From Sorangium cellulosum (lineage in GTDB: Bacteria; Myxococcota_A; Polyangia; Polyangiales; Polyangiaceae), in assembly GCA_020720045.1 (NCBI GenBank), contig DYPH01000004.1, positions 1 to 64,000 of the forward strand: a stretch of DNA of 64,000 nucleotides. Direction: 5' to 3'. The translations under genes and the position numbers were made by a program. The notes below the pieces were generated by a model. The model was given only the letters and a program-made list of their open reading frames with translations. It was not told where the DNA came from and did not search any database. Below, in pieces: positions 1-64,000 of this stretch. Every line of letters starts with the position of its first letter. Position 1 is the first letter of the stretch.

Positions 1-60
1 ATTGCTTTGATCACATCCCGTGTAAATTGCAATTCCGAGCAGCTACCTAGAACGGCTCGC

Positions 61-2001
61 CTAGAACTGGACGCGGGGGACGCCGTCGCCCGCCGGCGTG
101 TGGACCGCCGTCGCCGGCTTCGGTTCGCTCGATGCCTTCCCCTCCGGTTTTGACGAGCGGGTATCGGAACGGACCGGTTTTGCGGAAGAAACAGCGCTCG
201 TTGCTTCAGGCGTTGCTGCGGGGGCGACCGGAATGGCGGAAGGGGCTGCCGTCGGTGGGGCCAACGAAACGGCGGCCGCTGGTGCGCTCGCCGCCGGCGT
301 CGCCGCGAGGGCGCTCGCGAGAGGTGCCGGCGCGCGGTGGGTCCCGAGTATGGCTGCCGCAACGGCCAGTGCAGCAACGATGCCGGTCAGGCCGACCACG
401 ATGATCACCCAGCCGGTTCGCGACCCCTTGCGGGCGGCGGCGACGGTCGGCGCACCGACGCGGGCTTCGCCGGCGGGATTCCACGACTCGTCGTTGTTGG
501 GGGCCTTCGCCGCTGCGTCCGGCGGGCGCGCCCCCCAGGCGGCGGCTACGTTGGGTCGAGGCGAGCGCTGCGAGTCGACGGCGATTGGCCGTTCGATCTG
601 CGCGCGAGGCGCCCCGTCCATGGCGAGCGTCTGCCGCGGAATTTCGATTTCCCCATCAAAACGAGCCGTTCCGTGGAGTCCCTGGGCCGGGCGCTCCGTA
701 GTCGGCGGGAGGTCGGCGGTGGCGCGTCGAGGATCTTGGGGCCGCTGCGGCAACGCAATCGGGACCGGCAGGATCGGCGGTCCCAGCGCTTCTGAGTCTT
801 GCGAGGCGGTCGGAGCGTTCACGACCGACGGACTCCCTGGATTTGAGCGGCGTTCCGGTTCACGCGCCGTCGGAGGGACCATCGTGACATCGCCGCGCGC
901 GAGCGCGACGACCTGCTCGACCGCCATTTCCTCGGTGTACGCCTCGCCGCCGTTCGCCTGCGGACTATCGATGTATCGTGCACGCAAAAGACGCAGCTCG
1001 GAGGCAAACGCAAGTGCGGTGCTGGGGCGTTGCCGCGGATCCTTTGCGAGGGCCGATGCGACAAGTCGCGAAATCGGCTGCGGAATTTCCGGGCGAAGCT
1101 CATCGACGCGAGGCGGAACGCGGTGGGTCTGGAAGCGCACCCATTCGGGGACGCTCTGCGCATCGGCAAACGGATGGCGACCGACGAGCATCTCGAAAAG
1201 CATCAGCCCGAGCGCGTACAGGTCGCTCTGGGGGCTCACCTCGCCGCGGAGCTGCTCGGGGGCGGCGTACTGGAAGGTGCCGACGAAGGAGTGCTGCCCG
1301 GTGAACGCGCTCGGCTTCTTCATGCGAGCGACACCGAAATCAAGAAGAACGGCGCGCACTTCTACCGGCGAAATTCGCGCAAGGAAGACGTTCCCCGGCT
1401 TTACATCGCGATGGATCATGCGGTGCGTCGTGTGGGCGACATCAAGGGCGTCGAGGATCTCCGCCGCGATCGCAATCGCCGATCGGAGCGGTAGGCCGTC
1501 GGCCCGTCGCCGGAGGATCGCGAGGAGCGTGTCGCCGTCGAGCTTCTCCATTACGAAGAACGGCCGCGGCTGCTTCTCGGCGGTCAGGCCGCCATCGGTG
1601 ACACGAACGATGTTCGGATGGCGGATCGCGGCCAGCGCGCGCGCCTCGTCCCGCATCCGCCCGGAGAGGTCGTGGCGATCGACGTGCTGGGGATTCAGCA
1701 GCTTCATCACTGCCCGCGACCCGAGGAAGGTGTGCTCCACCTCCACGACGGTCCCTTGCCCGCCACGGCCCAAGACGGACACGTAACGGTAGGGAGTTCC
1801 GGGAATTTCTTCCCCTCTGGCGAAAGGTTCGCTGTCCATACGTCGGAGCTTCGGAGCGCGTGATGCTAGCGCGGATGGCTCCCGCTGCGGCGCAGGAAGC
1901 GCGTCACGGCGACTGGAACCGCTAAGGATGACGTCGGACTCGCTGAGAGGAATGGCAGAGTCGGCGTTGACGACGGGGGGGGCAGGGGACAGGCGCGGCA
2001 T
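61..2001 (-). CDS. Membrane-anchored Ser/Thr protein kinase
   Basis: Eukaryote-like (Hanks-type) kinase, 646 aa. Visible motifs are the glycine loop GRGGQG (78-83), the ATP lysine K100 (AVMK), the catalytic loop HRDVKPGN from H197, DFG 221-223 and an APEQL segment. A Pro/Ala-rich linker leads to one membrane segment near 531-553 and a disordered Ala/Pro/Ser tail, so the kinase domain is probably cytoplasmic and the tail external. Residue 55 (MDSEP, codon at 1837-1839) is an alternative start; the first 54 residues are low-complexity and neither start has a convincing ribosome site. It lies 46 bp downstream of the ATP-grasp gene on the same strand and may share its transcript. The substrate is unknown; proximity to the polysaccharide locus is only suggestive. 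Confidence 0.9.
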   Translation of the reverse strand: MPRLSPAPPVVNADSAIPLSESDVILSGSSRRDALPAPQREPSALASRAPKLRRMDSEPFARGEEIPGTPYRYVSVLGRGGQGTVVEVEHTFLGSRAVMKLLNPQHVDRHDLSGRMRDEARALAAIRHPNIVRVTDGGLTAEKQPRPFFVMEKLDGDTLLAILRRRADGLPLRSAIAIAAEILDALDVAHTTHRMIHRDVKPGNVFLARISPVEVRAVLLDFGVARMKKPSAFTGQHSFVGTFQYAAPEQLRGEVSPQSDLYALGLMLFEMLVGRHPFADAQSVPEWVRFQTHRVPPRVDELRPEIPQPISRLVASALAKDPRQRPSTALAFASELRLLRARYIDSPQANGGEAYTEEMAVEQVVALARGDVTMVPPTAREPERRSNPGSPSVVNAPTASQDSEALGPPILPVPIALPQRPQDPRRATADLPPTTERPAQGLHGTARFDGEIEIPRQTLAMDGAPRAQIERPIAVDSQRSPRPNVAAAWGARPPDAAAKAPNNDESWNPAGEARVGAPTVAAARKGSRTGWVIIVVGLTGIVAALAVAAAILGTHRAPAPLASALAATPAASAPAAAVSLAPPTAAPSAIPVAPAATPEATSAVSSAKPVRSDTRSSKPEGKASSEPKPATAVHTPAGDGVPRVQF

Positions 2002-2047
2002 CCGCCCCTATCGGACGCAGCCGCGCGAGTGTTGCGCGAATTCGTGG

Positions 2048-3319
2048 CTAACGAGCAAAACTCCGCAAAAAACTCCGCGGGTGGCGCGCAAAGTAGCGGA
2101 GGTGCTTCACGGCATCGACGAGCACAGGGCCCACGTCCCGACCATCGCGAACGGCGTCGACGAGCCGTCCCTGATGACGAATCGCCCACCCGCCCCAGTC
2201 TTCGTCGGAGAGCTTCTTCGCCGCTTTTTCGAAGAGCTGCGTACCTTGAACGAGCGCGAGGAGCGTTCGATGGGTGTAAACCCACTCCCCCTCGGGCTTC
2301 CACGCCGCGGCTCGATTCCATTCGGTTTCGAGCGCCCCATCCTGCCCGGTGGCCGCCAAGTACTGGAGCCACGGCGTCGGCAGTCCGCGCGCGATTTCAA
2401 AGGCCATTTGGGAGTAGTTGCGCGGATTGAAGTCGATAAGGAGCATGCGCCCCTCGTGTTCAACAAACTCGAGCTCAAACGGGCCATGGTAGCCAAGATC
2501 TTTACACAGCGCCCCTACCTTGCGCAGGATTTCATCGGAAACCGGAGCACTCTCAAAGCAGAGACCGATTCCGAGTTTTCGCGGCCGTTGAAGAATCTTT
2601 CGCGACGCGCGTGCTAGCGGAATGTCGTGTTTTTCGTCAATAAATCCTGCCAAACTGTAGATCGCCGCTGCTGCATTCGGCAGGAACTCCTGCACCATCG
2701 GCCACTGCACTTCCGGGTCGTGGTCGAGGAGTTCTTTTCCGTAAGGATTTTCGGCTACAAAACGGTTGAATGCGGCGATCGGGTCGTCGTTACGATCAAA
2801 CTCGGCCGCCTTTGTGCCGCTGCGAAGCTGAATCTGCGTCTTTGGCTTTAGAAGAAACGGTCGATCCCCGAGCTGGGTGAGGACCTCGCGAAGCTCGGCT
2901 TCATTCCTCGGGTAGAACGTCGTCGGGATGTCGACCCCCACACGCCCGCAAGCCTCGTTGAGTCGCTGTTTGTTCAGGATGCGAAAAATCGTGTCGATTT
3001 CGGGCAGGTACATCCGGAAGGACCCTGCGAGCTCGGTGCGATGCTTCGCCAGCAGAAATACCAACTCATCGCTTGCCGGATAGAGCACTGCGCCCGGGTG
3101 CATCCGCCCGTGCTCACGGAGCCACGCCAGGAAGCGGGGCACATCGTCGAGGGGGGGCGCGAAGTGGCGCGTCGTGACCGCCTTTGACGCCCAAGTCCGG
3201 TTCATCCGGTCGGCGTCGGCGAGATCGACCGGCGCCCCCTTCGCCGCAAGGCAGCGAGCAGCCGCGAGAGTTCCGTAGTAATCGCCGAGAAAAAGGAGGG
3301 CGGGGGCGTCGAGCTTCAT
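2048..3319 (-). CDS. ATP-grasp superfamily enzyme
   Basis: About 423 aa. The N-terminal half has a Rossmann-like start (ALLFLGDYYGTLAAARCL) and the central and C-terminal parts look like an ATP-grasp fold, with a KPKTQIQ lysine strand and a metal/ATP-binding end (FELEFVEHEGRMLLIDFNPR). Such enzymes activate a carboxylate as acyl phosphate and join it to an amine or thiol. Carbamoyl-phosphate-synthase-like ATP-grasp proteins are common in surface-polysaccharide loci, where they may add amino-acid or other amide groups. I chose the ATG at 3319; a GTG at 3355 is in frame but lies inside an inverted repeat. Divergent from the GT-C gene at 3429. The substrate cannot be read from the sequence. Confidence 0.75.
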   Translation of the reverse strand: MKLDAPALLFLGDYYGTLAAARCLAAKGAPVDLADADRMNRTWASKAVTTRHFAPPLDDVPRFLAWLREHGRMHPGAVLYPASDELVFLLAKHRTELAGSFRMYLPEIDTIFRILNKQRLNEACGRVGVDIPTTFYPRNEAELREVLTQLGDRPFLLKPKTQIQLRSGTKAAEFDRNDDPIAAFNRFVAENPYGKELLDHDPEVQWPMVQEFLPNAAAAIYSLAGFIDEKHDIPLARASRKILQRPRKLGIGLCFESAPVSDEILRKVGALCKDLGYHGPFELEFVEHEGRMLLIDFNPRNYSQMAFEIARGLPTPWLQYLAATGQDGALETEWNRAAAWKPEGEWVYTHRTLLALVQGTQLFEKAAKKLSDEDWGGWAIRHQGRLVDAVRDGRDVGPVLVDAVKHLRYFARHPRSFLRSFAR

Positions 3320-3349
3320 GGTGGTTCCGGGCGCTGGTGCCTCCGAAAG

Positions 3350-3367
3350 CGTCACCGAATAGTGACG
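3350..3367. promoter_or_regulatory. Inverted repeat in divergent promoter region
   Basis: CGTCAC-N6-GTGACG, a perfect 6-bp inverted repeat with a 6-bp spacer, lies between the ATP-grasp gene (minus) and the first polysaccharide gene (plus). A symmetrical site in a divergent intergenic region is a reasonable operator candidate. No cognate regulator is evident. Confidence 0.35.
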
Positions 3368-3428
3368 AAGAGGTACGGCCTTCTGTTATCTTCTCGCACC
3401 CTGGTCTGCGGCGAAAGAGGGATAGGCG

Positions 3429-5363
3429 ATGGAAACGCGGAACGGACGCGATGGAGAGGATGTTTCCGCCAAAGGGGCGGCAAATGTGGGGTCGACTCCC
3501 CTTTTGAGCACCAACGAGGCGCCCACGAAAGGGCCTCTGCGGCTTTTCCTAGGGGCTGCGCTCGCCTTTTACGCGCTGTTCTTGTGGCGCACGAGCTTCG
3601 TGGCCCAGGGGACGCGTTGGTTCGTACTCTTCGAAGACGCCATGATCTCGATGCGGTACGCGCGCAACTTCTCGCGGGGCGATGGCCTCACGTGGAACGT
3701 CGGCGAAGCGCCGGTTGAGGGCTACACCAATCTTCTGTGGACGTTATGGATGAGCGCGCTCCACAAGCTCGGCCTTCCCGAATCCAAGATTTCGCTCGGA
3801 ATCATGTTTACCGGCGTCGCGATTCTTGTGACGCTCGGGTTTGTCGTCGCCCGAATTGCGCGCAAACTTACCGACGCCCCGTGGGTCCCCGTCGCCGCCG
3901 CCGCCGCGACGTGGTTCTGCTACCCGCTCGTGTTCTGGACGCTGCGCGGCATGGAAGTCGGCGCCGTCTCGCTTTGCATTACGGGCCTGCTCGCGTTCGC
4001 CCTCGAAATCGAAGACGACCATTCTTGGGGGAAAGTCGCGGGGATGGCCGCGCTTGGCGGCGCTTCAGCGCTCCTCCGATCGGACTCGGTTACCTCCGTC
4101 GCGATGCTTGGACTCTACGCGGCGGCCGTCTCGCCGAAGGGGCGTCGCTTCGTCACGCTCGCCATGGTCGGCGGCTTTTCTGTGGCGATGCTCGGTGGTC
4201 AAATCGCCTATCGCCACAATTACTATCACGAAAAGGTGCCGAATACCGCCCACCTAAAACTTGGCGGAATCAGCACACCTACTCGCGTCAAACGCGGTTT
4301 GTTCGTGATGCTCCAGGTCTTTGGTTACCACCTCGGCGTGCCATTTGCGACGCTCCTTACGGGGCTCCTCTCGGGGCTCGTCTCGAAGGATTACAAGGAC
4401 AAGACCAATCGTCGTTTGCTGCTCCTTATCGCGATGCTTGGGCTCCAATTTGCCTACGCGATCTATGTCGGCGGCGATGCCTGGGAGTGGATGCTGTACG
4501 CGAACCGCTACACCAGTGCTGCGATGCCGGCGCTCATCCTCCTCGTTACCGTCTTTGTCAGCCGCTTCCTTGGCGCCTGGGAGGAAGAGGCGGCGCGGAA
4601 GGCGACCGTCCGACGGTTTGCCACATCGCTCGTCGGTATCGGGCTCCTGCTCCTGGCGCTCATGGTGCTTGCGAAGGTCCGCCCCGAAGAGGGCATCGCA
4701 CGTACGATCGTTTTCTCCAAGAAGGTCGCGGGTTTTGGCGGGCTCTTCTTCCTGGTCGGCCTCTTGATGTTCCTCATCACGCCGAACTTGGAGCTCCTCG
4801 TCGAGGATGGGAAAATCGGCCTCGGAAAGATGCGTGATCAGGTGCCGCTTGGCGTTGTCACCCTGATCCTTGTCGTCCTTTGGGCCCCCGGCCAGTTGGA
4901 GCCGCTTGCTACCTGGGCCAAGGGGAACGCCGCCCAGTTCCACGACGAAGAGCGCTATGCGCGCCTCGGCATCCTGTTGAATCGCAAGACGCCAAAAGAC
5001 TTCCGAATTGCCGTGATGGCCGCCGGTGCAACCCCCTATTTCGCCGATCGACCGACGGAAGACATGCTCGGAAAGAACGATGCCGTGATCGCCAAACAGT
5101 CGCCGAAAGGGGTCTTCTCCCCCGGCCACGACAAATGGGATTACGACCACTCACTTCGCGAGAAACAGTCGAAACTCATCGTCGAACTCGCCGATCGAAC
5201 CGACAAAGACATGGCAAGCATCCGGGCGTGGGGCTTCAGCAAGCTTGGGAAGCCCGAAGACGAGGACGCCATGTGGATCCATTCGAGCGCCCTCCAGTAC
5301 GCACCACTCTTCGACAGCGAATGGGACACCCGCGACGGGCTTGATGCCGTCCTCGGAAAGTGA
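3429..5363 (+). CDS. GT-C type membrane glycosyltransferase
   Basis: 644 aa with many hydrophobic segments. After the first membrane helix (about 39-58) comes an acidic motif FEDAMISMRYARN (E69 D70), then WNVGEAPVEGYTN and LLWT. This is the pattern of polyprenyl-phosphate-sugar-dependent GT-C transferases such as mycobacterial AftB-like proteins, which transfer a sugar from a lipid carrier at the periplasmic face. The C-terminal 160 or so residues after the last helix look soluble and periplasmic. The ATG at 3429 follows a GAGGGA ribosome site. The stop overlaps the GTG start of the acyltransferase (GTGA). Probably decorates or extends the exopolysaccharide repeat; sugar and acceptor are unknown. 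The partial gene at 63488 has a related motif. Confidence 0.75.
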   Translation: METRNGRDGEDVSAKGAANVGSTPLLSTNEAPTKGPLRLFLGAALAFYALFLWRTSFVAQGTRWFVLFEDAMISMRYARNFSRGDGLTWNVGEAPVEGYTNLLWTLWMSALHKLGLPESKISLGIMFTGVAILVTLGFVVARIARKLTDAPWVPVAAAAATWFCYPLVFWTLRGMEVGAVSLCITGLLAFALEIEDDHSWGKVAGMAALGGASALLRSDSVTSVAMLGLYAAAVSPKGRRFVTLAMVGGFSVAMLGGQIAYRHNYYHEKVPNTAHLKLGGISTPTRVKRGLFVMLQVFGYHLGVPFATLLTGLLSGLVSKDYKDKTNRRLLLLIAMLGLQFAYAIYVGGDAWEWMLYANRYTSAAMPALILLVTVFVSRFLGAWEEEAARKATVRRFATSLVGIGLLLLALMVLAKVRPEEGIARTIVFSKKVAGFGGLFFLVGLLMFLITPNLELLVEDGKIGLGKMRDQVPLGVVTLILVVLWAPGQLEPLATWAKGNAAQFHDEERYARLGILLNRKTPKDFRIAVMAAGATPYFADRPTEDMLGKNDAVIAKQSPKGVFSPGHDKWDYDHSLREKQSKLIVELADRTDKDMASIRAWGFSKLGKPEDEDAMWIHSSALQYAPLFDSEWDTRDGLDAVLGK

Positions 5364-6550
5364 CGATGGCAACCGACGCAAAGCACGGCGCGCACGCCCC
5401 GAAAACGACAAACATTGCGGCACTTGACGGCCTGCGAGGCCTCGCGGTCATCGCGGTTCTGATCGACCACTTCAGCTGGTCGTTCACGCCGAAGCTGCCA
5501 CTCTTGAAAGACTACCTCGCAGCCGGCTGGATCGGCGTCGACCTTTTCTTCTGCCTCTCCGGTTACCTGATCACGCGCGGCCTCGTGAAGGACACCGGCC
5601 GAACGCTCGGCGAGCGTTTGAAGCTCTTCTGGATGCGCCGGGCCCTTCGGATCTTCCCGCTTTATTATATCGTCGTGATCGTCGGGACGCTTGTCTGTCT
5701 CGCGGTCGGCGCTCGCCAGCACATTCCTGGCCTCTCCTACTGGCTCTACTTTCAGAACTATCATCTAGCCTTCGACCCAGATGTGCTCCGTTGGACGGCC
5801 CACTTCTGGTCGCTTGCGATTGAAGAGCAGTTCTATTTCGTTTGGCCGCTCGTGGTATTGCTTTCGCCAAAGAAGGCGCGCCCGTGGGTTGCCGGTGCTC
5901 TCTTTGCGTTCTGTGTAGGGAGCCGCACGTTCTTCGCATTGAAGCCCCAGCTGCTCCTTGCGCACATTCCCGCGGTAGAAGGGTTCGGGCCGTGGGATAC
6001 GGCAGCGCGCTTCCTCTACCGGTCGACGCCGACCCACATGGACGGCCTGCTCCTTGGAGCGCTCCTGTCGATGCTCGAGACGATGAAGGGGAGCGCGGCG
6101 CTCACGCTCTGGAAGCGGTGGCGCGGCGTAATTTTTGCGGTTTCTACTGCGGCCCTCATCGGCCTCATGGCGGTCACCAAAGGCTTCCTCGCCGAGGATC
6201 GACGCGTCGTCATCGTCGGTTACCCGCTCCTCGCCGTCGTCTTCGCCTCGTCGGTGAGCCTCGCCGTCGACCGGGAATTCATTCCTGCGATTCAGCGAAT
6301 CTTCACAAGCCGACCGCTCGTTGCCTGCGGCAAGGTCTCCTACGGGATGTACATTTTTCATTGGCCGGCCGTGGCGCTTCTTGCCCCGAAGCTCGACGCC
6401 TTCATGGCCGCTCAAGACAAGGTGACCGGCGCTGCTGTTGGCGCAGCCGTCATCGTCGTCGGGACGGTTCTTTCCTACGTCGTTGCAGAGCTCTCCTTCA
6501 AATATGTAGAGAGTTGGTTCTTGACGCTAAAGGAGCGCTTCCACGATTGA
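5360..6550 (+). CDS. Acyltransferase family 3 (OafA/YrhL-like)
   Basis: 396 aa integral membrane acyltransferase. Diagnostic are ALDGLRGLAV followed by the family His (IDHF) in the first helix, and RRALRIFPLYY in the next loop, followed by about nine more hydrophobic segments. The family moves acetyl or other acyl groups from the cytoplasm onto sugars of surface polysaccharides. The GTG start overlaps the upstream stop by 4 nt; an ATG at 5366 is an alternative. Translational coupling to the GT-C gene suggests both modify the same repeat unit. Confidence 0.9.
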   Translation: MTMATDAKHGAHAPKTTNIAALDGLRGLAVIAVLIDHFSWSFTPKLPLLKDYLAAGWIGVDLFFCLSGYLITRGLVKDTGRTLGERLKLFWMRRALRIFPLYYIVVIVGTLVCLAVGARQHIPGLSYWLYFQNYHLAFDPDVLRWTAHFWSLAIEEQFYFVWPLVVLLSPKKARPWVAGALFAFCVGSRTFFALKPQLLLAHIPAVEGFGPWDTAARFLYRSTPTHMDGLLLGALLSMLETMKGSAALTLWKRWRGVIFAVSTAALIGLMAVTKGFLAEDRRVVIVGYPLLAVVFASSVSLAVDREFIPAIQRIFTSRPLVACGKVSYGMYIFHWPAVALLAPKLDAFMAAQDKVTGAAVGAAVIVVGTVLSYVVAELSFKYVESWFLTLKERFHD

Positions 6551-6586
6551 AGCGTCGGGGAACTTCTTGGTGAGAGTGAATAGGCC

Positions 6587-8536
6587 ATGACAAAAACCGA
6601 CCTCGAAGCGAGCAAATCCGTGGCGGACGAGCCCGAGCACGCGGATACCTTGCCGGCGCTTGCGCGTAGGAAAGGGCAAAACCTGATTTGCCAAATCCTG
6701 TTGCGCCATGGTGATGTTACCTCGGCGAACGTTCGCAAGGCGCTGAAAGCCCAGGAGGAGAAGGGGGGCCAAATCGGCCGAATCCTTGTGGCGATGGGGG
6801 CGTGCTCCGAGCGCGCCATTTCGCGAGCCCTCCTCGAACAGGTCCGTCTGCGCGACGACATGGATCAGGCGAATCTGTCCCAGCTCGCTCGGGACAATCC
6901 CGCCATCGCTGGGCTTGAGGTCTCGTGCAGCCCGGTCCGCACGACGCTCACGCTCCTCCTCTCGGATGTGTTCTCGCTCCTTGCTTCGTTCATTATCGCG
7001 TTTTCTTTTTCGAATTTGCGTGCGGCCTACACCAACTCGCTGATCCTCCTCATCGGCGCGACGACGCTTTCGATGCTCGCCTTCGTCGGCGCAGGCCTCT
7101 ACGCCGCGATGGCGCACAGTCCGCCCGACGAATTGCGGATCACGAGCGGGGCCGTCACTTCGGCGCTCATCGGCATCGCGACCGTAGGTCTCTTGGCCGA
7201 CAAGGTTGAGCGGCTTTGGACGATTGCCGCGCTCCTGATTTGGTGGCTCTCCGCACTTTTCATTGTCCCAATCATTCGTGCCATTGTTCGCGGAAAGGCG
7301 AGCCGTACGCGCTGGTGGGGGCATCCGGTTGTCGTGCTTGGCGCTGCCAAAACGGGGCGCTTGGTCGTCCGTACCTTACGCGCCCAGCCTGAGCGCGGCC
7401 TCGTGCCGGTGCTCCTCCTCGACGACGACCAGAGCAAGCACGGAACGCTCCGCGCAAGCCTCCACGACGAGCAGCTCGAAGTTCGCTCCGTCGCAATGGA
7501 AGCCTCCGATCTCGTTCGAGGTTCGACGATCGCGATGGCCTCTGATTTTTTCGGAACCGACGACGACGACCTCCCGCCCCCGTCCCTCTACTCATCGCGA
7601 CCGTCAAGCGACCGAGACAGCGACGCCCCTTGGCCGAGCGTCTTTATGAAGGCGCCCGGCATGTTTGCGGAGGTCGATGGCGTGCCGATCGTCGGCGATC
7701 TGTCCGTCGCAGCGACGCTCGCGAAACGATTGAAAATTGACTACGTAATCCTTGCGATGCCCGGACTCGCAAGCGACAAACTCCTCCGAATTACGGAAAG
7801 AGTTGGCGGCGCGTTTAGTCACCTCCTTGTCATTCCGGATTTGTTCGGTCTTGGAAGTATCGGCGTTCCTGCGAAAGACGTCGGCGGTATTCTCGGTATC
7901 GAGGTTCGCCAACAGCTCCTTCTGCCGGGGCCTCGTTTCGCGAAGCGTGCCATGGACGTCGCACTCACGTCGCTCGGCGGGATCTGCATCCTACCGATCC
8001 TGATCCTGCTTACGCTCGCCATTGTCATCGACTCCCGAGGAGGCGCCTTTTATAAGCAAAAGCGCCTTGGTCGCGACGGGAAGCAGTTCTTCGCCCACAA
8101 GTTCCGCTCGATGCACGGCGACGGGGAAGCTCGTTTGAAGGCGATCCTCGAAGCCGATCCGAAGCTCCGCGAAGAGTATGAGGTTTACCACAAACTTCGG
8201 AATGACCCACGCGTCACCCGCGTCGGGAGGATCATCCGCAAGTACTCGCTAGACGAGCTTCCACAGCTCTGGAACGTCATCGTCGGCGACATGTCTCTCG
8301 TCGGTCCTCGCCCCTATTTGGAGCGTGAGATCAAGGATATGGAAGGGCAAGAGGGCTTCATCCTTCGTGCCTGGCCTGGTATGACGGGTCTCTGGCAGGT
8401 CTCCGATCGAAACGCCATTGGCTTCTCGGGCCGCGTCCGCATGGACGTCCACTACGTCCGTAACTGGTCCCCGTGGATCGACATCTACATTCTCGCGCGC
8501 ACCTTCGGGGTCGTCATCAAAGGCACCGGGATGTAA
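6587..8536 (+). CDS. Polyprenyl glycosylphosphotransferase with MshEN-like N-terminus
   Basis: 649 aa initiating enzyme for polysaccharide synthesis. The C-terminal bacterial sugar transferase domain has KRAMD, a membrane segment, [13 protein letters not shown] and GPRP, typical of WbaP/WcaJ/EpsZ enzymes that place a sugar phosphate on undecaprenyl phosphate. The middle has about four membrane helices and a CoA-binding-like Rossmann region ([19 protein letters not shown]) interrupted by an acidic Ser/Asp-rich insert. Unusual are residues 31-90: two tandem copies of an [12 protein letters not shown] / [12 protein letters not shown] pattern, each followed by a short helix (KALKAQ / RALLEQ), like the duplicated motif of MshEN (GspE N-terminal) domains. 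Some MshEN domains bind cyclic di-GMP. A strong terminator follows. The fusion is seen; ligand binding is inferred. Confidence 0.9.
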
Positions 8537-8571
8537 AAAAATGCCCTCCTGAATCCAGGAGGGCATTTTTC
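8535..8571. terminator. Bidirectional intrinsic terminator
   Basis: ATGCCCTCCTG (8541-8551) and CAGGAGGGCAT (8556-8566) form a perfect 11-bp stem around an AATC loop. A-run 8535-8540 lies on one side and T-run 8567-8571 on the other, so it can end both the plus-strand priming gene and the convergent minus-strand glycosyltransferase gene. Confidence 0.92.
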
Positions 8572-8593
8572 TTTTCGCAGTTCGAACACTCGA

Positions 8594-10192
8594 TCAATCG
8601 CTTTTTCGAGCGGTCACCGTCGGCTCCGGTGACTGTACGATTGAGCGGGGCGCGACGCTCGTTGCCAGCGTCACATTCGCCATAATCTTGGAACCTTCGC
8701 CGACGCGGATGGGGCCGAAAAGGGTCGCATTTGCGCCGACGTGAACGTTCTTCTCCAGGAACGGCGCGCCGCTCTCCTTCGCGCCATTCGCCGCCGCAGG
8801 GCCGAGACCGAGGCCGAGGGTCACGTGCTGAAAAAGAATGCACCCAGTCGACACGTAGGCCTTCGGCGATAGCGCGAGCCCGAAGCCATGAACGAGGACG
8901 ACCCCCGGCTCCAACGTCGCTTCCCAGTGGATGTCGCTTCCATAGAGGTGGCGGACAAGACGCGATACAAACTTGGCGCCGAGACTATTTCCGCCAAGAT
9001 GGAGTGCGCGCATCACGCGATAGGCGACCATGATCTGAAAGCCGATGTTGTTTACGGCATCGACGAAAATCTTCCGTTCACTGCTCGCGCCGTGGCTTCC
9101 GCCGCCGTACTTACTCTGGCTCGCAACCAAAGCGGCATGATCGGCACGAATGGCCTCGAGTAGGGTGGCCCGTCCTTCGCCACCATCGATCTTTTTGAGT
9201 CCCTTTCGGAACGCTCGGTATTCCCGAAGGACGTCCCCGAGCGACCCGGTCTCTTCGCGCACTCCGCGGAAATATTGAATGCCGTAAACGAGGGTAGTCC
9301 CGGCAACTGCGATGCGCTTGAGCCCAATCTTATCAAGAGCTTCTGCTGCCTTCACTCCCGTTTTCGCCAGCGGCGCCGCCAGGCCTGGCGCGAGGACCGT
9401 GAGTGCGAGGACAGGTCGTGAAAGCGGATTGACGCCGGTCAGATGCTTCCAGGGATTCGCGTGAGGGACGTCGGGGTGTTTACGAGCGACCTTCGTCCAA
9501 TACACGCCATCCATCACGCTTCGCGCGAGCCACTTGTCGAGCGACGCATGATCCGAAGCGTGAATCGAGTAGCCCTCATTGGTACAAAGAAATTCCGCGC
9601 CGGCCTTTTCGAGGCGGACGCCGAGTTCTGCGTCTTCAATGCGCCGGAAGTCGGCATCGAAGCCGCCGACCTGAAGGAAGAGCTCCTTCGGCATCGACAC
9701 GTTCCCTGTGTAGAGCCAATCGCCACGGAGCTTGGTCTTCCCGCTCGTCCATTCGTCGGCAAACCGTTCGAGCATGTGCGCGAAGAACCTCTCAAAAAGG
9801 GGCATTTCCGCGATGTTCGCGTCGGCCCTCAGCCGCCCCATCACCACGCGATCGGCGCGGTCGCCGTGCACGGCGAGGTGGGCCGCGAGGTACTCGGGGT
9901 GGAGGACCATGTCGTCGTCGAGGAAACAGAGGATGCGCCCGCGCGCTTCTCGGGCACCGCGCTGCCGTGCCGCCGCAACTCCCCCGTTTGCTTGACGAAT
10001 CACGCGCACGTTTACGCGGTCCTCGAAGGGTTTGGCGAAAGGGGCCGCCGGGTCCTTCGAACCGTCATCGACAACAACGACCTCGAAGCGTTGCCGCTCG
10101 ACGCTTTGCGCGGCGAGCTCGTTCAACATACGCGCGAGGCTTTCACCACGATTGAACGTCGCAATGATGACCGAAGCTTCGAAGTCACTCAT
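8594..10192 (-). CDS. GT2 glycosyltransferase fused to serine-acetyltransferase-like domain
   Basis: 532 aa from ATG 10192 (a longer frame to 10279 would run into the upstream gene). Residues about 3-230 are a GT-A family 2 domain: VIIATFNRGES, VVVDDGS (D42-D43), LDDDM (D92-D94), GGFDADFRRIEDAELG. Residues about 376-532 resemble a serine O-acetyltransferase: a helical YRVMRALH stretch, then GSDIHWEATLEPGVVLVHG and hexapeptide left-handed helix turns (VHVGANATLFGPIRVGEGSK). This predicts one protein that transfers a sugar and O-acetylates a sugar or acceptor. Its start overlaps the stop of the free acetyltransferase upstream by 8 nt, so the two are co-expressed. Whether both domains act on the same unit is unknown. 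Confidence 0.85.
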   Translation of the reverse strand: MSDFEASVIIATFNRGESLARMLNELAAQSVERQRFEVVVVDDGSKDPAAPFAKPFEDRVNVRVIRQANGGVAAARQRGAREARGRILCFLDDDMVLHPEYLAAHLAVHGDRADRVVMGRLRADANIAEMPLFERFFAHMLERFADEWTSGKTKLRGDWLYTGNVSMPKELFLQVGGFDADFRRIEDAELGVRLEKAGAEFLCTNEGYSIHASDHASLDKWLARSVMDGVYWTKVARKHPDVPHANPWKHLTGVNPLSRPVLALTVLAPGLAAPLAKTGVKAAEALDKIGLKRIAVAGTTLVYGIQYFRGVREETGSLGDVLREYRAFRKGLKKIDGGEGRATLLEAIRADHAALVASQSKYGGGSHGASSERKIFVDAVNNIGFQIMVAYRVMRALHLGGNSLGAKFVSRLVRHLYGSDIHWEATLEPGVVLVHGFGLALSPKAYVSTGCILFQHVTLGLGLGPAAANGAKESGAPFLEKNVHVGANATLFGPIRVGEGSKIMANVTLATSVAPRSIVQSPEPTVTARKSD

Positions 10193-10808
10193 GGTTGCCC
10201 ACCTTCCCACCGCTGACGCTTCCTCGCTCGTTCTGTGCCGCGTAAGGCGAGCCGGCGTCCTTGATCGATTTGACGACACGTCCAGGAATTCCGGTGACGA
10301 CGGAGTCGGGTGGAATGTCGCGCGTCACGACGGAGTTTGCACCAATGATGGATCGTGCGCCGATTCGAATAGGTCCAAGAATTCGGGCGCCTGCGCCGAT
10401 CGTAACGTCATCTTCAATGACGGGATATCCGTTATCTTTCGCGGTTCCGACGGTGTTGTTTCCCATGAATCGGACGCGCTTCCCGATTTTTGCGTCGCCG
10501 CCGATGACGATACCGATCGGATGCACGAAGAATACGCCGTCCCCAATCTCAACTTCATTCCCAATTTCACAGCCGTAAACGACAGTCATCGTTCGTCGGA
10601 GTGCATGGTTCATTCCGGGAATCCGGAATTTTCGTGCGGAGTCGCGAAGGCGCATCAAAGTGAGAAGTTGGTACGAGTCGTTCGTGACCACCTGGGTCGC
10701 GATCGTCTTCGCGGGAACGTTCTCCTTCTGAAGTAGCGCCTGGGAGAGCCCTACGGCGTCGTCGTACATGCGGCGGAAGAGGCCTCGGCGGGGGCGCGGG
10801 TCGGACAT
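10185..10808 (-). CDS. Hexapeptide (CysE-like) acetyltransferase
   Basis: About 207 aa from ATG 10808. A TTG at 10853, preceded by AAGGA at good spacing, would give 222 aa and could be the true start. The C-terminal half is a left-handed beta-helix of hexapeptide repeats (CEIGNEVEIGDGVFFVHP, IVIGGDAKIGKRV, VTIGAGARILG, RIGARSIIGANSVV) ending in the TGIPGRVVK signature of serine acetyltransferase-like enzymes. Within a polysaccharide locus it more likely acetylates a sugar than serine. It is first in a two-gene minus-strand operon with the GT2-acetyltransferase fusion. Confidence 0.85.
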   Translation of the reverse strand: MSDPRPRRGLFRRMYDDAVGLSQALLQKENVPAKTIATQVVTNDSYQLLTLMRLRDSARKFRIPGMNHALRRTMTVVYGCEIGNEVEIGDGVFFVHPIGIVIGGDAKIGKRVRFMGNNTVGTAKDNGYPVIEDDVTIGAGARILGPIRIGARSIIGANSVVTRDIPPDSVVTGIPGRVVKSIKDAGSPYAAQNERGSVSGGKVGNHE

Positions 10809-10867
10809 GGGTGCCACGATCGCCAGTTTCGAGGGTGCTGACAACAGCTTCAATCACCTGGTCCTTC

Positions 10868-10898
10868 TTGCACCGTCACCGAACGCTTCGGGTATAGT
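10868..10898 (+). promoter_or_regulatory. Candidate promoter of the barrel-polymerase operon
   Basis: TTGCAC (10868-10873), 19-bp spacer, TATAGT (10893-10898). It lies in the divergent region ahead of the outer-membrane barrel gene, with a predicted transcription start about 100 bp before ATG 11005. The spacer is longer than ideal. Confidence 0.35.
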
Positions 10899-11004
10899 GG
10901 CGCGGCCCTTCGGGGGGTGCCTTTGGCATCACCCCGGTCGTCACGGTCGTCCCCGCGTTTCGCGGCGACCGGCTCTTCGTCCCCCCCGGAAATTTTCGCT
11001 GCCG

Positions 11005-12345
11005 ATGTTCCCGATCGTTCTCCAGGCCGACGTCGCCGCCACGCTCGCTGTCGAAGATCGCACCGAAGTACGTGCACGATACATTCGTGCCGTCGGGAAT
11101 TCCCAAAACCTCAACGAGGGGGTGGCCGACGTCGAAACCGACCCGCTCCTCCGCTTCCAAGCCAAGACGGCGCGCACCGCATTTACGATGCAGTATGCAC
11201 CGAGATTGATCTTCACGAACCTCTTTGGGGACGGAAAAGGTTTTGAAATTCTTGGAAAAGGCGTTGTTCCCGGGGATACGCGAAAGTTCGATCACGTCCA
11301 GCAGTTGACGCTCGCCGCCGAGTACCAATTCGATTCTCGTACTCGGATCGCCGTCCTCGCCAACGGCAGTTACGGGCAGGCGAGCACCGCGTCGCTCCTT
11401 GTCCAACCGCGCTGGCTCAACGACGGCGCGCCGCCCGCTCCGCGCCCGCTTCCCATCGTTCCGAAGCTCCGCCTCGAGGTCGTTTCCGCCTACGGCTATG
11501 TCGGAGCAGCGCATTTTCTCAGTCGTAAGTGGCTGTTCATGCCCTCCGCCAATCTCGTTGTCTACGGCGGCCCTACGCTCGCCGCCCGCGAGTTCCTTCC
11601 GTTCCTTGTCAATCCGTGGATCGATCTCGCGTTCAAGGGAACGCCGACAAAAACGGACGAAGTCGAAATCGGCATTCAACCGCAATTTTCGAAATCCCAG
11701 ACCTCGGCAGGCACCGCCGGTGGAAATCTGACTTCTGTCGTGTTTCCAACCATTTACCAGGTCAACACAACCGCGCGTTACCGACGCCGCTTCGACAAGT
11801 ACAGCCGCGTTGAAATCGCTGGTGGCGCGTCGGTCCTTGGCCAAAATCTCTCTGCCGAAGAGGCCGCTGGCACCGATCGCCGGACCGGTCTCAACGTCAG
11901 CCTACTTCCGTTTGGGGAAGCGCTCACTGGCACCGGATGGGCCTTTTCCGAGACGCGGAAGGGGGAACTCGTATTCGTCACCCGCGTCGCCCCGTGGCTG
12001 AACACCTTCGTCGGTGAGGCCTATGCGCGCTCTGAGTCGATCCTCGGCCTCCGCGTTTCTGAGGGGCGCAATGCCGTCCGCGCCACTGGTGCGGTGCTTG
12101 TCGCGCTCGCGCCGAAAGAGAAGCTGAAGGACGAGTTCAATCTCCCCGCCTACCGTCGCTCGTTCTTTCAGGTTTTTGGAGAATTTGCCTTTGAGCGGAA
12201 GCTTAATCGCGAATTGACAGCTGACATCGGCGCCCGTCTTTCACTCCAGGAAGCGGCAACGACGAACCCATTCTCCCCGTCTCGCATTCTTCAGCCGGGT
12301 GCGTTCATCGGCCTCGCTTGGGTGCCTACACCCGCGAAATTGTAA
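11005..12345 (+). CDS. Probable outer-membrane beta-barrel protein of the polysaccharide locus
   Basis: About 446 aa from ATG 11005. The sequence is dominated by alternating amphipathic strands separated by short turns (for example RIAVLANGSYGQAS, WLFMPSANLVVYGG, YSRVEIAGGAS) and ends LQPGAFIGLAWVPTPAKL, as expected of a beta-barrel. Myxobacterial Wzx/Wzy loci carry an integral outer-membrane barrel (Wzp) thought to complete export with short OPX proteins, and this gene sits directly before the Wzy candidate, 7 bp apart. Problem: no clean signal peptide is visible at this start, and the upstream in-frame sequence is Arg-rich. A start upstream, a frameshift near the C7 tract at 10981, or a wrong function call are all possible. 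Confidence 0.6.
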   Translation: MFPIVLQADVAATLAVEDRTEVRARYIRAVGNSQNLNEGVADVETDPLLRFQAKTARTAFTMQYAPRLIFTNLFGDGKGFEILGKGVVPGDTRKFDHVQQLTLAAEYQFDSRTRIAVLANGSYGQASTASLLVQPRWLNDGAPPAPRPLPIVPKLRLEVVSAYGYVGAAHFLSRKWLFMPSANLVVYGGPTLAAREFLPFLVNPWIDLAFKGTPTKTDEVEIGIQPQFSKSQTSAGTAGGNLTSVVFPTIYQVNTTARYRRRFDKYSRVEIAGGASVLGQNLSAEEAAGTDRRTGLNVSLLPFGEALTGTGWAFSETRKGELVFVTRVAPWLNTFVGEAYARSESILGLRVSEGRNAVRATGAVLVALAPKEKLKDEFNLPAYRRSFFQVFGEFAFERKLNRELTADIGARLSLQEAATTNPFSPSRILQPGAFIGLAWVPTPAKL

Positions 12346-12352
12346 GGATTCC

Positions 12353-13834
12353 ATGGCACGGTTCGGGGACGATCACTGGTTCAAAGAATCGGTCGCCTGG
12401 GTGGTCGGCGTCTTCACGCTCGCCCTCGTGGCGCAATGGCTCGGTGGCGCTCAGGTCGCGCTGCTCGTCATCGTCCTGCCGATCGCTTACCATTACCTGT
12501 TCCGCGCACCGGTGCACGAGTCGGTGAAGGTACTGTTTTTGTTGGCGCTCTTTGTGGAGCCGCCCGACCTTTTCCCCGGCGCCGGCTACTGGGATTCGCC
12601 TCTCGATACGGCGAACCGGATGCTCTATGGCTTCCTTCAGAAGACCTGGGGCATTCCCGGCGCGAGCTTCCCGTTCCTCTTCGTGATCGTCGGCATTCTC
12701 ACCTACCGGGCGCGCAAGGTCGATCCGCCGGAGAACGCAACGCCCTCGGTCCGCGTCGCGCGAACCTGGCTAACTCGCGTACTTTATACCTTTTTTGCGC
12801 TTGAAGCCTGGGGGATCGCCCGCCAGGGCGCCATTCAGCCCTCCTACTTTCAGTCGCTCCAGCTCGTCTTCCGAATCTTCTTCACGCGACTTCTGCTGCG
12901 TGCGCTCCGAAAAGAAGATGTGCCGGCGCTCGGTACAATCCTCGTTGTTGTCGCGATCTTTCGAGGATTTATTGCCGCTTGGGTCTACCTCCTCGTCTGT
13001 AGGCCGATGGGGATCGTCCCCGAATACGCGACCCACCACGCCGACTCGATCCTCTTCGCCGGCGCGTTCCTCGTGCTCGTCGCGGCCTACCTCGAAGACC
13101 GATCCAAGTCGTCGCTCGTGCGCCTCGGCCTTTGGGGCACGTGGCTGATGGCGGCGATGGTCTTCAACAACCGTCGTCTCGCCTTCGTTTGTGTCGGGCT
13201 TGGCGCGATCGGCATGTACGCGGCGCTCCCGCCGAGCAAGCTCCGTCGCAAGGTGAACAAGTTCCTTTGGGTGCTCGGGCCGACGCTAGCCGCCTACGTG
13301 TTGATCGGCGGTGAGAAGGGGGACAACCCGCTCTTTGCGCCGGCGCGGTTGTTCTATTCAGCGCTCAATCAAAAAGACGCCTCCTCGGACTCTCGCGACA
13401 TCGAGAACAACAACCTTCTCGCGACGCTCAACGAGAACCCTGTGCTCGGTTCTGGTTTCGGCCACGAGTACAAGGAAGTCTACAAAGTCTACGAAATCGC
13501 GGAGTTCTTCCCGCTCTACAAGTACATCCCCCACAACAGCGTGCTTTGGTTGTGGACGGTTGGCGGCCTCTTAGGGTTCTTCCTGATGTGGTCCCTCTAT
13601 CCGCTCGCCGCCTACCTGGCCGCGCGCGCCTACCGGATGTCTTACGTCAAAGAAGACCGCATTGCCTCGCTCGCAGCGTTTGGCGTCGTTGGCGTGATCA
13701 TCGCGATGGACTGGGGCGACGTCGGCACGAATGCGTGGATGGGTCACATCGTGTACGCCGCAGTTCTCGTCGCCGCAGCGAAGATCTCCGGAGCTGGCGA
13801 ACTTGACGGCCTCGTGCCCGTCAAACGGGAGTGA
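12353..13834 (+). CDS. Wzy-like polysaccharide polymerase / O-antigen ligase family
   Basis: 493 aa from ATG 12353, with AAGGA just upstream. About eleven hydrophobic segments. The large periplasmic loop near residues 330-400 carries the Wzy_C/WaaL signature: LLATLNENPVLGSGFGHEY, then PHNSVLWLW. Such proteins polymerise undecaprenyl-linked repeat units or ligate glycans at the periplasmic face. Because the locus also has a priming enzyme, a Wzx flippase, PCPs and OPX, polymerase is the better reading. Co-transcribed with the barrel gene; a bidirectional terminator follows. Confidence 0.8.
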   Translation: MARFGDDHWFKESVAWVVGVFTLALVAQWLGGAQVALLVIVLPIAYHYLFRAPVHESVKVLFLLALFVEPPDLFPGAGYWDSPLDTANRMLYGFLQKTWGIPGASFPFLFVIVGILTYRARKVDPPENATPSVRVARTWLTRVLYTFFALEAWGIARQGAIQPSYFQSLQLVFRIFFTRLLLRALRKEDVPALGTILVVVAIFRGFIAAWVYLLVCRPMGIVPEYATHHADSILFAGAFLVLVAAYLEDRSKSSLVRLGLWGTWLMAAMVFNNRRLAFVCVGLGAIGMYAALPPSKLRRKVNKFLWVLGPTLAAYVLIGGEKGDNPLFAPARLFYSALNQKDASSDSRDIENNNLLATLNENPVLGSGFGHEYKEVYKVYEIAEFFPLYKYIPHNSVLWLWTVGGLLGFFLMWSLYPLAAYLAARAYRMSYVKEDRIASLAAFGVVGVIIAMDWGDVGTNAWMGHIVYAAVLVAAAKISGAGELDGLVPVKRE

Positions 13835-13867
13835 CCTCCCGCAACAATCGTTGATCCGCCCCAAAAG

Positions 13868-13905
13868 AAGAACGCGCGCTCCGATTCCTCGGAGCGCGCG
13901 TTCTT
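13868..13905. terminator. Bidirectional intrinsic terminator
   Basis: AAGAACGCGCGCTCCGA (13868-13884) pairs perfectly over 17 bp with 13889-13905 around a TTCC loop. It sits between the convergent Wzy gene (plus) and the small membrane protein gene (minus). Confidence 0.92.
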
Positions 13906-13923
13906 TCATTTGCCGCGTAGAGC

Positions 13924-14100
13924 CTATTTCGCTTTCAACTCGGGAACGACGAAGACCAGCAAGAATCCGTAGAGCAGGCAGAAGGCGAAGAAGAAGCCCA
14001 GCGCCTCCCGCAAACCTACGCGTGCGCTTCGACGACCGGCGGTCCCCAGGGGGATAAACAGCGTCGCGAAGAGCAGCGAAAAGAGGATGACCTTTTCCAT
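13924..14100 (-). CDS. Small two-helix membrane protein (58 aa)
   Basis: Read directly from the minus strand: ATG at 14098-14100, stop TAG at 13924-13926. It begins MEKVILFSLLFATLFIPLG, has an Arg-rich turn (GRRSARVGLRE), then GFFFAFCLLYGFLLVFVV and ends PELKAK. Two hydrophobic helices of about 17-19 residues with a positive loop suggest a small inner-membrane hairpin protein. It starts 14 bp after the GH5 glycosidase stop on the same strand, so it is the second gene of that operon, and the strong terminator lies beyond it. I do not recognise a family. It could be an accessory of the Wzy/PCP machinery or a stabiliser of another membrane protein; that is inference only. Confidence 0.75.
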   Translation of the reverse strand: MEKVILFSLLFATLFIPLGTAGRRSARVGLREALGFFFAFCLLYGFLLVFVVPELKAK

Positions 14101-14114
14101 TGAGCTTCAGCCCC

Positions 14115-15263
14115 TCACCACGGCTTTGCGAGGTATTCCTGCAACTGTTTTCCCCAGGCTTCCCCTTCCGTCGTCGGCACGTAGGGCTTCCCGACCGAGC
14201 AGCCCTGCTTCGTGTTGTCGACGAGGAGATTCGGCGGGCAGCGATAGTGAAACGTCCAAGCAATATGGGGTACTTCGAGGCGCTGCGCCTCTTTCCACAA
14301 CGCTTGCACGTCGCCCATCGACATCGTGCTGATCGTCCGTTGCTGAATCGGGCCGTACTCGGAAATGATCATCGGAATGTAGGCGGCCGCCTCGACGAAC
14401 TCTTTGCCGAAGCGCTCCGGCGGATCATACACGTGTACTTCGTAGGCGATGTTGACGCCGTTCCCGGCAGTGATCGGGTGCGTCAGGTAATAGTCGGGCC
14501 GGCGCGCCCAATTCCGGGTCCCCTGGACCGCGACGAGGTGGGGTGGGAGCGCCGGATCCTCGACCTCACGAATCGCAGCGACGGAATCGTTCATCGCCTT
14601 CCAGACGGCGCCGTCGAGGGCCCCGTCGTTGTTCGACTCCGGTTCGTTGACGACGCCGAAAATTACGTGCGGGTATTTTGCAAGCGCTCTCGCGAGCTTG
14701 TGCCAGGTCTTCGCGGTGTCGGCCGTCGGCGCGCCCCCCATCGCCATGCCGCTCTTCACGAAGCTCGGGTCGTGCCAGAGGGAGACCTCAAGATACACGC
14801 CAGGCTTCTTCCCGATGTGCTCGACGACGGCGACGATGTCCTTCAAGTAGGCGTCGTCATTGAGGACAGAGTCCCAGTTCAACCGGCCGTCGGCCGACGG
14901 ATAGCTCTCGAGGAGCAGGCGCAGGAAGTTCGAATGCCAGCGGTCGACGAGTTCGTCGGCCTGGCGCATCACTTCCTCGGGATGCGCCTTCTCGAAGGTG
15001 CATGCGTCGCAGGAGCGCGTGTCGTGGAGGTTTACGCCGCGTCCGTGGAAGGGCTTCCCGTCCGACGTGAGAATCTTATTTTTCTCGACGCGCAGCCACC
15101 CATCCGCCTTCGGACCGACCTTATCGTTGGCGACCGGGGGGGCGTCCACCTTCGTGATCCCCGCGATTTCAGCCAATTTTTGGCAACCACCTGCCAGACT
15201 CGCAAAAGCGATCCCAGCAGCAACAAGGGTAGGGCGGGCGGCGAAAAACGGACGGGCGCGCAT
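14115..15263 (-). CDS. GH5-like glycoside hydrolase (cellulase family) lipoprotein
   Basis: 382 aa from ATG 15263. The start is chosen because it gives a signal peptide (MRARPFFAARPTLVAAG) ending at Cys27 (LAGGC), consistent with lipidation. The TIM-barrel glycosidase shows GRGVNLHDT, the acid/base motif VVNEPES (Glu207) and the nucleophile strand IISEYGP (Glu302), the usual pair of family 5 retaining endoglycanases. It probably cleaves or trims beta-linked polysaccharide at the cell surface. Endoglycanases are often encoded in exopolysaccharide or cellulose loci to release or edit chains. Divergent from the pseudo-BY-kinase gene, and followed by a 58-aa membrane protein gene. Confidence 0.85.
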   Translation of the reverse strand: MRARPFFAARPTLVAAGIAFASLAGGCQKLAEIAGITKVDAPPVANDKVGPKADGWLRVEKNKILTSDGKPFHGRGVNLHDTRSCDACTFEKAHPEEVMRQADELVDRWHSNFLRLLLESYPSADGRLNWDSVLNDDAYLKDIVAVVEHIGKKPGVYLEVSLWHDPSFVKSGMAMGGAPTADTAKTWHKLARALAKYPHVIFGVVNEPESNNDGALDGAVWKAMNDSVAAIREVEDPALPPHLVAVQGTRNWARRPDYYLTHPITAGNGVNIAYEVHVYDPPERFGKEFVEAAAYIPMIISEYGPIQQRTISTMSMGDVQALWKEAQRLEVPHIAWTFHYRCPPNLLVDNTKQGCSVGKPYVPTTEGEAWGKQLQEYLAKPW

Positions 15264-15645
15264 GGCGCCGCGAATCCTCGCACGACGGCGGGGAAAACGG
15301 GGCGCGAAACCGCCGCCTGCCGCGACCTTCCTCGCGATCCTGCCGTCGCCGAAAGGCAAATTTCCGGGGAGGTTCCCAATCGTGAACAGTTCGTTCAAAA
15401 GGTTCTTCGTTCCCCGGAACGATTTCACGTATTGTGCCGTCGACGCTCCCGGCGTCAGCTTCGCAGTCGGCAGTTGCCGGAGGCGTGGTTTTAGAGTTCG
15501 AGCCTCAAACGTTTCGGCGTTCGTTCGTCTTGGTGCCCTGGAAATTTCCTAGCCCAACCGTGCGGAGCCTTTCGTGATCGGCTCTTCTTGCGCGACTCCC
15601 ACGAGAAGCGCGTGAACGTCGCGCACGATTCGGAGACAGCTGTCT
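15264..15645. other. Divergent intergenic region with palindromes
   Basis: 382 bp between the GH5 gene (minus) and the OPX/PCP operon (plus). No coding sequence or RNA gene is evident. It holds a 10-bp palindrome GGAAATTTCC (15540-15549) and a perfect 12-bp palindrome AGACAGCTGTCT (15634-15645) that abuts the GTG start at 15646 and overlaps its GGAGA ribosome site (15632-15636). The promoters were not identifiable with confidence. Confidence 0.5.
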
Positions 15646-16191
15646 GTGAACAAGAAACCCGAACCGCTTCGCCTCGACCCGGGGGCCGCCGCTGCGGGCC
15701 CCGCTTCGATGCAGGGCTCAATGCCTGGAGCCGCCCCCGTCGCGGCCCCCGCAGGGCCCGACCTTGCGCTTCAATTGGCTCTCAATCCCACCCTCCAGCG
15801 CATCTGGGTTCGTTCCCAGCAGCAAGCCTGGACGACGCTATCGATCATCGGTTCAAGCCAACGGCTTCCCGAAGGGACGATGACGGTTGCTCGCGGACTA
15901 GCGAGAATCGCAGCGGAATCCGGCGGTGGCCTCGGCCTTATCGATGGCCGCAGCCTCGAGCTGAAGCACCTCACGCAAGTGCAGGCGCGACTCCGCTCGA
16001 CGGTCTCGCGGCAAACTGTCGTCGTGCTCCCGGTGCCGAAAGAGAACCCGGTCACGGTCTCCGTGGCCCAGGCGACCGACGCCGCGCTCCTCGTGATTTT
16101 CCTCGGAGAAACGAGCCGCGCCGTCGCCAAGCAGACCATCGAGCAGATCGGCCGCGACCGGTTCCTCGGTACCGTGATCATCAAGAGATGA
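15646..16191 (+). CDS. BY-kinase-like protein lacking the Walker A lysine
   Basis: 181 aa, GTG start. After a Pro/Ala-rich leader the fold reads like a bacterial tyrosine kinase / CpsD-Wze ATPase: SIIGSSQRLPEGTMTVARGL (67-86) stands where these enzymes have S-x-x-P-x-E-G-K-S-T, LIDGRSLELK (98-107) where they have the Walker A' LxDxDxR, and the end RFLGTVIIK where they have LGVVxN. The Walker A lysine is Thr78, and no C-terminal tyrosine cluster is present. I read this as a catalytically dead BY-kinase-like adaptor, possibly partnering the two lone PCP proteins. The stop overlaps the WecG start (ATGA). The function is inference; a divergent ParA/MinD-like protein is the alternative. Confidence 0.65.
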   Translation: MNKKPEPLRLDPGAAAAGPASMQGSMPGAAPVAAPAGPDLALQLALNPTLQRIWVRSQQQAWTTLSIIGSSQRLPEGTMTVARGLARIAAESGGGLGLIDGRSLELKHLTQVQARLRSTVSRQTVVVLPVPKENPVTVSVAQATDAALLVIFLGETSRAVAKQTIEQIGRDRFLGTVIIKR

Positions 16192-16961
16192 GCGTCTTCG
16201 GCGGCGATTCCATCGCGGTCGGCAAGCTGCGCGTCGACGTCCTCACACTCCGGGACGCCCTCGCGGTGGTCGCGCGCCTGGTCGACGAAAAGGTCGGCGG
16301 TTCCGTCTTCACGCCCAACGTCGATCACGTGATGTTGTGCGAGGAAGACGCCCGTTTTCGCGAAGCCTACGGACGCGCGACCCTGTCGCTCGCCGATGGC
16401 TTCCCGATCGTAGCCGTCTCGAAATTCATGGAGCATCGGCTCCCCGAGAAGATCTCCGGATCGGACTTCGTCGGTCCGCTCCTCGCCCAGTGTGCTGACC
16501 GCGGCCACACTGTCTACTTTTTTGGGGGAAATCCAGGCGTTGCCGAGAAGGCCGCTGCGAAGCTCCTCGAAAAGCACCCGACGCTCAAGGTTGTTGGAAT
16601 GTCGGCACCGATGGTGTCTCCGACGATGTCCGACAGCGAGCTGAACGCCGTCCTCGCGCCCATCGAGGCCCTCCGCCCGGACGTGATTCTCGTCTGCCTC
16701 GGCGCGCCGAAGCAGGAGCTCTTCATCGACCGGGTCGCGGAGCGCCTTCGCCCTGCGGTCCTCTTGGGCCTCGGCGCGAGCCTCGATTTCATCGCCGGCA
16801 CGACCAAGCGCGCACCGGCGTGGATGAGCGAAAACGGCCTCGAATGGCTTTACCGGCTCTCTCAGGATCGTGGCAGACTATGGCGCCGCTACCTCCTCCG
16901 TGATGCCCGCTTCCCGGCGGTCCTTTTCCGCCAATTCGTCCTCGAACGGCGCCGGTCCTGA
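16188..16961 (+). CDS. WecG/TagA/CpsF family glycosyltransferase (GT26)
   Basis: 257 aa, ATG at 16188 overlapping the upstream stop. Family landmarks are FTPNVDHVML, LADGFPIVAVSK, VYFFGGNPG, LVCLGAPKQELFID, GASLDFIAGTTKRAPAWM and the amphipathic end LEWLYRLSQDRGRLWRRYL, which mediates membrane association. Members transfer ManNAc or related sugars onto undecaprenyl-linked intermediates at the cytoplasmic face. Usual family length. It is the second-step transferase candidate of this exopolysaccharide pathway. Confidence 0.93.
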   Translation: MSVFGGDSIAVGKLRVDVLTLRDALAVVARLVDEKVGGSVFTPNVDHVMLCEEDARFREAYGRATLSLADGFPIVAVSKFMEHRLPEKISGSDFVGPLLAQCADRGHTVYFFGGNPGVAEKAAAKLLEKHPTLKVVGMSAPMVSPTMSDSELNAVLAPIEALRPDVILVCLGAPKQELFIDRVAERLRPAVLLGLGASLDFIAGTTKRAPAWMSENGLEWLYRLSQDRGRLWRRYLLRDARFPAVLFRQFVLERRRS

Positions 16962-16986
16962 GGGACCCACTCGAAGGCACAGGATC

Positions 16987-17622
16987 ATGAAACGCACAGC
17001 ATTCGGCTTCGCACTCTCGCTCGCGCTCATTGCCACCGCCTGTGGAGGCACGGGGCCGTTCGTCTGGATTCAAGACGTCTCCCCCGCCCAGCTCCAGGAA
17101 GCGGCAATCGCCGATTACGTGATTAAAGACGGGGATATGCTCACGCTTCGCATGTTCGCGAACGGACAACCGCAGGACGCCATCGGCGGCCAGCAGAAGC
17201 TCCGTTCCGACGGTCGAATCGTTGTGCCGCTTGCCGGGGAGTTCGTCGCGAAGGGCAAGAAGCCCGCGGCCCTCGCCAAAGAGATCGAAGCCGGCCTGAA
17301 GGGGCAGTTTCAAGGGCCTGCCGTCACGATCCTCGTGGACGCACCGCAGCCTTGGGGCGCCCCCCAGCCGAACACCGTCCCGATCAGCGTCGTCGGAGAG
17401 GTGAAGAACAACGGGGTCTTCAATGTCGATCCCGGGGCAAATGTCCTTCAGGTTCTCGCCGTCGCTGGCGGCCTTTCGGACTTCGCCGCGACCGATAAGA
17501 TCTTTGTTGTACGGAAGTCGCTCCCCCAGCGCATCCGGTTTAAGCTCGAAGACCTCCGGAATGGGGACAAGAAGAGCCTCAGCTTCGCCATCCAGCCGGG
17601 CGATGTGCTCGTAGTCGAGTAA
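16987..17622 (+). CDS. Short OPX-type polysaccharide export lipoprotein (Wza-like)
   Basis: 211 aa from ATG 16987, with a signal sequence ending at Cys19 (IATAC). The polysaccharide export domain (YVIKDGDMLTLRMF, LRSDGRIVVPLAGEF) is followed by one SLBB domain (ISVVGEVKNNGVFNVDPG) and the protein stops at PGDVLVVE. It lacks the C-terminal helix that forms the outer-membrane pore in E. coli Wza. In myxobacteria such short OPX proteins are periplasmic and are thought to work with a separate barrel; the gene at 11005 is the candidate. Followed by the first PCP gene. Confidence 0.92.
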   Translation: MKRTAFGFALSLALIATACGGTGPFVWIQDVSPAQLQEAAIADYVIKDGDMLTLRMFANGQPQDAIGGQQKLRSDGRIVVPLAGEFVAKGKKPAALAKEIEAGLKGQFQGPAVTILVDAPQPWGAPQPNTVPISVVGEVKNNGVFNVDPGANVLQVLAVAGGLSDFAATDKIFVVRKSLPQRIRFKLEDLRNGDKKSLSFAIQPGDVLVVE

Positions 17623-17776
17623 CTTCTCAGGAAGTTTTCGCTTTTTGCGGGGACTTCCACGTTTCGTGGCGCCTTCCGTTGTTCGGAGCGTCGCTTCTCA
17701 ATCGCAGTTCCGTCGTGCATTCGCACGGCGATCGAAGCTCTCGGCCCGCCGGGACTTCGTGTTCGAGGGATTTCCG

Positions 17777-19297
17777 ATGGGCATGTTCGATAACGAAGAA
17801 CATACACTCTTCAAGCCGGCGCCGGTCGCGCGCCCCGCCACCGGGGGCCAGCCGGCCGCTGGCGGTGGTGCGCCCGCACCGATGATGATGATGCGCGGCG
17901 CCGCCGATGACGACGAAGGGGCAAGCCTCACCGAAACGGTCAGTTTCGCGTTTCGCTCGGCGCGCCGTCGGAAGTTGCTCTCCTTCCTCATCGCCGTTCT
18001 TGGCGGGGCCCTCACCTTTGCCGCCGCGAAGCTCGCCCCCCGCGACTACACGGCTGGTGGCGAAATCCTCGTCGTCAAGTCGATCCTCGATCAGGGGCAG
18101 GCCCAGGCGATCTTTATGCCGGGTCAACTCTCCGACGAGCAGAAGGAATGGATCGCTCAGATCCAGAGCCAGCCGACGATTGAGAACGTCATGAAGGACG
18201 CGCAGCTCGTCGCCCGCTGGGATGCGACGCGGCCGCCCCTTCGTCGTTTGACCGACTCCATCAAGGGTCGCACGTCTACCGACGAGGAAAAAGCCGGCAC
18301 AATTGGGGCCATGCTCGATGCCCGCCTCAAGGCGCAAATCGAGGCGCCCCGTATTTCGATCACCGTCGACTGGCCGGAACCGACGACCGCCGCGGACATC
18401 GTCAATGCGACGATTACGCGATTTATTGATTCGCGTTTCTCGACGGAAGTGCAGCCGTACAAAGACGCGATCAAGATCAAAGAAGAGCAGCGCGAAGAGG
18501 CACGCGCTGAGCTCGAGAAGATCCTGCCGACGGCCGCTCCGCCGCCCGCGAAGGACGTGACCCCCAAGGTGGTCGCCCCGGTCGGCGCCGGCATGAGCGA
18601 TACCGAGAAGCAGAAGATCCAAGAGATCGCAGCGCTTCGCGACAAGCTCACCCAGGTGCGCAATCAGATGCGCCCCCTCGACGAGGCCAAGGTTGCCAAG
18701 GTCGCGGAACTCCAAGAAAAGCTGACCACAGCCAAGTCGACCCTCGGCGAGCAGCACCCCCAGATCATCGCCCTCAACGCCCAGCTCCAGCAGGCTCAGA
18801 AGGACGGCCCCGACCTGGCGAATTTCCGCTCACAGGCTTCTGGGTACGAGCAGCAGCTCGCGACCCTCGGATCGGACGCGCCGAAGCCCAAAGTGGTGGC
18901 TCCGACCGCGAAAGCGACCCTCGAAGCGGCCGCCGCGACCGCCGCGACGCCGAAGCCGCCGGAAGGGAAGGACGTCGTCCAGAAGTACGAGTTCTATCGA
19001 GGGCTCTACGACGACCGCACCCGCGACATCGACGAATTGGGTGCAAAGTACAAGACTGCAGAAGCGGCCTTCAAGAAGAAGTACACCATCTCAAGGCCCG
19101 CCACGGAGCCGCGCTCCCCGAAGAAGCCGGTCGGCCTCACGGTGGCTCTTGGTGGCGCCTTCGCCACGATGTTCCTCATCTTGGTCCTTGCCGCGATCGC
19201 CGATCGCATGAGCGGCATCTTCTACGAACCGAAGCACGTCCGCGACTTGCTCCGCCTTCCGGTGCTCGGCGAATTCCGTGAAAACGAAGTGACCTGA
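17777..19297 (+). CDS. Polysaccharide co-polymerase (PCP/Wzz-like), long form
   Basis: 506 aa from ATG 17777, preceded by GAGGGA. The order is a cytoplasmic N-terminus with NEEHTLFKPAP, membrane segment 67-84, a Wzz-type periplasmic domain (LAPRDYTAGGEILVV, LSDEQKEWIAQI), a long Ala/Lys/Glu/Gln-rich coiled coil (about 245-420), then PRSPKKPVG and the second membrane segment (about 453-475). It ends with a short cytoplasmic tail and no kinase domain. PCP proteins set chain length and contact OPX proteins across the periplasm. Paralogous to the gene at 19686. An intrinsic terminator follows. Confidence 0.9.
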   Translation: MGMFDNEEHTLFKPAPVARPATGGQPAAGGGAPAPMMMMRGAADDDEGASLTETVSFAFRSARRRKLLSFLIAVLGGALTFAAAKLAPRDYTAGGEILVVKSILDQGQAQAIFMPGQLSDEQKEWIAQIQSQPTIENVMKDAQLVARWDATRPPLRRLTDSIKGRTSTDEEKAGTIGAMLDARLKAQIEAPRISITVDWPEPTTAADIVNATITRFIDSRFSTEVQPYKDAIKIKEEQREEARAELEKILPTAAPPPAKDVTPKVVAPVGAGMSDTEKQKIQEIAALRDKLTQVRNQMRPLDEAKVAKVAELQEKLTTAKSTLGEQHPQIIALNAQLQQAQKDGPDLANFRSQASGYEQQLATLGSDAPKPKVVAPTAKATLEAAAATAATPKPPEGKDVVQKYEFYRGLYDDRTRDIDELGAKYKTAEAAFKKKYTISRPATEPRSPKKPVGLTVALGGAFATMFLILVLAAIADRMSGIFYEPKHVRDLLRLPVLGEFRENEVT

Positions 19298-19317
19298 TCT
19301 CGGGTTACCTTTTCCCC

Positions 19318-19355
19318 AAACCCCGGATTCTCTTTGGAGAACTCCGGGTTTTTTT
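19318..19355 (+). terminator. Intrinsic terminator after the first PCP gene
   Basis: AACCCCGGATTCTC and GAGAACTCCGGGTT form a 13-bp stem with one bulged base on each arm and a TTTG loop, followed by a run of T to 19355. It separates the OPX-PCP operon from the second PCP gene. Confidence 0.8.
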
Positions 19356-19685
19356 CGTGCGCGTCCGCCCGGAAGCGCCATCGGCGCTGAGGAAACGGGG
19401 AGCAGGACGGAGCGTTGGACCCCTCTTCAAAAAGCCCGCCGCGTTTGGCACGGGGATGTCCCGTGCTACGCTTCGCGCTCGGCCAAGTTATACCACTGCT
19501 CCGGGTATCGGGGTCTTGGCCGCGTCCACGTCTGCCGCCGCTTGGCCAGACTGCGCGCCAGTGGCCTCTGCCTCGCCGCGCAGCCTCCGTTCAGACCGCG
19601 AGGTCTCCGGGCGCGCCAAGTGGCTGCCGACCTTCCCCTCGTCTCTGGGAACCTTCCATTCTCAGAACGGAATTCGGAGGCATCC
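19356..19685. other. Intergenic region ahead of the second PCP gene
   Basis: 330 bp. Apart from a candidate promoter with an embedded inverted repeat at 19445-19472, I see no gene or structured RNA. The open frame that runs through it in phase with the PCP gene has no ribosome site, and its composition is unlike the downstream protein. Confidence 0.5.
19445..19472 (+). promoter_or_regulatory. Candidate promoter with inverted repeat in its spacer
   Basis: TTGGCA (19445-19450), 16-bp spacer, TACGCT (19467-19472). A perfect inverted repeat GCACGGG-N5-CCCGTGC (19448-19466) fills the spacer and touches both hexamers, which is a good position for a repressor or for an activator that realigns the promoter. 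No regulator is assigned. Confidence 0.45.
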
Positions 19686-20594
19686 ATGCCCATTTTTTCT
19701 CGCGCAGAAGAAACGCTCTTTCGACCGGCGACCAATCCTCGTTTTCCAGGCGTTTCCCGGGCGGAGGGCTCGGCATCGCCAAGCACGTCGCAGCCCGCAG
19801 CTGAGGAGGCAAGTCTTGCGGAGCCGTTGCTGGGGGCCGCACGGGCTGCGACGCGGCGTCCCGTGCTCGTCGCCCTTGTGCTTATATTCGGCGGATTTAC
19901 AACGGCGGCCGCCTCGATGGTCGTGCCGCGCGAGTACCGCGCGACTTCCGAGATTCTTGTCGTGCGGAGCGCGTTGGCCGAGGTGCCAGCGGCGGGATAC
20001 GTCGTCGGTCTCTCCGATGAGCAGAAAGAGTACCTTGCCCAAATCGCCTCACGACCGACGGCCCGCGCGGTGGAGAGTTCCCTTCCTGCCGACCTCCTTG
20101 CGCGCAAAGAAGTGCCGTCGTTTACTCGGCAGATTCAACGTTTGTTGGGACGCAAATCTGGGAGAGATCTCGCTATTCACGGGGTTGTGGACGGCCCGCG
20201 CATCGAAATTCACGCGGAAGCGGCAACGCCCGAAGCGGCTGCCGCCATCGCAAACGCGGCGACGACCCAGTTTCTGGCGACTCGCTACGCGACCGAGGTG
20301 AAGGTCCTCGAAACCCACGATCCGGCGCGCCTTCAGACGGCACAGAGCGTCTTTGCAGCAAAGTACCAGGTCACCCGCGACGCGGAGGTCCCCGAGGGGC
20401 CGACGAAGCCGATCGCGCTCCTCGCGATTCTGTCCGGTCTCCTCGGAACGATGGCGCTGGTGCTCGTCCTCGCCCGCCTCGCCGAGCGTCTCGCGGGACG
20501 TCTCCAGGAGCCGCGGGAAGTTCTCGATCTTTTGGAAATTCCTGTCTTTGGAGAGCTAGACACCGCCGCCGTCCGGACGGCGATTCCCGGTTGA
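19686..20594 (+). CDS. Polysaccharide co-polymerase (PCP/Wzz-like), short form
   Basis: 302 aa from ATG 19686, with GGAGG upstream. It matches the 17777 protein in layout: RAEETLFRPAT near the N-terminus, membrane segment 59-79, VPREYRATSEILVVR and LSDEQKEYLAQI, then YQVTRDAEVPEGPTKPI and a second membrane segment, ending LDLLEIPVFGEL. The long coiled coil is absent, so the periplasmic domain is much smaller. It is in its own transcription unit behind a terminator and candidate promoter. Two PCPs of different reach in one locus may give two chain-length classes, or a hetero-oligomer. Confidence 0.88.
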   Translation: MPIFSRAEETLFRPATNPRFPGVSRAEGSASPSTSQPAAEEASLAEPLLGAARAATRRPVLVALVLIFGGFTTAAASMVVPREYRATSEILVVRSALAEVPAAGYVVGLSDEQKEYLAQIASRPTARAVESSLPADLLARKEVPSFTRQIQRLLGRKSGRDLAIHGVVDGPRIEIHAEAATPEAAAAIANAATTQFLATRYATEVKVLETHDPARLQTAQSVFAAKYQVTRDAEVPEGPTKPIALLAILSGLLGTMALVLVLARLAERLAGRLQEPREVLDLLEIPVFGELDTAAVRTAIPG

Positions 20595-20655
20595 TTGCCG
20601 CTCTTCGCTGACATTTCAGACAGCACGGCGCCGCCTTGTGTACGCTCGCGCCCCT

Positions 20656-22173
20656 ATGTCTGAAGAGTCGACCGGGGCTCCGGCGCCGAATGCAGAAAAG
20701 GCGATGGATCGTGATGTTTCGGTCGCGCTGAAGAACGCGCTGAAGCTCGGACTTTCGCTCACCGCAACCTGGATCGTCGGACTCGGCGCGCGTTTCCTTC
20801 ACCAGCGCTACCTCGGGCCCGAACTGTTCGGCCGCTACCTCTGGGCCGACAGTACGGCGGCGCTTGCCTTCGTCTTCGCGAGCCTCGGTCTCGACACCTA
20901 TATTCAACGGGAAGTCTCGGTACGCCCCGAGCATGCCAGCGATTTCTTTGGAGGAACGCTCGTCATCCGCCTCGGTGTGATGAGCGCACTCCTCGCTGGG
21001 CTGATGGCCTTCGCGTTCAGCAAAGAGAACGACCCGGCCCTCCTCGGGGCGGTCTTCGTCTTCGGCCTCGCCTACGCGATGACCGCGATCAACAACTCGC
21101 TTGCCGCGCTCCTTCAGGCGTCGACGAAGGTCGGAAAGCTCGCCATCGCAAACGTTGCGACGAAGCTCCTTTGGGGGGCCGCCGTCGTTGGTACGCTGTT
21201 TTTTACGCGCAACTTCGCGGTGTTGGCCGCTCCACTCCTCGCAGGTGAGCTCCTCAAGGCGACCGTCCTCGTGCCGGCCGTCCGCAAGGAATTGAATCTC
21301 GAGCTCCGCTGGAACGGTGCCGCGGCGAAAGCGGCATTGATTACCAGCATTCCTTTCTTCGTGAATACCATCAGCTATACGATGGGAAACAAGGTGGATG
21401 TCACCCTGCTTCGCGGCTTAGTGAAGGGGGTCGATGAGGAGGTCGGCTTTTACGGCGCAGCCCAGAGTATCGCGTCCCTTGCGATGCTCTTGGCCCCCCT
21501 TGAAGGATGGGTGATCACGCCGCTTCTCACTCGGGCCGTTAAGCGCGATGAGGCTGAATTCTTTGCAATTTTGCGCCGCGCCATCGAAGGGATCTTGCTC
21601 GTCGCAATCCCGGCGACGATGATGATTAGCCTCGGCGCCGAGACATGGATGCGTGCCGCCAGTGGCTCCAAGTACCTCCCCGGCGCGGCGAGCCTGGCGC
21701 AGCTCGCACCAAGCTTCGTCTTTACGTACATCGCGATGCTTCTGGCGACTGCACTCATCATCCAGAATCGTAGCTGGACGGTGACGCTCATTTCGCTTTC
21801 TCGCCTCATTCTTCAGCCCATTTTGATGCTCCTCGTCGTGCCCTATGCGCGCGATCATTTCGGACGTGGCGGCGCCGGCGTCGGCGATGCCATCGTCTTT
21901 ACTGTCCTCGAAGCGTACGTCGCGATCGCATTTTTCACCGCGCTCGGTCGCCGCGCCTTCGACCTTCGGAGCGTCCTGGCGCTTGTAAAATCCCTCGCCG
22001 CCTTCGGGGTGACCGCGGCCGTTCATCGCCTCGCGGCCCCGCTCGGTCAGCCGCGACTGATCCTCGATGGCCTCGTCTATCTCGTCATTGTTTTCGGCAC
22101 GAAGGCGATCGCAACCGATGACATCAAGTGGGTCATCGGGATGGTCCGGAACCGAAAGGCAAACCGCGCATGA
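20656..22173 (+). CDS. Wzx-type polysaccharide flippase (MOP superfamily)
   Basis: 505 aa from ATG 20656. About 14 hydrophobic segments with the MOP-family start LKLGLSLTATWIVGLGARFLHQRYLGPELFGRY and loops such as GLDTYIQREVS. It moves undecaprenyl-linked repeat units from the cytoplasmic to the periplasmic face of the inner membrane. It completes the Wzx/Wzy set here (priming enzyme, WecG, Wzx, Wzy, PCP, OPX). A TACGCT hexamer at 20641-20646, 10 bp before the ATG, would make a nearly leaderless transcript if it is the -10 element. Last gene of the polysaccharide block. Confidence 0.9.
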   Translation: MSEESTGAPAPNAEKAMDRDVSVALKNALKLGLSLTATWIVGLGARFLHQRYLGPELFGRYLWADSTAALAFVFASLGLDTYIQREVSVRPEHASDFFGGTLVIRLGVMSALLAGLMAFAFSKENDPALLGAVFVFGLAYAMTAINNSLAALLQASTKVGKLAIANVATKLLWGAAVVGTLFFTRNFAVLAAPLLAGELLKATVLVPAVRKELNLELRWNGAAAKAALITSIPFFVNTISYTMGNKVDVTLLRGLVKGVDEEVGFYGAAQSIASLAMLLAPLEGWVITPLLTRAVKRDEAEFFAILRRAIEGILLVAIPATMMISLGAETWMRAASGSKYLPGAASLAQLAPSFVFTYIAMLLATALIIQNRSWTVTLISLSRLILQPILMLLVVPYARDHFGRGGAGVGDAIVFTVLEAYVAIAFFTALGRRAFDLRSVLALVKSLAAFGVTAAVHRLAAPLGQPRLILDGLVYLVIVFGTKAIATDDIKWVIGMVRNRKANRA

Positions 22174-22233
22174 GCCGGCTCCGCGGAAATTCCACGCGCA
22201 CGGGGTCCGTGCCGTAGTAAAACGCGGCGATCC

Positions 22234-23403
22234 ATGAGCCTCGTCCCCGGCCTAACCCTCTCCGGGTACCGCATCGCGCGAAAGCTCGGTGCTGGTGCCT
22301 TCGGCGCCGTTTGGCTCGCCGAGCGGCTTGAGGGGGGCGAGAAAGTCGCGATTAAGACTCTTCTCAAGCAGAACGTCCCCGCGAGCGCCCATTTTGATCA
22401 TATTTCGCGTTTCAAGCGCGAAGCGATGAACCTGCGCCGCATCGACAGCGAATACGTTGCGCGATGCATCGATTTTATCGTCGACGATGAGCATGGGATG
22501 CTGATCGTCATGGAATACATCGAGGGGGAACTCCTCTCCGATATCTTGCAAGATACACCCTTGTCGCTTCCGGAGGCGGTCGAACTCGGCGTTCATCTCG
22601 CCCGAGGCCTTTGCGACATGCACAAAGTCGGCGTGATCCATCGTGATCTCAAACCGTCCAACATCATGATCCGCCAGCTGGAGAACGGTCTCCAGCGCGC
22701 GGTGATTTTTGACCTCGGTCTCTCGCGATTGACCGCTCAGCCGACGTTTGGCGGCGATGGACCGGCGAACGGCGACATCACCGCGACCGCCTCCCGCGTC
22801 GCGATCGGAACGCCCGCGTTCATGGCGCCGGAGCAAATGCTCGACGCGCGCCGCGCAACGCCACCGTCGGACGTCTACGGCGTCGGCGTTGTCTTGTATT
22901 ATGCATCTTCTGGGATGCTCCCCTTCGAGGGGGACGAGCGCGAAATTGCGCGGCGGAAGCTCTCTGAAGAGGCACCTCCCCTCGATATCGGTCGTCACGA
23001 TGAACTCGCGCTTCGCTTTGCGGACGTCGTCGGTCGGGCTGTTCGTCGCCGCCCCGATGATCGCTATCGTACCGCCGACGACTTCCTCGCAGGCCTTGTA
23101 GAACTACGTCAACTCGCAGCAGAAATGGACAAGCGACGCACCGCGTCGGCGGCGAGTTTGGCGCAAGGAGCCCCCGCGCATCGCCTCACGCCGCAGCCGT
23201 TTGTTCCTTACGGTGGCGCTCCGCCGCCGCCGCCGATGCGGGCGCGCCAGGCCACGATGCCCGACACACGCGCGCGCGCTCAATCGGTGAAATCAAACGG
23301 TGGAAACACCGGCGCGATCATCCTCGTCCTCACGATTCTCGTTGTGCTCGCCGCCGGTGGTGGCCTCTGGGCGGCTGGGGTCTTCACCAGCCACGGGCCG
23401 TGA
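22234..23403 (+). CDS. Ser/Thr protein kinase with C-terminal membrane anchor
   Basis: 389 aa. The kinase domain runs from the N-terminus: glycine loop GAGAFG (19-24), K41 in VAIK, HRDLKPSN from H136, DLG (160-162) in place of DFG, and FMAPEQML. A Pro-rich stretch precedes a single C-terminal membrane helix (GAIILVLTILVVLAAGGGLWAAGVF), leaving almost nothing outside, so this is not a sensor with a large external domain. The stop overlaps the GTG start of the esterase. A 6-bp inverted repeat GCACGG-N3-CCGTGC lies about 25 bp before the start. Substrates are unknown; it directly follows the polysaccharide locus. Confidence 0.92.
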   Translation: MSLVPGLTLSGYRIARKLGAGAFGAVWLAERLEGGEKVAIKTLLKQNVPASAHFDHISRFKREAMNLRRIDSEYVARCIDFIVDDEHGMLIVMEYIEGELLSDILQDTPLSLPEAVELGVHLARGLCDMHKVGVIHRDLKPSNIMIRQLENGLQRAVIFDLGLSRLTAQPTFGGDGPANGDITATASRVAIGTPAFMAPEQMLDARRATPPSDVYGVGVVLYYASSGMLPFEGDEREIARRKLSEEAPPLDIGRHDELALRFADVVGRAVRRRPDDRYRTADDFLAGLVELRQLAAEMDKRRTASAASLAQGAPAHRLTPQPFVPYGGAPPPPPMRARQATMPDTRARAQSVKSNGGNTGAIILVLTILVVLAAGGGLWAAGVFTSHGP

Positions 23404-24503
23404 GTCGTCCGTCGGTGACCGCTTGCGGCGGCGCAACGGGGAGACCCCATCGGTCGGCGTCGCTCCTTCTCGCGGTCGCCGCGGCCGCCTGCGTTCCCGA
23501 AGCGCCTCCGGCCCCCTCCTCGGCGGTATCGGTCCCCGAACTCGTGGTCGTTCCGGCGATCCACGTGCCTGCCACGGCGTCGAACCTTTTCGCACCCGCT
23601 GCAGACTGCACGCTTCCTGAGCCGGAGGCCGAGCTGCCGATCCTCAGCGATGTCGCTTATGGGGCGCATCCACGCCAGGTGTACGATTTGGCGCGCCCTT
23701 TCGGCGTACGAACGCGCGGCCTTCTTGTCATCGTTCATGGCGGCGGATGGACGTCCGGAAATAAGAAACTTTTCAGGCCTCTCTTAGGGAAGCTGGCGGC
23801 ACGCGGCTACGCAGTCATTGCGACAAACTACCGCCTGGCGGCAGGTCCGAGCACAGCATTTCCGGCGGCTGTGAAGGATGTGCGCTGCGCGGTCCGTCAC
23901 GCACAAGCGTATTTGTCGAAGAACAACGTGCACGTCCCTTTCGCCTATGTTGGGGCTTCGTCGGGAGGCCATCTTGCTTCCCTTGCGACGGTCGCCTTTG
24001 ACGAATCGGCCTTTGATCCTGAAGCGAGCTGCGGAACTGCCGATCTACGCCCTGTCGGGGCGGTCGCCTATTATCCGCCGACCGAACTCGACACCGCGCC
24101 GACCCACTACACCTACGTGCCGATGACCCAGGCGGTCGACGAGTTCCTCCGGCACGGCGGCGGCGAACCGGACGGAAAGCACCCGCGCCCCCGCGACGAC
24201 GAATGGCCGATCGCCGCAAAATTGGCGACGCCGAAGCACTTCGTGACTGCCGGCGACCCGCCGATCCTTTTCCTGCATGGTACACGCGATCACGTCGTTC
24301 CGATGGCCGACTCCGAGAACCTCGCCGCCGCCCTGCGTGCCGCCGCGGTGCCAAGCCGCGTGATCGCCATCGACGAAGGGCACGGGTTCGCGGTCTTCGG
24401 CACCAAGGGCAACGTCGCTCCGGCTACTTGCTCCGCGCTTGGGTTCCTCGACCACCTCTTCGCCGCCGCAACACCGGCGCCGGCAGCGTCTCGAAACCCC
24501 TGA
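23400..24503 (+). CDS. Alpha/beta hydrolase (carboxylesterase-like) lipoprotein
   Basis: 367 aa, GTG start overlapping the kinase stop. A signal sequence (SASLLLAVAAAAC) ends at Cys31. The catalytic set is visible: oxyanion loop HGGGW (113-117), nucleophile elbow GASSG with Ser187, the acid in LHGTRDHVVP and the His in DEGHGF. This is the BD-FAE/HSL-type esterase layout; such enzymes remove acyl or feruloyl groups from carbohydrates or hydrolyse small esters. Its secretion and position suggest surface glycan de-esterification, but the substrate is not shown. Confidence 0.88.
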   Translation: MSRPSVTACGGATGRPHRSASLLLAVAAAACVPEAPPAPSSAVSVPELVVVPAIHVPATASNLFAPAADCTLPEPEAELPILSDVAYGAHPRQVYDLARPFGVRTRGLLVIVHGGGWTSGNKKLFRPLLGKLAARGYAVIATNYRLAAGPSTAFPAAVKDVRCAVRHAQAYLSKNNVHVPFAYVGASSGGHLASLATVAFDESAFDPEASCGTADLRPVGAVAYYPPTELDTAPTHYTYVPMTQAVDEFLRHGGGEPDGKHPRPRDDEWPIAAKLATPKHFVTAGDPPILFLHGTRDHVVPMADSENLAAALRAAAVPSRVIAIDEGHGFAVFGTKGNVAPATCSALGFLDHLFAAATPAPAASRNP

Positions 24504-24523
24504 AACTTTTTGGAGAATGTTCG

Positions 24524-25927
24524 ATGCGCCGACTGTCGATGCTCGCCCTCTTTGCCTTTGGCGGCTGCAAAGCACGGACGCTCCCCGACGTCCCCGAGGC
24601 GGCTCATCACGTTTCGCCGGTGGTCGCGGAGACCGGCGATCCATCGAGCATCCCATCCACAGTTCCGGCCCCTTCCGCGCCGCCGTTGCAGACCTGCGCG
24701 CCGTTTCCCGAGGGGGCCTTCGCGCTCCCTCCTCTCGATGAATCGGTGATTGACAGCAAACTTCCCGCCATTGAATTTCCCGACCGCCTCGCCCGCTTTT
24801 ATGCGCGAGCGGCGGAGGTTGCGCGAGGAACGGCAAAACAATCGGTGCGAATCGCCGTGTATGGCGATTCAAATATGACGATGGACTACATCACCGGTGG
24901 CCTCCGGCGCATGCTCCAGGGGAAGTACGGCGACGCTGGCCATGGCTTCGCGGGCATGACGCGCCCCTGGGGGTGGTACCGGCACATGGATGTGCGCCAC
25001 GAACTCTGGGAAGGGGCGTGGAAGCCGCTCGCCGTCTCTACCCATCGGACGAATGATGGCCACTATTCTTCTGCAAATTTAGGCTCTGAAACCGACCATC
25101 CTGGCGCGTGGGCCTTCGTCGCGACGACCGACTCTCCCGATTCGCCCATCGGTCATTCCGTCTCGTCGATCGATCTTTTCTATCTCGCACGCCCGAGTGG
25201 CGGAACGTTCGCGGTAAAGCTCGATGGAACCGTGCAAGAGACGGTCGACACGAAGGCCGACAAAGCAGAAACCCGCTTCCGTCACTACGACGTCCCCGAT
25301 GGATCTCACAAGATTGAGGTCGCACTTCGGTCGGGGAAGATTCGCGTGTTCGGCGCGGCGATGGAGCGCGACAAACCTGGCTACGTGATCGATTCCCTCG
25401 GAGTGGGGGCACTCAATTATGAGATGATGACCCACGTCTCCTCGGCTTCCCGGAAACCGATGCTTGAGCGTCGGAACTACGACTTGGTCATTTTCGCGAT
25501 CGGCACAAACATGTTTTCGCCGAAGGACCACGAGTCGTGGATGAAGGACGTCTTTGGCGGCATCCGCGAAGCCCTTCCCGAGACACCGCTCCTCGTACTG
25601 AGTCCCCCGGACATCGAACTCAAATGGGAAGACAAGTGGAGCGATCCGCGGATTCCGAAGCTTGTTCAACAGTTACGCGAGATTTCTGACCGAAATGGTG
25701 CCGCCTACTTTGACTTCCGCGAGGCAATGGGCGGGAGCATGAGCATGCACAAACTCGCAAAGGCCGGCCTCGCGGAAGCAGATTTGATCCACTTCCGAAA
25801 GCCGGCCGGCATGCTCATGGGGACGCGCCTCGGACACGCCCTCTGGAACGATCTCGAGGCGTACACCAAAGAGCATCCTGAGGCGGGGTGCGCCCCACGT
25901 ACGGCCGCCAGTCCCGTAGCGCACTGA
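24524..25927 (+). CDS. SGNH/GDSL-like hydrolase lipoprotein
   Basis: 467 aa. A short signal peptide (MRRLSMLALFAFGGC) gives a lipid-anchored Cys15. Block I is VYGDSNM (Ser116), a later block is LVIFAIGTNMF, and the final block is ADLIHFRKPAG with the catalytic His. Between them lies a beta-rich insert (about 180-290) that could be a carbohydrate-binding module, as in two-domain SGNH glycan esterases and acetyltransferases. Follows the esterase with a 20-bp gap, so probably one operon. Likely acts on acyl groups of cell-wall or surface glycans. Confidence 0.8.
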   Translation: MRRLSMLALFAFGGCKARTLPDVPEAAHHVSPVVAETGDPSSIPSTVPAPSAPPLQTCAPFPEGAFALPPLDESVIDSKLPAIEFPDRLARFYARAAEVARGTAKQSVRIAVYGDSNMTMDYITGGLRRMLQGKYGDAGHGFAGMTRPWGWYRHMDVRHELWEGAWKPLAVSTHRTNDGHYSSANLGSETDHPGAWAFVATTDSPDSPIGHSVSSIDLFYLARPSGGTFAVKLDGTVQETVDTKADKAETRFRHYDVPDGSHKIEVALRSGKIRVFGAAMERDKPGYVIDSLGVGALNYEMMTHVSSASRKPMLERRNYDLVIFAIGTNMFSPKDHESWMKDVFGGIREALPETPLLVLSPPDIELKWEDKWSDPRIPKLVQQLREISDRNGAAYFDFREAMGGSMSMHKLAKAGLAEADLIHFRKPAGMLMGTRLGHALWNDLEAYTKEHPEAGCAPRTAASPVAH

Positions 25928-25939
25928 AACGGAGCGCCG

Positions 25940-27049
25940 TCAGTACTCGATGTAGCTCGTGACCCGCAGCCCCGGGAGCAGTCCATCGCGGTCGTCGAGT
26001 TCGAAGACGACCTCAAGGATTTTCGTGTCGATTCGTTCGACGGGGTCGTCGGTCCGGATGTTCTTTCGCCCCATGCGATGGCCGATATCGACGACATGAC
26101 CGCGGAAGCGCTTCCCCGGATAGGCGGTAAGAGTCGCAAACGCAGGGGCGCCCACTTTGAGCTTTGCCACGTCGCGCTCGTCAACGTCCATCCGTACGCG
26201 CAGCTTGGACGTGTCTCCGATAATCACAATTGGATCGCCACCTTGCGGATTGTAGTACTCGCCGGCGCGCAGCTTAAGCTGAAGAACCTCCCCCGCAATC
26301 GGGGCGCGAATTGTCAGTCGTTCAAAGGTCGCTTTCGCCTGATCGCGCCTCGCCTCGGCGGCACTTACACGCGCTTGGGCGGCCATGACGTCTTCCGAAC
26401 GAGAGCCTGACACCGCCGCCTGTTTGCGCGCGTTTGCCGCCTCCAGCGCGCGCTGATCGGCTTCCGCTTGGCGCTTGGCCTTTTCAAGTTCGTCGGGGGT
26501 TGCTGCTCCACCGCCGGCGAGCGTCTCGATACGCGTCGCTTGGCTCTTCGAAAGTTCGGCGCGCGCCCGTGCGCCATCGGCGTCGGCGACGATCGCGTCG
26601 CGGTCCTCCCGCCGAAGCCCGCGCGTCGTCCGCAGGAGCTCCGCCTTGGCTTGCCCGAGGTCCCCCTCGGCCGCGGCGAGGTTCGCCTTCTCGGCGTCGC
26701 TCTCCATTTCGGCAAGCGGGGCACCTGCGTCAACCTTGTCCCCTTCTTTTACGAAAACATGCGCAATTCGGCCGGGGACGTGACTCGAAACTTTCGTCTC
26801 GCGATCCTTCGGCTCAATCACGCCATTTCCGGCAACGAATTGGCCGGTCGGCACGTCGACCCGTTCATCGGTGCCACCGGTCTTTAGGACCGCCGTTCGC
26901 TTCGACTTCTCGCGGTCTTTCGCGATCGGCACCGTCTGTCGTCCGCCTGCCATCGTCTTGCCGATGGCAAAAACGCAGAGGAGGAGCAGCGCGAGGCCGA
27001 AGTATTTGGAACTGAAGAATCCTCGAAAACCCTGGAAGTTCATCGACAT
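25940..27049 (-). CDS. HlyD-family periplasmic adaptor of ABC exporter (DevB-like)
   Basis: 369 aa from ATG 27049. One N-terminal membrane segment (FGLALLLLCVFAIG), a biotinyl-lipoyl-like half (VSSHVPGRIAHVFVKEGDKV), a long Ala/Arg/Lys/Glu coiled-coil hairpin, the second lipoyl half (LTIRAPIAGEVLQLKLRAGE) and a beta-barrel end. It is the membrane fusion protein joining the inner-membrane permease/ATPase to the TolC-like channel encoded in the same operon. Last gene of the unit; it converges on the SGNH gene with a 12-bp gap. Confidence 0.92.
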   Translation of the reverse strand: MSMNFQGFRGFFSSKYFGLALLLLCVFAIGKTMAGGRQTVPIAKDREKSKRTAVLKTGGTDERVDVPTGQFVAGNGVIEPKDRETKVSSHVPGRIAHVFVKEGDKVDAGAPLAEMESDAEKANLAAAEGDLGQAKAELLRTTRGLRREDRDAIVADADGARARAELSKSQATRIETLAGGGAATPDELEKAKRQAEADQRALEAANARKQAAVSGSRSEDVMAAQARVSAAEARRDQAKATFERLTIRAPIAGEVLQLKLRAGEYYNPQGGDPIVIIGDTSKLRVRMDVDERDVAKLKVGAPAFATLTAYPGKRFRGHVVDIGHRMGRKNIRTDDPVERIDTKILEVVFELDDRDGLLPGLRVTSYIEY

Positions 27050-27085
27050 GTACTCTGCTTTTCTGGTCGCTTCGAGCAAAGGAAG

Positions 27086-27784
27086 CTACGCGTGATCGCC
27101 CGGTTGAATGAGGCCGTCCTCGATATTCACGATGCGATCGGCGAGGTGGAAAATACGATTGTCGTGGGTCACGACGACCACGGTATGCCCGTGCTCCTTC
27201 GCGAGTTGGCGCAGCGTCTCCGTGATGGCGAGGCCGTTCTGGGCGTCGAGCGCTGCCGTCGGTTCGTCGGCCAAAATGAGCGGCGGTGACCCGGCAAGCG
27301 CTCGGGCAATGGCGACGCGCTGCCGTTGGCCCCCGGAAAGGTCCCGGGGCAGGCTTGCCGTCTTTTCTCCAAGACCGACCTCCGCCAACTTCCGTCGCGC
27401 CTCTGCGGACGCCTCGGCGACGCCCATCCCGCGAAGACGCAGAACGAGGGAGATGTTCTCTTCGGCGGTCAGCGAGCCGATGAGATTGTGCGCTTGAAAA
27501 ATAAAGCCGATATGGGAGAGCCGAAGCGCCGCCAATTCGCTCTCTTTCGGCTGAGAGAGGTCCTGGCCGAGGAGACGGACTTCGCCACTCGTTGCATTAA
27601 GTACGCAACCGAGAATAGAGAGTAATGTCGTCTTTCCGCTGCCGGAGTGGCCGCATATCATGACGAATTCGCCGCGCTTTGCTTCGAAATCGACCCCCTT
27701 CAACGCTTGAAAGGCGGTCGCCCCGGAGCCATAGGTCTTTGTGACCTTCCGTACAACAATGGCAAGTTCTTCCGAGGAACTCAT
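27086..27784 (-). CDS. ABC transporter ATP-binding protein (DevA/LolD/MacB type)
   Basis: 232 aa from ATG 27784, whose ATGA overlaps the permease stop. Walker A GHSGSGKTT (45-53), Q-loop FQAHNL, signature LSGGQRQR, Walker B LILADEPTAALD and switch VVTHD are all intact. It powers the FtsX-type permease encoded upstream. Family-typical size. Confidence 0.95.
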   Translation of the reverse strand: MSSSEELAIVVRKVTKTYGSGATAFQALKGVDFEAKRGEFVMICGHSGSGKTTLLSILGCVLNATSGEVRLLGQDLSQPKESELAALRLSHIGFIFQAHNLIGSLTAEENISLVLRLRGMGVAEASAEARRKLAEVGLGEKTASLPRDLSGGQRQRVAIARALAGSPPLILADEPTAALDAQNGLAITETLRQLAKEHGHTVVVVTHDNRIFHLADRIVNIEDGLIQPGDHA

Positions 27785-28956
27785 CGAAACACCATGGCCG
27801 GTTCGACGCGCCGGAGACGGAGAAGCGCGAGGCTTGATGCGAAGATACACATGCCGATCATGACGAAGAAGGTTCCAAACGTAAGCCACGGGGGCAGAAC
27901 GAGGGCCAGCTTGGCGCTACGGATTCCCGCCGCCATGCGCGTCACCAACGCGAGGCCGAGGATTGAGCCGATTCCGCCGTAGGCGAGCGACTGGACAAAG
28001 AGGAGCATCCCGAGATCGCCGTTGGTGACGCCGATCGCCTTCAACGTGCCAAACTCGCGAATATTGTCGACAACGCTCGAGAACATCGAGAGCGAAACAA
28101 TGACGAAACCGACGATGAGCCCGAAGATGGTGCTCGTCCCGAAGGTGATGCCAATCGCGGTCTTCGTCAGGATGTTCTTCACAATCATCCCTTTGAATTC
28201 GTCCTTTGTGACGACGACCGAGGAACTCATCTTCGATTGAATGCCCGCTTTTACTGCCTGAAGGTCGGCCCCCTTTTTCGCGCGAACCGCGATGTAGGAG
28301 GCTTGATCGTTTGGCGTCTTGAGAAGCTCACGGGCAAGCTCGTAGTCGGCAAGCGCGTAGCTCGGGCCGAACGGGATAAGCCCGTAGGTGAAGCCGCCGA
28401 CGGTCACGTTTCGGTTGCCGACCTCGCGCACGCTCCCAAGGTTTAAGCCCCCGAGCGTTTCGCGTTCCGAGTCTTCAAAGATCATCGTGTCGGGACGATT
28501 GAGTGAGTCGAGTGAGCCATTAATCAATTGCCATTCGGACTCCAGCCGGCGCGGGAACTTTGTGCCGACGACTGTGACCCCCTCGGTCCCCCCTTTCGGC
28601 AATTTTACCGTGGATGCTCCGAGGAGCATCGGCTCCGCCCAGACCACGCCCGGCGTCGTTTCCGCGATAGCGGCATCGGTAACCGGGAGGACTTTCCCCG
28701 GGGCGAAGGTCTCCGCACCCGCAGGAATGATCCAGAGATCCATCCCTGTGATCTCCAGCATCATTTGATTCTTGTAGATGAGGCCTAGGAAGGTCCCCAG
28801 CTGTTGGTTGGACAATACAACGGCGAAGACGACGCCGAACAACGTCCCCGCCATTTTCAGTTTGTCGTGGAACATCATGCGCAGGCCGACCTTCGCCATC
28901 GCCGCGAAGCGCGCAAAGAAGCCGGCACGTTTGCTGGCGAGCTTCGTCGTGCTCAT
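27781..28956 (-). CDS. FtsX-type ABC permease (DevC-like)
   Basis: 391 aa with the DevC/MacB layout: N-terminal helix after MFHDKLKMAGTLFGVVFAV, a large periplasmic domain (about 70-260) and three C-terminal helices in an FtsX domain (IVGFVIVSLSMFSSVVDNIREFGTLKAIG). It starts in an ATGA overlap with the TolC-like gene. DevBCA-type pumps with TolC export glycolipids or other amphiphiles without import of the substrate. The cargo here is unknown. Confidence 0.92.
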   Translation of the reverse strand: MSTTKLASKRAGFFARFAAMAKVGLRMMFHDKLKMAGTLFGVVFAVVLSNQQLGTFLGLIYKNQMMLEITGMDLWIIPAGAETFAPGKVLPVTDAAIAETTPGVVWAEPMLLGASTVKLPKGGTEGVTVVGTKFPRRLESEWQLINGSLDSLNRPDTMIFEDSERETLGGLNLGSVREVGNRNVTVGGFTYGLIPFGPSYALADYELARELLKTPNDQASYIAVRAKKGADLQAVKAGIQSKMSSSVVVTKDEFKGMIVKNILTKTAIGITFGTSTIFGLIVGFVIVSLSMFSSVVDNIREFGTLKAIGVTNGDLGMLLFVQSLAYGGIGSILGLALVTRMAAGIRSAKLALVLPPWLTFGTFFVMIGMCIFASSLALLRLRRVEPAMVFR

Positions 28957-30266
28957 TGCGAACGGTCTTTCGACGCCGACGCGGCGAGCCGAAGCGCCGT
29001 CCGCGCATAGGCGAGATTTGCATCGGCCTGAATGCGATTTACTTCGCTTTGAAAGGCTTGCCGATCGGCCTGAAGGACGTCGAGTTGAAGCGCAGTTCCG
29101 GCATCATAACGCTCTTTGGCGAGCCGAGCCGCGCTGCGGTTTGCCGACTCTTCCGCCCGTGCGGCTCGTGCATTTGCTGTTTGAGCGGTCACGAAGTCCC
29201 AGGCATCTTTGATCTCATCGGTGCGCGCACGGAGGACTCTTTCCTCGCGAATCGCTTGGACTTTTGCCGCAGAAGCTTGTGCCTCACTTGCCGAGATATT
29301 CGAGGCATCGAGGCGCCAGGTGATGTTTGCTTGGATCTGATAAACTGCACTTCGCCCGGCGAAACCGGTTGCGTTCGTGAAGTGCTCCTGAGCGGTTGCC
29401 CCGAGCGTCGGCAATAGTGTGTAAGTTGCAGCTTTCGCGCTCGCGTCCTGGGCACGGGCGTCGGCGGCTGCGGCACGCGCGAGTGGGTGCCCCTTTTCGC
29501 CGCCGAGGAAGGTCGCAACCGGAGCCTCCTCATGAAGGTCATCCGAAGGAACTTCCCCGCCTTTTTCCGGCTCCAGTCCCGATTGCGTCGCCAAGATGCG
29601 GGCCGCCGCGCCCGCCAAATAGTTCGCTTGCGCGAGCGTCTGCTTCGCCCGCTCGACCTCCGCGACGGCCCGCTCCTTGTCGAGCGCGGTGGCGATGCCG
29701 GCGGCCCGACGCTGCTCGATAACAGCAAGGTTTGACTCGTCGGTAGCAAGGGTGCGCTCTGCGGCGCCAACGACGGCCCGCGCCGCCAGCAGATCGAAAT
29801 AGCTCTTCGTGATGGTTCGTTCGACGTCCACCTGGGTCGATTCCGCGCGAAGGGCGGCTGCTTCGGCGCTCGCCTCACCCGCAGACTTTCTCTTCCATGC
29901 GGCGAGATCGACGATAGGAACCGCCAAAGTGATATTGCCATCTAGCTGATTGTAGGCGGTGATGATTCCTTTGCGGGGAGCACCGCCGGTCGTCGACGGG
30001 ATCGTGACCGCGGCCTCGTACTGGTTGTGCGTGTACGTGCCGACTGCGGTGAGTGTTGGCAGCAATTTCCGGCCTGCTTGAGCCGCTTCGGCGTTCCTTT
30101 GCTCCACGAGTGCTGCGGCCTCGCGGGCATCGAAGTTGGAGCTGTGCCCGCGCTGCACAAAGGTAGAAAGAGGCTGAAGGGCGAAGCTATTTTTCGAGAA
30201 GATGGCGATGCTCGAGAGCGCCACGATCTGGCCTACGCGACGCGGGATTGCCTTCAAATGCTTCAT
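28953..30266 (-). CDS. TolC-family outer-membrane efflux protein
   Basis: 437 aa from ATG 30266, which overlaps the TetR stop (ATGA). A signal peptide (to about residue 29, ending NSFALQ) precedes two repeats of long Ala/Glu/Arg-rich helices and short strands (LVEQRNAEAAQAGRKLLPTL, YDAGTALQLDVLQADRQ), typical of TolC trimers. It forms the outer-membrane exit duct for the exporter encoded by the next three genes. Confidence 0.92.
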   Translation of the reverse strand: MKHLKAIPRRVGQIVALSSIAIFSKNSFALQPLSTFVQRGHSSNFDAREAAALVEQRNAEAAQAGRKLLPTLTAVGTYTHNQYEAAVTIPSTTGGAPRKGIITAYNQLDGNITLAVPIVDLAAWKRKSAGEASAEAAALRAESTQVDVERTITKSYFDLLAARAVVGAAERTLATDESNLAVIEQRRAAGIATALDKERAVAEVERAKQTLAQANYLAGAAARILATQSGLEPEKGGEVPSDDLHEEAPVATFLGGEKGHPLARAAAADARAQDASAKAATYTLLPTLGATAQEHFTNATGFAGRSAVYQIQANITWRLDASNISASEAQASAAKVQAIREERVLRARTDEIKDAWDFVTAQTANARAARAEESANRSAARLAKERYDAGTALQLDVLQADRQAFQSEVNRIQADANLAYARTALRLAASASKDRSQ

Positions 30267-30904
30267 TGCGGGCTCTTTTTTACAGGCCGTCGCTTGGGAG
30301 TCGGCGGCACCGGAGGGGCGATTCCTGGCCACAGCTGATCAGCCAAGGCGCCGAGAAATCGAGGCACGGGAAACGGGGTTATTTGCTCGGGATCAAACAC
30401 GAAACGGAAAAAGAGATGCTGCCATAGGGCTCCGGAGATCACCCGAGCGAGGACGTCGGTGTCGGTCGCGGAGGCGAGGTGTCCTGCGGCCGCCTGGGCG
30501 GCGAAATAGGCGGAGAGTGCAGCGATTCGTTCGAGGGGGCGTGGTCGCGGGCCACGGAGCGCCTCGGGGAGCTCTTCGGGGCTTGTAAGGTGGGTGAAGC
30601 TCATCGCCGCCATCGGAACGTGTCGAGCGAAGTTCTCGTCGAGCTGCTTGAGCAACGCTTCGAAGCGCTCACGATTTAACGGAATATCGGTCGAAGGGAG
30701 TGCTGCCTCCCCCTCGCCAAAGCAGCCGCTCGCGGCGGCGCGGAGGAGAGCCGCTTTCGACCCAAAGCGCTTGAAGAGCGTCCCCTCGGAGACACCGGCG
30801 CGCGCCGCGACCTCGGCGGTCGTCGTCCGAATGCCACGTTCAAGGAAGACCGCACGGGCGGCTTCGAGGAGGTCTTCGTCGCGGAATCGGGGCGGGCGTG
30901 CCAT
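30263..30904 (-). CDS. TetR-family transcriptional regulator
   Basis: 213 aa. The N-terminal TetR helix-turn-helix reads TTTAEVAARAGVSEGTLFKR, followed by FGSKAALLRAA; the C-terminal ligand domain is variable as usual. It is the first gene of the exporter operon and has a perfect palindrome 9 bp ahead of its start, so autorepression and control of the pump by its ligand are likely. Each downstream gene overlaps or closely follows the last. Confidence 0.95.
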   Translation of the reverse strand: MARPPRFRDEDLLEAARAVFLERGIRTTTAEVAARAGVSEGTLFKRFGSKAALLRAAASGCFGEGEAALPSTDIPLNRERFEALLKQLDENFARHVPMAAMSFTHLTSPEELPEALRGPRPRPLERIAALSAYFAAQAAAGHLASATDTDVLARVISGALWQHLFFRFVFDPEQITPFPVPRFLGALADQLWPGIAPPVPPTPKRRPVKKSPQ

Positions 30905-30913
30905 CGGGATGAA

Positions 30914-30935
30914 TAAGTGAGCGGCTACTCACTTA
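30914..30935. promoter_or_regulatory. Probable TetR operator of the exporter operon
   Basis: TAAGTGAG-N6-CTCACTTA: perfect 8-bp arms with a 6-bp spacer, centred about 20 bp upstream of the regulator's ATG. Position, symmetry and the AGTGAG/CTCACT core fit a TetR-family autoregulatory operator. Confidence 0.75.
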
Positions 30936-30971
30936 CGGGATTGCGCTTCGTAGAGGAGGGGCGGTTCTTCG

Positions 30972-31139
30972 TCAAGCGCCCTTCAACAGGGGCCGCGCGC
31001 GTCTGCGGGCGCGTCGACAGGCATCCGAACAGGTCGTGATTTCCTGCCAGCAGCGCCCCCATTTCTTTCGCCACGCAAAAGGGCGCGCGCAGACAATGCA
31101 GAGTTTGCTGGGTAAATTCGACTTCGCTACGCCGCGCAT
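30972..31139 (-). CDS. DUF2256 family small protein (55 aa)
   Basis: Hidden inside a longer antisense frame. From ATG 31137-31139 the product begins MRGVAKSNLPSKLCIVCARP and continues FAWRKKWGRCWQEI and CSDACRR, ending LLKGA. The C-x-x-C with PFxWRKKW and the C-S-x-x-C-R pair is the DUF2256 pattern, a probable zinc-binding module of unknown function, often found near photolyase/cryptochrome genes. None is seen here. It lies between the TetR gene (same strand) and the divergent SGNH gene. Confidence 0.85.
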   Translation of the reverse strand: MRGVAKSNLPSKLCIVCARPFAWRKKWGRCWQEITTCSDACRRARRRARPLLKGA

Positions 31140-31220
31140 TCTCCATCGATTCCGAAGGCGGCGGTGCCGTTGCGCGGGAATCTGGTCAGCGCCCGTCGGT
31201 CGCGGTAGCTGTCGCCGACC

Positions 31221-32174
31221 ATGTTTCGTGCACGCACCCCGCTCGTCTTTTGCGTTGCCCTCGCGTTTGCCGGCTGCCGAGACGGGCGTGCCATCCAGAG
31301 CGATGACGCACGGACGAAGGCGGCAACAGCATCTGCACCCGCGCCGACACCGGCCCTTGAAGCAAGCGGCGCCCCCTCCGGGGTTGCGTCTGTTTCCCCT
31401 GTAAATGCAGCAGTTGTGGCCGTTGCAGCCAGTGCGAGCGCGACGCCTGCCGCTTCCGTTGCACCGGCCGCGCCCCCCGCTCCGAAGGCCACCCGCCGCG
31501 CTGGCGCGACGGGGCCGCTCGAGCTGTGGACGATGGGGGATTCCACGGCCCAGCCGGTCGGGCAAGCCCTCGAGAACATTGCCCACAGCGACGGTCGTTT
31601 CAAAGCGCGTACTTTCTTCAGAAACTCCAGCGGCCTCGTGAATCAGAACAAAGCCGATTGGTACGACATTGCGAAGAAGGAACTCGCGACAGGCGCTCCG
31701 GACATCCTCGTCGTTAGCCTCGGCCCGAACGACGCCATGGATCTCACGTCGAAGGACAAGAAGGAGCGCTACACGCTCGCCAGCGACGGCTGGACCCACG
31801 AATACGCGCGCCGCATGGTCGGATTTGCGAAAATGTTCGAGGACAAAGGGGTGCGAGTCTATCTCTCTGGCCACGTCTTCGATCCGGAGAAGAAGCACGC
31901 GCCGATGATGAAGGCGGTCGACAGCGCGCTGGCGGAGGCGGGATCGGCGTTGGAGAATGGAGCCTTCTTCGACACCTTCGCGCTCTTCACGAACGCCGAT
32001 GGGACCTTTCAGGAGCAGGCCGAAGGGCCCGATGGGAAGCTGGCGGCGACGCGCGGCCACGATAAACTTCATTTGACCGGTGCCGGCGGGCACGCAGCGG
32101 CAAAGGCATTGTGGGCAAAGATTGTGGACGATTTCGCGCTGCCACCGCCGGAAAAAGTCGAAAAGAAAAAGTAG
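31221..32174 (+). CDS. SGNH hydrolase-like lipoprotein (DUF459 type)
   Basis: 317 aa. Signal peptide to Cys19 (ALAFAGC), then an Ala/Pro/Ser/Val-rich linker of about 75 residues, then the SGNH core: WTMGDSTAQPVG (Ser108), GLVNQNKADWYD, VVSLGPNDAMD and the final DKLHLTGAGGH with the catalytic Asp-His. The layout matches DUF459 proteins, periplasmic relatives of glycan O-acetyl-handling enzymes. It ends in a Lys-rich tail. A second SGNH protein of different type lies at 24524. Substrate unknown. Confidence 0.82.
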   Translation: MFRARTPLVFCVALAFAGCRDGRAIQSDDARTKAATASAPAPTPALEASGAPSGVASVSPVNAAVVAVAASASATPAASVAPAAPPAPKATRRAGATGPLELWTMGDSTAQPVGQALENIAHSDGRFKARTFFRNSSGLVNQNKADWYDIAKKELATGAPDILVVSLGPNDAMDLTSKDKKERYTLASDGWTHEYARRMVGFAKMFEDKGVRVYLSGHVFDPEKKHAPMMKAVDSALAEAGSALENGAFFDTFALFTNADGTFQEQAEGPDGKLAATRGHDKLHLTGAGGHAAAKALWAKIVDDFALPPPEKVEKKK

Positions 32175-32239
32175 GACGGCAAAGCAGGACGGCGGTGCCC
32201 CTTGCCAGCGAGCGAGCAAACGAGTTGAGTCGCTCGCCG

Positions 32240-34396
32240 ATGAACCCCCTCGGTCGCTCCCGCGTCGTCTATCCCCTCGTTCTCGCACTCGTTTCTTCCG
32301 CGTATGCTTGCGGCGGTGGCGAGGCAAAGCCGGTCGCTTCTGTGCCTCCGCCGAGCGCCACCCCTTCCGCGACGGTCGTCGCGCCGCCGGCAGTCCCAAA
32401 AGGGCCGCTCGCTGGGAAAATGCTCGGCCTTGACGCTGACGACGAGGCGGCTCTCGATCGTGCGACGAGCCCTTGCGACGACTTCTACCAATTCGCCTGC
32501 GGCGGCTGGCTCGCGAAGACGAGCATTCCCGATGACGAGAGCACCTGGATGCGGAGCTTCTCGACGATCCGCCTGAAGAACGAACTCCTCCTCAAGGAGG
32601 TCCTTGAGAACGCCGCCGCCGTCGCGAAAGACCCGAAAAAGGCCGGGAAAGACAAGGCGGACGCCGACACGCTCCGGCTTGGAAATTTCTATGCATCCTG
32701 CATGGATGAAGCGACCCTCGACAAGCTCGATGGCAAGCCGCTCGCCGCCGACCTCGCTGCCGTTGCGAAGGCGAAGACGGCGAACGATGTCGCCAAGATC
32801 GTCGGCAGCTTCCACGCGCGCGGGTTCGCCCCCTTCTTCGGCATCGGCTCGATGCAAGACTTGGGTGACGCGACGAAGGTCGTCGCCGGCGTCGACCAGT
32901 CGGGCCTCGGGCTTCCCGATCGCGATTATTACCTGAAGGCTGACGGGAAGTTCCCCCATCTTCGTGACGCCTACACCGCCTACCTTACGTCGCTCTTTAA
33001 GCTCGCTGGCGAGAAGGACGCGGCCGGTCTCGCAGCGCAAGTTCTCGCGTTTGAGACGAAGCTCGCGACCGCCCAGATGACCAAAGAAGATCGTCGCGAG
33101 CCGAAGAAGCTCAATCATCCGATGACCGCCGACGCATTGGCAAAGCAGGTCCCCGATTTTGCGTGGAAGACCTACTTCTCGGCGCTCGGTTCGGCACCGG
33201 CGAACTTGAACGTCGCTCAGCCCGATTATGTGGCGACCGTCGCCAAGCTCGTCGCGAAGGAGGAGAAGCCGGAAGTTCTCCGTGCCTATCTCGCTTCGGT
33301 TCTGCTTCGTGGATCGGCCGCAGCCCTTGGAAAATCGTGGACCGACGCCCAGTTCGCCTTCGCGAAGGAGCTCCGCGGTCAGAAGTCCCAGCCGCCGCGG
33401 TGGAAGCGCTGCGTCCGTGCCACCGATGGTGCCGTCGGCGAAGCGCTCGGCAAGGCCTTCGTGCAGAAGACGCTTGGCGACCAGGGCAAGACGACGACGC
33501 GCGACATGGTTGTCGCCATTGAAAAAGCGATGGGCGAGCGTTTGAATAGCCTCGTCTGGATGGACGATGCGACGAAAACCAACGCCCGCCAGAAGCTCGC
33601 GAAGGTTGCGAATAAGATCGCGGCGCCCGATAAATATCGCGACTACAGCGCCCTGAGCTTCAAACCGGGGAGCTACTACACCAACGCGATCGCTTCCGAC
33701 GCCTTCGAGGTGAAGCGTCAATTGGCGAAGGTCGGCAAGCCGGTCGACCGCGGCGAGTGGTACATGACGCCCCCCTCGGTCAACGCCTACTACGACCCGT
33801 CCATGAACGAGATGGTCTTCCCGGCCGGGATTCTCCAGCCCCCCTTCTTCAGCGCCTCCGCGCCGCGGGCGAAGAATCTCGGGAGCATCGGCATGGTCAT
33901 GGGGCACGAGCTGACCCACGGCTTTGACGATGAGGGGCGCCAATTTGACGGCGACGGCAACCTCCGCGACTTCTGGACGCCGAAGGCGGGCGAGGAATTT
34001 GTTCAGCGCGCCGCCTGCGTCGAGAAGCAATTCAGCGACTTCCAAGTCAACGGTGACCACGTCAACGGCAAGCTGACCCTCGGCGAGAACATCGCCGACC
34101 TCGGCGGTATCGCACTCGCCTACGCGGCGCTCACGATGGAAAACCCGAAGGCGGCCGTCGCCACGGGCGACCAGGCGACCGACGCCCAGCGCTTCTTCCT
34201 CGGCTTCGCCCAGGGGTGGTGCGGCAAGTACACCGACGAGGCGATGAAGACGCTCGTCACGACGAACCCCCATTCACCGCCGAAATTCCGCGTGAATGGG
34301 CCGCTTGTGAACACGCCCGTCTTCGCCCAGGCCTTTGGCTGCACGGCGGGGCAGCCGATGGCACGCACGGAAAAGAACCGCTGCCAGATCTGGTGA
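32240..34396 (+). CDS. M13 family metallopeptidase (neprilysin/PepO-like) lipoprotein
   Basis: 718 aa from ATG 32240. Signal sequence to the Cys in SSAYAC, short linker, then the M13 start PCDDFYQFACGGWL. Zinc site HELTH (556-560) with the third ligand in ENIADLGG (Glu616), preceded by the substrate-binding NAYYDP, and a CQIW terminus close to the conserved CxxW. M13 enzymes cleave short peptides on the amino side of hydrophobic residues; here outside the cytoplasm. Full family length. An intrinsic terminator follows. Confidence 0.95.
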   Translation: MNPLGRSRVVYPLVLALVSSAYACGGGEAKPVASVPPPSATPSATVVAPPAVPKGPLAGKMLGLDADDEAALDRATSPCDDFYQFACGGWLAKTSIPDDESTWMRSFSTIRLKNELLLKEVLENAAAVAKDPKKAGKDKADADTLRLGNFYASCMDEATLDKLDGKPLAADLAAVAKAKTANDVAKIVGSFHARGFAPFFGIGSMQDLGDATKVVAGVDQSGLGLPDRDYYLKADGKFPHLRDAYTAYLTSLFKLAGEKDAAGLAAQVLAFETKLATAQMTKEDRREPKKLNHPMTADALAKQVPDFAWKTYFSALGSAPANLNVAQPDYVATVAKLVAKEEKPEVLRAYLASVLLRGSAAALGKSWTDAQFAFAKELRGQKSQPPRWKRCVRATDGAVGEALGKAFVQKTLGDQGKTTTRDMVVAIEKAMGERLNSLVWMDDATKTNARQKLAKVANKIAAPDKYRDYSALSFKPGSYYTNAIASDAFEVKRQLAKVGKPVDRGEWYMTPPSVNAYYDPSMNEMVFPAGILQPPFFSASAPRAKNLGSIGMVMGHELTHGFDDEGRQFDGDGNLRDFWTPKAGEEFVQRAACVEKQFSDFQVNGDHVNGKLTLGENIADLGGIALAYAALTMENPKAAVATGDQATDAQRFFLGFAQGWCGKYTDEAMKTLVTTNPHSPPKFRVNGPLVNTPVFAQAFGCTAGQPMARTEKNRCQIW

Positions 34397-34438
34397 GCCA
34401 CGTCTCTGCTCTGGAGACAAACGCACTTTCGTGAACGG

Positions 34439-34477
34439 AAAAAGCGTCGCATTCTCGAAAGAGTGCGACGCCTTTTC
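34439..34477 (+). terminator. Intrinsic terminator after the M13 peptidase gene
   Basis: GCGTCGCATTCT (34444-34455) pairs with AGAGTGCGACGC (34460-34471) with one G-T wobble and a CGAA loop, flanked by an A-run and TTTT. It may also serve the convergent minus-strand gene ending at 34506. Confidence 0.85.
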
Positions 34478-34505
34478 TGTTTGAAGCTCGCGCTTCATAT
34501 GCCAC

Positions 34506-35558
34506 TCAGGGGCAGTTGTAGGTCGCGTAGGAGACCCCTTGCTCGCTCCGAACGGCGGCGACCAGACCCCCGCTTTCGCGGACGGCGAAGTCCCGGAAGC
34601 TCTCCCACGGGGGATTTTCCACGGCGAGCGTGAACGAGCCGCGAACGTTCCCCGCGACGTCGAGGCAGACGGCCCAGTTCGTGTAATCTGCAGGCGTTGA
34701 CCCGGCAAGGAGCACGACCCAGAGCGTCCCGTTCTTCTCGCTGTCGACGAAGCCGACCGCGGAAAGTTCAGCAGGGAAGCGGAGTTCCCGCGTCCAGAGG
34801 TGGATCCCTTTGCGGTCGGCGAGGTTCACCCAGGCGCGCCCGTCGTCTTCGTTGGTGATGCCGGCGGAGAGGAGCCCTTTGCCGTCGCGGGTCGGAATAC
34901 CTGCGATTTCGGTCCGCTCTTTCGCCGCGCTCCCGTCCGTGCTTCCGAGGCGCAAGAGAGGACCGCCACCGTTCCGCTCGACGTAGACGTCGCTCCCGTC
35001 GACAAAGACCCGGGACACGTCCCTAGCGTCGTCGATACCTGTACCCTGCAGGGGAAATCTTCCGCGGACGTGGCCGTCGGGACCGAGCACGGAAACCTCT
35101 TTGTTTTCTTTCGCGTCGAGAACAGCGAGGGAGCCATCTTCGCCGCGGGCGATGTCTTGGGCGGTCCGGCCGGGGAGCGGGATCGCCTTGCCGCCGATCG
35201 TCAGGAGCCTGGATTTTTCCTGGTCGAGGACGAGGAGATCGTCGCCGGCGACCACAAAGGAGCCGGGGGCGATCGGGGCGCCATTCGCCGCTTTCCCGCG
35301 ACCGAGCGCGTCCTCGCCGGTGCCAAAGGGGACGACCTTCAATGCCGCTTCTTTCGCGGTTGCCGAAGGGGTTGCCGTTGCAACCACCGTGAGCGGCGCC
35401 GACGGCGGAGCGGCCGCCTTTGCTTCCCGCGGCGCCGATGCGCTCGCGCTCGCGGGCAGTTCGGCGGCCGGTCGCGCCCCGAAGTGCGTGAGCGCCACGT
35501 AACCGCCCGCGGCCGCGAGGGCGAGAATACCGCCGAAGAGAATCGCTCCGCGTTTCAT
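34506..35558 (-). CDS. Secreted beta-propeller-like protein of unknown function
   Basis: 350 aa from ATG 35558. N-terminal hydrophobic helix (GAILFGGILALAAAGGYVAL) followed by an Ala/Ser/Pro linker. The rest repeats short strands with a recurring D-x-x-L-x-V-L-D pattern (GDDLLVLDQEKSRLLTIGGKAIPL, DGSLAVLDAKENKEVSVLGPDGHVRG), as in NHL/six-bladed propellers. No catalytic motif is recognised. Probably periplasmic, anchored by its helix. It could be a binding or scaffold protein. Confidence 0.65.
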   Translation of the reverse strand: MKRGAILFGGILALAAAGGYVALTHFGARPAAELPASASASAPREAKAAAPPSAPLTVVATATPSATAKEAALKVVPFGTGEDALGRGKAANGAPIAPGSFVVAGDDLLVLDQEKSRLLTIGGKAIPLPGRTAQDIARGEDGSLAVLDAKENKEVSVLGPDGHVRGRFPLQGTGIDDARDVSRVFVDGSDVYVERNGGGPLLRLGSTDGSAAKERTEIAGIPTRDGKGLLSAGITNEDDGRAWVNLADRKGIHLWTRELRFPAELSAVGFVDSEKNGTLWVVLLAGSTPADYTNWAVCLDVAGNVRGSFTLAVENPPWESFRDFAVRESGGLVAAVRSEQGVSYATYNCP

Positions 35559-35622
35559 CGTTCCGTTTCTGCCCCCGGCGTGGAAACGCCGCAAGTCAAA
35601 CCGTGTTTATTTTGACCACAAA

Positions 35623-35656
35623 CGAGAAAACGGAGGACCGATGCCTCCGTTTCTCG
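35623..35656 (-). terminator. Probable terminator hairpin of the SH3-CHAP gene
   Basis: CGAGAAAACGGAGG (35623-35636) pairs with CCTCCGTTTCTCG (35644-35656) with one bulged A. It lies 21 bp beyond the stop of the minus-strand gene at 35677. The T-run after it is weak, so it may act as a processing or pause hairpin. Confidence 0.5.
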
Positions 35657-35676
35657 CGCCACTCAACCGCGTATCC

Positions 35677-36471
35677 TCAGAGCGTCGTCGGCATGAAGAC
35701 GTAGGGGCTGCCGCAGGTCTGCTTGATCGAACCGCAGTAGTCCGAGCAGGCGCGCTTGGACGAGTCGTCGACCGCGATCTCGATGTGGCCGTATTTGCTG
35801 TTGTATCCGCACTGGCCGCGGCGCCAGCCGATGACGCTCCCCTTGGGGATGTCGTTCGCCGAGACGCCGACCCGCTTGAAGCCGACGCGGTTCTGGTAGC
35901 TCGTGCTGCCGGCCATGTATTCGGAGATGTCGATCGCGTTGTTGCGGTACCAGCTCACGCCGTTCGGGACGACGCCGGAGCGCTCCACCGAGTTCGACAC
36001 TTCGAGGGCGCACCAGCCGCCTGACGAATAGCCGTCCCGACGAAGCGCCGTCCTCGCCAGCTGGGCGCCGCGCGAAGCGCTGTAACCACCTGGATTTCCA
36101 GAAGATCCACCGGTGCTTCCGCCGGTGCTCCCGCCGGAGACCTTCGTGAGGTAGCTCGTGTGCGCCCAGCCGTCGTAGCCGGAGAAGCGAACCGCAACCC
36201 AAGCGTTCCCGCCGCTGGCGGCGCGGACGGTAACGGTGGCCCCTTCGGGCATCACGCGGAGGACGCTGCCGTTCGTCGATGCGCTGTTGCGGAGGTTCAG
36301 CGGGGAAGTCGTGCGGAGCGTGGTTCCGGCGGCGTAGGTCGGCCCCGTGGAGGCGAGTTCGTCGGCGTCCGACGTGACGATGTCCGAGGCGCTGTCTGAC
36401 GGGTTCGAGCAGCCGACGAGGGTGGTGAGGGTGGCGGTTGCGGCGAGGAGGAGGGCGGTGGCGAAGCGCAT
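35677..36471 (-). CDS. SH3b plus CHAP-like amidase lipoprotein
   Basis: 264 aa. Lipobox LVGC gives Cys21. Residues about 48-110 are a bacterial SH3 domain (LNLRNSASTNGSVLRVMPEG, WVAVRFSGYDGWAHTSYL), then a Gly/Ser linker, then a CHAP/NlpC-like domain with Cys154 in GGWCALEV and His229 in YGHIEIAVDD. Three further cysteines (242, 246, 253) may form disulfides. Such proteins bind peptidoglycan through SH3b and cut its peptide or amide bonds. Lipid anchoring suggests cell-wall remodelling of self, or an outward-facing lytic role against neighbours. Confidence 0.85.
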   Translation of the reverse strand: MRFATALLLAATATLTTLVGCSNPSDSASDIVTSDADELASTGPTYAAGTTLRTTSPLNLRNSASTNGSVLRVMPEGATVTVRAASGGNAWVAVRFSGYDGWAHTSYLTKVSGGSTGGSTGGSSGNPGGYSASRGAQLARTALRRDGYSSGGWCALEVSNSVERSGVVPNGVSWYRNNAIDISEYMAGSTSYQNRVGFKRVGVSANDIPKGSVIGWRRGQCGYNSKYGHIEIAVDDSSKRACSDYCGSIKQTCGSPYVFMPTTL

Positions 36472-36546
36472 GTCTCCTTCGCTACACGGCCCGGTCCCTT
36501 GGATCGCGCGCGGCCCATCGTTGGTTCCTGCGCGCCCCGGATCGCG

Positions 36547-37281
36547 TCAGCCCCGGTTCATGATCGCGTCGGCGACGGCGTCGGGATGGGAGATTGGCAG
36601 GAGGTGGCCGGCTCCGGGGAGGACGGTGACCGTCGCGTTTCGCAGGCGCCCGAGAGCGCGCGCAACCGCCTTTGGTGGCTCCCGCGTCGTCGCGCCGACG
36701 ACCACGTGAATTGGCGCTTTGAAATCGAGCAAGTCGGCGGTCGCGCGGTCGTGATTACGGGTCGCTACGAGTTCCTGCCGCATGCGAGGAACAAGCGAAA
36801 TTGCTGATTTTTTTGCCGAAGGCGTCATCGAGTTCCACGCGTTTGGCCCGCTCCACCGATGGATAAAGCCGGCGATCGCCGCTTCGTCGTTGGGCGCCCG
36901 GAGGACCGCTTCGTAGGTCTCGTTCATGTCGGCGAAGCCGGCCGGCTCGTCGTTCTCGAAGAGGAGTCGCGAAGCGACCGGGTCGAGCAACGTGACCATT
37001 GCGACCTGTTTCGTGCTCCGAGCAACGTGCAGGGAAAAGAGGCCACCGAGCGAATGACCGACGATCTGGAAAGATTGATCGCCGAAGGCGGCACGCGCGC
37101 CAGCAAGGAGGTGATCGACCTCCGCCTGCAGCGAATATGCTGAATCCTGCACCGGCGTGCCGTCATAACCGAGACGATCAAATGCAGCAGTTTCAAGCCC
37201 TCGAGCAAGAAGGCGCCGATTCAATCCACGAAAAGTGATCGCTCCGAGCGCTGTGCCGTGGACGAGAAGGGCCGGGAGCAT
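36547..37281 (-). CDS. Alpha/beta hydrolase
   Basis: 244 aa without signal peptide. It has the fold start PALLVHGT, nucleophile elbow GHSLGG with Ser77, and the late His in GAGHLLPISHPDAV. The most likely acid is in the IHVVVGATTRE strand region, which is not typical. It starts 3 bp after the M15 gene stop, so the two are co-transcribed. Substrate not predictable. Confidence 0.85.
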   Translation of the reverse strand: MLPALLVHGTALGAITFRGLNRRLLARGLETAAFDRLGYDGTPVQDSAYSLQAEVDHLLAGARAAFGDQSFQIVGHSLGGLFSLHVARSTKQVAMVTLLDPVASRLLFENDEPAGFADMNETYEAVLRAPNDEAAIAGFIHRWSGPNAWNSMTPSAKKSAISLVPRMRQELVATRNHDRATADLLDFKAPIHVVVGATTREPPKAVARALGRLRNATVTVLPGAGHLLPISHPDAVADAIMNRG

Positions 37282-37283
37282 TG

Positions 37284-38009
37284 TCAGAGTTTTTCGAGAT
37301 TCAAATGAAAATGGGGCTCGGGACCGCTCCGCTCGTCGATCAGGCCGACGCCCGTTTCGGCAGCGACCGCCGCGCGGAACGCCGCCTCTTGGGTGCTGCT
37401 CATGCCCCGCGAGCGGATGTCGACGGCGCCGCGCTGGAGGTGCCGCGAGATGAAGACGCCGCGGGCGACCTGCGCCTCAATGATCGCCGTCATCGCCTTT
37501 TCGATCTTGGCGCGCGAGAGCTTCTCTTCGCGCCCCTCGTCGTAAGCTTTGCGGATCTCGGTGAGAGCGGCGCCGTTTTCGTAGACGGCTCCGCCATCGC
37601 CTTTGTGGTTGAATTTCCCGTACATAAGCTGCGCTTGGCGCAGGGGGGAGCGCGTTCCGCCGGTCGCCACGAGCTTCTGGTGCGTGGCCGTTTGGTACGC
37701 CTCCGCGATGTGCACGAGCGCCTCCGTGCGCGACTCGTTCAGCTTGAGTTCGCGCGCCCTCACGATGAGATACTTGCTCTTTACACGCTTCGCGCCATCG
37801 TCTTCGGCGTCCTTCTTCGCGTGCTTTTTGTCGGCTTTCTCGGCCTTGTCAGCCTTCTTCGCCGGCTTCTCCTCGTCCTCAGAACCTTCGGCCTTCTCGG
37901 CTTTTTCCGTCTTCGCGGCCGCTTTCGGCTTCGCGATGGCAGCCCCTTCCAGGCTCCATGCAAGGGAGATGGCGAACGGCAGGGCACGGAGGAGAGGGCG
38001 GAGCGTCAT
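37284..38009 (-). CDS. Secreted M15-type peptidase-like protein
   Basis: 241 aa from ATG 38009. Signal peptide (RALPFAISLAWSLEGAAIA) followed by about 50 residues of Lys/Ala/Glu/Asp-rich linker. The C-terminal domain carries the M15/VanY signature SRHLQRGAVDI (Ser188, His190, Asp197) and the final PEPHFHL (His233/235), i.e. the zinc ligands His-Asp-His of D,D-carboxypeptidases. It probably trims peptidoglycan peptides. The highly charged linker may bind cell-wall polymers. Encoded in the minus-strand run after nrdAB with a 46-bp gap. Confidence 0.8.
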   Translation of the reverse strand: MTLRPLLRALPFAISLAWSLEGAAIAKPKAAAKTEKAEKAEGSEDEEKPAKKADKAEKADKKHAKKDAEDDGAKRVKSKYLIVRARELKLNESRTEALVHIAEAYQTATHQKLVATGGTRSPLRQAQLMYGKFNHKGDGGAVYENGAALTEIRKAYDEGREEKLSRAKIEKAMTAIIEAQVARGVFISRHLQRGAVDIRSRGMSSTQEAAFRAAVAAETGVGLIDERSGPEPHFHLNLEKL

Positions 38010-38055
38010 AGGGGCGTCCGCCAGTTGCCACGCCCCCTGCGCCGCGTCAAATCCT

Positions 38056-39117
38056 TCAGAAGGAGGCGTCGAGGACGACGTCGCCGGAAACACCGACCTG
38101 GTAGGCGGAGACGCGGCGCTCGAAGAAGTTGGCGAGCTCCTGGACGTCTTGGAGATCGAGGAAGGCAAACGGGTTTTTCGTTCCGAAATGCTTCGGCATT
38201 CCAAGAGCTTGCAGGCGCAAGTCGGCGACGTGGCCGAGGTAGTCGCGCATGTCGGCGAGGCCGAGCCCGATCACCCGCGACGAATCACCCGGCGTCGTCG
38301 CCCCGAGGAGATCCTCGGCAAATTGGAGTTCGCAGGCGACCGCCTCTTCGAGCATCGTTACGATTTCCGCCTGGAGCTCGGCGTCGAAGAGGTCCGGTTC
38401 TTCGCGGCGTACCGTCTCAACGACGGTGAACGCAAACGCCATGTGGGCGCTTTCGTCGCGAAACACCCAGTTTGTTCCGGCGGCGAGACCGTGGAAGAGG
38501 CCGCGGGACCGCAAGAAGTAGACGTAGGCGAAGGCGGCGAAGAAGAAGAGTCCCTCGACGCACGCCGCAAAACAAATGAGGTTCTTCAGGAACATGCGGC
38601 GGTGCTCGCGTGTCTCCAAACGCTCAATTCCTTCGATCTGCGCCATCCAGCGGAAGCAGAACTCGGCCTTCTGGCGGATCGACGGGATGTGCTCAATCGC
38701 GTCAAAGGCCGCCGCCCGCTGCTCGGGATCGGGGATGTAAGCGTCGAGCAGGGTAAGGTAAAACTGGACGTGGAGCGCCTCTTCATAGAGCTGGCGCGAC
38801 AGGTACATCCGCGCCTCGGGGGCATTGATGTGCTTGTAAAGATGGAGAACAAGATTGTTCGAGACGATCGAGTCGCCGGTCGCGAAGAAGGCGACGAGGC
38901 GCTCGATTAGGTGGCGCGTCGCCGGGTCAGTCTTCGAGCGAAGATCCATGACGTCGGTCGAAAAGTCGATTTCATCGACGGTCCACGTATTCCGAATCGC
39001 CGCTTTGTAGCGATCGAAGAAATCCGGATAGGCCATCGGCCGAAGCGTGAGGCAGAGCCCCGGGTCGAGCAAATGAGCGGGCCGTGCGGAGCCCGATAGA
39101 AACAGTTCTGCACTCAT
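38056..39117 (-). CDS. nrdB: Class I ribonucleotide reductase small subunit
   Basis: 353 aa from ATG 39117, overlapping the nrdA stop (ATGA). Iron and radical residues are intact: Asp82 (TGDSIV), Glu113 and His116 with the radical tyrosine Tyr120 (EALHVQFY), and the second Glu-x-x-His in FRDESAHMAF. The protein assembles the diferric-tyrosyl cofactor that starts radical transfer to NrdA. The presence of Tyr120 argues against a class Ic (Phe) enzyme. Confidence 0.95.
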   Translation of the reverse strand: MSAELFLSGSARPAHLLDPGLCLTLRPMAYPDFFDRYKAAIRNTWTVDEIDFSTDVMDLRSKTDPATRHLIERLVAFFATGDSIVSNNLVLHLYKHINAPEARMYLSRQLYEEALHVQFYLTLLDAYIPDPEQRAAAFDAIEHIPSIRQKAEFCFRWMAQIEGIERLETREHRRMFLKNLICFAACVEGLFFFAAFAYVYFLRSRGLFHGLAAGTNWVFRDESAHMAFAFTVVETVRREEPDLFDAELQAEIVTMLEEAVACELQFAEDLLGATTPGDSSRVIGLGLADMRDYLGHVADLRLQALGMPKHFGTKNPFAFLDLQDVQELANFFERRVSAYQVGVSGDVVLDASF

Positions 39118-41594
39118 TGACACGCCTCGCAGGATTCGGGGTTTTCGAGGGAGCACGCGATGACCTCGGCGCTCTTGAAGGTCTTCACTTCCGGCGTAGG
39201 GCTCTCGTGGACCGTCGTCTTCGCGATGCGTGTCGCCGGTCGCGAACGGAGGTAGTAGGTCGTCTTGAGCTTCTTCTTCCAGGCGTAGAAATACATGGAA
39301 GAGAGGGCGCCAATGTTCGGTGTCTCCATGAAGAGATTCAGCGACTGTGACTGATCAATGAAGGCGCCGCGATCGGCCGCCATGTCGATCAGCGACCGCA
39401 TCGGGATCTCCCAGACGGTGCGGAAAACCTGACGCAAATCGGCAGGGATCTCCTCGATCGCCTGCACGGAGCCTTCCGCGAGCTTGATCTTGTTGCGCAT
39501 GTCGTCGGTCCAGAGGCCACGCTCCTTCAATGCGCCAACCAGGTAACGATTGACCTGCAAGAAGTCCCCGGAGAGCGTCTCTCGTTTGAAGAGGTTCGAG
39601 AGCTGGGGCTCGATGCACTCATAGGCGCCGGCGATCGATGCGATCGTCGCCGTCGGGGCGATTGCCACGAGGAGTGAGTTGCGGAGCCCGGAGGTCTTGA
39701 TGCGCTCGCGGAGGGCGTCCCAGCGGGCGGTATCCTTCGGCGTGATGCCCCAGGCGTCGAACTGGAGTTCGCCGCGTGCCGCACGCGTATCCTTGAAGGT
39801 TGCGTGAGGTCCGCGTGCCACGAAGGAGGGCTGGTCGGCAGTTTCTTCTGCTTCTTCAGCGAGTTCGCAGGACGCCGAGAGCGCGTGGAAGTAGATTTCC
39901 TCGGCCACGTGGGCGGACAGCGCGCGCGCCTCTGGGGCATCGAAGGCGTAGCCGAGCTGGAAGAACAGGTCCTGGAGCCCCATCACGCCGAGCCCGATCG
40001 GGCGCCACTTGAGGTTCGACTGCTTCGCCGTCGCGATCGGGTAGAGATTCCGATCAATCACGCGATCGAGCTGGCGAACGGCGATTCGGACGGTCCGGGC
40101 GAGCGTCTCATCATCGAAGGAGAGCGTCCTATCGGCCCCCTTCTTCAAATGGCGACCGAGCTGGATGGATCCGAGGTTGCAAACGGCAGTCTCGTCAGCA
40201 TCGGTGACCTCAAGGATCTCCGTGCACAGATTCGACAAATGGACGACCCGCCCCGGGAGCGCCGTCTGGTTGCAGGCGCGGTTGGAGGCATCTTTGAAGG
40301 TGATCCAGCCATTTCCGGTCTGCGCGAGGGTGCGCATCATCCGGGCATAGAGGTCACGCGCGCGCATCTTTTTGACGGCCTTCCCAGCTTTTTCTGCGGC
40401 GACGTAGGCCGCTTCGAAGGCTTCGCCGTACAGATCGGGGAATTCGGGGACTGTCTTCGGGTCAAACAAGGACCATTCTTCGTCCGCTTCGACGCGGCGG
40501 AAGAACAGATCGCTGATCCAGTTGGCGAGATTGAGATTGTGGGTGCGTCGAGCGTCATCCCCGGTGTTCTCGCGAAGTTCGAGGAATTCCTCGATATCGG
40601 CGTGCCAGTTTTCCAGGTAGACGCAGCAGGCACCTTTGCGCTTACCGCCTTGATTGACGGCGGCGACGCTCGCGTCGAGGGTCTTCAGCCAGGGGACGAT
40701 CCCGTTCGAATGACCGTTCGTGCTTACGATCAAAGAACCACGGGAACGGACGCGGTGGAAGGCGAGGCCGATACCGCCCGAGAACTTCGAAAGAAGCGCA
40801 ACGTCGGTGTACTTCCGGTAAATATCTTCGAGCTTGTCTTCCGGCGAGTCGAGCAGGAAGCAGCTGGAGAGCTGCTCGTGCATCGTCCCCGAATTAAAGA
40901 GCGTCGGTGAGCTCGGCAGGTAGGCGAGTTCTGCAAAGAGTCCGAAGAGATCGGTCGCGTCCGCGAGGGCGCGTTCGGCGCGGACCGTGTTGGTCGGAGT
41001 CCCCAAGGAGAGCGCGCAGGCGATGCGGAGGAAGAAACGCGGCGCCGTCTCAAGGGGGATTCGCAGCGTCGGATGGCGCAGCAAATAGCGGTCGTACACG
41101 GTACGAAGACCGAAATAATCAAAGGCGATAAAGCGCTCGCCACCGAGCGCATCGACGAGGAGCGTATTGAGCGCCTCCTCATGGCGACCGACGAACGCCA
41201 CCAGATCCTTGCGAACCAGCCCCTGCTCGCAGGCAATGGTGAGCCCTTGGAGGAAGCTCGTCGCCCCTGTGCTGCGGACTTCGTCTTCCAGGGATGCGGT
41301 CAACAGGGAGGCGGCGAAGCGCCCGTAGTTCGGCTCTTCGGCAACAAATGCGGCCGCTTCGTTGACGGCGAGCGTGTCAAAGGCGGCGAGGGGAGCCCCT
41401 GAGTAAAGGCCATCGAGGGTCTTCGCTGCGACGCGACCGACATCGACGTCGGGGACCGGACGGGCCGCAAAGCGCGCGCGTTGTGCGAGGCGCTCGGTCG
41501 CCTTCGCGACATCAAAAGAGGTCGACTCGCCGCTTCCGTCACGGAGGTCGAGGGCGTTCTTCGGGTCGCGGGAATTCCAGGTCGACAGGCTCAT
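39114..41594 (-). CDS. nrdA: Class I ribonucleotide reductase large subunit
   Basis: 826 aa from ATG 41594. A short N-terminal part (LRDGSGESTSFDVAKATERL) resembles an ATP-cone, reduced compared with the classical form. Active-site residues are present: Cys245 (QLSSCFLLD) and Cys472 (AVCNLGSIQL) for the redox pair, the triad N455-x-C457-x-E459 (NLCTE), radical-path tyrosines 780-781 (TTYYL) and the C-terminal Cys822/Cys825 pair. It reduces ribonucleotides to deoxyribonucleotides for DNA synthesis. Candidate NrdR boxes lie 139-186 bp upstream. Confidence 0.97.
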   Translation of the reverse strand: MSLSTWNSRDPKNALDLRDGSGESTSFDVAKATERLAQRARFAARPVPDVDVGRVAAKTLDGLYSGAPLAAFDTLAVNEAAAFVAEEPNYGRFAASLLTASLEDEVRSTGATSFLQGLTIACEQGLVRKDLVAFVGRHEEALNTLLVDALGGERFIAFDYFGLRTVYDRYLLRHPTLRIPLETAPRFFLRIACALSLGTPTNTVRAERALADATDLFGLFAELAYLPSSPTLFNSGTMHEQLSSCFLLDSPEDKLEDIYRKYTDVALLSKFSGGIGLAFHRVRSRGSLIVSTNGHSNGIVPWLKTLDASVAAVNQGGKRKGACCVYLENWHADIEEFLELRENTGDDARRTHNLNLANWISDLFFRRVEADEEWSLFDPKTVPEFPDLYGEAFEAAYVAAEKAGKAVKKMRARDLYARMMRTLAQTGNGWITFKDASNRACNQTALPGRVVHLSNLCTEILEVTDADETAVCNLGSIQLGRHLKKGADRTLSFDDETLARTVRIAVRQLDRVIDRNLYPIATAKQSNLKWRPIGLGVMGLQDLFFQLGYAFDAPEARALSAHVAEEIYFHALSASCELAEEAEETADQPSFVARGPHATFKDTRAARGELQFDAWGITPKDTARWDALRERIKTSGLRNSLLVAIAPTATIASIAGAYECIEPQLSNLFKRETLSGDFLQVNRYLVGALKERGLWTDDMRNKIKLAEGSVQAIEEIPADLRQVFRTVWEIPMRSLIDMAADRGAFIDQSQSLNLFMETPNIGALSSMYFYAWKKKLKTTYYLRSRPATRIAKTTVHESPTPEVKTFKSAEVIACSLENPESCEACQ

Positions 41595-41704
41595 CGGTGC
41601 TCTCGTGGCGAGGGGGTGCCGGAAGCACACCGCGCGCGCCGGCTGCCACGGAGCAGCGGGCCAGGAGCGGCAGCGAAGAACGAGCAGCGCGGCGTGGGCA
41701 TCGC

Positions 41705-41718
41705 CGAACATTTGTTCC
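41705..41718. promoter_or_regulatory. LexA-like box upstream of nrdA
   Basis: CGAAC-ATTT-GTTCC keeps the GAAC-N4-GTTC core of Gram-positive-type SOS boxes. It lies about 110 bp before the nrdA start. Myxococcus LexA uses a different consensus, so this is weakly supported. Confidence 0.25.
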
Positions 41719-41732
41719 GTATCGACCGGTAC

Positions 41733-41780
41733 CCACTACCTATCGTGGTGACGGCCCTTCGGCAACACTACAGATTGATG
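41733..41780. promoter_or_regulatory. Tandem NrdR boxes of nrdAB
   Basis: On the minus strand the two 16-bp sites read CATCAATCTGTAGTGT (41765-41780) and CCACGATAGGTAGTGG (41733-41748). Each matches about 12 of 16 positions of the NrdR consensus ACACWATATVTWGTGT. They are separated by exactly 16 bp, i.e. three helical turns start to start, which is the spacing usual for NrdR pairs upstream of ribonucleotide reductase operons. Confidence 0.72.
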
Positions 41781-41847
41781 CAATGTCCAAGTATTCTCGC
41801 GATTTCTCCGTGAATTCGTCGAGACCCGCGGGATCGCTCTGCCGGTT

Positions 41848-41866
41848 CCTGACGCAATTCGTCAGG
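41848..41866. promoter_or_regulatory. Inverted repeat upstream of the Old Yellow Enzyme gene
   Basis: CCTGACG-N5-CGTCAGG: perfect 7-bp arms, 5-bp spacer, about 160 bp before ATG 42026. Either an operator for the oxidoreductase gene or a leader hairpin. Confidence 0.35.
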
Positions 41867-42025
41867 GATTTCCGTGCGGATCGACGCTACGGACGTGCTT
41901 CTTGCAAATTTAAGTAGTTGCGGGATGCAGCCTTCGCGTGGCTGTCCGGTGATCCGCCGGAATTTGCGCCCTTCGCCGATCGCGCGCATTCGTCGTCGGC
42001 GGACCGTTTGCTAGCGACGGCGCCG

Positions 42026-43138
42026 ATGCCCCTTTTCGAACCGCTGGTCCTCCGCGAACTCACCCTCAAGAATCGGATCTTCGTCTCGCCGATGTGCCAG
42101 TACGCGGCGAAGGACGGGCTCGCCGATGCGTGGCACCTCGTGCACCTCGGGAGTCGCGCCGTTGGGGGGGCCGCACTCGTCATGGTCGAGGCGACCGCCG
42201 TCGCGGAAGAGGGGCGGATTTCGCCCGGAGATCTCGGTTTGTGGAACGACACCCAGGCGCAAGCGCTCGCGCCCATTGCTGCGTTTGTCACGGCCCAGGG
42301 GGCGGCCCCTGCGATCCAGCTAGCCCACGCCGGCCGCAAAGGTTCGACGGCCCGCGGCTGGGACAAAAACCCGCTAGCGGCGAGCGAGGCATGGACGCCG
42401 GTCTCTCCAACCAGTGAGCCTTTCGCGTCCGATTATCCGACGCCCCGTGCCCTCTCAATCGCCGAAATTGAAGCGATACCTGCGCAATTTGCGGCGGCTG
42501 CCCACCGTGCCCGTGCCGCCGGCTTCCAGGTCGTCGAGATCCACGCCGCCCACGGCTACCTGCTCCACCAGTTCCTTTCGCCGGCGGTCAACACGCGGAC
42601 CGACGACTACGGCGGATCCTTCGAAAATCGGACGCGCCTCCTCCGTGCCACGATCGCCGCGGTCCGTGCGGCTTGGCCGGCCCATCTCCCCGTATTCTTG
42701 CGTATTTCTGCGACCGACTGGCTCGAGTTCGAAGAGCCCGCGCGCCCATCGTGGACGGTCGCTCAAAGTGTGCAAATTGCATATATCGCCAAGACGCTCG
42801 GCGTCGACTTCATCGATTGCTCGAGCGGCGGCGCGGTTCCCGGCGTGAAGATCCCCGTCGGGCCCGGCTACCAGGTTCCATTTGCTGCAAAAATTCGTGC
42901 CGAAGCAGGCATCGCGACGGGCGCCGTCGGCTTGATCACCGGGGCCGCTCAGGCCGATGCCATCGTCGCCACCGGTCAGGCCGATGCCGTCCTCCTCGCG
43001 CGCGAGCTCCTGCGCGACCCCTACTGGCCCCTCCGCGCCGCGGCGACGCTCGGGATCTCTGCCCCATGGCCGCGCCCCTACGAGCGTGCCGTTCCCGCCG
43101 GGCCCGGTGAGGCGCCAGATCGGAAAACGCGTCTATGA
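42026..43138 (+). CDS. Old Yellow Enzyme family NAD(P)H:flavin oxidoreductase (YqjM-like)
   Basis: 370 aa from ATG 42026; the longer frame from 41918 has no support. YqjM-type features are Cys24 in SPMCQYAA (redox-tuning cysteine), HAGRKG, EIHAAHGYLLHQFLSP (substrate His pair), NTRTDDYGGSFENR and the FMN phosphate region near the C-terminus. It reduces activated alkenes such as enones with NAD(P)H and FMN, and is often used in electrophile stress. The stop overlaps the MBL gene start (ATGA). Confidence 0.95.
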   Translation: MPLFEPLVLRELTLKNRIFVSPMCQYAAKDGLADAWHLVHLGSRAVGGAALVMVEATAVAEEGRISPGDLGLWNDTQAQALAPIAAFVTAQGAAPAIQLAHAGRKGSTARGWDKNPLAASEAWTPVSPTSEPFASDYPTPRALSIAEIEAIPAQFAAAAHRARAAGFQVVEIHAAHGYLLHQFLSPAVNTRTDDYGGSFENRTRLLRATIAAVRAAWPAHLPVFLRISATDWLEFEEPARPSWTVAQSVQIAYIAKTLGVDFIDCSSGGAVPGVKIPVGPGYQVPFAAKIRAEAGIATGAVGLITGAAQADAIVATGQADAVLLARELLRDPYWPLRAAATLGISAPWPRPYERAVPAGPGEAPDRKTRL

Positions 43139-44192
43139 ATCTCGCTACCCAACTCCCTAAATTTGAAGGACTTCGTGGCGAACGCGTCGCCGCTTCCCCC
43201 CAGTTCGATCGCGAAGCAGGTCGCTTTCGGAACCGGGCGAGTCTCGCCGAGCCGCGCCCCTCGATGGGCACGATCCTCGAATTTTTTCGAGGGTCTGACG
43301 ATCGGGAACCGACGACGCCGCTTCCTGTGGTCGACCCGCGCCCCGGCTGGTCGCGCCCCTGCGGCGGCGGCGTTCGCACGACGTGGCTCGGGCACAGCTC
43401 AGTCTTACTTGAGCTCGAAACCGCAAAAGGGAAACGCCTTCGAGTGCTTACCGATCCAGTATTTGGCGAGCGGGCCCCTTTGCCGGCCCACGTCGATTCC
43501 ACGAGGTCCCCGTCGTCGCGGCCGCGATCCCGGTCGATGTCGTGCTCCTCTCCCACGATCATTACGATCACCTGTGCGCCGAGACGATCGCAAGCTTTGC
43601 CGCGCGAGAAATTCCAATTGTTACTTCGCTCGGCGTCGGCGCACGGCTTGAGGCGCTTGGAGTGCGACCGGGGAAGATTTTCGAACTTGATTGGGACGAA
43701 AGTGTGTCTCTATTTGGGGGTGAAATTCGTTTTCGGGCGCTCCCTTGCCAGCACTTTTCCGGTCGAAGCATCGGCAATCGCAACAAGACCTTGTGGTCCT
43801 CGTTCGTTGTAGAGACCACGAAACACAAAGTCTTTTTTAGTGGAGATACCGGCCTTTTCCCTGAGATGGAGGCGCTCGCGAAGTTCGGTCCCTTTGATCT
43901 CGTGATGCTCGAGGTTGGTGCCTTCCATCCGAGTTGGGGCACGATTCACCTCGGCCCTGAGAATGCCCTTGAAGCGCACAAGCTGCTCGGCGGTGGTCCA
44001 CTCTTGCCCGTTCACTGGGCGACGTTCAATCTCGGATTACACCCCTGGCGCGAACCGGGTGAAGTCCTCTTCGGCCACTACGAATCGCAGGATCTCCCCC
44101 TTCTGTTCCCCAAGATCGGCGAACCCTTTGCGCCTCTCGACCTCCTGAATGGGCGCCAGAAGGCCTGGTGGCGTGATTCTGCGCTCCGCTAG
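43135..44192 (+). pseudogene. MBL-fold metallo-hydrolase, interrupted by a frameshift
   Basis: The gene starts at ATG 43135, overlapping the oxidoreductase stop. Frame 1 encodes TTWLGHSSVLLELE and VLTDPVFGERA; from about 43475 the same protein continues in another frame: GPFAGPRRFHEVP, VVLLSHDHYDHL (zinc motif HxHxDH), FSGDTG, LMLEVGAFHPSWGTIHLGPE and PVHWATFNL. The parts join like NAPE-PLD/UlaG-type lactonase-fold hydrolases (usual R-F-A-G-P-x-R-F after the D-P-V-F motif). The break lies at about 43471-43482 and needs a +1 or -2 change. It is either a real pseudogene or a sequencing error; no slippery heptamer is obvious. Confidence 0.85.
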
Positions 44193-44224
44193 ATCGTTTG
44201 CGCGCGGCGTCCGTAAGAGCGCCC

Positions 44225-44884
44225 ATGACGAAGCTGAGCGCGAGCGATCTGGCGATCTCGGAGCCGTGTCACGAAGCGTGGGAGGCGATGGCGCCACGCC
44301 CCCACGGCCGTCACTGCGATTCTTGCAATATGCAGGTACTCGACCTGTCGTCGATGACCGCCGACGAGGCTGATGCCCAGCTCGCAGCACGGCGGTCCGA
44401 GGTGACGACCTGTGTCCGGTATGGCCTCGATGCGTCTGGAAACATTGTGTTTGCGGCGCCGCGCCCCGCGGTTCCGGCAGCCTCGACGGGACCTTCGTCG
44501 AAGCGGGCATTGCCAGTGGTTTCGTCGGCGAAGCGCCTCGAAAAGTTCGCCTTCGCGGTGCCGCTGTTGCTTGCAGCATGCACCAATCACCCCACGGATA
44601 CGCACGAAGGGGAGTCCTGTTCGGCGCCGTCGCCGTCGGCGACCACCGACACCCTCGATCGCTCGTGGCGTGTGGTGGGCGATGACGAGGTTCCGCCCCA
44701 CGTGCTCGGTGGCGGAAATACGCGGCCGACCGATCCCCTCGGCACGCCCGATGTCCCCGCCACGGTCGCGCCGCCGGTTCGTCCTCCTCCGCCCCCTCCG
44801 CAGCCGCCCATCGTTCAGCACCTCATGGGGGAGATCGCAAGTCCGCCACCCAAGATGGGTAAGATCGCCATTCCGCGCCGTTAG
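44225..44884 (+). CDS. Cys-headed membrane protein of unknown function
   Basis: 219 aa from ATG 44225. The N-terminal head has EPCHEAWEAMAP, GRHCDSCNMQVLDLSSMT and TTCV (Cys15, 31, 34, 63), a probable metal-binding module of a type also seen at the start of some Bacteroidetes and myxobacterial membrane proteins. After a Pro/Ser linker there is one hydrophobic stretch (FAFAVPLLLAAC, 108-119) ending in a lipobox-like Cys119. The remaining 100 residues are Pro/Thr/Asp-rich and probably periplasmic. No enzyme motif. Compare the protein at 61924, which repeats this order. Confidence 0.7.
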   Translation: MTKLSASDLAISEPCHEAWEAMAPRPHGRHCDSCNMQVLDLSSMTADEADAQLAARRSEVTTCVRYGLDASGNIVFAAPRPAVPAASTGPSSKRALPVVSSAKRLEKFAFAVPLLLAACTNHPTDTHEGESCSAPSPSATTDTLDRSWRVVGDDEVPPHVLGGGNTRPTDPLGTPDVPATVAPPVRPPPPPPQPPIVQHLMGEIASPPPKMGKIAIPRR

Positions 44885-44949
44885 ACTCGTGGCTGGGGGC
44901 GCGGAAACGGCGAGCAGTCTTTGACCAAGTGCTTTACCGTGCCGCCGCC

Positions 44950-45903
44950 ATGCGCTTTTCGATCCTTGTCCCGACCTACCGCCGTCCCGAGCCGCTCCGC
45001 CGAGCCCTCCTGAGCCTGCTCGCCCAAGAGGGGTTGGATGGCGCTCAGGACGAACTCATTGTCGTCGACAACGACGGTGCCGGAAGCGCGGAAGCGACCG
45101 TCCTTGAAATTGCCGCAAATGCACCGATTCCTGTGCGCTACCTCCAGGAGAAAACTCCTGGAGTTGCCGCAGTAAGAAATACGGCGTTTCGAGAGGCTAA
45201 GGGGGAGTTTCTCTGTCTCCTTGACGACGACCAAGAGGCCGACAAGTTCTTCTTGGGTGAGCTGCACCGGGCCCTCGAAAAGTTCAAAGGAGATCTCGCG
45301 TTTTCTGCGATTGAAGCCGTCTTCGAGGGGGCGATTCCCGAGCCTCAAGATGCCTGGCTCCGGTTGTTCGCGCGAACCTATCCCGATGCCGAGGGGGAGC
45401 TGCGCAAGGAGCACCGACCGGGGCTCTCGACGGGGGGCGTTCTCGTTCGGCACTCGGCCGTCACTGCCGTTTTCGGTACCGGCGCCCCCTTCGACCTTGC
45501 GCTCGGTCGCCTTGGCGGCGAGGACACCGCTTTCTTCCGTGCGATGCATGGCGCGAGGAAAATATCGCTCTGGGTGCCAGGTGCGAAGATTCGCGAGTTC
45601 ATCCCCGAGAGCCGGGCGACGGTCCGCTTCCTCCTTGAACGTCGCTTCGGGAGCGGCCAAGTGCGCACGCGCATGCACCTCCGCGGCTCGAAGCTCCGCG
45701 CCCCCTTTGAGGTCGCCCTCTTTATGGGACTTGGTGCCGGGCAGGCGGGCGTTGCTGCGGTCAAATGGGGGGCTGCCAAGACCCGTCGTCAATCCCACAA
45801 GGAGACCGAAGCGCTGGCCGAAATGGCCGCCGGTCTCGGCAAACTTCTATGGCCCTTCGAGATCAAGCGTTACGGCGCAAAAAGGTCCAAAAAAGGCACC
45901 TGA
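44950..45903 (+). CDS. Family 2 glycosyltransferase
   Basis: 317 aa from ATG 44950. GT-A start RFSILVPTYRRPEPL, VVDNDGAG, the acceptor-loop motif QEKTPGVAAVRN, metal-binding LLDDD (92-94) and LGGEDTAFF. The C-terminal amphipathic part may touch the membrane. It stands alone outside the exopolysaccharide block. The codons for QEKTPGV contain a perfect 9-bp hairpin (45142-45163). Donor and acceptor unknown. Confidence 0.9.
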   Translation: MRFSILVPTYRRPEPLRRALLSLLAQEGLDGAQDELIVVDNDGAGSAEATVLEIAANAPIPVRYLQEKTPGVAAVRNTAFREAKGEFLCLLDDDQEADKFFLGELHRALEKFKGDLAFSAIEAVFEGAIPEPQDAWLRLFARTYPDAEGELRKEHRPGLSTGGVLVRHSAVTAVFGTGAPFDLALGRLGGEDTAFFRAMHGARKISLWVPGAKIREFIPESRATVRFLLERRFGSGQVRTRMHLRGSKLRAPFEVALFMGLGAGQAGVAAVKWGAAKTRRQSHKETEALAEMAAGLGKLLWPFEIKRYGAKRSKKGT

Positions 45904-45918
45904 TGCCCCTCTTTTTTT
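45889..45918 (+). terminator. Weak terminator overlapping the GT2 stop codon
   Basis: An A-run, then GGCA (45895-45898) and TGCC (45904-45907) around CCTGA, then T-run 45912-45918. The stem is short, but the A/T flanks extend it. Confidence 0.4.
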
Positions 45919-45980
45919 GCGCGCTTCGCTGAAGATTTTTTACCGCGGCTCGTCTTCCGAGCCCCCTTTAGGAACCCCCC

Positions 45981-47324
45981 ATGAAAACCACGTTTGCCTT
46001 CGTCGCTGCCTCGCTTACTGCCACCCTCGGTGGGCTCGCCGCTTGCCATTCGGAGCCGCCGCCGCGCGCGCCGGACGCAGCCCCGTCAGCAGCTCCGAGT
46101 GCGCCCCCGAGCGCCGCCCCGTCCTCGACCGCCTCGGCCCCCGTCTCGCTCCCCAGCGACCACGCCCCGCCCAGCTTGCCGGCGGGTCCGCAGCCGTCCA
46201 AGTCAGCCGCGTTGGCTGCGTCGCTGTATGCGAAGGTCGATGCGTCGGCGAAGGGGAAGAACTTCCTCTATGCGCCCGAAAATCTTCGTGAAGCGCTCGC
46301 CATGGCCTGGCTTGGCGCGAAGGGGCCGACTGCCGACGAACTCGCAAAGGTGCTCGGGTTGCAGGGCGATGGCAAGGCGTTTGCGGCTGCCGAAAAAGCA
46401 GAACGCGCGGAGAACGTCGCTGCCGCCGGCAAGGCGACGCTGAAGGTCGCCAACAAGGTTTGGGTCGACAAGCAGTCGAAGGTCGAGGACGCATGGTTCG
46501 AGAACGTTCACGTCGCTTTCGGCAACGGCCCGAAGGACCTCGGCCAGGAGTTCACCGATTTTCGGACCGCCGCGGAGACGTCCCGCGGGACGATCAACAA
46601 GTGGGTTTCGTCGGCGACGAACGACAAAATTAGCGAGCTCCTGCCGAAGGGCTCCCTCACCGGGGAGACCCGGGTCGTCCTCACCAACGCCGTGTATTTC
46701 AAGGGCACGTGGGAAAAGCCCTTCGACAAGAAGGCGACCGTCGACGAGCCCTTCGCCGCGCCGAGCGGCTCGGTCAAGGTGCCGACGATGCACAAGACCG
46801 GCGAGTACCGGGTTGCGAAGTTCGACGACGGCGCGCTTGCCGTCGACGTCCCCTACGCCGGCTCCCAGCTCGTCGCGACGTTCATCCTCCCGCCGACCGG
46901 CAAGTCGTTGGAGGAGTGGTCGGCAACCGGCCTCGCCGACCACCTCTCCACCCTCGATGCGACGGGGCAATCGATGCAGGTTGCACTTGCGCTTCCCAAG
47001 TTCACCTTTGGGTGGGGCGGCTCTGTGAAGCCCCAGCTTCAGGCCCTTGGAATTAGTACTGCATTTGCGGATAATGCTGATTTTTCAGGCATTTCGACGG
47101 AAAAGCCCGGTTTGAAAATCAGTGACGTCTTCCACAAGACCTTCGTCGCCGTCGACGAAGAGGGGACCGAGGCGGCCGCCGCTACCGCGGTCGTCATGGC
47201 GACACGAGGCATCGTGATGCCGTTCGCCTTCAAGGCCGATCGCCCGTTCCTCTTCCTCGTCCGCAACCCGAAGAACGGGACGCTCTTCTTCTTCGGACGC
47301 ATCGCGAACCCGGCGCAGAAGTGA
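45981..47324 (+). CDS. Inhibitory serpin lipoprotein
   Basis: 447 aa. Lipobox LAAC gives Cys22, followed by an Ala/Pro/Ser linker of about 50 residues. Full serpin domain: NFLYAPENLREALAM, VLTNAVYFKGTWEKPF, KISDVFHKTFVAVDEEGTE, and the end DRPFLFLVRNPKNGTLFFFGRI. The reactive loop hinge EEGTEAAAAT has small residues at P15-P9 as inhibitory serpins do. Counting from the hinge puts Arg409 at P1 and Gly410 at P1', predicting inhibition of trypsin-like serine proteases. Surface anchoring suggests protection against foreign or own secreted proteases. The stop overlaps the next lipoprotein gene (GTGA). Confidence 0.93.
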   Translation: MKTTFAFVAASLTATLGGLAACHSEPPPRAPDAAPSAAPSAPPSAAPSSTASAPVSLPSDHAPPSLPAGPQPSKSAALAASLYAKVDASAKGKNFLYAPENLREALAMAWLGAKGPTADELAKVLGLQGDGKAFAAAEKAERAENVAAAGKATLKVANKVWVDKQSKVEDAWFENVHVAFGNGPKDLGQEFTDFRTAAETSRGTINKWVSSATNDKISELLPKGSLTGETRVVLTNAVYFKGTWEKPFDKKATVDEPFAAPSGSVKVPTMHKTGEYRVAKFDDGALAVDVPYAGSQLVATFILPPTGKSLEEWSATGLADHLSTLDATGQSMQVALALPKFTFGWGGSVKPQLQALGISTAFADNADFSGISTEKPGLKISDVFHKTFVAVDEEGTEAAAATAVVMATRGIVMPFAFKADRPFLFLVRNPKNGTLFFFGRIANPAQK

Positions 47325-48142
47325 ACGCGCGGAGACGGTGCCTCGCAACGGCGGTTTTCCCCCTCGTGCTCGGGTGCCACCGGCTTCCGGAAGAAATCCC
47401 CTATCACGCCCAAGTCACCGAAAAAGATCACAACGGCTCCAGCGGTACCTACCCGATCCTCACGTACGCGGGGGCGACGCTCCTCCGCGACGGGAAGCCG
47501 GTGGGCGTCCTCCAGCGCGAGTCCGATGGAATCAGCATCCACGCACGGTGGACGGGGCCGAAAGCGGAACTCCGCCCGACGCTTGGTGGCGCATTTGCTA
47601 TCGAATTTGATGGCATTTGTGGACGGGTCCCCTTTCCGCTCGAGGGGCCGCCACCGCTCTGGCAAGCGATGAGCGACTCCGAAGTTGCGAAGCAGATCAA
47701 GGGCGCGGATCACGCGTTCATGCTCTTCCTTCACGCAAAACTTCCCGATAAGTTTGATGTTATCGTCGACTGGGGCGCCGTCACCGGCAAGCTTGAAGTC
47801 GGGAAGCTCGCGATCGCACCGGGCACCAAACAGACGACGGTCGTCACTGGCGGCTGTGACGAGCCGCCGGTCGTACGCCTCGACGGGCGCGAACTCGGTA
47901 CCCTCGACCGCCGCATGCGCGGGGCAATCGTCACCCTGGAACCGCGTGTTTGCCACGCGTTTCAGACGGTCGCTTACGGCAACGCGAAGGTTGCACAACC
48001 TTCGGAATTCTTTAGCGAACCGGTTGCATCCTTGAAGGAGATCCCGAACTACATCCTGGAAGGGGCCCCCTCCTCAGTGAAGACCTACTACGGGGGCAAA
48101 GGCGCGACGAACACCCAACTCGTCCGCGTCGCCTGCCACTGA
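47321..48142 (+). CDS. Lipoprotein of unknown function, coupled to the serpin
   Basis: 273 aa, GTG start overlapping the serpin stop. Signal sequence with lipobox LVLGC, then a beta-rich soluble domain containing several cysteines (FDGICGRVPF, TGGCDEPPV, RVCHAF) and no recognised motif. The coupling means it is made in step with the serpin and it may act with it, for example as a partner or envelope cofactor. I do not recognise the family. Confidence 0.7.
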   Translation: MNARRRCLATAVFPLVLGCHRLPEEIPYHAQVTEKDHNGSSGTYPILTYAGATLLRDGKPVGVLQRESDGISIHARWTGPKAELRPTLGGAFAIEFDGICGRVPFPLEGPPPLWQAMSDSEVAKQIKGADHAFMLFLHAKLPDKFDVIVDWGAVTGKLEVGKLAIAPGTKQTTVVTGGCDEPPVVRLDGRELGTLDRRMRGAIVTLEPRVCHAFQTVAYGNAKVAQPSEFFSEPVASLKEIPNYILEGAPSSVKTYYGGKGATNTQLVRVACH

Positions 48143-48207
48143 ATCGCCCCATTCGCCGCTTCTTGCTGGACATCCCCCCGCGGGACGGCTAGGAGCAGTC
48201 TCAATAC

Positions 48208-48285
48208 GGCCTCGCCGACTCCGAAACGTGAAACCCGCCAGGCCCGAGAGGGAGCAACGGTAGCGCGGAAGAGTGTGGCGGGGCC
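48208..48285 (+). ncRNA. ffs: Signal recognition particle RNA (small bacterial 4.5S type)
   Basis: The 228-bp gap between two secreted-protein genes folds as SRP RNA. The tip is the domain IV signature: GCCAGG (48237-48242), CCC, GAGA tetraloop (48246-48249), GGG, AGCAAC (48253-48258), i.e. the symmetric and asymmetric internal loops that bind Ffh. The base is a 9-bp helix GGCCTCGCC (48208-48216) with GGCGGGGCC (48277-48285), one G-U pair. A CTGGAC...TAGGAG promoter-like pair (48166-48195) lies upstream. The transcript may extend some bases on both sides. The tetraloop is GAGA instead of the usual GGAA. Directs membrane and secreted proteins to SecYEG with Ffh/FtsY. Confidence 0.9.
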
Positions 48286-48370
48286 ACTTTCGTTTGTGCC
48301 CCCACGAATCGCTCGGAGTCGCTCGCTCCCGTTTTCGACCGGCGCGCGCTCGCGAGGCACCAGGAGTCTC

Positions 48371-50761
48371 ATGCGCCGCTCGTTCATGTTCGCAAGCCTC
48401 GCTGTCGTGATCTCGCAGGCGGGCCTCGCCCCAGCGTTTGCAGACTCGGAGGCGAAGGTCGCGCTGCCCGCCAAAGAGTCGTTTGCCCTCGCAACGACGG
48501 GGGCTCCGAGTCACCAAGTTGTCGTAAATACGGGCAATCTTGGCGCGCGAATCGCTGCTTCCGCCGACGTTCGGGCCGTTTCGCTCCGGGCGATCATCGC
48601 CGCCGATCCGCGAGCCGCCGGGGCAAGCCTCGCGGAAACCCGCCACGAAGTCGGCACGCGCGACACCATCGTCCACTTCGCTCAGACGCACCTCGGCCTC
48701 CCGGTCCTCGGCCGCGGCGCGACCGTCCGTTACGACGATGCTGGCCGCGCCGTCCAGGTCTCCAGCTCCATCGCCAGGACGCTCCCTTCATCAGCAATTC
48801 CAGGGGTTTCCGTCGCTGTCGCGATCCGCCGTTACGAAGAGGCGACCGGCCGAACGGTCGCAAGCGCCGACGGGAAGCTTGCGTTCTACACGGGCCCCTT
48901 TGACGACGCCCGCCTCGTCTGGACGCTCCTGCCGCCGGAGGATGGGGTCTCCCCGGCGCGCTTTCGTGTCGTCGTCGATGCGAACAGCGGCGAAATCCTC
49001 GAGAGGATGGACGTTCGCCGTCACGTGGGGGCCGCCAAAGTCTTCTCAACGAACCCGACGAAGTCGCCGACCCGCGAACTTCTTCCGTTGTTGATGCCGG
49101 ATACCGCTGGCGTTCTAAAGAATGAGTTCGTTCAGAGCTACAACTGTATCGACAAGAAAACGAAGCGGAATGTGTCGTTCAGTGGGTTCGCTTTTGACGC
49201 GCATACCTGCGAATTGATTAACGTAGCGACGCCGAACGCCGAGGGCGACTATGACGTCGAGCCGGCTGACGTTGCGGGGAGCGCCGCCAGCAAGGCGGAC
49301 GCGTACTCGGAAGTCTCGATGTTCTACCATACGTCGCGCGCCTACGCGTTTTTTCGGGAACTTCGAGGAGATGCAACCGCCCAGGTTGTTCGCGCGAAGC
49401 CTTTCGCTGCGATCGCCAATCTTCAACTCCCTGCGGGACTCATGGAGCAGAATCTCCAGAAGATCTCCGACGTCAATCAGCCGCTCGAGCCCTTTCAGAA
49501 CGCCTTCTTCTCGCCGGGAAGCGACGGCGGCCAAGGGGATTTCTTTGCGTCTCTTTATGGAGTTTCTGGCGGCGGAATCTGGTTTGGTCAAGGTCCGCAA
49601 CGCGACTTCGCCTACGACGGCGATGTCGTCTACCACGAGCTTACCCACGCGGTAGTCGACGACACGCTCCAGCTCGGCGCGGTCCACTTCGATCGCTTTG
49701 GCATGACCTACGCCCCCGGTGGGATGAACGAAGCGCTCGCCGACTACTTCTCGTCGGCGATCACGGGCGATCCCGACATCGGTGAATATGCGTCCGAGGA
49801 GATCAGCCAGAACAGTGGCGTGATCCGATCCATCGCTAACCAAGAGAGCTGCCCGAAGGATGTGTTCGGCGAAGTCCACCGTGACTCGACGCTCTTTTCG
49901 GGCGGTTTGTGGTCGGCGCGCCAGTCGCTCCCCGCGGGGGACCGCCGCGCCTTTGACGCCGCGATCTACGCGTCGATGCGCGCCCATGCCGGCGACGGGG
50001 ACCTCGACTATACCGACCTCACCAAGTACTTTATCGCGACGCTGAAGACCGCTCTTCCGGCGGGTGCGACCGCTCTTCAAACGGCGATGACCACGCGTGG
50101 CGTCTTCAACGGCTGCGACCGCGTCTTTGCGATGAAGTCGGGCGTTCCACTCGCCGGTGCCGTCCTTCAGGACGACATTGGTGGCTGGTACGCGACTGGC
50201 AAAAATACGATTAATATCAAATCAGTGCCAGGTATCGCCCAGTTCTCTCTTCCTCTCGTGGAGAAGAACGGCAAGCTAGTCATCGGTTTTGAAGGGCGCG
50301 ATCTCGGGGCCGGGCTCGGCGGTTTCGGTGGCCAGCCTAGCCCCTTTAAGCCGCAGGTTCTTGTTCGCTTTGCCAAGCCGATTGAGTGGAAGATCAGCGG
50401 GCAATCGATCACGGCAACCGCCGACGCGACCGTCAGCCTCGCCGCCGCCTCGCAAGGGGCGACGACGATGACCGCGGAGGTCGACGTCCCGGAGGGGGCG
50501 ACGATCGCCTACGTGCAGATTGCAAATACCGGCGGCAACGACGGCATTTACAACAACGTCGTCCTCAGCACGAAGGACCGCACCTCTCCGATCGAGCCGC
50601 CGGTCACCCCGGATCCGACGCCGGTCACCCCCAGTGAAGATACCTTCGTCGCGGGTGGCGGCTGTGCAACGGCCGGCACCGGCGAAACCGCAGGCGCGAG
50701 TGGGTTCTTTGGACTCCTTGCAATTGCTGGCATTTTCGCTGCGCGTCGCCCGCGCCGCTGA
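48371..50761 (+). CDS. Secreted gluzincin metalloprotease with FTP propeptide and MYXO-CTERM tail
   Basis: 796 aa from ATG 48371. Signal peptide to about residue 24, an FTP/PepSY-like propeptide (VHFAQTHLGLPVLGRGATV, EILERMDVRRHVG), then the catalytic domain with HELTH (422-426) and a glutamate ligand in NEALADYF (Glu454), as in thermolysin-like/fungalysin-like peptidases. A C-terminal beta-sandwich is followed by a Pro/Thr linker, GGGCATAGTGE, a hydrophobic helix and RRPRR: the MYXO-CTERM sorting signal that anchors proteins at the outer surface of myxobacteria. Likely a broad extracellular protease used in predation or nutrient release. Confidence 0.92.
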   Translation: MRRSFMFASLAVVISQAGLAPAFADSEAKVALPAKESFALATTGAPSHQVVVNTGNLGARIAASADVRAVSLRAIIAADPRAAGASLAETRHEVGTRDTIVHFAQTHLGLPVLGRGATVRYDDAGRAVQVSSSIARTLPSSAIPGVSVAVAIRRYEEATGRTVASADGKLAFYTGPFDDARLVWTLLPPEDGVSPARFRVVVDANSGEILERMDVRRHVGAAKVFSTNPTKSPTRELLPLLMPDTAGVLKNEFVQSYNCIDKKTKRNVSFSGFAFDAHTCELINVATPNAEGDYDVEPADVAGSAASKADAYSEVSMFYHTSRAYAFFRELRGDATAQVVRAKPFAAIANLQLPAGLMEQNLQKISDVNQPLEPFQNAFFSPGSDGGQGDFFASLYGVSGGGIWFGQGPQRDFAYDGDVVYHELTHAVVDDTLQLGAVHFDRFGMTYAPGGMNEALADYFSSAITGDPDIGEYASEEISQNSGVIRSIANQESCPKDVFGEVHRDSTLFSGGLWSARQSLPAGDRRAFDAAIYASMRAHAGDGDLDYTDLTKYFIATLKTALPAGATALQTAMTTRGVFNGCDRVFAMKSGVPLAGAVLQDDIGGWYATGKNTINIKSVPGIAQFSLPLVEKNGKLVIGFEGRDLGAGLGGFGGQPSPFKPQVLVRFAKPIEWKISGQSITATADATVSLAAASQGATTMTAEVDVPEGATIAYVQIANTGGNDGIYNNVVLSTKDRTSPIEPPVTPDPTPVTPSEDTFVAGGGCATAGTGETAGASGFFGLLAIAGIFAARRPRR

Positions 50762-50811
50762 CCGCTGACCGGCTTCGGGCGCGAGAGCGCGATCGTGGTA
50801 AGCAAGCGGCG

Positions 50812-51204
50812 ATGCGCTTTCGAGCTCTCGCCGCTTCTGCTTTCGCAGGCCTCGTCGTTTCCGCAATCGGTGCAGCATGCACGGAAGAAAGCCGTGCCCC
50901 CGCGGCCGATGGAGGCGTCCGCTACGATGCGAGCATCGACGCCGCCATCTGCGTCGTCCCAGTCCCCGAAGGGGCGACCTGTGCGAAGAACAACGGCGGC
51001 GGCTGCGTCGACCTCGTCTGCGTCGATGGCGACTGGGGCTGCCCGGAGGGGGCGACCGGAGTCGCGCTCGTTCCTGGTGCCTGCGGAGAGGATGCGGGCC
51101 TCCTGGACGCAGGACTGGACGCTGGCCCCGTCGACGCGGGGCAACGCGACGGGGCGGTGATCGGCGACGCCGGCGCGATTTCCGACGCAGCCCGCGACCG
51201 CTGA
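50812..51204 (+). CDS. Small lipoprotein with DAG-rich tail
   Basis: 130 aa. Signal sequence to the Cys in IGAAC, a short domain with five cysteines (ICVVPVPEGATC, GGGCVDLVCVDGDWGC, GACGED) that may be disulfide-bonded, then a low-complexity Asp/Ala/Gly tail (LDAGLDAGPVDAGQRDGA). Myxobacterial lipoproteins often carry such acidic tails. No function recognised. It converges with the gene at 51213 with only 8 bp between the stops. Confidence 0.7.
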   Translation: MRFRALAASAFAGLVVSAIGAACTEESRAPAADGGVRYDASIDAAICVVPVPEGATCAKNNGGGCVDLVCVDGDWGCPEGATGVALVPGACGEDAGLLDAGLDAGPVDAGQRDGAVIGDAGAISDAARDR

Positions 51205-51212
51205 CGGAGGGC

Positions 51213-51950
51213 TCAGAACGTCGTGGTGAACGTCGCGAAGGCCCCCGTCCCTTGCGGGGGGGCGCCGATTTGGAGCTTTTGCAGTTCCCGGGCCGCCCGC
51301 CCATTGCGTGGCGCGAGGGCAGGGATGTAGGGGAGCAGTGCCCCCGCAAATCCTGTAATTCCTGGAACAATCACGTGCATCGAGCGCTCGCTCACCTCCC
51401 AGGAAACGGGATCGCGACCTTTGCCGATGGCGACGAAGAAGGGGGAGGCGATGCCGGCAAACAGAGCCGTCGAGAGGGCGAGCGGCCACGGGCTTGCGAC
51501 GGCGCCTTCCGGGGCGGTTCGCGTGATCACGTCGACACGGCACTTCGGGAGCGCGGCCATGCCGCCGCCGAGGAGCGCGCCAAAGGTCAGCCCGACGAAG
51601 CCGGAGGAGGTGACACGGAGCGCCGGCGACGCGACGTGATGCTTCACATACATGGCGTCGAAGGTGACCGCGCCGCCGGCCAGGATCAGCGCACCGCCGA
51701 CGTAGAGGAGGTCGGGACGGCCGGCGCGCGCGCAAAGTTCCCCTTCGCGATCGCTGAGGGGCCCCAATCGACTCGACGTGAGCGCGGTTGCACGCAGGCG
51801 CGCGGGCGGCGGGGGCGGACTCGCCTCCGGCGGCTTCTCATCGCTGGCCCCCTGCGAATTGCCTGCGCGCGGCGCCTCCGCCGCCTCCGGAGCGGCCGGG
51901 GCCTCCGCGGGGCGCACCTCGGCGGGCGGTGTCTGCGGGACGTCGTCCAT
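51213..51950 (-). CDS. Membrane protein of unknown function
   Basis: 245 aa. The first 60 residues are Ala/Pro/Glu-rich and disordered; the rest has about four hydrophobic segments (LLYVGGALILAGGAV, GFVGLTFGALLGGGMAAL, PLALSTALFAGIASPFFVAIG, VIVPGITGFAGALLPYI). It ends in a soluble tail with a final aromatic (FATFTTTF), so an outer-membrane strand end is also conceivable. Divergent from the phosphomannomutase gene. Confidence 0.65.
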   Translation of the reverse strand: MDDVPQTPPAEVRPAEAPAAPEAAEAPRAGNSQGASDEKPPEASPPPPPARLRATALTSSRLGPLSDREGELCARAGRPDLLYVGGALILAGGAVTFDAMYVKHHVASPALRVTSSGFVGLTFGALLGGGMAALPKCRVDVITRTAPEGAVASPWPLALSTALFAGIASPFFVAIGKGRDPVSWEVSERSMHVIVPGITGFAGALLPYIPALAPRNGRAARELQKLQIGAPPQGTGAFATFTTTF

Positions 51951-52018
51951 CCTGCGACCTTAATCCGCACCATCGCGCACTTGTAAATGAGAACGATTTC
52001 TCGCAAGAACGATCCCCG

Positions 52019-53428
52019 ATGAACAAATCCAGCTTCCGCGAGTACGACATCCGCGGCGTCGCCGACCGCGACCTCACCGACGACGTCGCCGAAGGGATCG
52101 GCCGCGCCTTCGCCAGCCGTCTTGCCGAGGGGCGCGAAAGCGCTGCGCCGCTGCGCATTTGCGTCGGCCGCGACTGCCGCCTCTCCGGGCCCCGCCTTCA
52201 CGAAGCGCTCGTTCGCGGGCTCACCCGCCAGGGGGTCCACGTCATCGACATCGGCGTCGGACCGACCCCGTACCTCTATTTTTCCGTGCATCATACAAAT
52301 GCCGACGGCGGCATCATGATCACCGGCAGCCACAACCCGGGCGACGAGAACGGGTTCAAGATGATGATCGGGAAGGCGAGCTTCTTCGGCGCCGAGATCA
52401 TCGCGCTCCGTGAACGCATCGAAGCTTCGAATTTTGCTCCGGAAAAATCGGGTTCCATCGAATCGATCAACCTCCACGAGCCCTACGTCGACGCGCTCGT
52501 GAAGGACATCCGCCTCTCCGGCAAAGGGGTCGCTTGCGTCCTCGATGCCGGCAACGGCTCGGGCGGCCCCCTCGGCGTCCAGGCCCTTGAGCGTGCTGGC
52601 GTGAAGGTCGATCCGCTCTACTGCGAAATGGACGGGACCTTCCCGAACCACCACCCGGATCCGACGGTTCCGAAGAACCTTGCCGCATTGATCGCGCGTG
52701 TGAAGGAGACCGGTGCGCGCGTCGGTCTTGCCTATGACGGCGACGCCGACCGTCTCGGTGCCGTTGACGAACTCGGGAACATTATCTGGGGCGATAAGCT
52801 CATGATTTTGTTCTCCCGTGCGCTCCTCAAGGTCCACCCGGGCGCCTCCGTCATCGGTGAGGTCAAGTGCTCGCAGACCCTCTACGACGACATCGCGAAG
52901 AATGGCGGAAACCCGATCCTCTGGAAGACCGGCCACTCGCTCATCAAAGCCAAGATGAAGGAGAGCGGCGCCCTCCTCGCCGGGGAGATGTCCGGGCATC
53001 TCTTCTTCGCCGATCGCTGGTTCGGCTTCGACGACGCCCTCTACGCCGGCCTCCGCCTCCTCGAGATCCTCGCCGACGACAGCCGCTCCCTCTCGGAGAT
53101 GCTCGCCGACGTCCCGGCGACCTTCACCACCCCGGAGCTCCGCGTCGATTGTCCCGACGCGATCAAGTTCGATGTCGTCGCGAAGGTGACCGCCCACTAC
53201 CAGGCGAAGGGGAATCCGGTTGTCGCCATTGATGGCGCCCGAATCTCGTTCCCCTCGAAGACGATCAGCAACGGGGTCGCCGCTCCCAGCTGGGGTCTCG
53301 TTCGCGCCTCGAACACCGGCCCGATCCTCGTGCTCCGCTTTGAAGCGGGCTCCGAAGAAGAGCTCGCGGCAAACCGCGCAGAAGTTGAAGCAATCGTTGC
53401 AGAAGCGCGCGCGGCAGCCGCCTCGTGA
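52019..53428 (+). CDS. Phosphomannomutase/phosphoglucomutase
   Basis: 469 aa from ATG 52019. Alpha-D-phosphohexomutase landmarks: FREYDIRG at the start, the phosphoserine loop ITGSHNP (Ser104), the magnesium loop YDGDADR, the sugar-binding GEMSGH and a C-terminal phosphate-binding RASNTGP loop. It interconverts hexose 1- and 6-phosphates, feeding GDP-mannose or UDP-glucose for surface polysaccharides, and so links to the block at 3429-22173. The stop overlaps the prmC start (GTGA). Confidence 0.95.
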   Translation: MNKSSFREYDIRGVADRDLTDDVAEGIGRAFASRLAEGRESAAPLRICVGRDCRLSGPRLHEALVRGLTRQGVHVIDIGVGPTPYLYFSVHHTNADGGIMITGSHNPGDENGFKMMIGKASFFGAEIIALRERIEASNFAPEKSGSIESINLHEPYVDALVKDIRLSGKGVACVLDAGNGSGGPLGVQALERAGVKVDPLYCEMDGTFPNHHPDPTVPKNLAALIARVKETGARVGLAYDGDADRLGAVDELGNIIWGDKLMILFSRALLKVHPGASVIGEVKCSQTLYDDIAKNGGNPILWKTGHSLIKAKMKESGALLAGEMSGHLFFADRWFGFDDALYAGLRLLEILADDSRSLSEMLADVPATFTTPELRVDCPDAIKFDVVAKVTAHYQAKGNPVVAIDGARISFPSKTISNGVAAPSWGLVRASNTGPILVLRFEAGSEEELAANRAEVEAIVAEARAAAAS

Positions 53429-54354
53429 GCGACGACAGCAAAGAACTTTGGACCGTCGGTCGCCTCCTCAAGTGGGCGACCGACGACTTTCGTACGCGCG
53501 GCATCGAAGCGCCGCGTCTCGACGCCGAAGTCTTGCTGTCTCATTCTCTCGGCCTGACGCGTACCGAGATTTTCTTGCAGGGGGATCGCCCTCTGGACGA
53601 TGCGGAGTTGCAGGCACTTCGCGCGCTCATCAAACGCCGGAGATCCCACGAACCGATCGCCTACTTGCGAGGCTTTCGGGAGTTCTATGGGCGTAGTTTC
53701 CATGTCGATGCGCGGGTGCTTGTCCCCCGACCCGACACGGAGACGCTCATCGACGTCGCGCTGGAGCGGACCAAACAAATCCCGCTTTCGGCGCGTACGC
53801 TTGACCTATGTACCGGCTCGGGGTGCGTCGCCATCACGCTGGCCAAAGCACGCCCGACGACGAAGGTCTTCGCCTGCGATTTGTCGGACGACGCCCTCGT
53901 CGTTGCCCGCGAAAACGCGCTTCGCCTCGGCGCCTACAACGTCGCCTTTCACAAGGCCGATCTCTTCGCGGGAATCGCGAAGGTTTCGCGGATCCCCTTC
54001 GACTTGGTCGTCGCGAATCCTCCGTACATCCCGAGTGCCGAGTGCGACACGTTGATGCCAGATGTCCGTTTGTTTGAACCGCGGATGGCCCTCGACGGCG
54101 GCGCCGACGGCCTCGATCTCGTGCGGCGGCTCGTCGCCGGGGCGCCGAAGGTGATGCGCCCCCAGGGCGTGTTCGCCCTCGAACTCATGGCCGGGCAGGC
54201 CCCCGTCGTCGCCGAGATGTTCGAGAGCCACGGCTTTGTCGACGTCCGAATTACCAAGGATCTCGGGAAGATCGAGCGGGTCGTCTCCGGAGTCCTCAAA
54301 GAGCGCCCCCGCCGCCGCCCGCCGGCCGAAGTGGGCCCGGGGAATCCGCCATGA
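53425..54354 (+). CDS. prmC: Release factor N5-glutamine methyltransferase
   Basis: 309 aa, GTG start. The N-terminal helical domain (RLDAEVLLSHSLGL) and the SAM-dependent domain with DLCTGSG (127-133) and NPPY (198-201) are typical of PrmC/HemK. It methylates the GGQ glutamine of RF1/RF2 and so supports translation termination. It carries a Pro/Arg-rich C-terminal extension of about 15 residues. Coupled both ways: start with the mutase stop, stop with the GH113 start. Confidence 0.95.
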   Translation: MSDDSKELWTVGRLLKWATDDFRTRGIEAPRLDAEVLLSHSLGLTRTEIFLQGDRPLDDAELQALRALIKRRRSHEPIAYLRGFREFYGRSFHVDARVLVPRPDTETLIDVALERTKQIPLSARTLDLCTGSGCVAITLAKARPTTKVFACDLSDDALVVARENALRLGAYNVAFHKADLFAGIAKVSRIPFDLVVANPPYIPSAECDTLMPDVRLFEPRMALDGGADGLDLVRRLVAGAPKVMRPQGVFALELMAGQAPVVAEMFESHGFVDVRITKDLGKIERVVSGVLKERPRRRPPAEVGPGNPP

Positions 54355-55535
54355 GAGCCCTCCGTGCGGCCACGGTCGCGATCGCGGTCTTGGCAGCTTC
54401 CGCGCCTGCCTCCGCCGCCGATCGGCTCACCGTCTTTCCGTCGGCGACCGGCTTCCGGGATGCGGGCAACGACGCCATCCGTGGGATCACCGTCGGCCCC
54501 ATCGAAAACGCCTACCACCCGGGCCGCGGCTACGGCTCGAACGCCTATGTGCGGACCGTCCTCGAAGCAAAAGCGATGGGGGCGACCTGGGTCGCGCTCA
54601 CGCCATTCGGCCGCGTCGGAGACCTAAAAGGGCGCGGCATCGACCCGACCTTCGAGGCCCCCTTCGCGGAAAATCGCGTGCAGGTTGCAGCGAGTGTCGC
54701 CCTCGCCCACAGGCTCGGCCTCCGCGTGATGATCGTCCCCCACCTGTGGGTCGAAAGCGGCGAGTGGCGTGCGCTCGTCGACCCCATTACCGACGCGGCC
54801 TGGGAAAATTGGGCAAAGAGTTACGAACGTTACGTGCTGGCGTGGGCGAAGGTCGCTGAGGAGAGCGGCGTCGATCTCTTCTCCGTCGGCGTCGAAATGC
54901 GCGGCTGGGTGACGTCCCAGCATGCGCCCCGGTTCCTCGACGTCATTCGCCAGATCCGGGCCCTCTACAAAGGGCCGCTCACCTACTCGGGGAACTGGGA
55001 CGACATCGACGACACCTGCATCCTCGGTGCCGTCGATGTGATCGGGATCAATGCCTTTTACCCCCTCGCCGACAAAGACGGTTCCGGCTGGGAGGAACTC
55101 GCGAAGGGGGGCGTCCGCGTTCGCGAGAAAGTACACGCATTGGCCGACCGCTGGCAGAAGCCGGTCCTCTTCACCGAGATCGGCTACACGACCCGGCCAA
55201 ACCCGGCGATCAAGCCCTGGGAGTGGCCCGACGGCATGAAGAACGTCACCGTCGACGGCGCCGCTCAGGCGCTCGCCTACACGGCGCTCCTGCATGATTT
55301 GCTCGATGAGCCGCGTTTCGCCGGCTTCTTCGTGTGGCGCACCTACGCCGATCCCGACGACGTCAGCCAGGAGGCCGAGTGGGGCTTCAACCCGCGCGGT
55401 AAGGCGGCCGAACTCGTCGTTCGCGACGCCTTTGCGACCCGCTGGGCCGGCGACGGCGACAGAAGCTACCGCTGGGGCTGGCGGGCGGAGACGGCCGGTC
55501 TCCTCCCCTGGTGGCGCGCCTTTTCGTCCCACTGA
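54351..55535 (+). CDS. GH113-like secreted glycoside hydrolase
   Basis: 394 aa. Signal peptide to about residue 23 (APASAAD). TIM barrel with GITVGPIENAYH, MGATWVALTPF, PHLWVESGEW, acid/base Glu182 in SVGVEMRG and nucleophile Glu276 in FTEIGYT, matching the GH113 beta-mannanase group within clan GH-A. Predicted to hydrolyse beta-mannan or a related polymer in the periplasm or outside. Translationally coupled to prmC and downstream of a phosphomannomutase, so a role in a mannose-containing polymer is attractive but unproven. Confidence 0.8.
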   Translation: MRALRAATVAIAVLAASAPASAADRLTVFPSATGFRDAGNDAIRGITVGPIENAYHPGRGYGSNAYVRTVLEAKAMGATWVALTPFGRVGDLKGRGIDPTFEAPFAENRVQVAASVALAHRLGLRVMIVPHLWVESGEWRALVDPITDAAWENWAKSYERYVLAWAKVAEESGVDLFSVGVEMRGWVTSQHAPRFLDVIRQIRALYKGPLTYSGNWDDIDDTCILGAVDVIGINAFYPLADKDGSGWEELAKGGVRVREKVHALADRWQKPVLFTEIGYTTRPNPAIKPWEWPDGMKNVTVDGAAQALAYTALLHDLLDEPRFAGFFVWRTYADPDDVSQEAEWGFNPRGKAAELVVRDAFATRWAGDGDRSYRWGWRAETAGLLPWWRAFSSH

Positions 55536-55558
55536 GGGGACGTTCCTGGCGGCCAGAA

Positions 55559-56632
55559 TCAGCGTTTCGTGGAGACCTTTTGCAGCTTGGGTCTCTGCGG
55601 CGCGCGTGCCACAGGCTCCGTAGAAGCCGCTTGCGGTGCGGCCGGATGCAGCGATTGAAAATGCTGCACACGGGCGGCGTTCATCTCGGCGCGGTTCGCA
55701 TAGGGCTGCGGCATCTTCTCGACTTCGTTGAGAAATTCCTCAAGCCCGACGACCTCATAGCCGGCCCGCTTCGGATGCTTGGGGTCCCAACGATTCGCAT
55801 GGAGCCAGGCGAGGAGCCGCTGGGTCACGACGACGCTTGAGTATTTCCAGTCGTGGAGGAGCACGATGCCGCCCCGCGCGAAGTCGAGGCGCCGGGTCAG
55901 TTCGGCGAAGACGGCGTCGGCGTCGTCGGACTCCCAATCCTTCCCCTCCACGTTCCAGAGCACGAGCCGGTTGTGTCGTGAAGCGAGGTGGGCGGAAAGA
56001 GCGCCGTCGAGATCGCCAAACGGAGGGCGAAAGAAGAGCGGCTCCGCGCCGACGGTTTGCTGAATGAGTTTCGCGGAATGATCGATTTGTCGCGTCGCTT
56101 CTGCAAATGAGATGGCAGTAAGCTGGCTATGATCGAGCGTATGGTTCCCGATTAGGTGGCCGTCATGCGCTAGATCTTGCACGACTTTTCGTGCTTTTTG
56201 GGCCGAGTAGCTCTCCCCCTCGAGGTATTTTCCAATGACGAAAAACGTCGCCTCAATGCCGTATTTCGCAAGCGACTTGCGCACTTGGGGTGTGTAGACG
56301 AGCGAGGGGCCGTCGTCGAAAGTGAGCGTCACGAGCCGGCGCCCCTCCAACGGACCCTTGTAGGGCCCCTCCGCTTCAAGCCAGGCTTTGTCGATGTTTG
56401 CCGTCGGATTTCCGCCGATCGACGCCCATCGACTTTCCGGCGCCGCCAGCGACGGCGGGCCGATTTCAATAGGGGCGCGAAGCGTCGGGGAGGCAGGTGC
56501 GACGGAGGCGCTCGGCGCCGCCGGGTAGGTGCCGACGTTCGGTGCCGAGCTGCCGGCCGCCACATAGCCGATCGCCGCCGCCGCCGCAGTGAGCGGCAGG
56601 GCCAGACGGGCGAAGCGGCGGAAAAGATTCAT
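55559..56632 (-). CDS. Polysaccharide deacetylase (NodB homology domain)
   Basis: 357 aa. N-terminal membrane/signal segment (ALPLTAAAAAIGYVAAG), Ala/Pro linker, then the NodB domain: TFDDGP (Asp106-Asp107), metal ligands His164 and His168 in GNHTLDHS, RPPFG (Arg202) and the final motif IVLLHDW. Carbohydrate esterase family 4 enzymes remove N- or O-acetyl groups from chitin, peptidoglycan or exopolysaccharide. The C-terminal extension (about 290-357) is Gln/Pro/Ala-rich. It converges on GH113 with 23 bp between. Confidence 0.93.
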   Translation of the reverse strand: MNLFRRFARLALPLTAAAAAIGYVAAGSSAPNVGTYPAAPSASVAPASPTLRAPIEIGPPSLAAPESRWASIGGNPTANIDKAWLEAEGPYKGPLEGRRLVTLTFDDGPSLVYTPQVRKSLAKYGIEATFFVIGKYLEGESYSAQKARKVVQDLAHDGHLIGNHTLDHSQLTAISFAEATRQIDHSAKLIQQTVGAEPLFFRPPFGDLDGALSAHLASRHNRLVLWNVEGKDWESDDADAVFAELTRRLDFARGGIVLLHDWKYSSVVVTQRLLAWLHANRWDPKHPKRAGYEVVGLEEFLNEVEKMPQPYANRAEMNAARVQHFQSLHPAAPQAASTEPVARAPQRPKLQKVSTKR

Positions 56633-56724
56633 CCGATCGCGACCTTACGGTGCTGCCATCGGAGGGCCAAGAAAGTGGCTTACTTTTGCCTACATGTCGA
56701 CTTCGGCGCGGGAACGCGGAGACG

Positions 56725-57393
56725 TCAGTCGGTGAGGCAGGCCTTGGCCCCTTCGCCCTTCCACTTGCGGCCGTCCCGTTCCATCGGGCAGAAGCCGCCG
56801 CCGCGGAGCTGGTCGATGTATTCGAAGAAGACCCCCTGGGACCATTTCTTCGCGCCGTCGAAACGGGCCCGGATCACGCCGTTTTTGTCGATGATCCACG
56901 TCTCGGGGAAGAGGTGCGTCCCGAACTGCTTGCTCACGACCTTTGCGTCGGGATCGAAGACGATGGGGAAGGGGACCGGCTCCTTCAGGATGCTCTGGAG
57001 GGTGTCCTTCACGTCGTCGGGGCCGTCGTCGGTGGAGACGCCGAGCACGACAACGTCGTTGTGCTTCTGGAGGACCTTGGCCGCGTCGACGAGATCGGGG
57101 AACTCCTCCAAGCAGGGGCCGCAGGTCTTCGTCCAGAAGTTCAACACCACGATCTTCCCGCGGAAATCGGAGAGGCGGACCTCTTTCCCGGTCATGTCTT
57201 TGAGGGTGAAATCGGGCGCTTTGCGTGCATACGACACGTATTCGGGCGCGAGGGCGCAGGTCGGCGCGCAGCGGCGGCGGAGTTCGCCGTCTTTGCCGAC
57301 CGTCACGAAGCCGAAGACGAGCAGCGCCGCGCCGCCGATGAAGGCGAACTGGGTAAACGTCTGAAGGAGGCTCGGTTGCGTGTCGACGGCCAT
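56725..57393 (-). CDS. TlpA/ResA-like thiol-disulfide oxidoreductase
   Basis: 222 aa from ATG 57393. One N-terminal membrane segment (FAFIGGAALLVFGFV), then a thioredoxin-like AhpC/TSA-Redoxin domain with FWTKTCGPCLEEFPD (Cys91, Cys94) and the cis-Pro region HLFPETWIID. Two more cysteines (42, 46) lie just after the helix. Membrane-tethered, periplasm-facing reductant or oxidant. The frame stays open upstream through the 45-bp repeats, so a longer N-terminus is formally possible, but this start gives the canonical layout. Confidence 0.9.
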   Translation of the reverse strand: MAVDTQPSLLQTFTQFAFIGGAALLVFGFVTVGKDGELRRRCAPTCALAPEYVSYARKAPDFTLKDMTGKEVRLSDFRGKIVVLNFWTKTCGPCLEEFPDLVDAAKVLQKHNDVVVLGVSTDDGPDDVKDTLQSILKEPVPFPIVFDPDAKVVSKQFGTHLFPETWIIDKNGVIRARFDGAKKWSQGVFFEYIDQLRGGGFCPMERDGRKWKGEGAKACLTD

Positions 57394-57438
57394 GCGCCGG
57401 GAGATAGTGCGAATCGCCGCCCGCGACGACGGCTGATT

Positions 57439-57618
57439 GCGTTTGTTGAGAACTCTGCGCCGTCTCCCGCTTCGCGGACGGACGCGTTTGTGGAGAACTC
57501 CGCGCCGTCTCCCGCTTCGCGGACGGACGCGTTTGTGGAGAACTCTGCGCCGTCTCCCGCTTCGCGGACGGACGCGTTTGTGGAGAACTCTGCGCCGTCT
57601 CCCGCTTCGCGGACGGAC
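57439..57618. repeat. Four tandem 45-bp repeats with hairpins
   Basis: Four units, 57439-57483, 57484-57528, 57529-57573 and 57574-57618, differ at only two positions and are followed by a 5-bp start of a fifth. Each contains CCGTC-TCC-CGC-TTC-GCG-GACGG, an 8-bp hairpin with a 3-nt bulge. They lie between the radical SAM gene and the TlpA-like gene, both on the minus strand, so they would be in an intercistronic leader. 45 is divisible by 3, and the minus frame reads a 15-residue Arg-rich repeat (VRPRSGRRRRVLHKR) with no stop. Confidence 0.95.
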
Positions 57619-57631
57619 GCGTTCCGGCCGC

Positions 57632-59134
57632 TTAGATGTTGGCGATCGCCAGCGAGCGCCGGAGCTTCGTCGTCGGTCGCGAGACTTCGAGTGCCTTAAA
57701 GGCCCGTTTGTAATCGGCAAATTTGCCGCCCGCTTCGACGACGCCGAGCAGCGCTTCCCCTTCCGGCGCGCCGCCTTGCGCGAGCACGTATTCGACCCAG
57801 GCCCACTTGGCGCTCGTCGAACGGACATCGGCGCGCCCCTTGAGGCCGCGACGCAAACGATCGAGGCGATCGTCGACGACGTTGATCCCGGCGAAGGCGA
57901 AGCCATCCATCGGGGTGTTCCGCTTCGCGCAGAAGGGGGCGATGCCGAGCGAGATCGGGACAATCTTGGAGAGCTCGGTCACGAAGGAGACACATTCGTC
58001 AATGTCTTCCATCGTCTCCGTCGGGAGCCCGATCATCAAATAGAGCTTCATCCGATCCATTTGGTGGGCGCGCGCGTTCTCCGCGCAGCGCTCCAAATGC
58101 TTAATCTTCGCTTTTCGCTCGAGCGTCTCGCGGAGGCGCTCGCTCGGGCCGTCCATTGCTGTTGTGAGCGTCCGGTACCCGCCGCGTTTGAGGGCGCCGA
58201 CGAATTCGAGACTGAGTCGGTCCGGTCGGAGCGACGAAAGTCCGACTTCGCGCCCACTGTCAGCGAGCTCGTTCACGATCTCCACGATCTTCGGATGATC
58301 GCTCACTGCGGCGCCGACGAGGCCGACGCGTTTGGCGTCGCTCGGGACGAGCTCAAGGATCCGCTCTTTCGGGACGAGGCGCATGCCGCCGTTCGTCGAC
58401 CGCCGCATCACGCAGTAGGTGCATCGCCGCGAGCAGCCGCGCTCGGTTTCGATGAGGAACATGTTCGAAAGAACGGCGTGCGGCGTCCGGATCGGGGCCC
58501 AGGCGGGGAGGAGCGCGACGTCGGCTTTTGCGACCTCGGGGAGCACCTCGCCATGGATCTCCGGGACGAAGACGTGGGGGATCTTCGCGAGGGCTGCAAT
58601 CGTCCGATCATAGGGCATCCCTTCTTCAAGGACGCGGAGCACCTCAACGGTGATTTCTTCTGCTTCACCGACCAAGATCGCATCGACGAACGGCGCGATC
58701 GGGAGCGGGTTCGAGAAGGTAAGTGGCCCGCCGGCAATGACAAACGGGTGCTTCTTGCCTTCGCGCTCGCGGCGCAGCGGAGGAATCCCCGCCTTCCGCA
58801 TCATTTGAATCATCCCTACGATTTCCAATTCGTAGGCCACACTAAAGGCAATGACCGGGAAGTCGCCGAGCGGCCGGTGGGACTCGTAGGAGATCGGCAA
58901 TCCCTGGTCGGCGAGCTCTTTCTCGGCTTCGTCGTCGAGGACGATGCGCTCGCACGCCATGCCCGACGTCTCTTGAATGGCTCGATAGATTCGTTGGTAC
59001 CCCAACGAACTCATCGCAGCGCCGTAGGGGGATGGGTAGGCGAGACCGACGGTGAACGGGGCCTGCTTGTCGATGCGACCGGTCTCGTCAGCGAGCCGTT
59101 TGCGGATGCGGGTTTTTAGCGGTTCAAGGCTCAT
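57632..59134 (-). CDS. B12-binding-type radical SAM protein
   Basis: 500 aa. The N-terminal half looks like a cobalamin-binding Rossmann domain (LAYPSPYGAAMSSLGYQ, FPVIAFSVAYELE, VIAGGPLTFSNP). The radical SAM cluster motif is ERGCSRRCTYC (Cys234, 238, 241), followed by GLSSLRPDRL and LMIGLPTE. This matches the TIGR03960-like group, in which most members have unknown substrates. Usual length. It does not look like MiaB (no TRAM end seen). Confidence 0.9.
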   Translation of the reverse strand: MSLEPLKTRIRKRLADETGRIDKQAPFTVGLAYPSPYGAAMSSLGYQRIYRAIQETSGMACERIVLDDEAEKELADQGLPISYESHRPLGDFPVIAFSVAYELEIVGMIQMMRKAGIPPLRREREGKKHPFVIAGGPLTFSNPLPIAPFVDAILVGEAEEITVEVLRVLEEGMPYDRTIAALAKIPHVFVPEIHGEVLPEVAKADVALLPAWAPIRTPHAVLSNMFLIETERGCSRRCTYCVMRRSTNGGMRLVPKERILELVPSDAKRVGLVGAAVSDHPKIVEIVNELADSGREVGLSSLRPDRLSLEFVGALKRGGYRTLTTAMDGPSERLRETLERKAKIKHLERCAENARAHQMDRMKLYLMIGLPTETMEDIDECVSFVTELSKIVPISLGIAPFCAKRNTPMDGFAFAGINVVDDRLDRLRRGLKGRADVRSTSAKWAWVEYVLAQGGAPEGEALLGVVEAGGKFADYKRAFKALEVSRPTTKLRRSLAIANI

Positions 59135-59241
59135 GAGGGCAGGAATGACCGCGTGCGTTAGTGCAAACCGCCGTATTCGCCACCCGACCTACCCGCAATT
59201 TTCACAAGCGTCACCCGATTCTCCGATTACGGTCGTCACAG

Positions 59242-61878
59242 ATGCGGCGCCTTCTCTTTGCCTGTTTCCTCCCCCTCCCTATGGCCGCGCTTGCGGCCGC
59301 CTGCACCGATCAGACTCTCGATCCCCCCATCGTCACGACGAGGGACGGCGGTGGAGATGGCGCAGCCGATGGCGCCGTCGGCCCCAAACCAGGCAAGCCC
59401 CACGCGAGCCTCGACCCCGCCCCTGAGACAAAGAGCTGCAATCGGACGGTTACCCGGGGAACTGATGCACTCTGCACGGTTGTGAAGACGGGGGTCGCCG
59501 GCAAGGGGGTTCTCCTCCGCGGCACCGTCCTCGGACCGGCCACCCGTTTCGACGGCGGAGAGGTCCTCGTCTCGCCCACTGGCACCATTACCTGCACCGG
59601 CTGCGATTGCGCGGCGGCGCCCGGCTTCGCCGATGCGACCATCGTCGAGTGCGGCGACGGCGTCATCAGCCCGGGCATGGTCAATCCCCATGAACACTTG
59701 ACGTTCGGCAACAACGGGCCGGTCGGTCATGGCGATACCCGTTACAACCAGCGCCTCGATTGGCAGACCGGCGCCGGTCGCATCAATTACAACAGCGGCG
59801 CAAATACCTACGTCCAGGCCTTCTCCGAGCTGCGCCACCTCATCGCGGGGACGACCACAGTAGCCGGCGGCGGTGGCGTCCGCGGGCTTCTCCGAAATGT
59901 CGACAGCGATCAAGGGGATGCGGAAGGTCTCCCCCTTCAAACGGCCAACACCGACGTCTTCCCGCTTGGGAGCCCGTCGCTGCTTTTGAATGCAGGTTGC
60001 AACTATTCGCCGGGCCGCACCACGAAGAGTGACGCCAATCTCGGTGGTGCCTATCTTCCGCATATCTCGGAAGGGATTACCGCCGAATCGCGCAATGAGT
60101 TCACCTGCACAAGCGGCAAAGATGCCGACTATGACCTTCTGGGAGCCCACACGGCGATCGTCCATGGCGTGTCGCTCCTCCCGGACGACGCAACCACGAT
60201 GCGGAACCGCGGCACGGTGCTCATTTGGTCGCCGCGTTCCAACGTCGACCTTTACGGGCAGACGGCAGAGGCCTCACTCTTCGACATGAAGGGCGTCCCG
60301 ATCGCCCTCGGCACCGATTGGATCGTGAGCGGTTCGATGAACATGCTCCGCGAGCTGTCTTGCGCCGATACGTGGAACACCAACTATTTCGGCAAACACT
60401 TTAAGGACGCCGATCTCTGGCGCATGGCGACCTGGAACGGCGCGCGCGCCGTCGGTGCTGAGGGGCGTATCGGCGCGATTGCAAACGGTTATTTGGCCGA
60501 TATCGCCATCTACGACCGCGGCGGGAAAGACCCCTACCGGGCCGTCGTCGATGCCGGTGTGGAAGACGTCGCCCTGGTGATGCGCGGCGGGGTCGCCCTC
60601 TGGGGGGACGACGTCGTTGTGAAGGCCCCCTTCTGGGGCGATCGCGCCCGTTGCGAGAGTTTCCCCGGCGACGTCTGCGGGAAGAAGCGCGCGGTCTGTC
60701 TTGATGTCCCCGGGACGTCGACCTACCCGACAGCGACCATCGCGAAGCTCCTTCAGGTCGGCACCCAGGACGATGCAGGCGGCAAATACCCGCTCTTCTT
60801 CTGCAAAGGGGCGGCGCCGTCGGCCGAGCCGACCTGCACCCCGATGCGCCCGAACCGCTGGAACGGCGCTGCCACCGCCGCCGACAAAGACGGCGACGGC
60901 ATCGCCGACGCCCAGGATCTTTGCCCGGACGTCTTCGATCCGATCCGCCCCGTCGACGGATTGACCCAAGGGGATGCCGACAAGGATGGTGTCGGCGATG
61001 CCTGCGATATTTGCCCGAACGACGCCGCCGACACCTGCAAACGCCCGGTCGCCCTTGACCGCGACGGCGACGGAATCGCCGATTACAAAGACGTTTGTCC
61101 GAACGTCGCCGATCCCGACCAGAACGACAGCGACGGCGACGGCCACGGCGATGCCTGCGACCCCTGCGAAGCGGCGAATCCGGGGGCGGTCGCCTGTGCG
61201 CGAAGCATCGCTCAAGTGCGCGACAGGGGTGCCCAAGGGCACCCGTCGATCGACCAGATTGTGCGTATTGATAACGCACTCCTTACGACGACGCGTCCAT
61301 CGAGTGGTGCACGCAAAGGATTCTATATCCAGACGAATCCGACGGGCGGGGCCTACGAAGGGCTCTATGTCAATGCGGATGGTCTCTTTGAGTCGACCAC
61401 CTTCAAAGTCGGTAATCGCGTCAACGTTTCGGGCATCTACCACCAACGCTACGGGGAGACGTGGATCACCGCGGCGACCGTCCAGAAGCAAGGGACGACC
61501 GTCGAACTGCCGATCCCGAAGGTGTTCACCGTGAACCAGCTCCTCGACCGCAGCGCTTCCGTCTACGACGGCATTCTCGGCGCCGTCGACGACCCGAACG
61601 GGAAAATCCTCATTACGAACAACACGCCCGATCCGCTGGTCTACAAGACCTTTGAGTTTGAAGTTTCCGGCGGCCTTCGGATCGACGACTACGTCTATTC
61701 GCGCTACGGCACCTCGGCGACCGGAGCCTACCCGCCGGCGACCTTCGGCGCTCCGAACGACAGCAAGGCGTTCGTGAATGGGACCGGATTTACTCGGATT
61801 TTCGGCATCATTGCCTACAGCTTCGGCAACAAGAAGCTTTACCCGCGTGCTGCCGACGACCTGGTATTCGCCCCCTGA
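59242..61878 (+). CDS. Amidohydrolase lipoprotein with thrombospondin type 3 repeats
   Basis: 878 aa from ATG 59242. Lipobox LAAAC, an Asp/Gly/Ala linker, then an amidohydrolase TIM barrel with VNPHEHLTF (HxH metal ligands), TAIVHGVSLL and LGTDW (Asp). Then several calcium-binding thrombospondin type 3 repeats (DKDGDGIADAQDLCPD, DADKDGVGDACDICPN, DRDGDGIADYKDVCPN) and a C-terminal OB-fold (YhcR-like) region (GFYIQTNPTGGAYEGLYV, VGNRVNVSGIY). A surface-anchored hydrolase for an amide, carbamate or ester. This domain mix is unusual. Substrate unknown. Confidence 0.85.
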   Translation: MRRLLFACFLPLPMAALAAACTDQTLDPPIVTTRDGGGDGAADGAVGPKPGKPHASLDPAPETKSCNRTVTRGTDALCTVVKTGVAGKGVLLRGTVLGPATRFDGGEVLVSPTGTITCTGCDCAAAPGFADATIVECGDGVISPGMVNPHEHLTFGNNGPVGHGDTRYNQRLDWQTGAGRINYNSGANTYVQAFSELRHLIAGTTTVAGGGGVRGLLRNVDSDQGDAEGLPLQTANTDVFPLGSPSLLLNAGCNYSPGRTTKSDANLGGAYLPHISEGITAESRNEFTCTSGKDADYDLLGAHTAIVHGVSLLPDDATTMRNRGTVLIWSPRSNVDLYGQTAEASLFDMKGVPIALGTDWIVSGSMNMLRELSCADTWNTNYFGKHFKDADLWRMATWNGARAVGAEGRIGAIANGYLADIAIYDRGGKDPYRAVVDAGVEDVALVMRGGVALWGDDVVVKAPFWGDRARCESFPGDVCGKKRAVCLDVPGTSTYPTATIAKLLQVGTQDDAGGKYPLFFCKGAAPSAEPTCTPMRPNRWNGAATAADKDGDGIADAQDLCPDVFDPIRPVDGLTQGDADKDGVGDACDICPNDAADTCKRPVALDRDGDGIADYKDVCPNVADPDQNDSDGDGHGDACDPCEAANPGAVACARSIAQVRDRGAQGHPSIDQIVRIDNALLTTTRPSSGARKGFYIQTNPTGGAYEGLYVNADGLFESTTFKVGNRVNVSGIYHQRYGETWITAATVQKQGTTVELPIPKVFTVNQLLDRSASVYDGILGAVDDPNGKILITNNTPDPLVYKTFEFEVSGGLRIDDYVYSRYGTSATGAYPPATFGAPNDSKAFVNGTGFTRIFGIIAYSFGNKKLYPRAADDLVFAP

Positions 61879-61923
61879 CGTGGACCTGATTTCGAACCCA
61901 CTTCCTTTCCTCACGAGTCGACC

Positions 61924-62217
61924 ATGCTGACCCTCTGCGCCGCCTGCGACCGCCACCATTTCGCGACTGAAGCGTGCCCCTTCTGCGCGGCAAACCGCCG
62001 CCCTTCGAGCGATCTCGCCCGAAAGGCCCTTTCGTTCGCAGCGGGGGCGGTCGTCCTCGGGACGTTCGGCTGCGCCTACGGGTCGCCGGAGCCCTACTGC
62101 CCAGACGCCGGAGCCCGAGACCCTGGGTGCCCCGCCCTCGATAGCGGAACAAACAACACCGCCGATGGGGCCGCCGACGCCGCGGAGACCGACGCCGGCG
62201 CTGACGCAACGAAGTGA
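61924..62217 (+). CDS. Small Cys-headed membrane/lipoprotein-like protein
   Basis: 97 aa. Two zinc-ribbon knuckles at the start (CAAC at 5-8 and CPFC at 18-21), a hydrophobic helix (ALSFAAGAVVLGTFGC, 35-50) ending in a lipobox-like Cys50, then a Cys/Pro/Asp/Gly/Ala tail (SPEPYCPDAGARDPGCP) ending in Ala/Asp-rich sequence. The stop overlaps the radical SAM/SPASM start (GTGA). Because SPASM enzymes modify peptides encoded next to them, this protein is a possible substrate, but it could equally be an unrelated envelope protein. Confidence 0.7.
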   Translation: MLTLCAACDRHHFATEACPFCAANRRPSSDLARKALSFAAGAVVLGTFGCAYGSPEPYCPDAGARDPGCPALDSGTNNTADGAADAAETDAGADATK

Positions 62218-63491
62218 GCGCGCCGCGCGGAGACGGTTTCCCCGGCGTCCGGTCGCCGAGCGGCCTCGTCTACGTGGTGTGGGAAATCACGCTCCGCTGC
62301 GATCTCTCGTGTGCCCATTGCGGCAGCCGGGCTGGCCGCGCGCGCCCCGATGAACTCACGACCGACGAGGCGCTACGCGTCGTGGAGGAGCTCGCCGAGC
62401 TTGGCGCCGAAGAGATCACCCTCATCGGTGGCGAAGCCTATTTGCGCCCCGATTTCGAAAAGCTAGCGCGCGCGATCGCCGACGCCGGCATGCGCTGCGC
62501 GATGACGAGCGGTGGTCGAGCGATCGACAAGGAACGGGCGCGCGCGCTTCGTCGGGCACGCGTCGTCCAGGTCTCCGTCTCCCTGGACGGCCTCGCTCGG
62601 GCCCATGACGTTCAGCGCTCCCTAACCGGTAGTTACGATGCGGCCCTTCAATCGATGAAGTGTCTTGCCGACGCTGGCGTAGAAGTTTCCGTAAACACCC
62701 AGCTCAATCGCTGGAGTTTTCCTGATTTAGACGAGGTTTTTGCCGTCGCGCACGCCCACGGTGCGGCGAGCTGGCAAGTCCAGCACACCGTCCCCATGGG
62801 GCGCGCTGCCGAGCGACCGGGGTGGCTCTTTCAGCCATGGGAAATTCTCGTCGTCCACCCGAAGCTCGCCGAGCTTGCGGCGCGTGGGGCGGCGATGGCG
62901 CGCCCGATGCACCTCTGGCCCGCCAATAACATCGGCTACTTTGGGCCCCACGAGGCGCAAATTCGCGGGCGCGGCGTCCACCGCGATCGCGCGTGGGGCG
63001 GGTGCATCGCCGGCAAACATGCCCTCGGTCTGGAGAGCGACGGCACCGTGAAAGGGTGCCCCTCGCTCCCGACGGCGACCTGGGCCGCCGGCTCTACCCG
63101 CACCCACCGCCTCGCCGACCTTTGGGAGGAGAGCCGAACGCTCCGCCGCATTCGCGACCGCGCGAGCGAAGGGGGGAACGATCTTTGGGGCCGATGCAAG
63201 GATTGTTATTACGCAAGCGTTTGCCGCGGCGGATGCACCTGGACGGCGGAAGTCTTCTTTGGAAAACACGGGAACAATCCCTATTGTCATCACCGCGCAA
63301 CGACCCTTCGCGAGGAGGGCCTGCGTGAGCGCTTGATCCCCCTGCCGCCGGCGCCCGGTGTACTTGCCGCCCCCTTCGATCATCGGCTGTTTTCGCTCGT
63401 CGAAGAGCCTTTTCGGGACGACGAGCTCTTCGTCGCACCGCCAACGAGCGACTTCTTCCCGACGCCGCGCCGCCTGCCGCTCGCGCCGTGA
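62214..63491 (+). CDS. Radical SAM/SPASM enzyme
   Basis: 425 aa, GTG start overlapping the upstream stop. The radical SAM motif is CDLSCAHC (Cys29, 33, 36) and the SAM loop is LIGGEAYLRPD. The C-terminal SPASM domain carries Cys264, Cys282, CxxCx5Cx3C at 328, 331, 337, 341 (CKDCYYASVCRGGC) and Cys358, so two auxiliary Fe-S clusters are expected, as in anaerobic sulfatase-maturating and ribosomal-peptide-modifying enzymes. The last 55 residues are Pro-rich. Encoded with a Cys-rich small protein and a membrane glycosyltransferase. Substrate unknown. Confidence 0.93.
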   Translation: MSAPRGDGFPGVRSPSGLVYVVWEITLRCDLSCAHCGSRAGRARPDELTTDEALRVVEELAELGAEEITLIGGEAYLRPDFEKLARAIADAGMRCAMTSGGRAIDKERARALRRARVVQVSVSLDGLARAHDVQRSLTGSYDAALQSMKCLADAGVEVSVNTQLNRWSFPDLDEVFAVAHAHGAASWQVQHTVPMGRAAERPGWLFQPWEILVVHPKLAELAARGAAMARPMHLWPANNIGYFGPHEAQIRGRGVHRDRAWGGCIAGKHALGLESDGTVKGCPSLPTATWAAGSTRTHRLADLWEESRTLRRIRDRASEGGNDLWGRCKDCYYASVCRGGCTWTAEVFFGKHGNNPYCHHRATTLREEGLRERLIPLPPAPGVLAAPFDHRLFSLVEEPFRDDELFVAPPTSDFFPTPRRLPLAP

Positions 63492-64000
63492 TCGTCGCCG
63501 CTCCGGGTTCACCTTCCGTCCTTCGGCGGGCGGCCGCTGTCGGCGTCGCCCTCCATCTGGCAATTACCGGGGCGCTGGTGATCGCCACGCGCGCACGCAC
63601 CGGCGGCGCGATGAGCTACCCGCTCGACGACGCCTTCATTCACCTGGCGCTGGCAAAAAACCTCATTCATCACGGAGTGTTCGGCGTTACCCGTTTCGCC
63701 TTCACGAGCACGTCGAGCTCGGTCCTGTGGCCCTTCTTGCTCGCCCCCTTCGAGCCCATCTTCGGGGTTTATGCGCCTGTGGTCCTTGCGACCCTCGCAG
63801 CATCGACGCTCCCTCTGCTCGCGGCGGTCGCGGCGACCGAGGAGAACGTTTCTCGAAAATGGGTGTACGGTGCATCTGTCGCTGCGGTCCTTCTTGCGCC
63901 GACGCCGGGACTCGCCGCCCTCGGCATGGAGCACGCGCTCCACGTGCCTGCGTCCCTCGCCTACCTGATCGCCCTTCGGCGGAGGCTCGACGGTCGCCAG
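63488..64000 (+). CDS. GT-C-like membrane glycosyltransferase, partial (3' end outside window)
   Basis: GTG at 63488 overlaps the upstream stop (GTGA); 171 codons are open to the window edge. After a first helix (GVALHLAITGALVIA) comes the acidic motif YPLDDAFIHLALAKN (Asp47-Asp48), then TSTSSSVLWPF, an aspartate pattern like the GT-C enzyme at 3429 (FEDAMISMRYARN). Further helices follow. Probably a polyprenyl-linked sugar transferase acting at the periplasmic face. The full length cannot be judged. Coupled to the radical SAM gene. Confidence 0.75.
   Translation, partial: MIVAAPGSPSVLRRAAAVGVALHLAITGALVIATRARTGGAMSYPLDDAFIHLALAKNLIHHGVFGVTRFAFTSTSSSVLWPFLLAPFEPIFGVYAPVVLATLAASTLPLLAAVAATEENVSRKWVYGASVAAVLLAPTPGLAALGMEHALHVPASLAYLIALRRRLDGRQ

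Follow-up and report, generated by a model that had tools for sequence, protein, structure and literature searches.

The closest described relatives of the module reported here are the N-domains of MshE and PilF-GSPIIB (MshEN, GSPII; PDB 5HTL, 8PDK), which are carried by ATPases. Their MshEN_N subdomain has a published layout of 24-residue repeats, RLGxx(L/V/I)(L/V/I)xxG(L/V/I)(L/V/I)xxxxLxxxLxxQ, with a five-residue spacer (PMC5013675). The consensus at position 1 is R/K/L (PMC11731258), and the terminal Gln is required for binding in PilF (PMC12002112, PMC11731258). The Gly at position 3 of repeat I makes a backbone contact to guanine (PMC12002112, PMC5013675); Ile or Leu at this Gly in MshE abolished binding (PMC5013675), and Ala at the equivalent site of repeat II in PilF-GSPIIA raised the KD about tenfold, to 19 uM (PMC12002112). 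Replacing Leu by Ile in the hydrophobic triads of PilF-GSPIIA constructs cost about 2.4-fold (PMC12002112), and in another published mutant Ser at position 1 of repeat II removed the residual binding of an already weakened PilF construct. Isolated MshEN_N (MshE 1-62) binds at 0.35 uM without MshEN_C (PMC5013675), so that absence of the latter subdomain is no obstacle to binding.

Among polysaccharide enzymes, a fusion of MshEN to a glycosyltransferase is already known in E. coli NfrB, for which activation by cyclic di-GMP has been proposed (PMC8669469); NfrB itself belongs to the processive GT2 synthases and carries a full MshEN at its C-terminus. Large monotopic phosphoglycosyl transferases (monoPGTs) such as WbaP and EpsZ are built from four membrane helices, a DUF region and a catalytic domain and have no N-terminal MshEN_N; EpsZ is under the control of EpsW, a response regulator that is a separate protein (PMC12802240). 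How Wzx/Wzy pathways are controlled after translation has been called incompletely understood (PMC12802240). In the literature searched, no report was found of MshEN on an initiating phosphoglycosyl transferase (PGT) or of a cyclic-di-GMP-regulated PGT.

The window analyzed here is a stretch of 64,000 nucleotides from Sorangium cellulosum (contig DYPH01000004.1, positions 1 to 64,000). It encodes a WbaP-type enzyme that carries an MshEN_N module at its N-terminus, with the following features:
5360-6550: acyltransferase
6587-8536, forward strand: initiating phosphoglycosyl transferase, large monotopic, WbaP-type, with the N-terminal MshEN_N module (649 aa; TIGR03022, PF02397)
6683-6754, forward strand: MshEN repeat I, residues 33-56; position 3 is Cys35 (codon 6689-6691), Gly in ATPase relatives; Gln56 invariant
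6755-6769, forward strand: five-residue spacer EEKGG, residues 57-61
6770-6841, forward strand: MshEN repeat II, residues 62-85; Gly64, Gly71 and Gln85 invariant; position 1 is Gln62
6842-6937, forward strand: short linker, residues 86-117, with no room for an MshEN_C alpha/beta subdomain
6941-7294, forward strand: four transmembrane helices, about residues 119-236, from hydropathy and predicted helices
7316-7921, forward strand: cytosolic DUF/CoA_binding_3 region of large monoPGTs, from PF13727 and conservation
7943-8521, forward strand: monotopic catalytic domain (Bac_transf), PF02397

The enzyme displays all the hallmarks of a WbaP-type large monoPGT, namely a TIGR03022 score of 442.1 bits (cut-off 403), four membrane helices, the DUF and the catalytic domain (PF02397, E 3e-58), and a profile search of the 6.3 Mb assembly returned it as the sole PF02397 match. 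The full-length structure model places the helices at residues 116-143, 149-168, 179-203 and 210-238, while its pLDDT of 51 makes its domain contacts unusable. Given the four membrane helices and the cytosolic catalytic domain, the N-terminal module is predicted to lie in the cytosol. The protein falls outside the EpsZ equivalog NF041877 (172.5 against a cut-off of 800) and the NfrB equivalog NF008411 (15.6 against 1170); the latter matches the module alone, and membership also needs a GT2 catalytic domain. Unlike NfrB, it is an initiating monoPGT with an N-terminal MshEN_N only. A marginal match was also noted between the module and the N-terminal 55 or so residues of the EpsG tyrosine kinase of exosortase-linked exopolysaccharide clusters (TIGR03029, E 4e-4 at best), although EpsG is a kinase acting on chain length and not an initiating enzyme.

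An earlier note on this DNA had described two tandem MshEN-like motifs at the N-terminus of the enzyme, a domain that classical WbaP, WcaJ and EpsZ do not have. Both points hold, with the repeats at residues 33-56 and 62-85 and the module outside the layout of the classical enzymes. Against the NCBIfam model NF053729 ('cyclic di-GMP-binding domain, MshE-related'), whose cut-off is 38 bits, the full protein reaches 42.0 and the fragment 46.3, and 26/26 members match at E 0.01 or better; other, degenerate domains in this genome stay under that threshold. Applied to a six-frame translation of the whole window, an HMM made solely from 19 ATPase domains, themselves retrieved with PGT-module or window-protein queries, found the module at E 2.4e-18 as its only match, with 66 bits; the highest score among 2000 shuffled controls was 8 bits. 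In phmmer searches against PDB, Thermus PilF was found at E 2e-9 and MshE at E 1e-3. The overlay on MshE proposed in the earlier note also came out as anticipated. The AlphaFold model of the module is a four-helix bundle (core pLDDT about 95) whose best PDB matches are cyclic-di-GMP-bound MshE and PilF-GSPIIB, at an rmsd of 0.8-0.9 A over 52-54 columns; Foldseek gave a probability of 1.00 and an rmsd of 0.9 A to 5htl. Structure comparison gave Z 9.3-9.7, which for a helical bundle is modest if taken alone, and the fold also matches PilB-PilZ complexes and the non-binding XpsE.

The proposed check against the Pfam 'MshEN' profile was less simple, since PF05157 has no match in the 6587-8536 protein but NF053729 does. 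In the PilB of the same genome PF05157 begins only at residue 75, past the repeats, and this test is uninformative here because the model begins after the binding motifs. The protein does not contain a full MshEN domain: besides the missing PF05157 match, the C-terminal alpha/beta subdomain is lacking and only about 30 residues separate the module from the first membrane helix. Weak matches to DUF4388 and HTH_WhiA stayed below cut-off and were rejected as the identity of the module. With four independent methods in agreement (phmmer, NF053729, structure and the ATPase HMM), it is confirmed that the module is a true MshEN_N homologue. We label it a homologue and at most a putative cyclic-di-GMP receptor, because the window protein departs from two consensus features of the binding motif.

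These departures concern positions 1 and 3 of the repeats. Gly is found at position 3 of repeat II (Gly64) but not of repeat I, where the window protein has Cys35; among the 26 orthologues this residue is Cys in 16 (the window included), Gly in nine and Ala in one, while it is Gly in 19/19 ATPases. Position 1 of repeat I, a Leu, fits the extended consensus, whereas repeat II begins with Gln or His in 26/26 (Gln62 in the window protein) and with Arg or Leu in the ATPases. Other contact residues are retained: Gln at position 24 of both repeats (Q56 and Q85) and Gly64 are invariant (26/26), both repeats preserve their Leu/Ile/Val triads, and contact positions are conserved above random repeat positions (permutation p 0.005). 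The loss of second-repeat binding residues that the earlier note held would refute its reading did not come about, most contact residues being retained in both repeats; Gly64 and Gln85 are preserved throughout, the position 1 Arg is not. Compared with MshE and PilF-GSPIIB, the module shares the 24-5-24 repeats, the bundle, both Gln, the repeat II Gly and the triads, but has no MshEN_C, has Cys for the repeat I Gly, begins repeat II with Gln where they have Arg/Leu, and sits on a membrane transferase instead of an ATPase. Judging by the published mutants, the Cys35 and Gln62 changes suggest weakened binding.

The Cys at position 3 of repeat I is accompanied by Ile at position 2 of repeat II in 16/16 rows, as against 1/10 without the Cys, and in MshE these two positions contribute to a single guanine site (PMC5013675). 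The pairing suggests that the Cys35/Ile63 half-site was remodelled as a unit, although kinship may explain part of it; our tree of the orthologues is effectively unrooted, since one outgroup (L126) proved to be an ORF in the wrong frame and the other sits on a very long branch. A second Cys, at residue 73 (position 12 of repeat II), occurs in 24/26 PGT modules and 7/19 ATPases. A Cys35-Cys73 redox pair was rejected as a general feature because either residue can occur alone: of the two, L040 and L044 have only Cys35 and the nine Gly-bearing sequences only Cys73.

Regarding its distribution, the module was found on this enzyme in 27 of the 108 family genomes searched, and a query with the module-less enzyme recovered orthologues (E below 1e-110) in exactly those 27 genomes, with no unfused orthologue among the 108. 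The extension is thus present in 27/27 orthologues (26 distinct sequences, on which the residue counts are based), and the absence from orthologues that the earlier note held would speak against it was not seen. The 24-5-24 layout of repeats and spacer is exact in all 26. In a class search of 318 genomes the fused set scored E 1e-37 or better and the next match 1.7e-13; of the four next matches, the three that were read were all ATPases. No comparable fusion was found elsewhere, the phylum sample and the class search giving only ATPases among the loci read, and a contig search elsewhere returned the same group (Labilithrix and Polyangiaceae MAGs). Mean identity to the window protein is 61% within the module but 15% before it and 37% after it; the catalytic domain averages 69% and the membrane bundle 32%. 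From this identity of 61% between low-identity flanks, the module is judged to be under strong constraint, with near-catalytic conservation. At the level of sequence, homology, fixation, conservation and retention of contact residues are demonstrated, as is, for the genomes sampled, the confinement of the fusion to one group of Polyangiaceae-related bacteria in which selection has evidently retained it. In L039, L041, L042 and other orthologues, Pro/Ala/Ser-rich open frames reach 190-340 residues upstream of the module (frame extents, not assigned starts), unlike the tail of 30 residues in the window protein.

The enzyme lies in a polysaccharide cluster, as indicated by the surrounding genes for the acyltransferase, glycosyltransferases, a WecG/TagA-type transferase, an O-antigen ligase/polymerase-type protein and a flippase-type protein. 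The cluster also holds a GH5 cellulase-family protein (14115-15428, reverse strand), and its genes are bracketed by Ser/Thr protein kinases at 61-2001 (reverse) and 22234-23403 (forward); kinase homologues occur near several orthologous PGTs too. An apparent two-enzyme fusion at 8594-10279 (reverse) joins a GT2 glycosyltransferase to a serine-acetyltransferase-like C-terminal half, which shares 27% identity with the separate 10185-10853 protein. In about a dozen orthologues (L039, L041, L042, L047, L051, L052, L055, L087, L089, L095, L097) the next gene downstream is serine-acetyltransferase-like, with 49-57% identity to that window protein, and this conserved neighbor may act on the same polysaccharide. 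When the neighborhoods of the orthologues were compared, no conserved partner gene was recognized beside the enzyme.

The genome has seven GGDEF matches, five of which are readable in full, all with an intact signature and the canonical Asp. We take this Asp to be guanine-selecting and typical of cyclic-di-GMP synthases, hybrid GGDEF enzymes having Ser instead; no hybrid-type Ser was found among the five full-length domains. Other candidate receptors in the genome are nine PilZ matches and five PF05157 proteins. The further claim of the earlier note, that gating would occur without a PilZ protein, does not follow, given the nine PilZ matches.

The best explanation in our view, to which we give about an even chance, is a regulatory MshEN_N module that senses cyclic di-GMP and tunes the enzyme, the window copy probably having a lower affinity than MshE and the Gly-bearing orthologues. 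As the sequence shows, an MshEN N-subdomain like that of PilB/GspE-type ATPases has here become part of a WbaP-type initiating transferase, at its predicted cytosolic N-terminus. Cyclic di-GMP would bind across both repeats and shift how the module sits against the membrane bundle or dimer, which would tune sugar-phosphate transfer to undecaprenyl phosphate, in either direction. Such a shift is plausible because large monoPGTs act as dimers and EpsZ is activated by bound EpsW. In the window protein and its Cys-bearing relatives one half-site is remodelled, and by analogy with the published mutants affinity is probably lower, with low-affinity sensing possible in the window protein. Ligand identity, affinity and the effect on transferase activity are what we infer, and the interpretation of the earlier note is partly supported, with cyclic di-GMP binding and gating as its putative part.

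Counting against a sensor is the existence of GspE/PilB N-domains that do not bind, such as XpsE and PilF-GSPIIA, and the main rival is docking, as in the PilB N-domain with PilZ. The bundle may have lost nucleotide binding in this branch and recruit a PilZ protein, a response regulator or a co-polymerase. The XpsE/GspE N-domain and the X. citri PilB N-domain bound to PilZ, both of which the fold matches, provide precedents, binding of a partner activates EpsZ in M. xanthus (PMC12802240), and the PilZ matches of the genome as well as the deviating Cys35 and Gln62 fit this reading. However, the contact positions of XpsE no longer carry Gly, Leu and Gln (PMC5013675), and both terminal Gln are gone from PilF-GSPIIA (PMC12002112), whereas the PGT modules retain both Gln, the repeat II Gly and both triads; nor was a conserved partner gene recognized. 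We regard docking as rather unlikely.

We give little credence to the idea that the module is a structural relic aiding only folding, dimerization or membrane placement. Its core conservation is as expected for a small bundle, MshEN_N can homodimerize (PMC5013675) and large monoPGTs act as dimers (PMC12802240), but two invariant Gln are not readily explained in this way, their side chains contacting phosphate and ribose in ligand-bound relatives and being lost in non-binding ones. Equally improbable is a retuned Gua1 half-site, in which Cys35 and Ile63 would form a site that binds either cyclic di-GMP with low affinity or a different dinucleotide, e.g., 3',3'-cGAMP. The Cys is common and conserved within its groups, and its pairing with Ile63 in a single guanine site agrees with this reading; however, the sequences are related and the association may reflect few events, and the guanine-selecting backbone amide is unchanged by Cys. 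The cGAMP-specific version is weakened, because no hybrid-type GGDEF is present among the five full domains.

Returning to the sensor reading, we tentatively propose a lineage of initiating PGTs switched directly by a cyclic dinucleotide on a built-in MshEN_N, with the sub-branch of the window remodelled for a different affinity or ligand, a proposal we consider somewhat short of even. The natural Gly-, Ala- and Cys-bearing orthologues offer direct test material and would reveal which changes MshEN binding tolerates. Direct control by cyclic di-GMP is well known for synthase-type polysaccharide enzymes. If our reading is true, the commitment of undecaprenyl phosphate, the first step of a Wzx/Wzy-type pathway, would come under the control of a sensor built into the initiating transferase itself, and in this genome the module occurs on the only PF02397 enzyme found.
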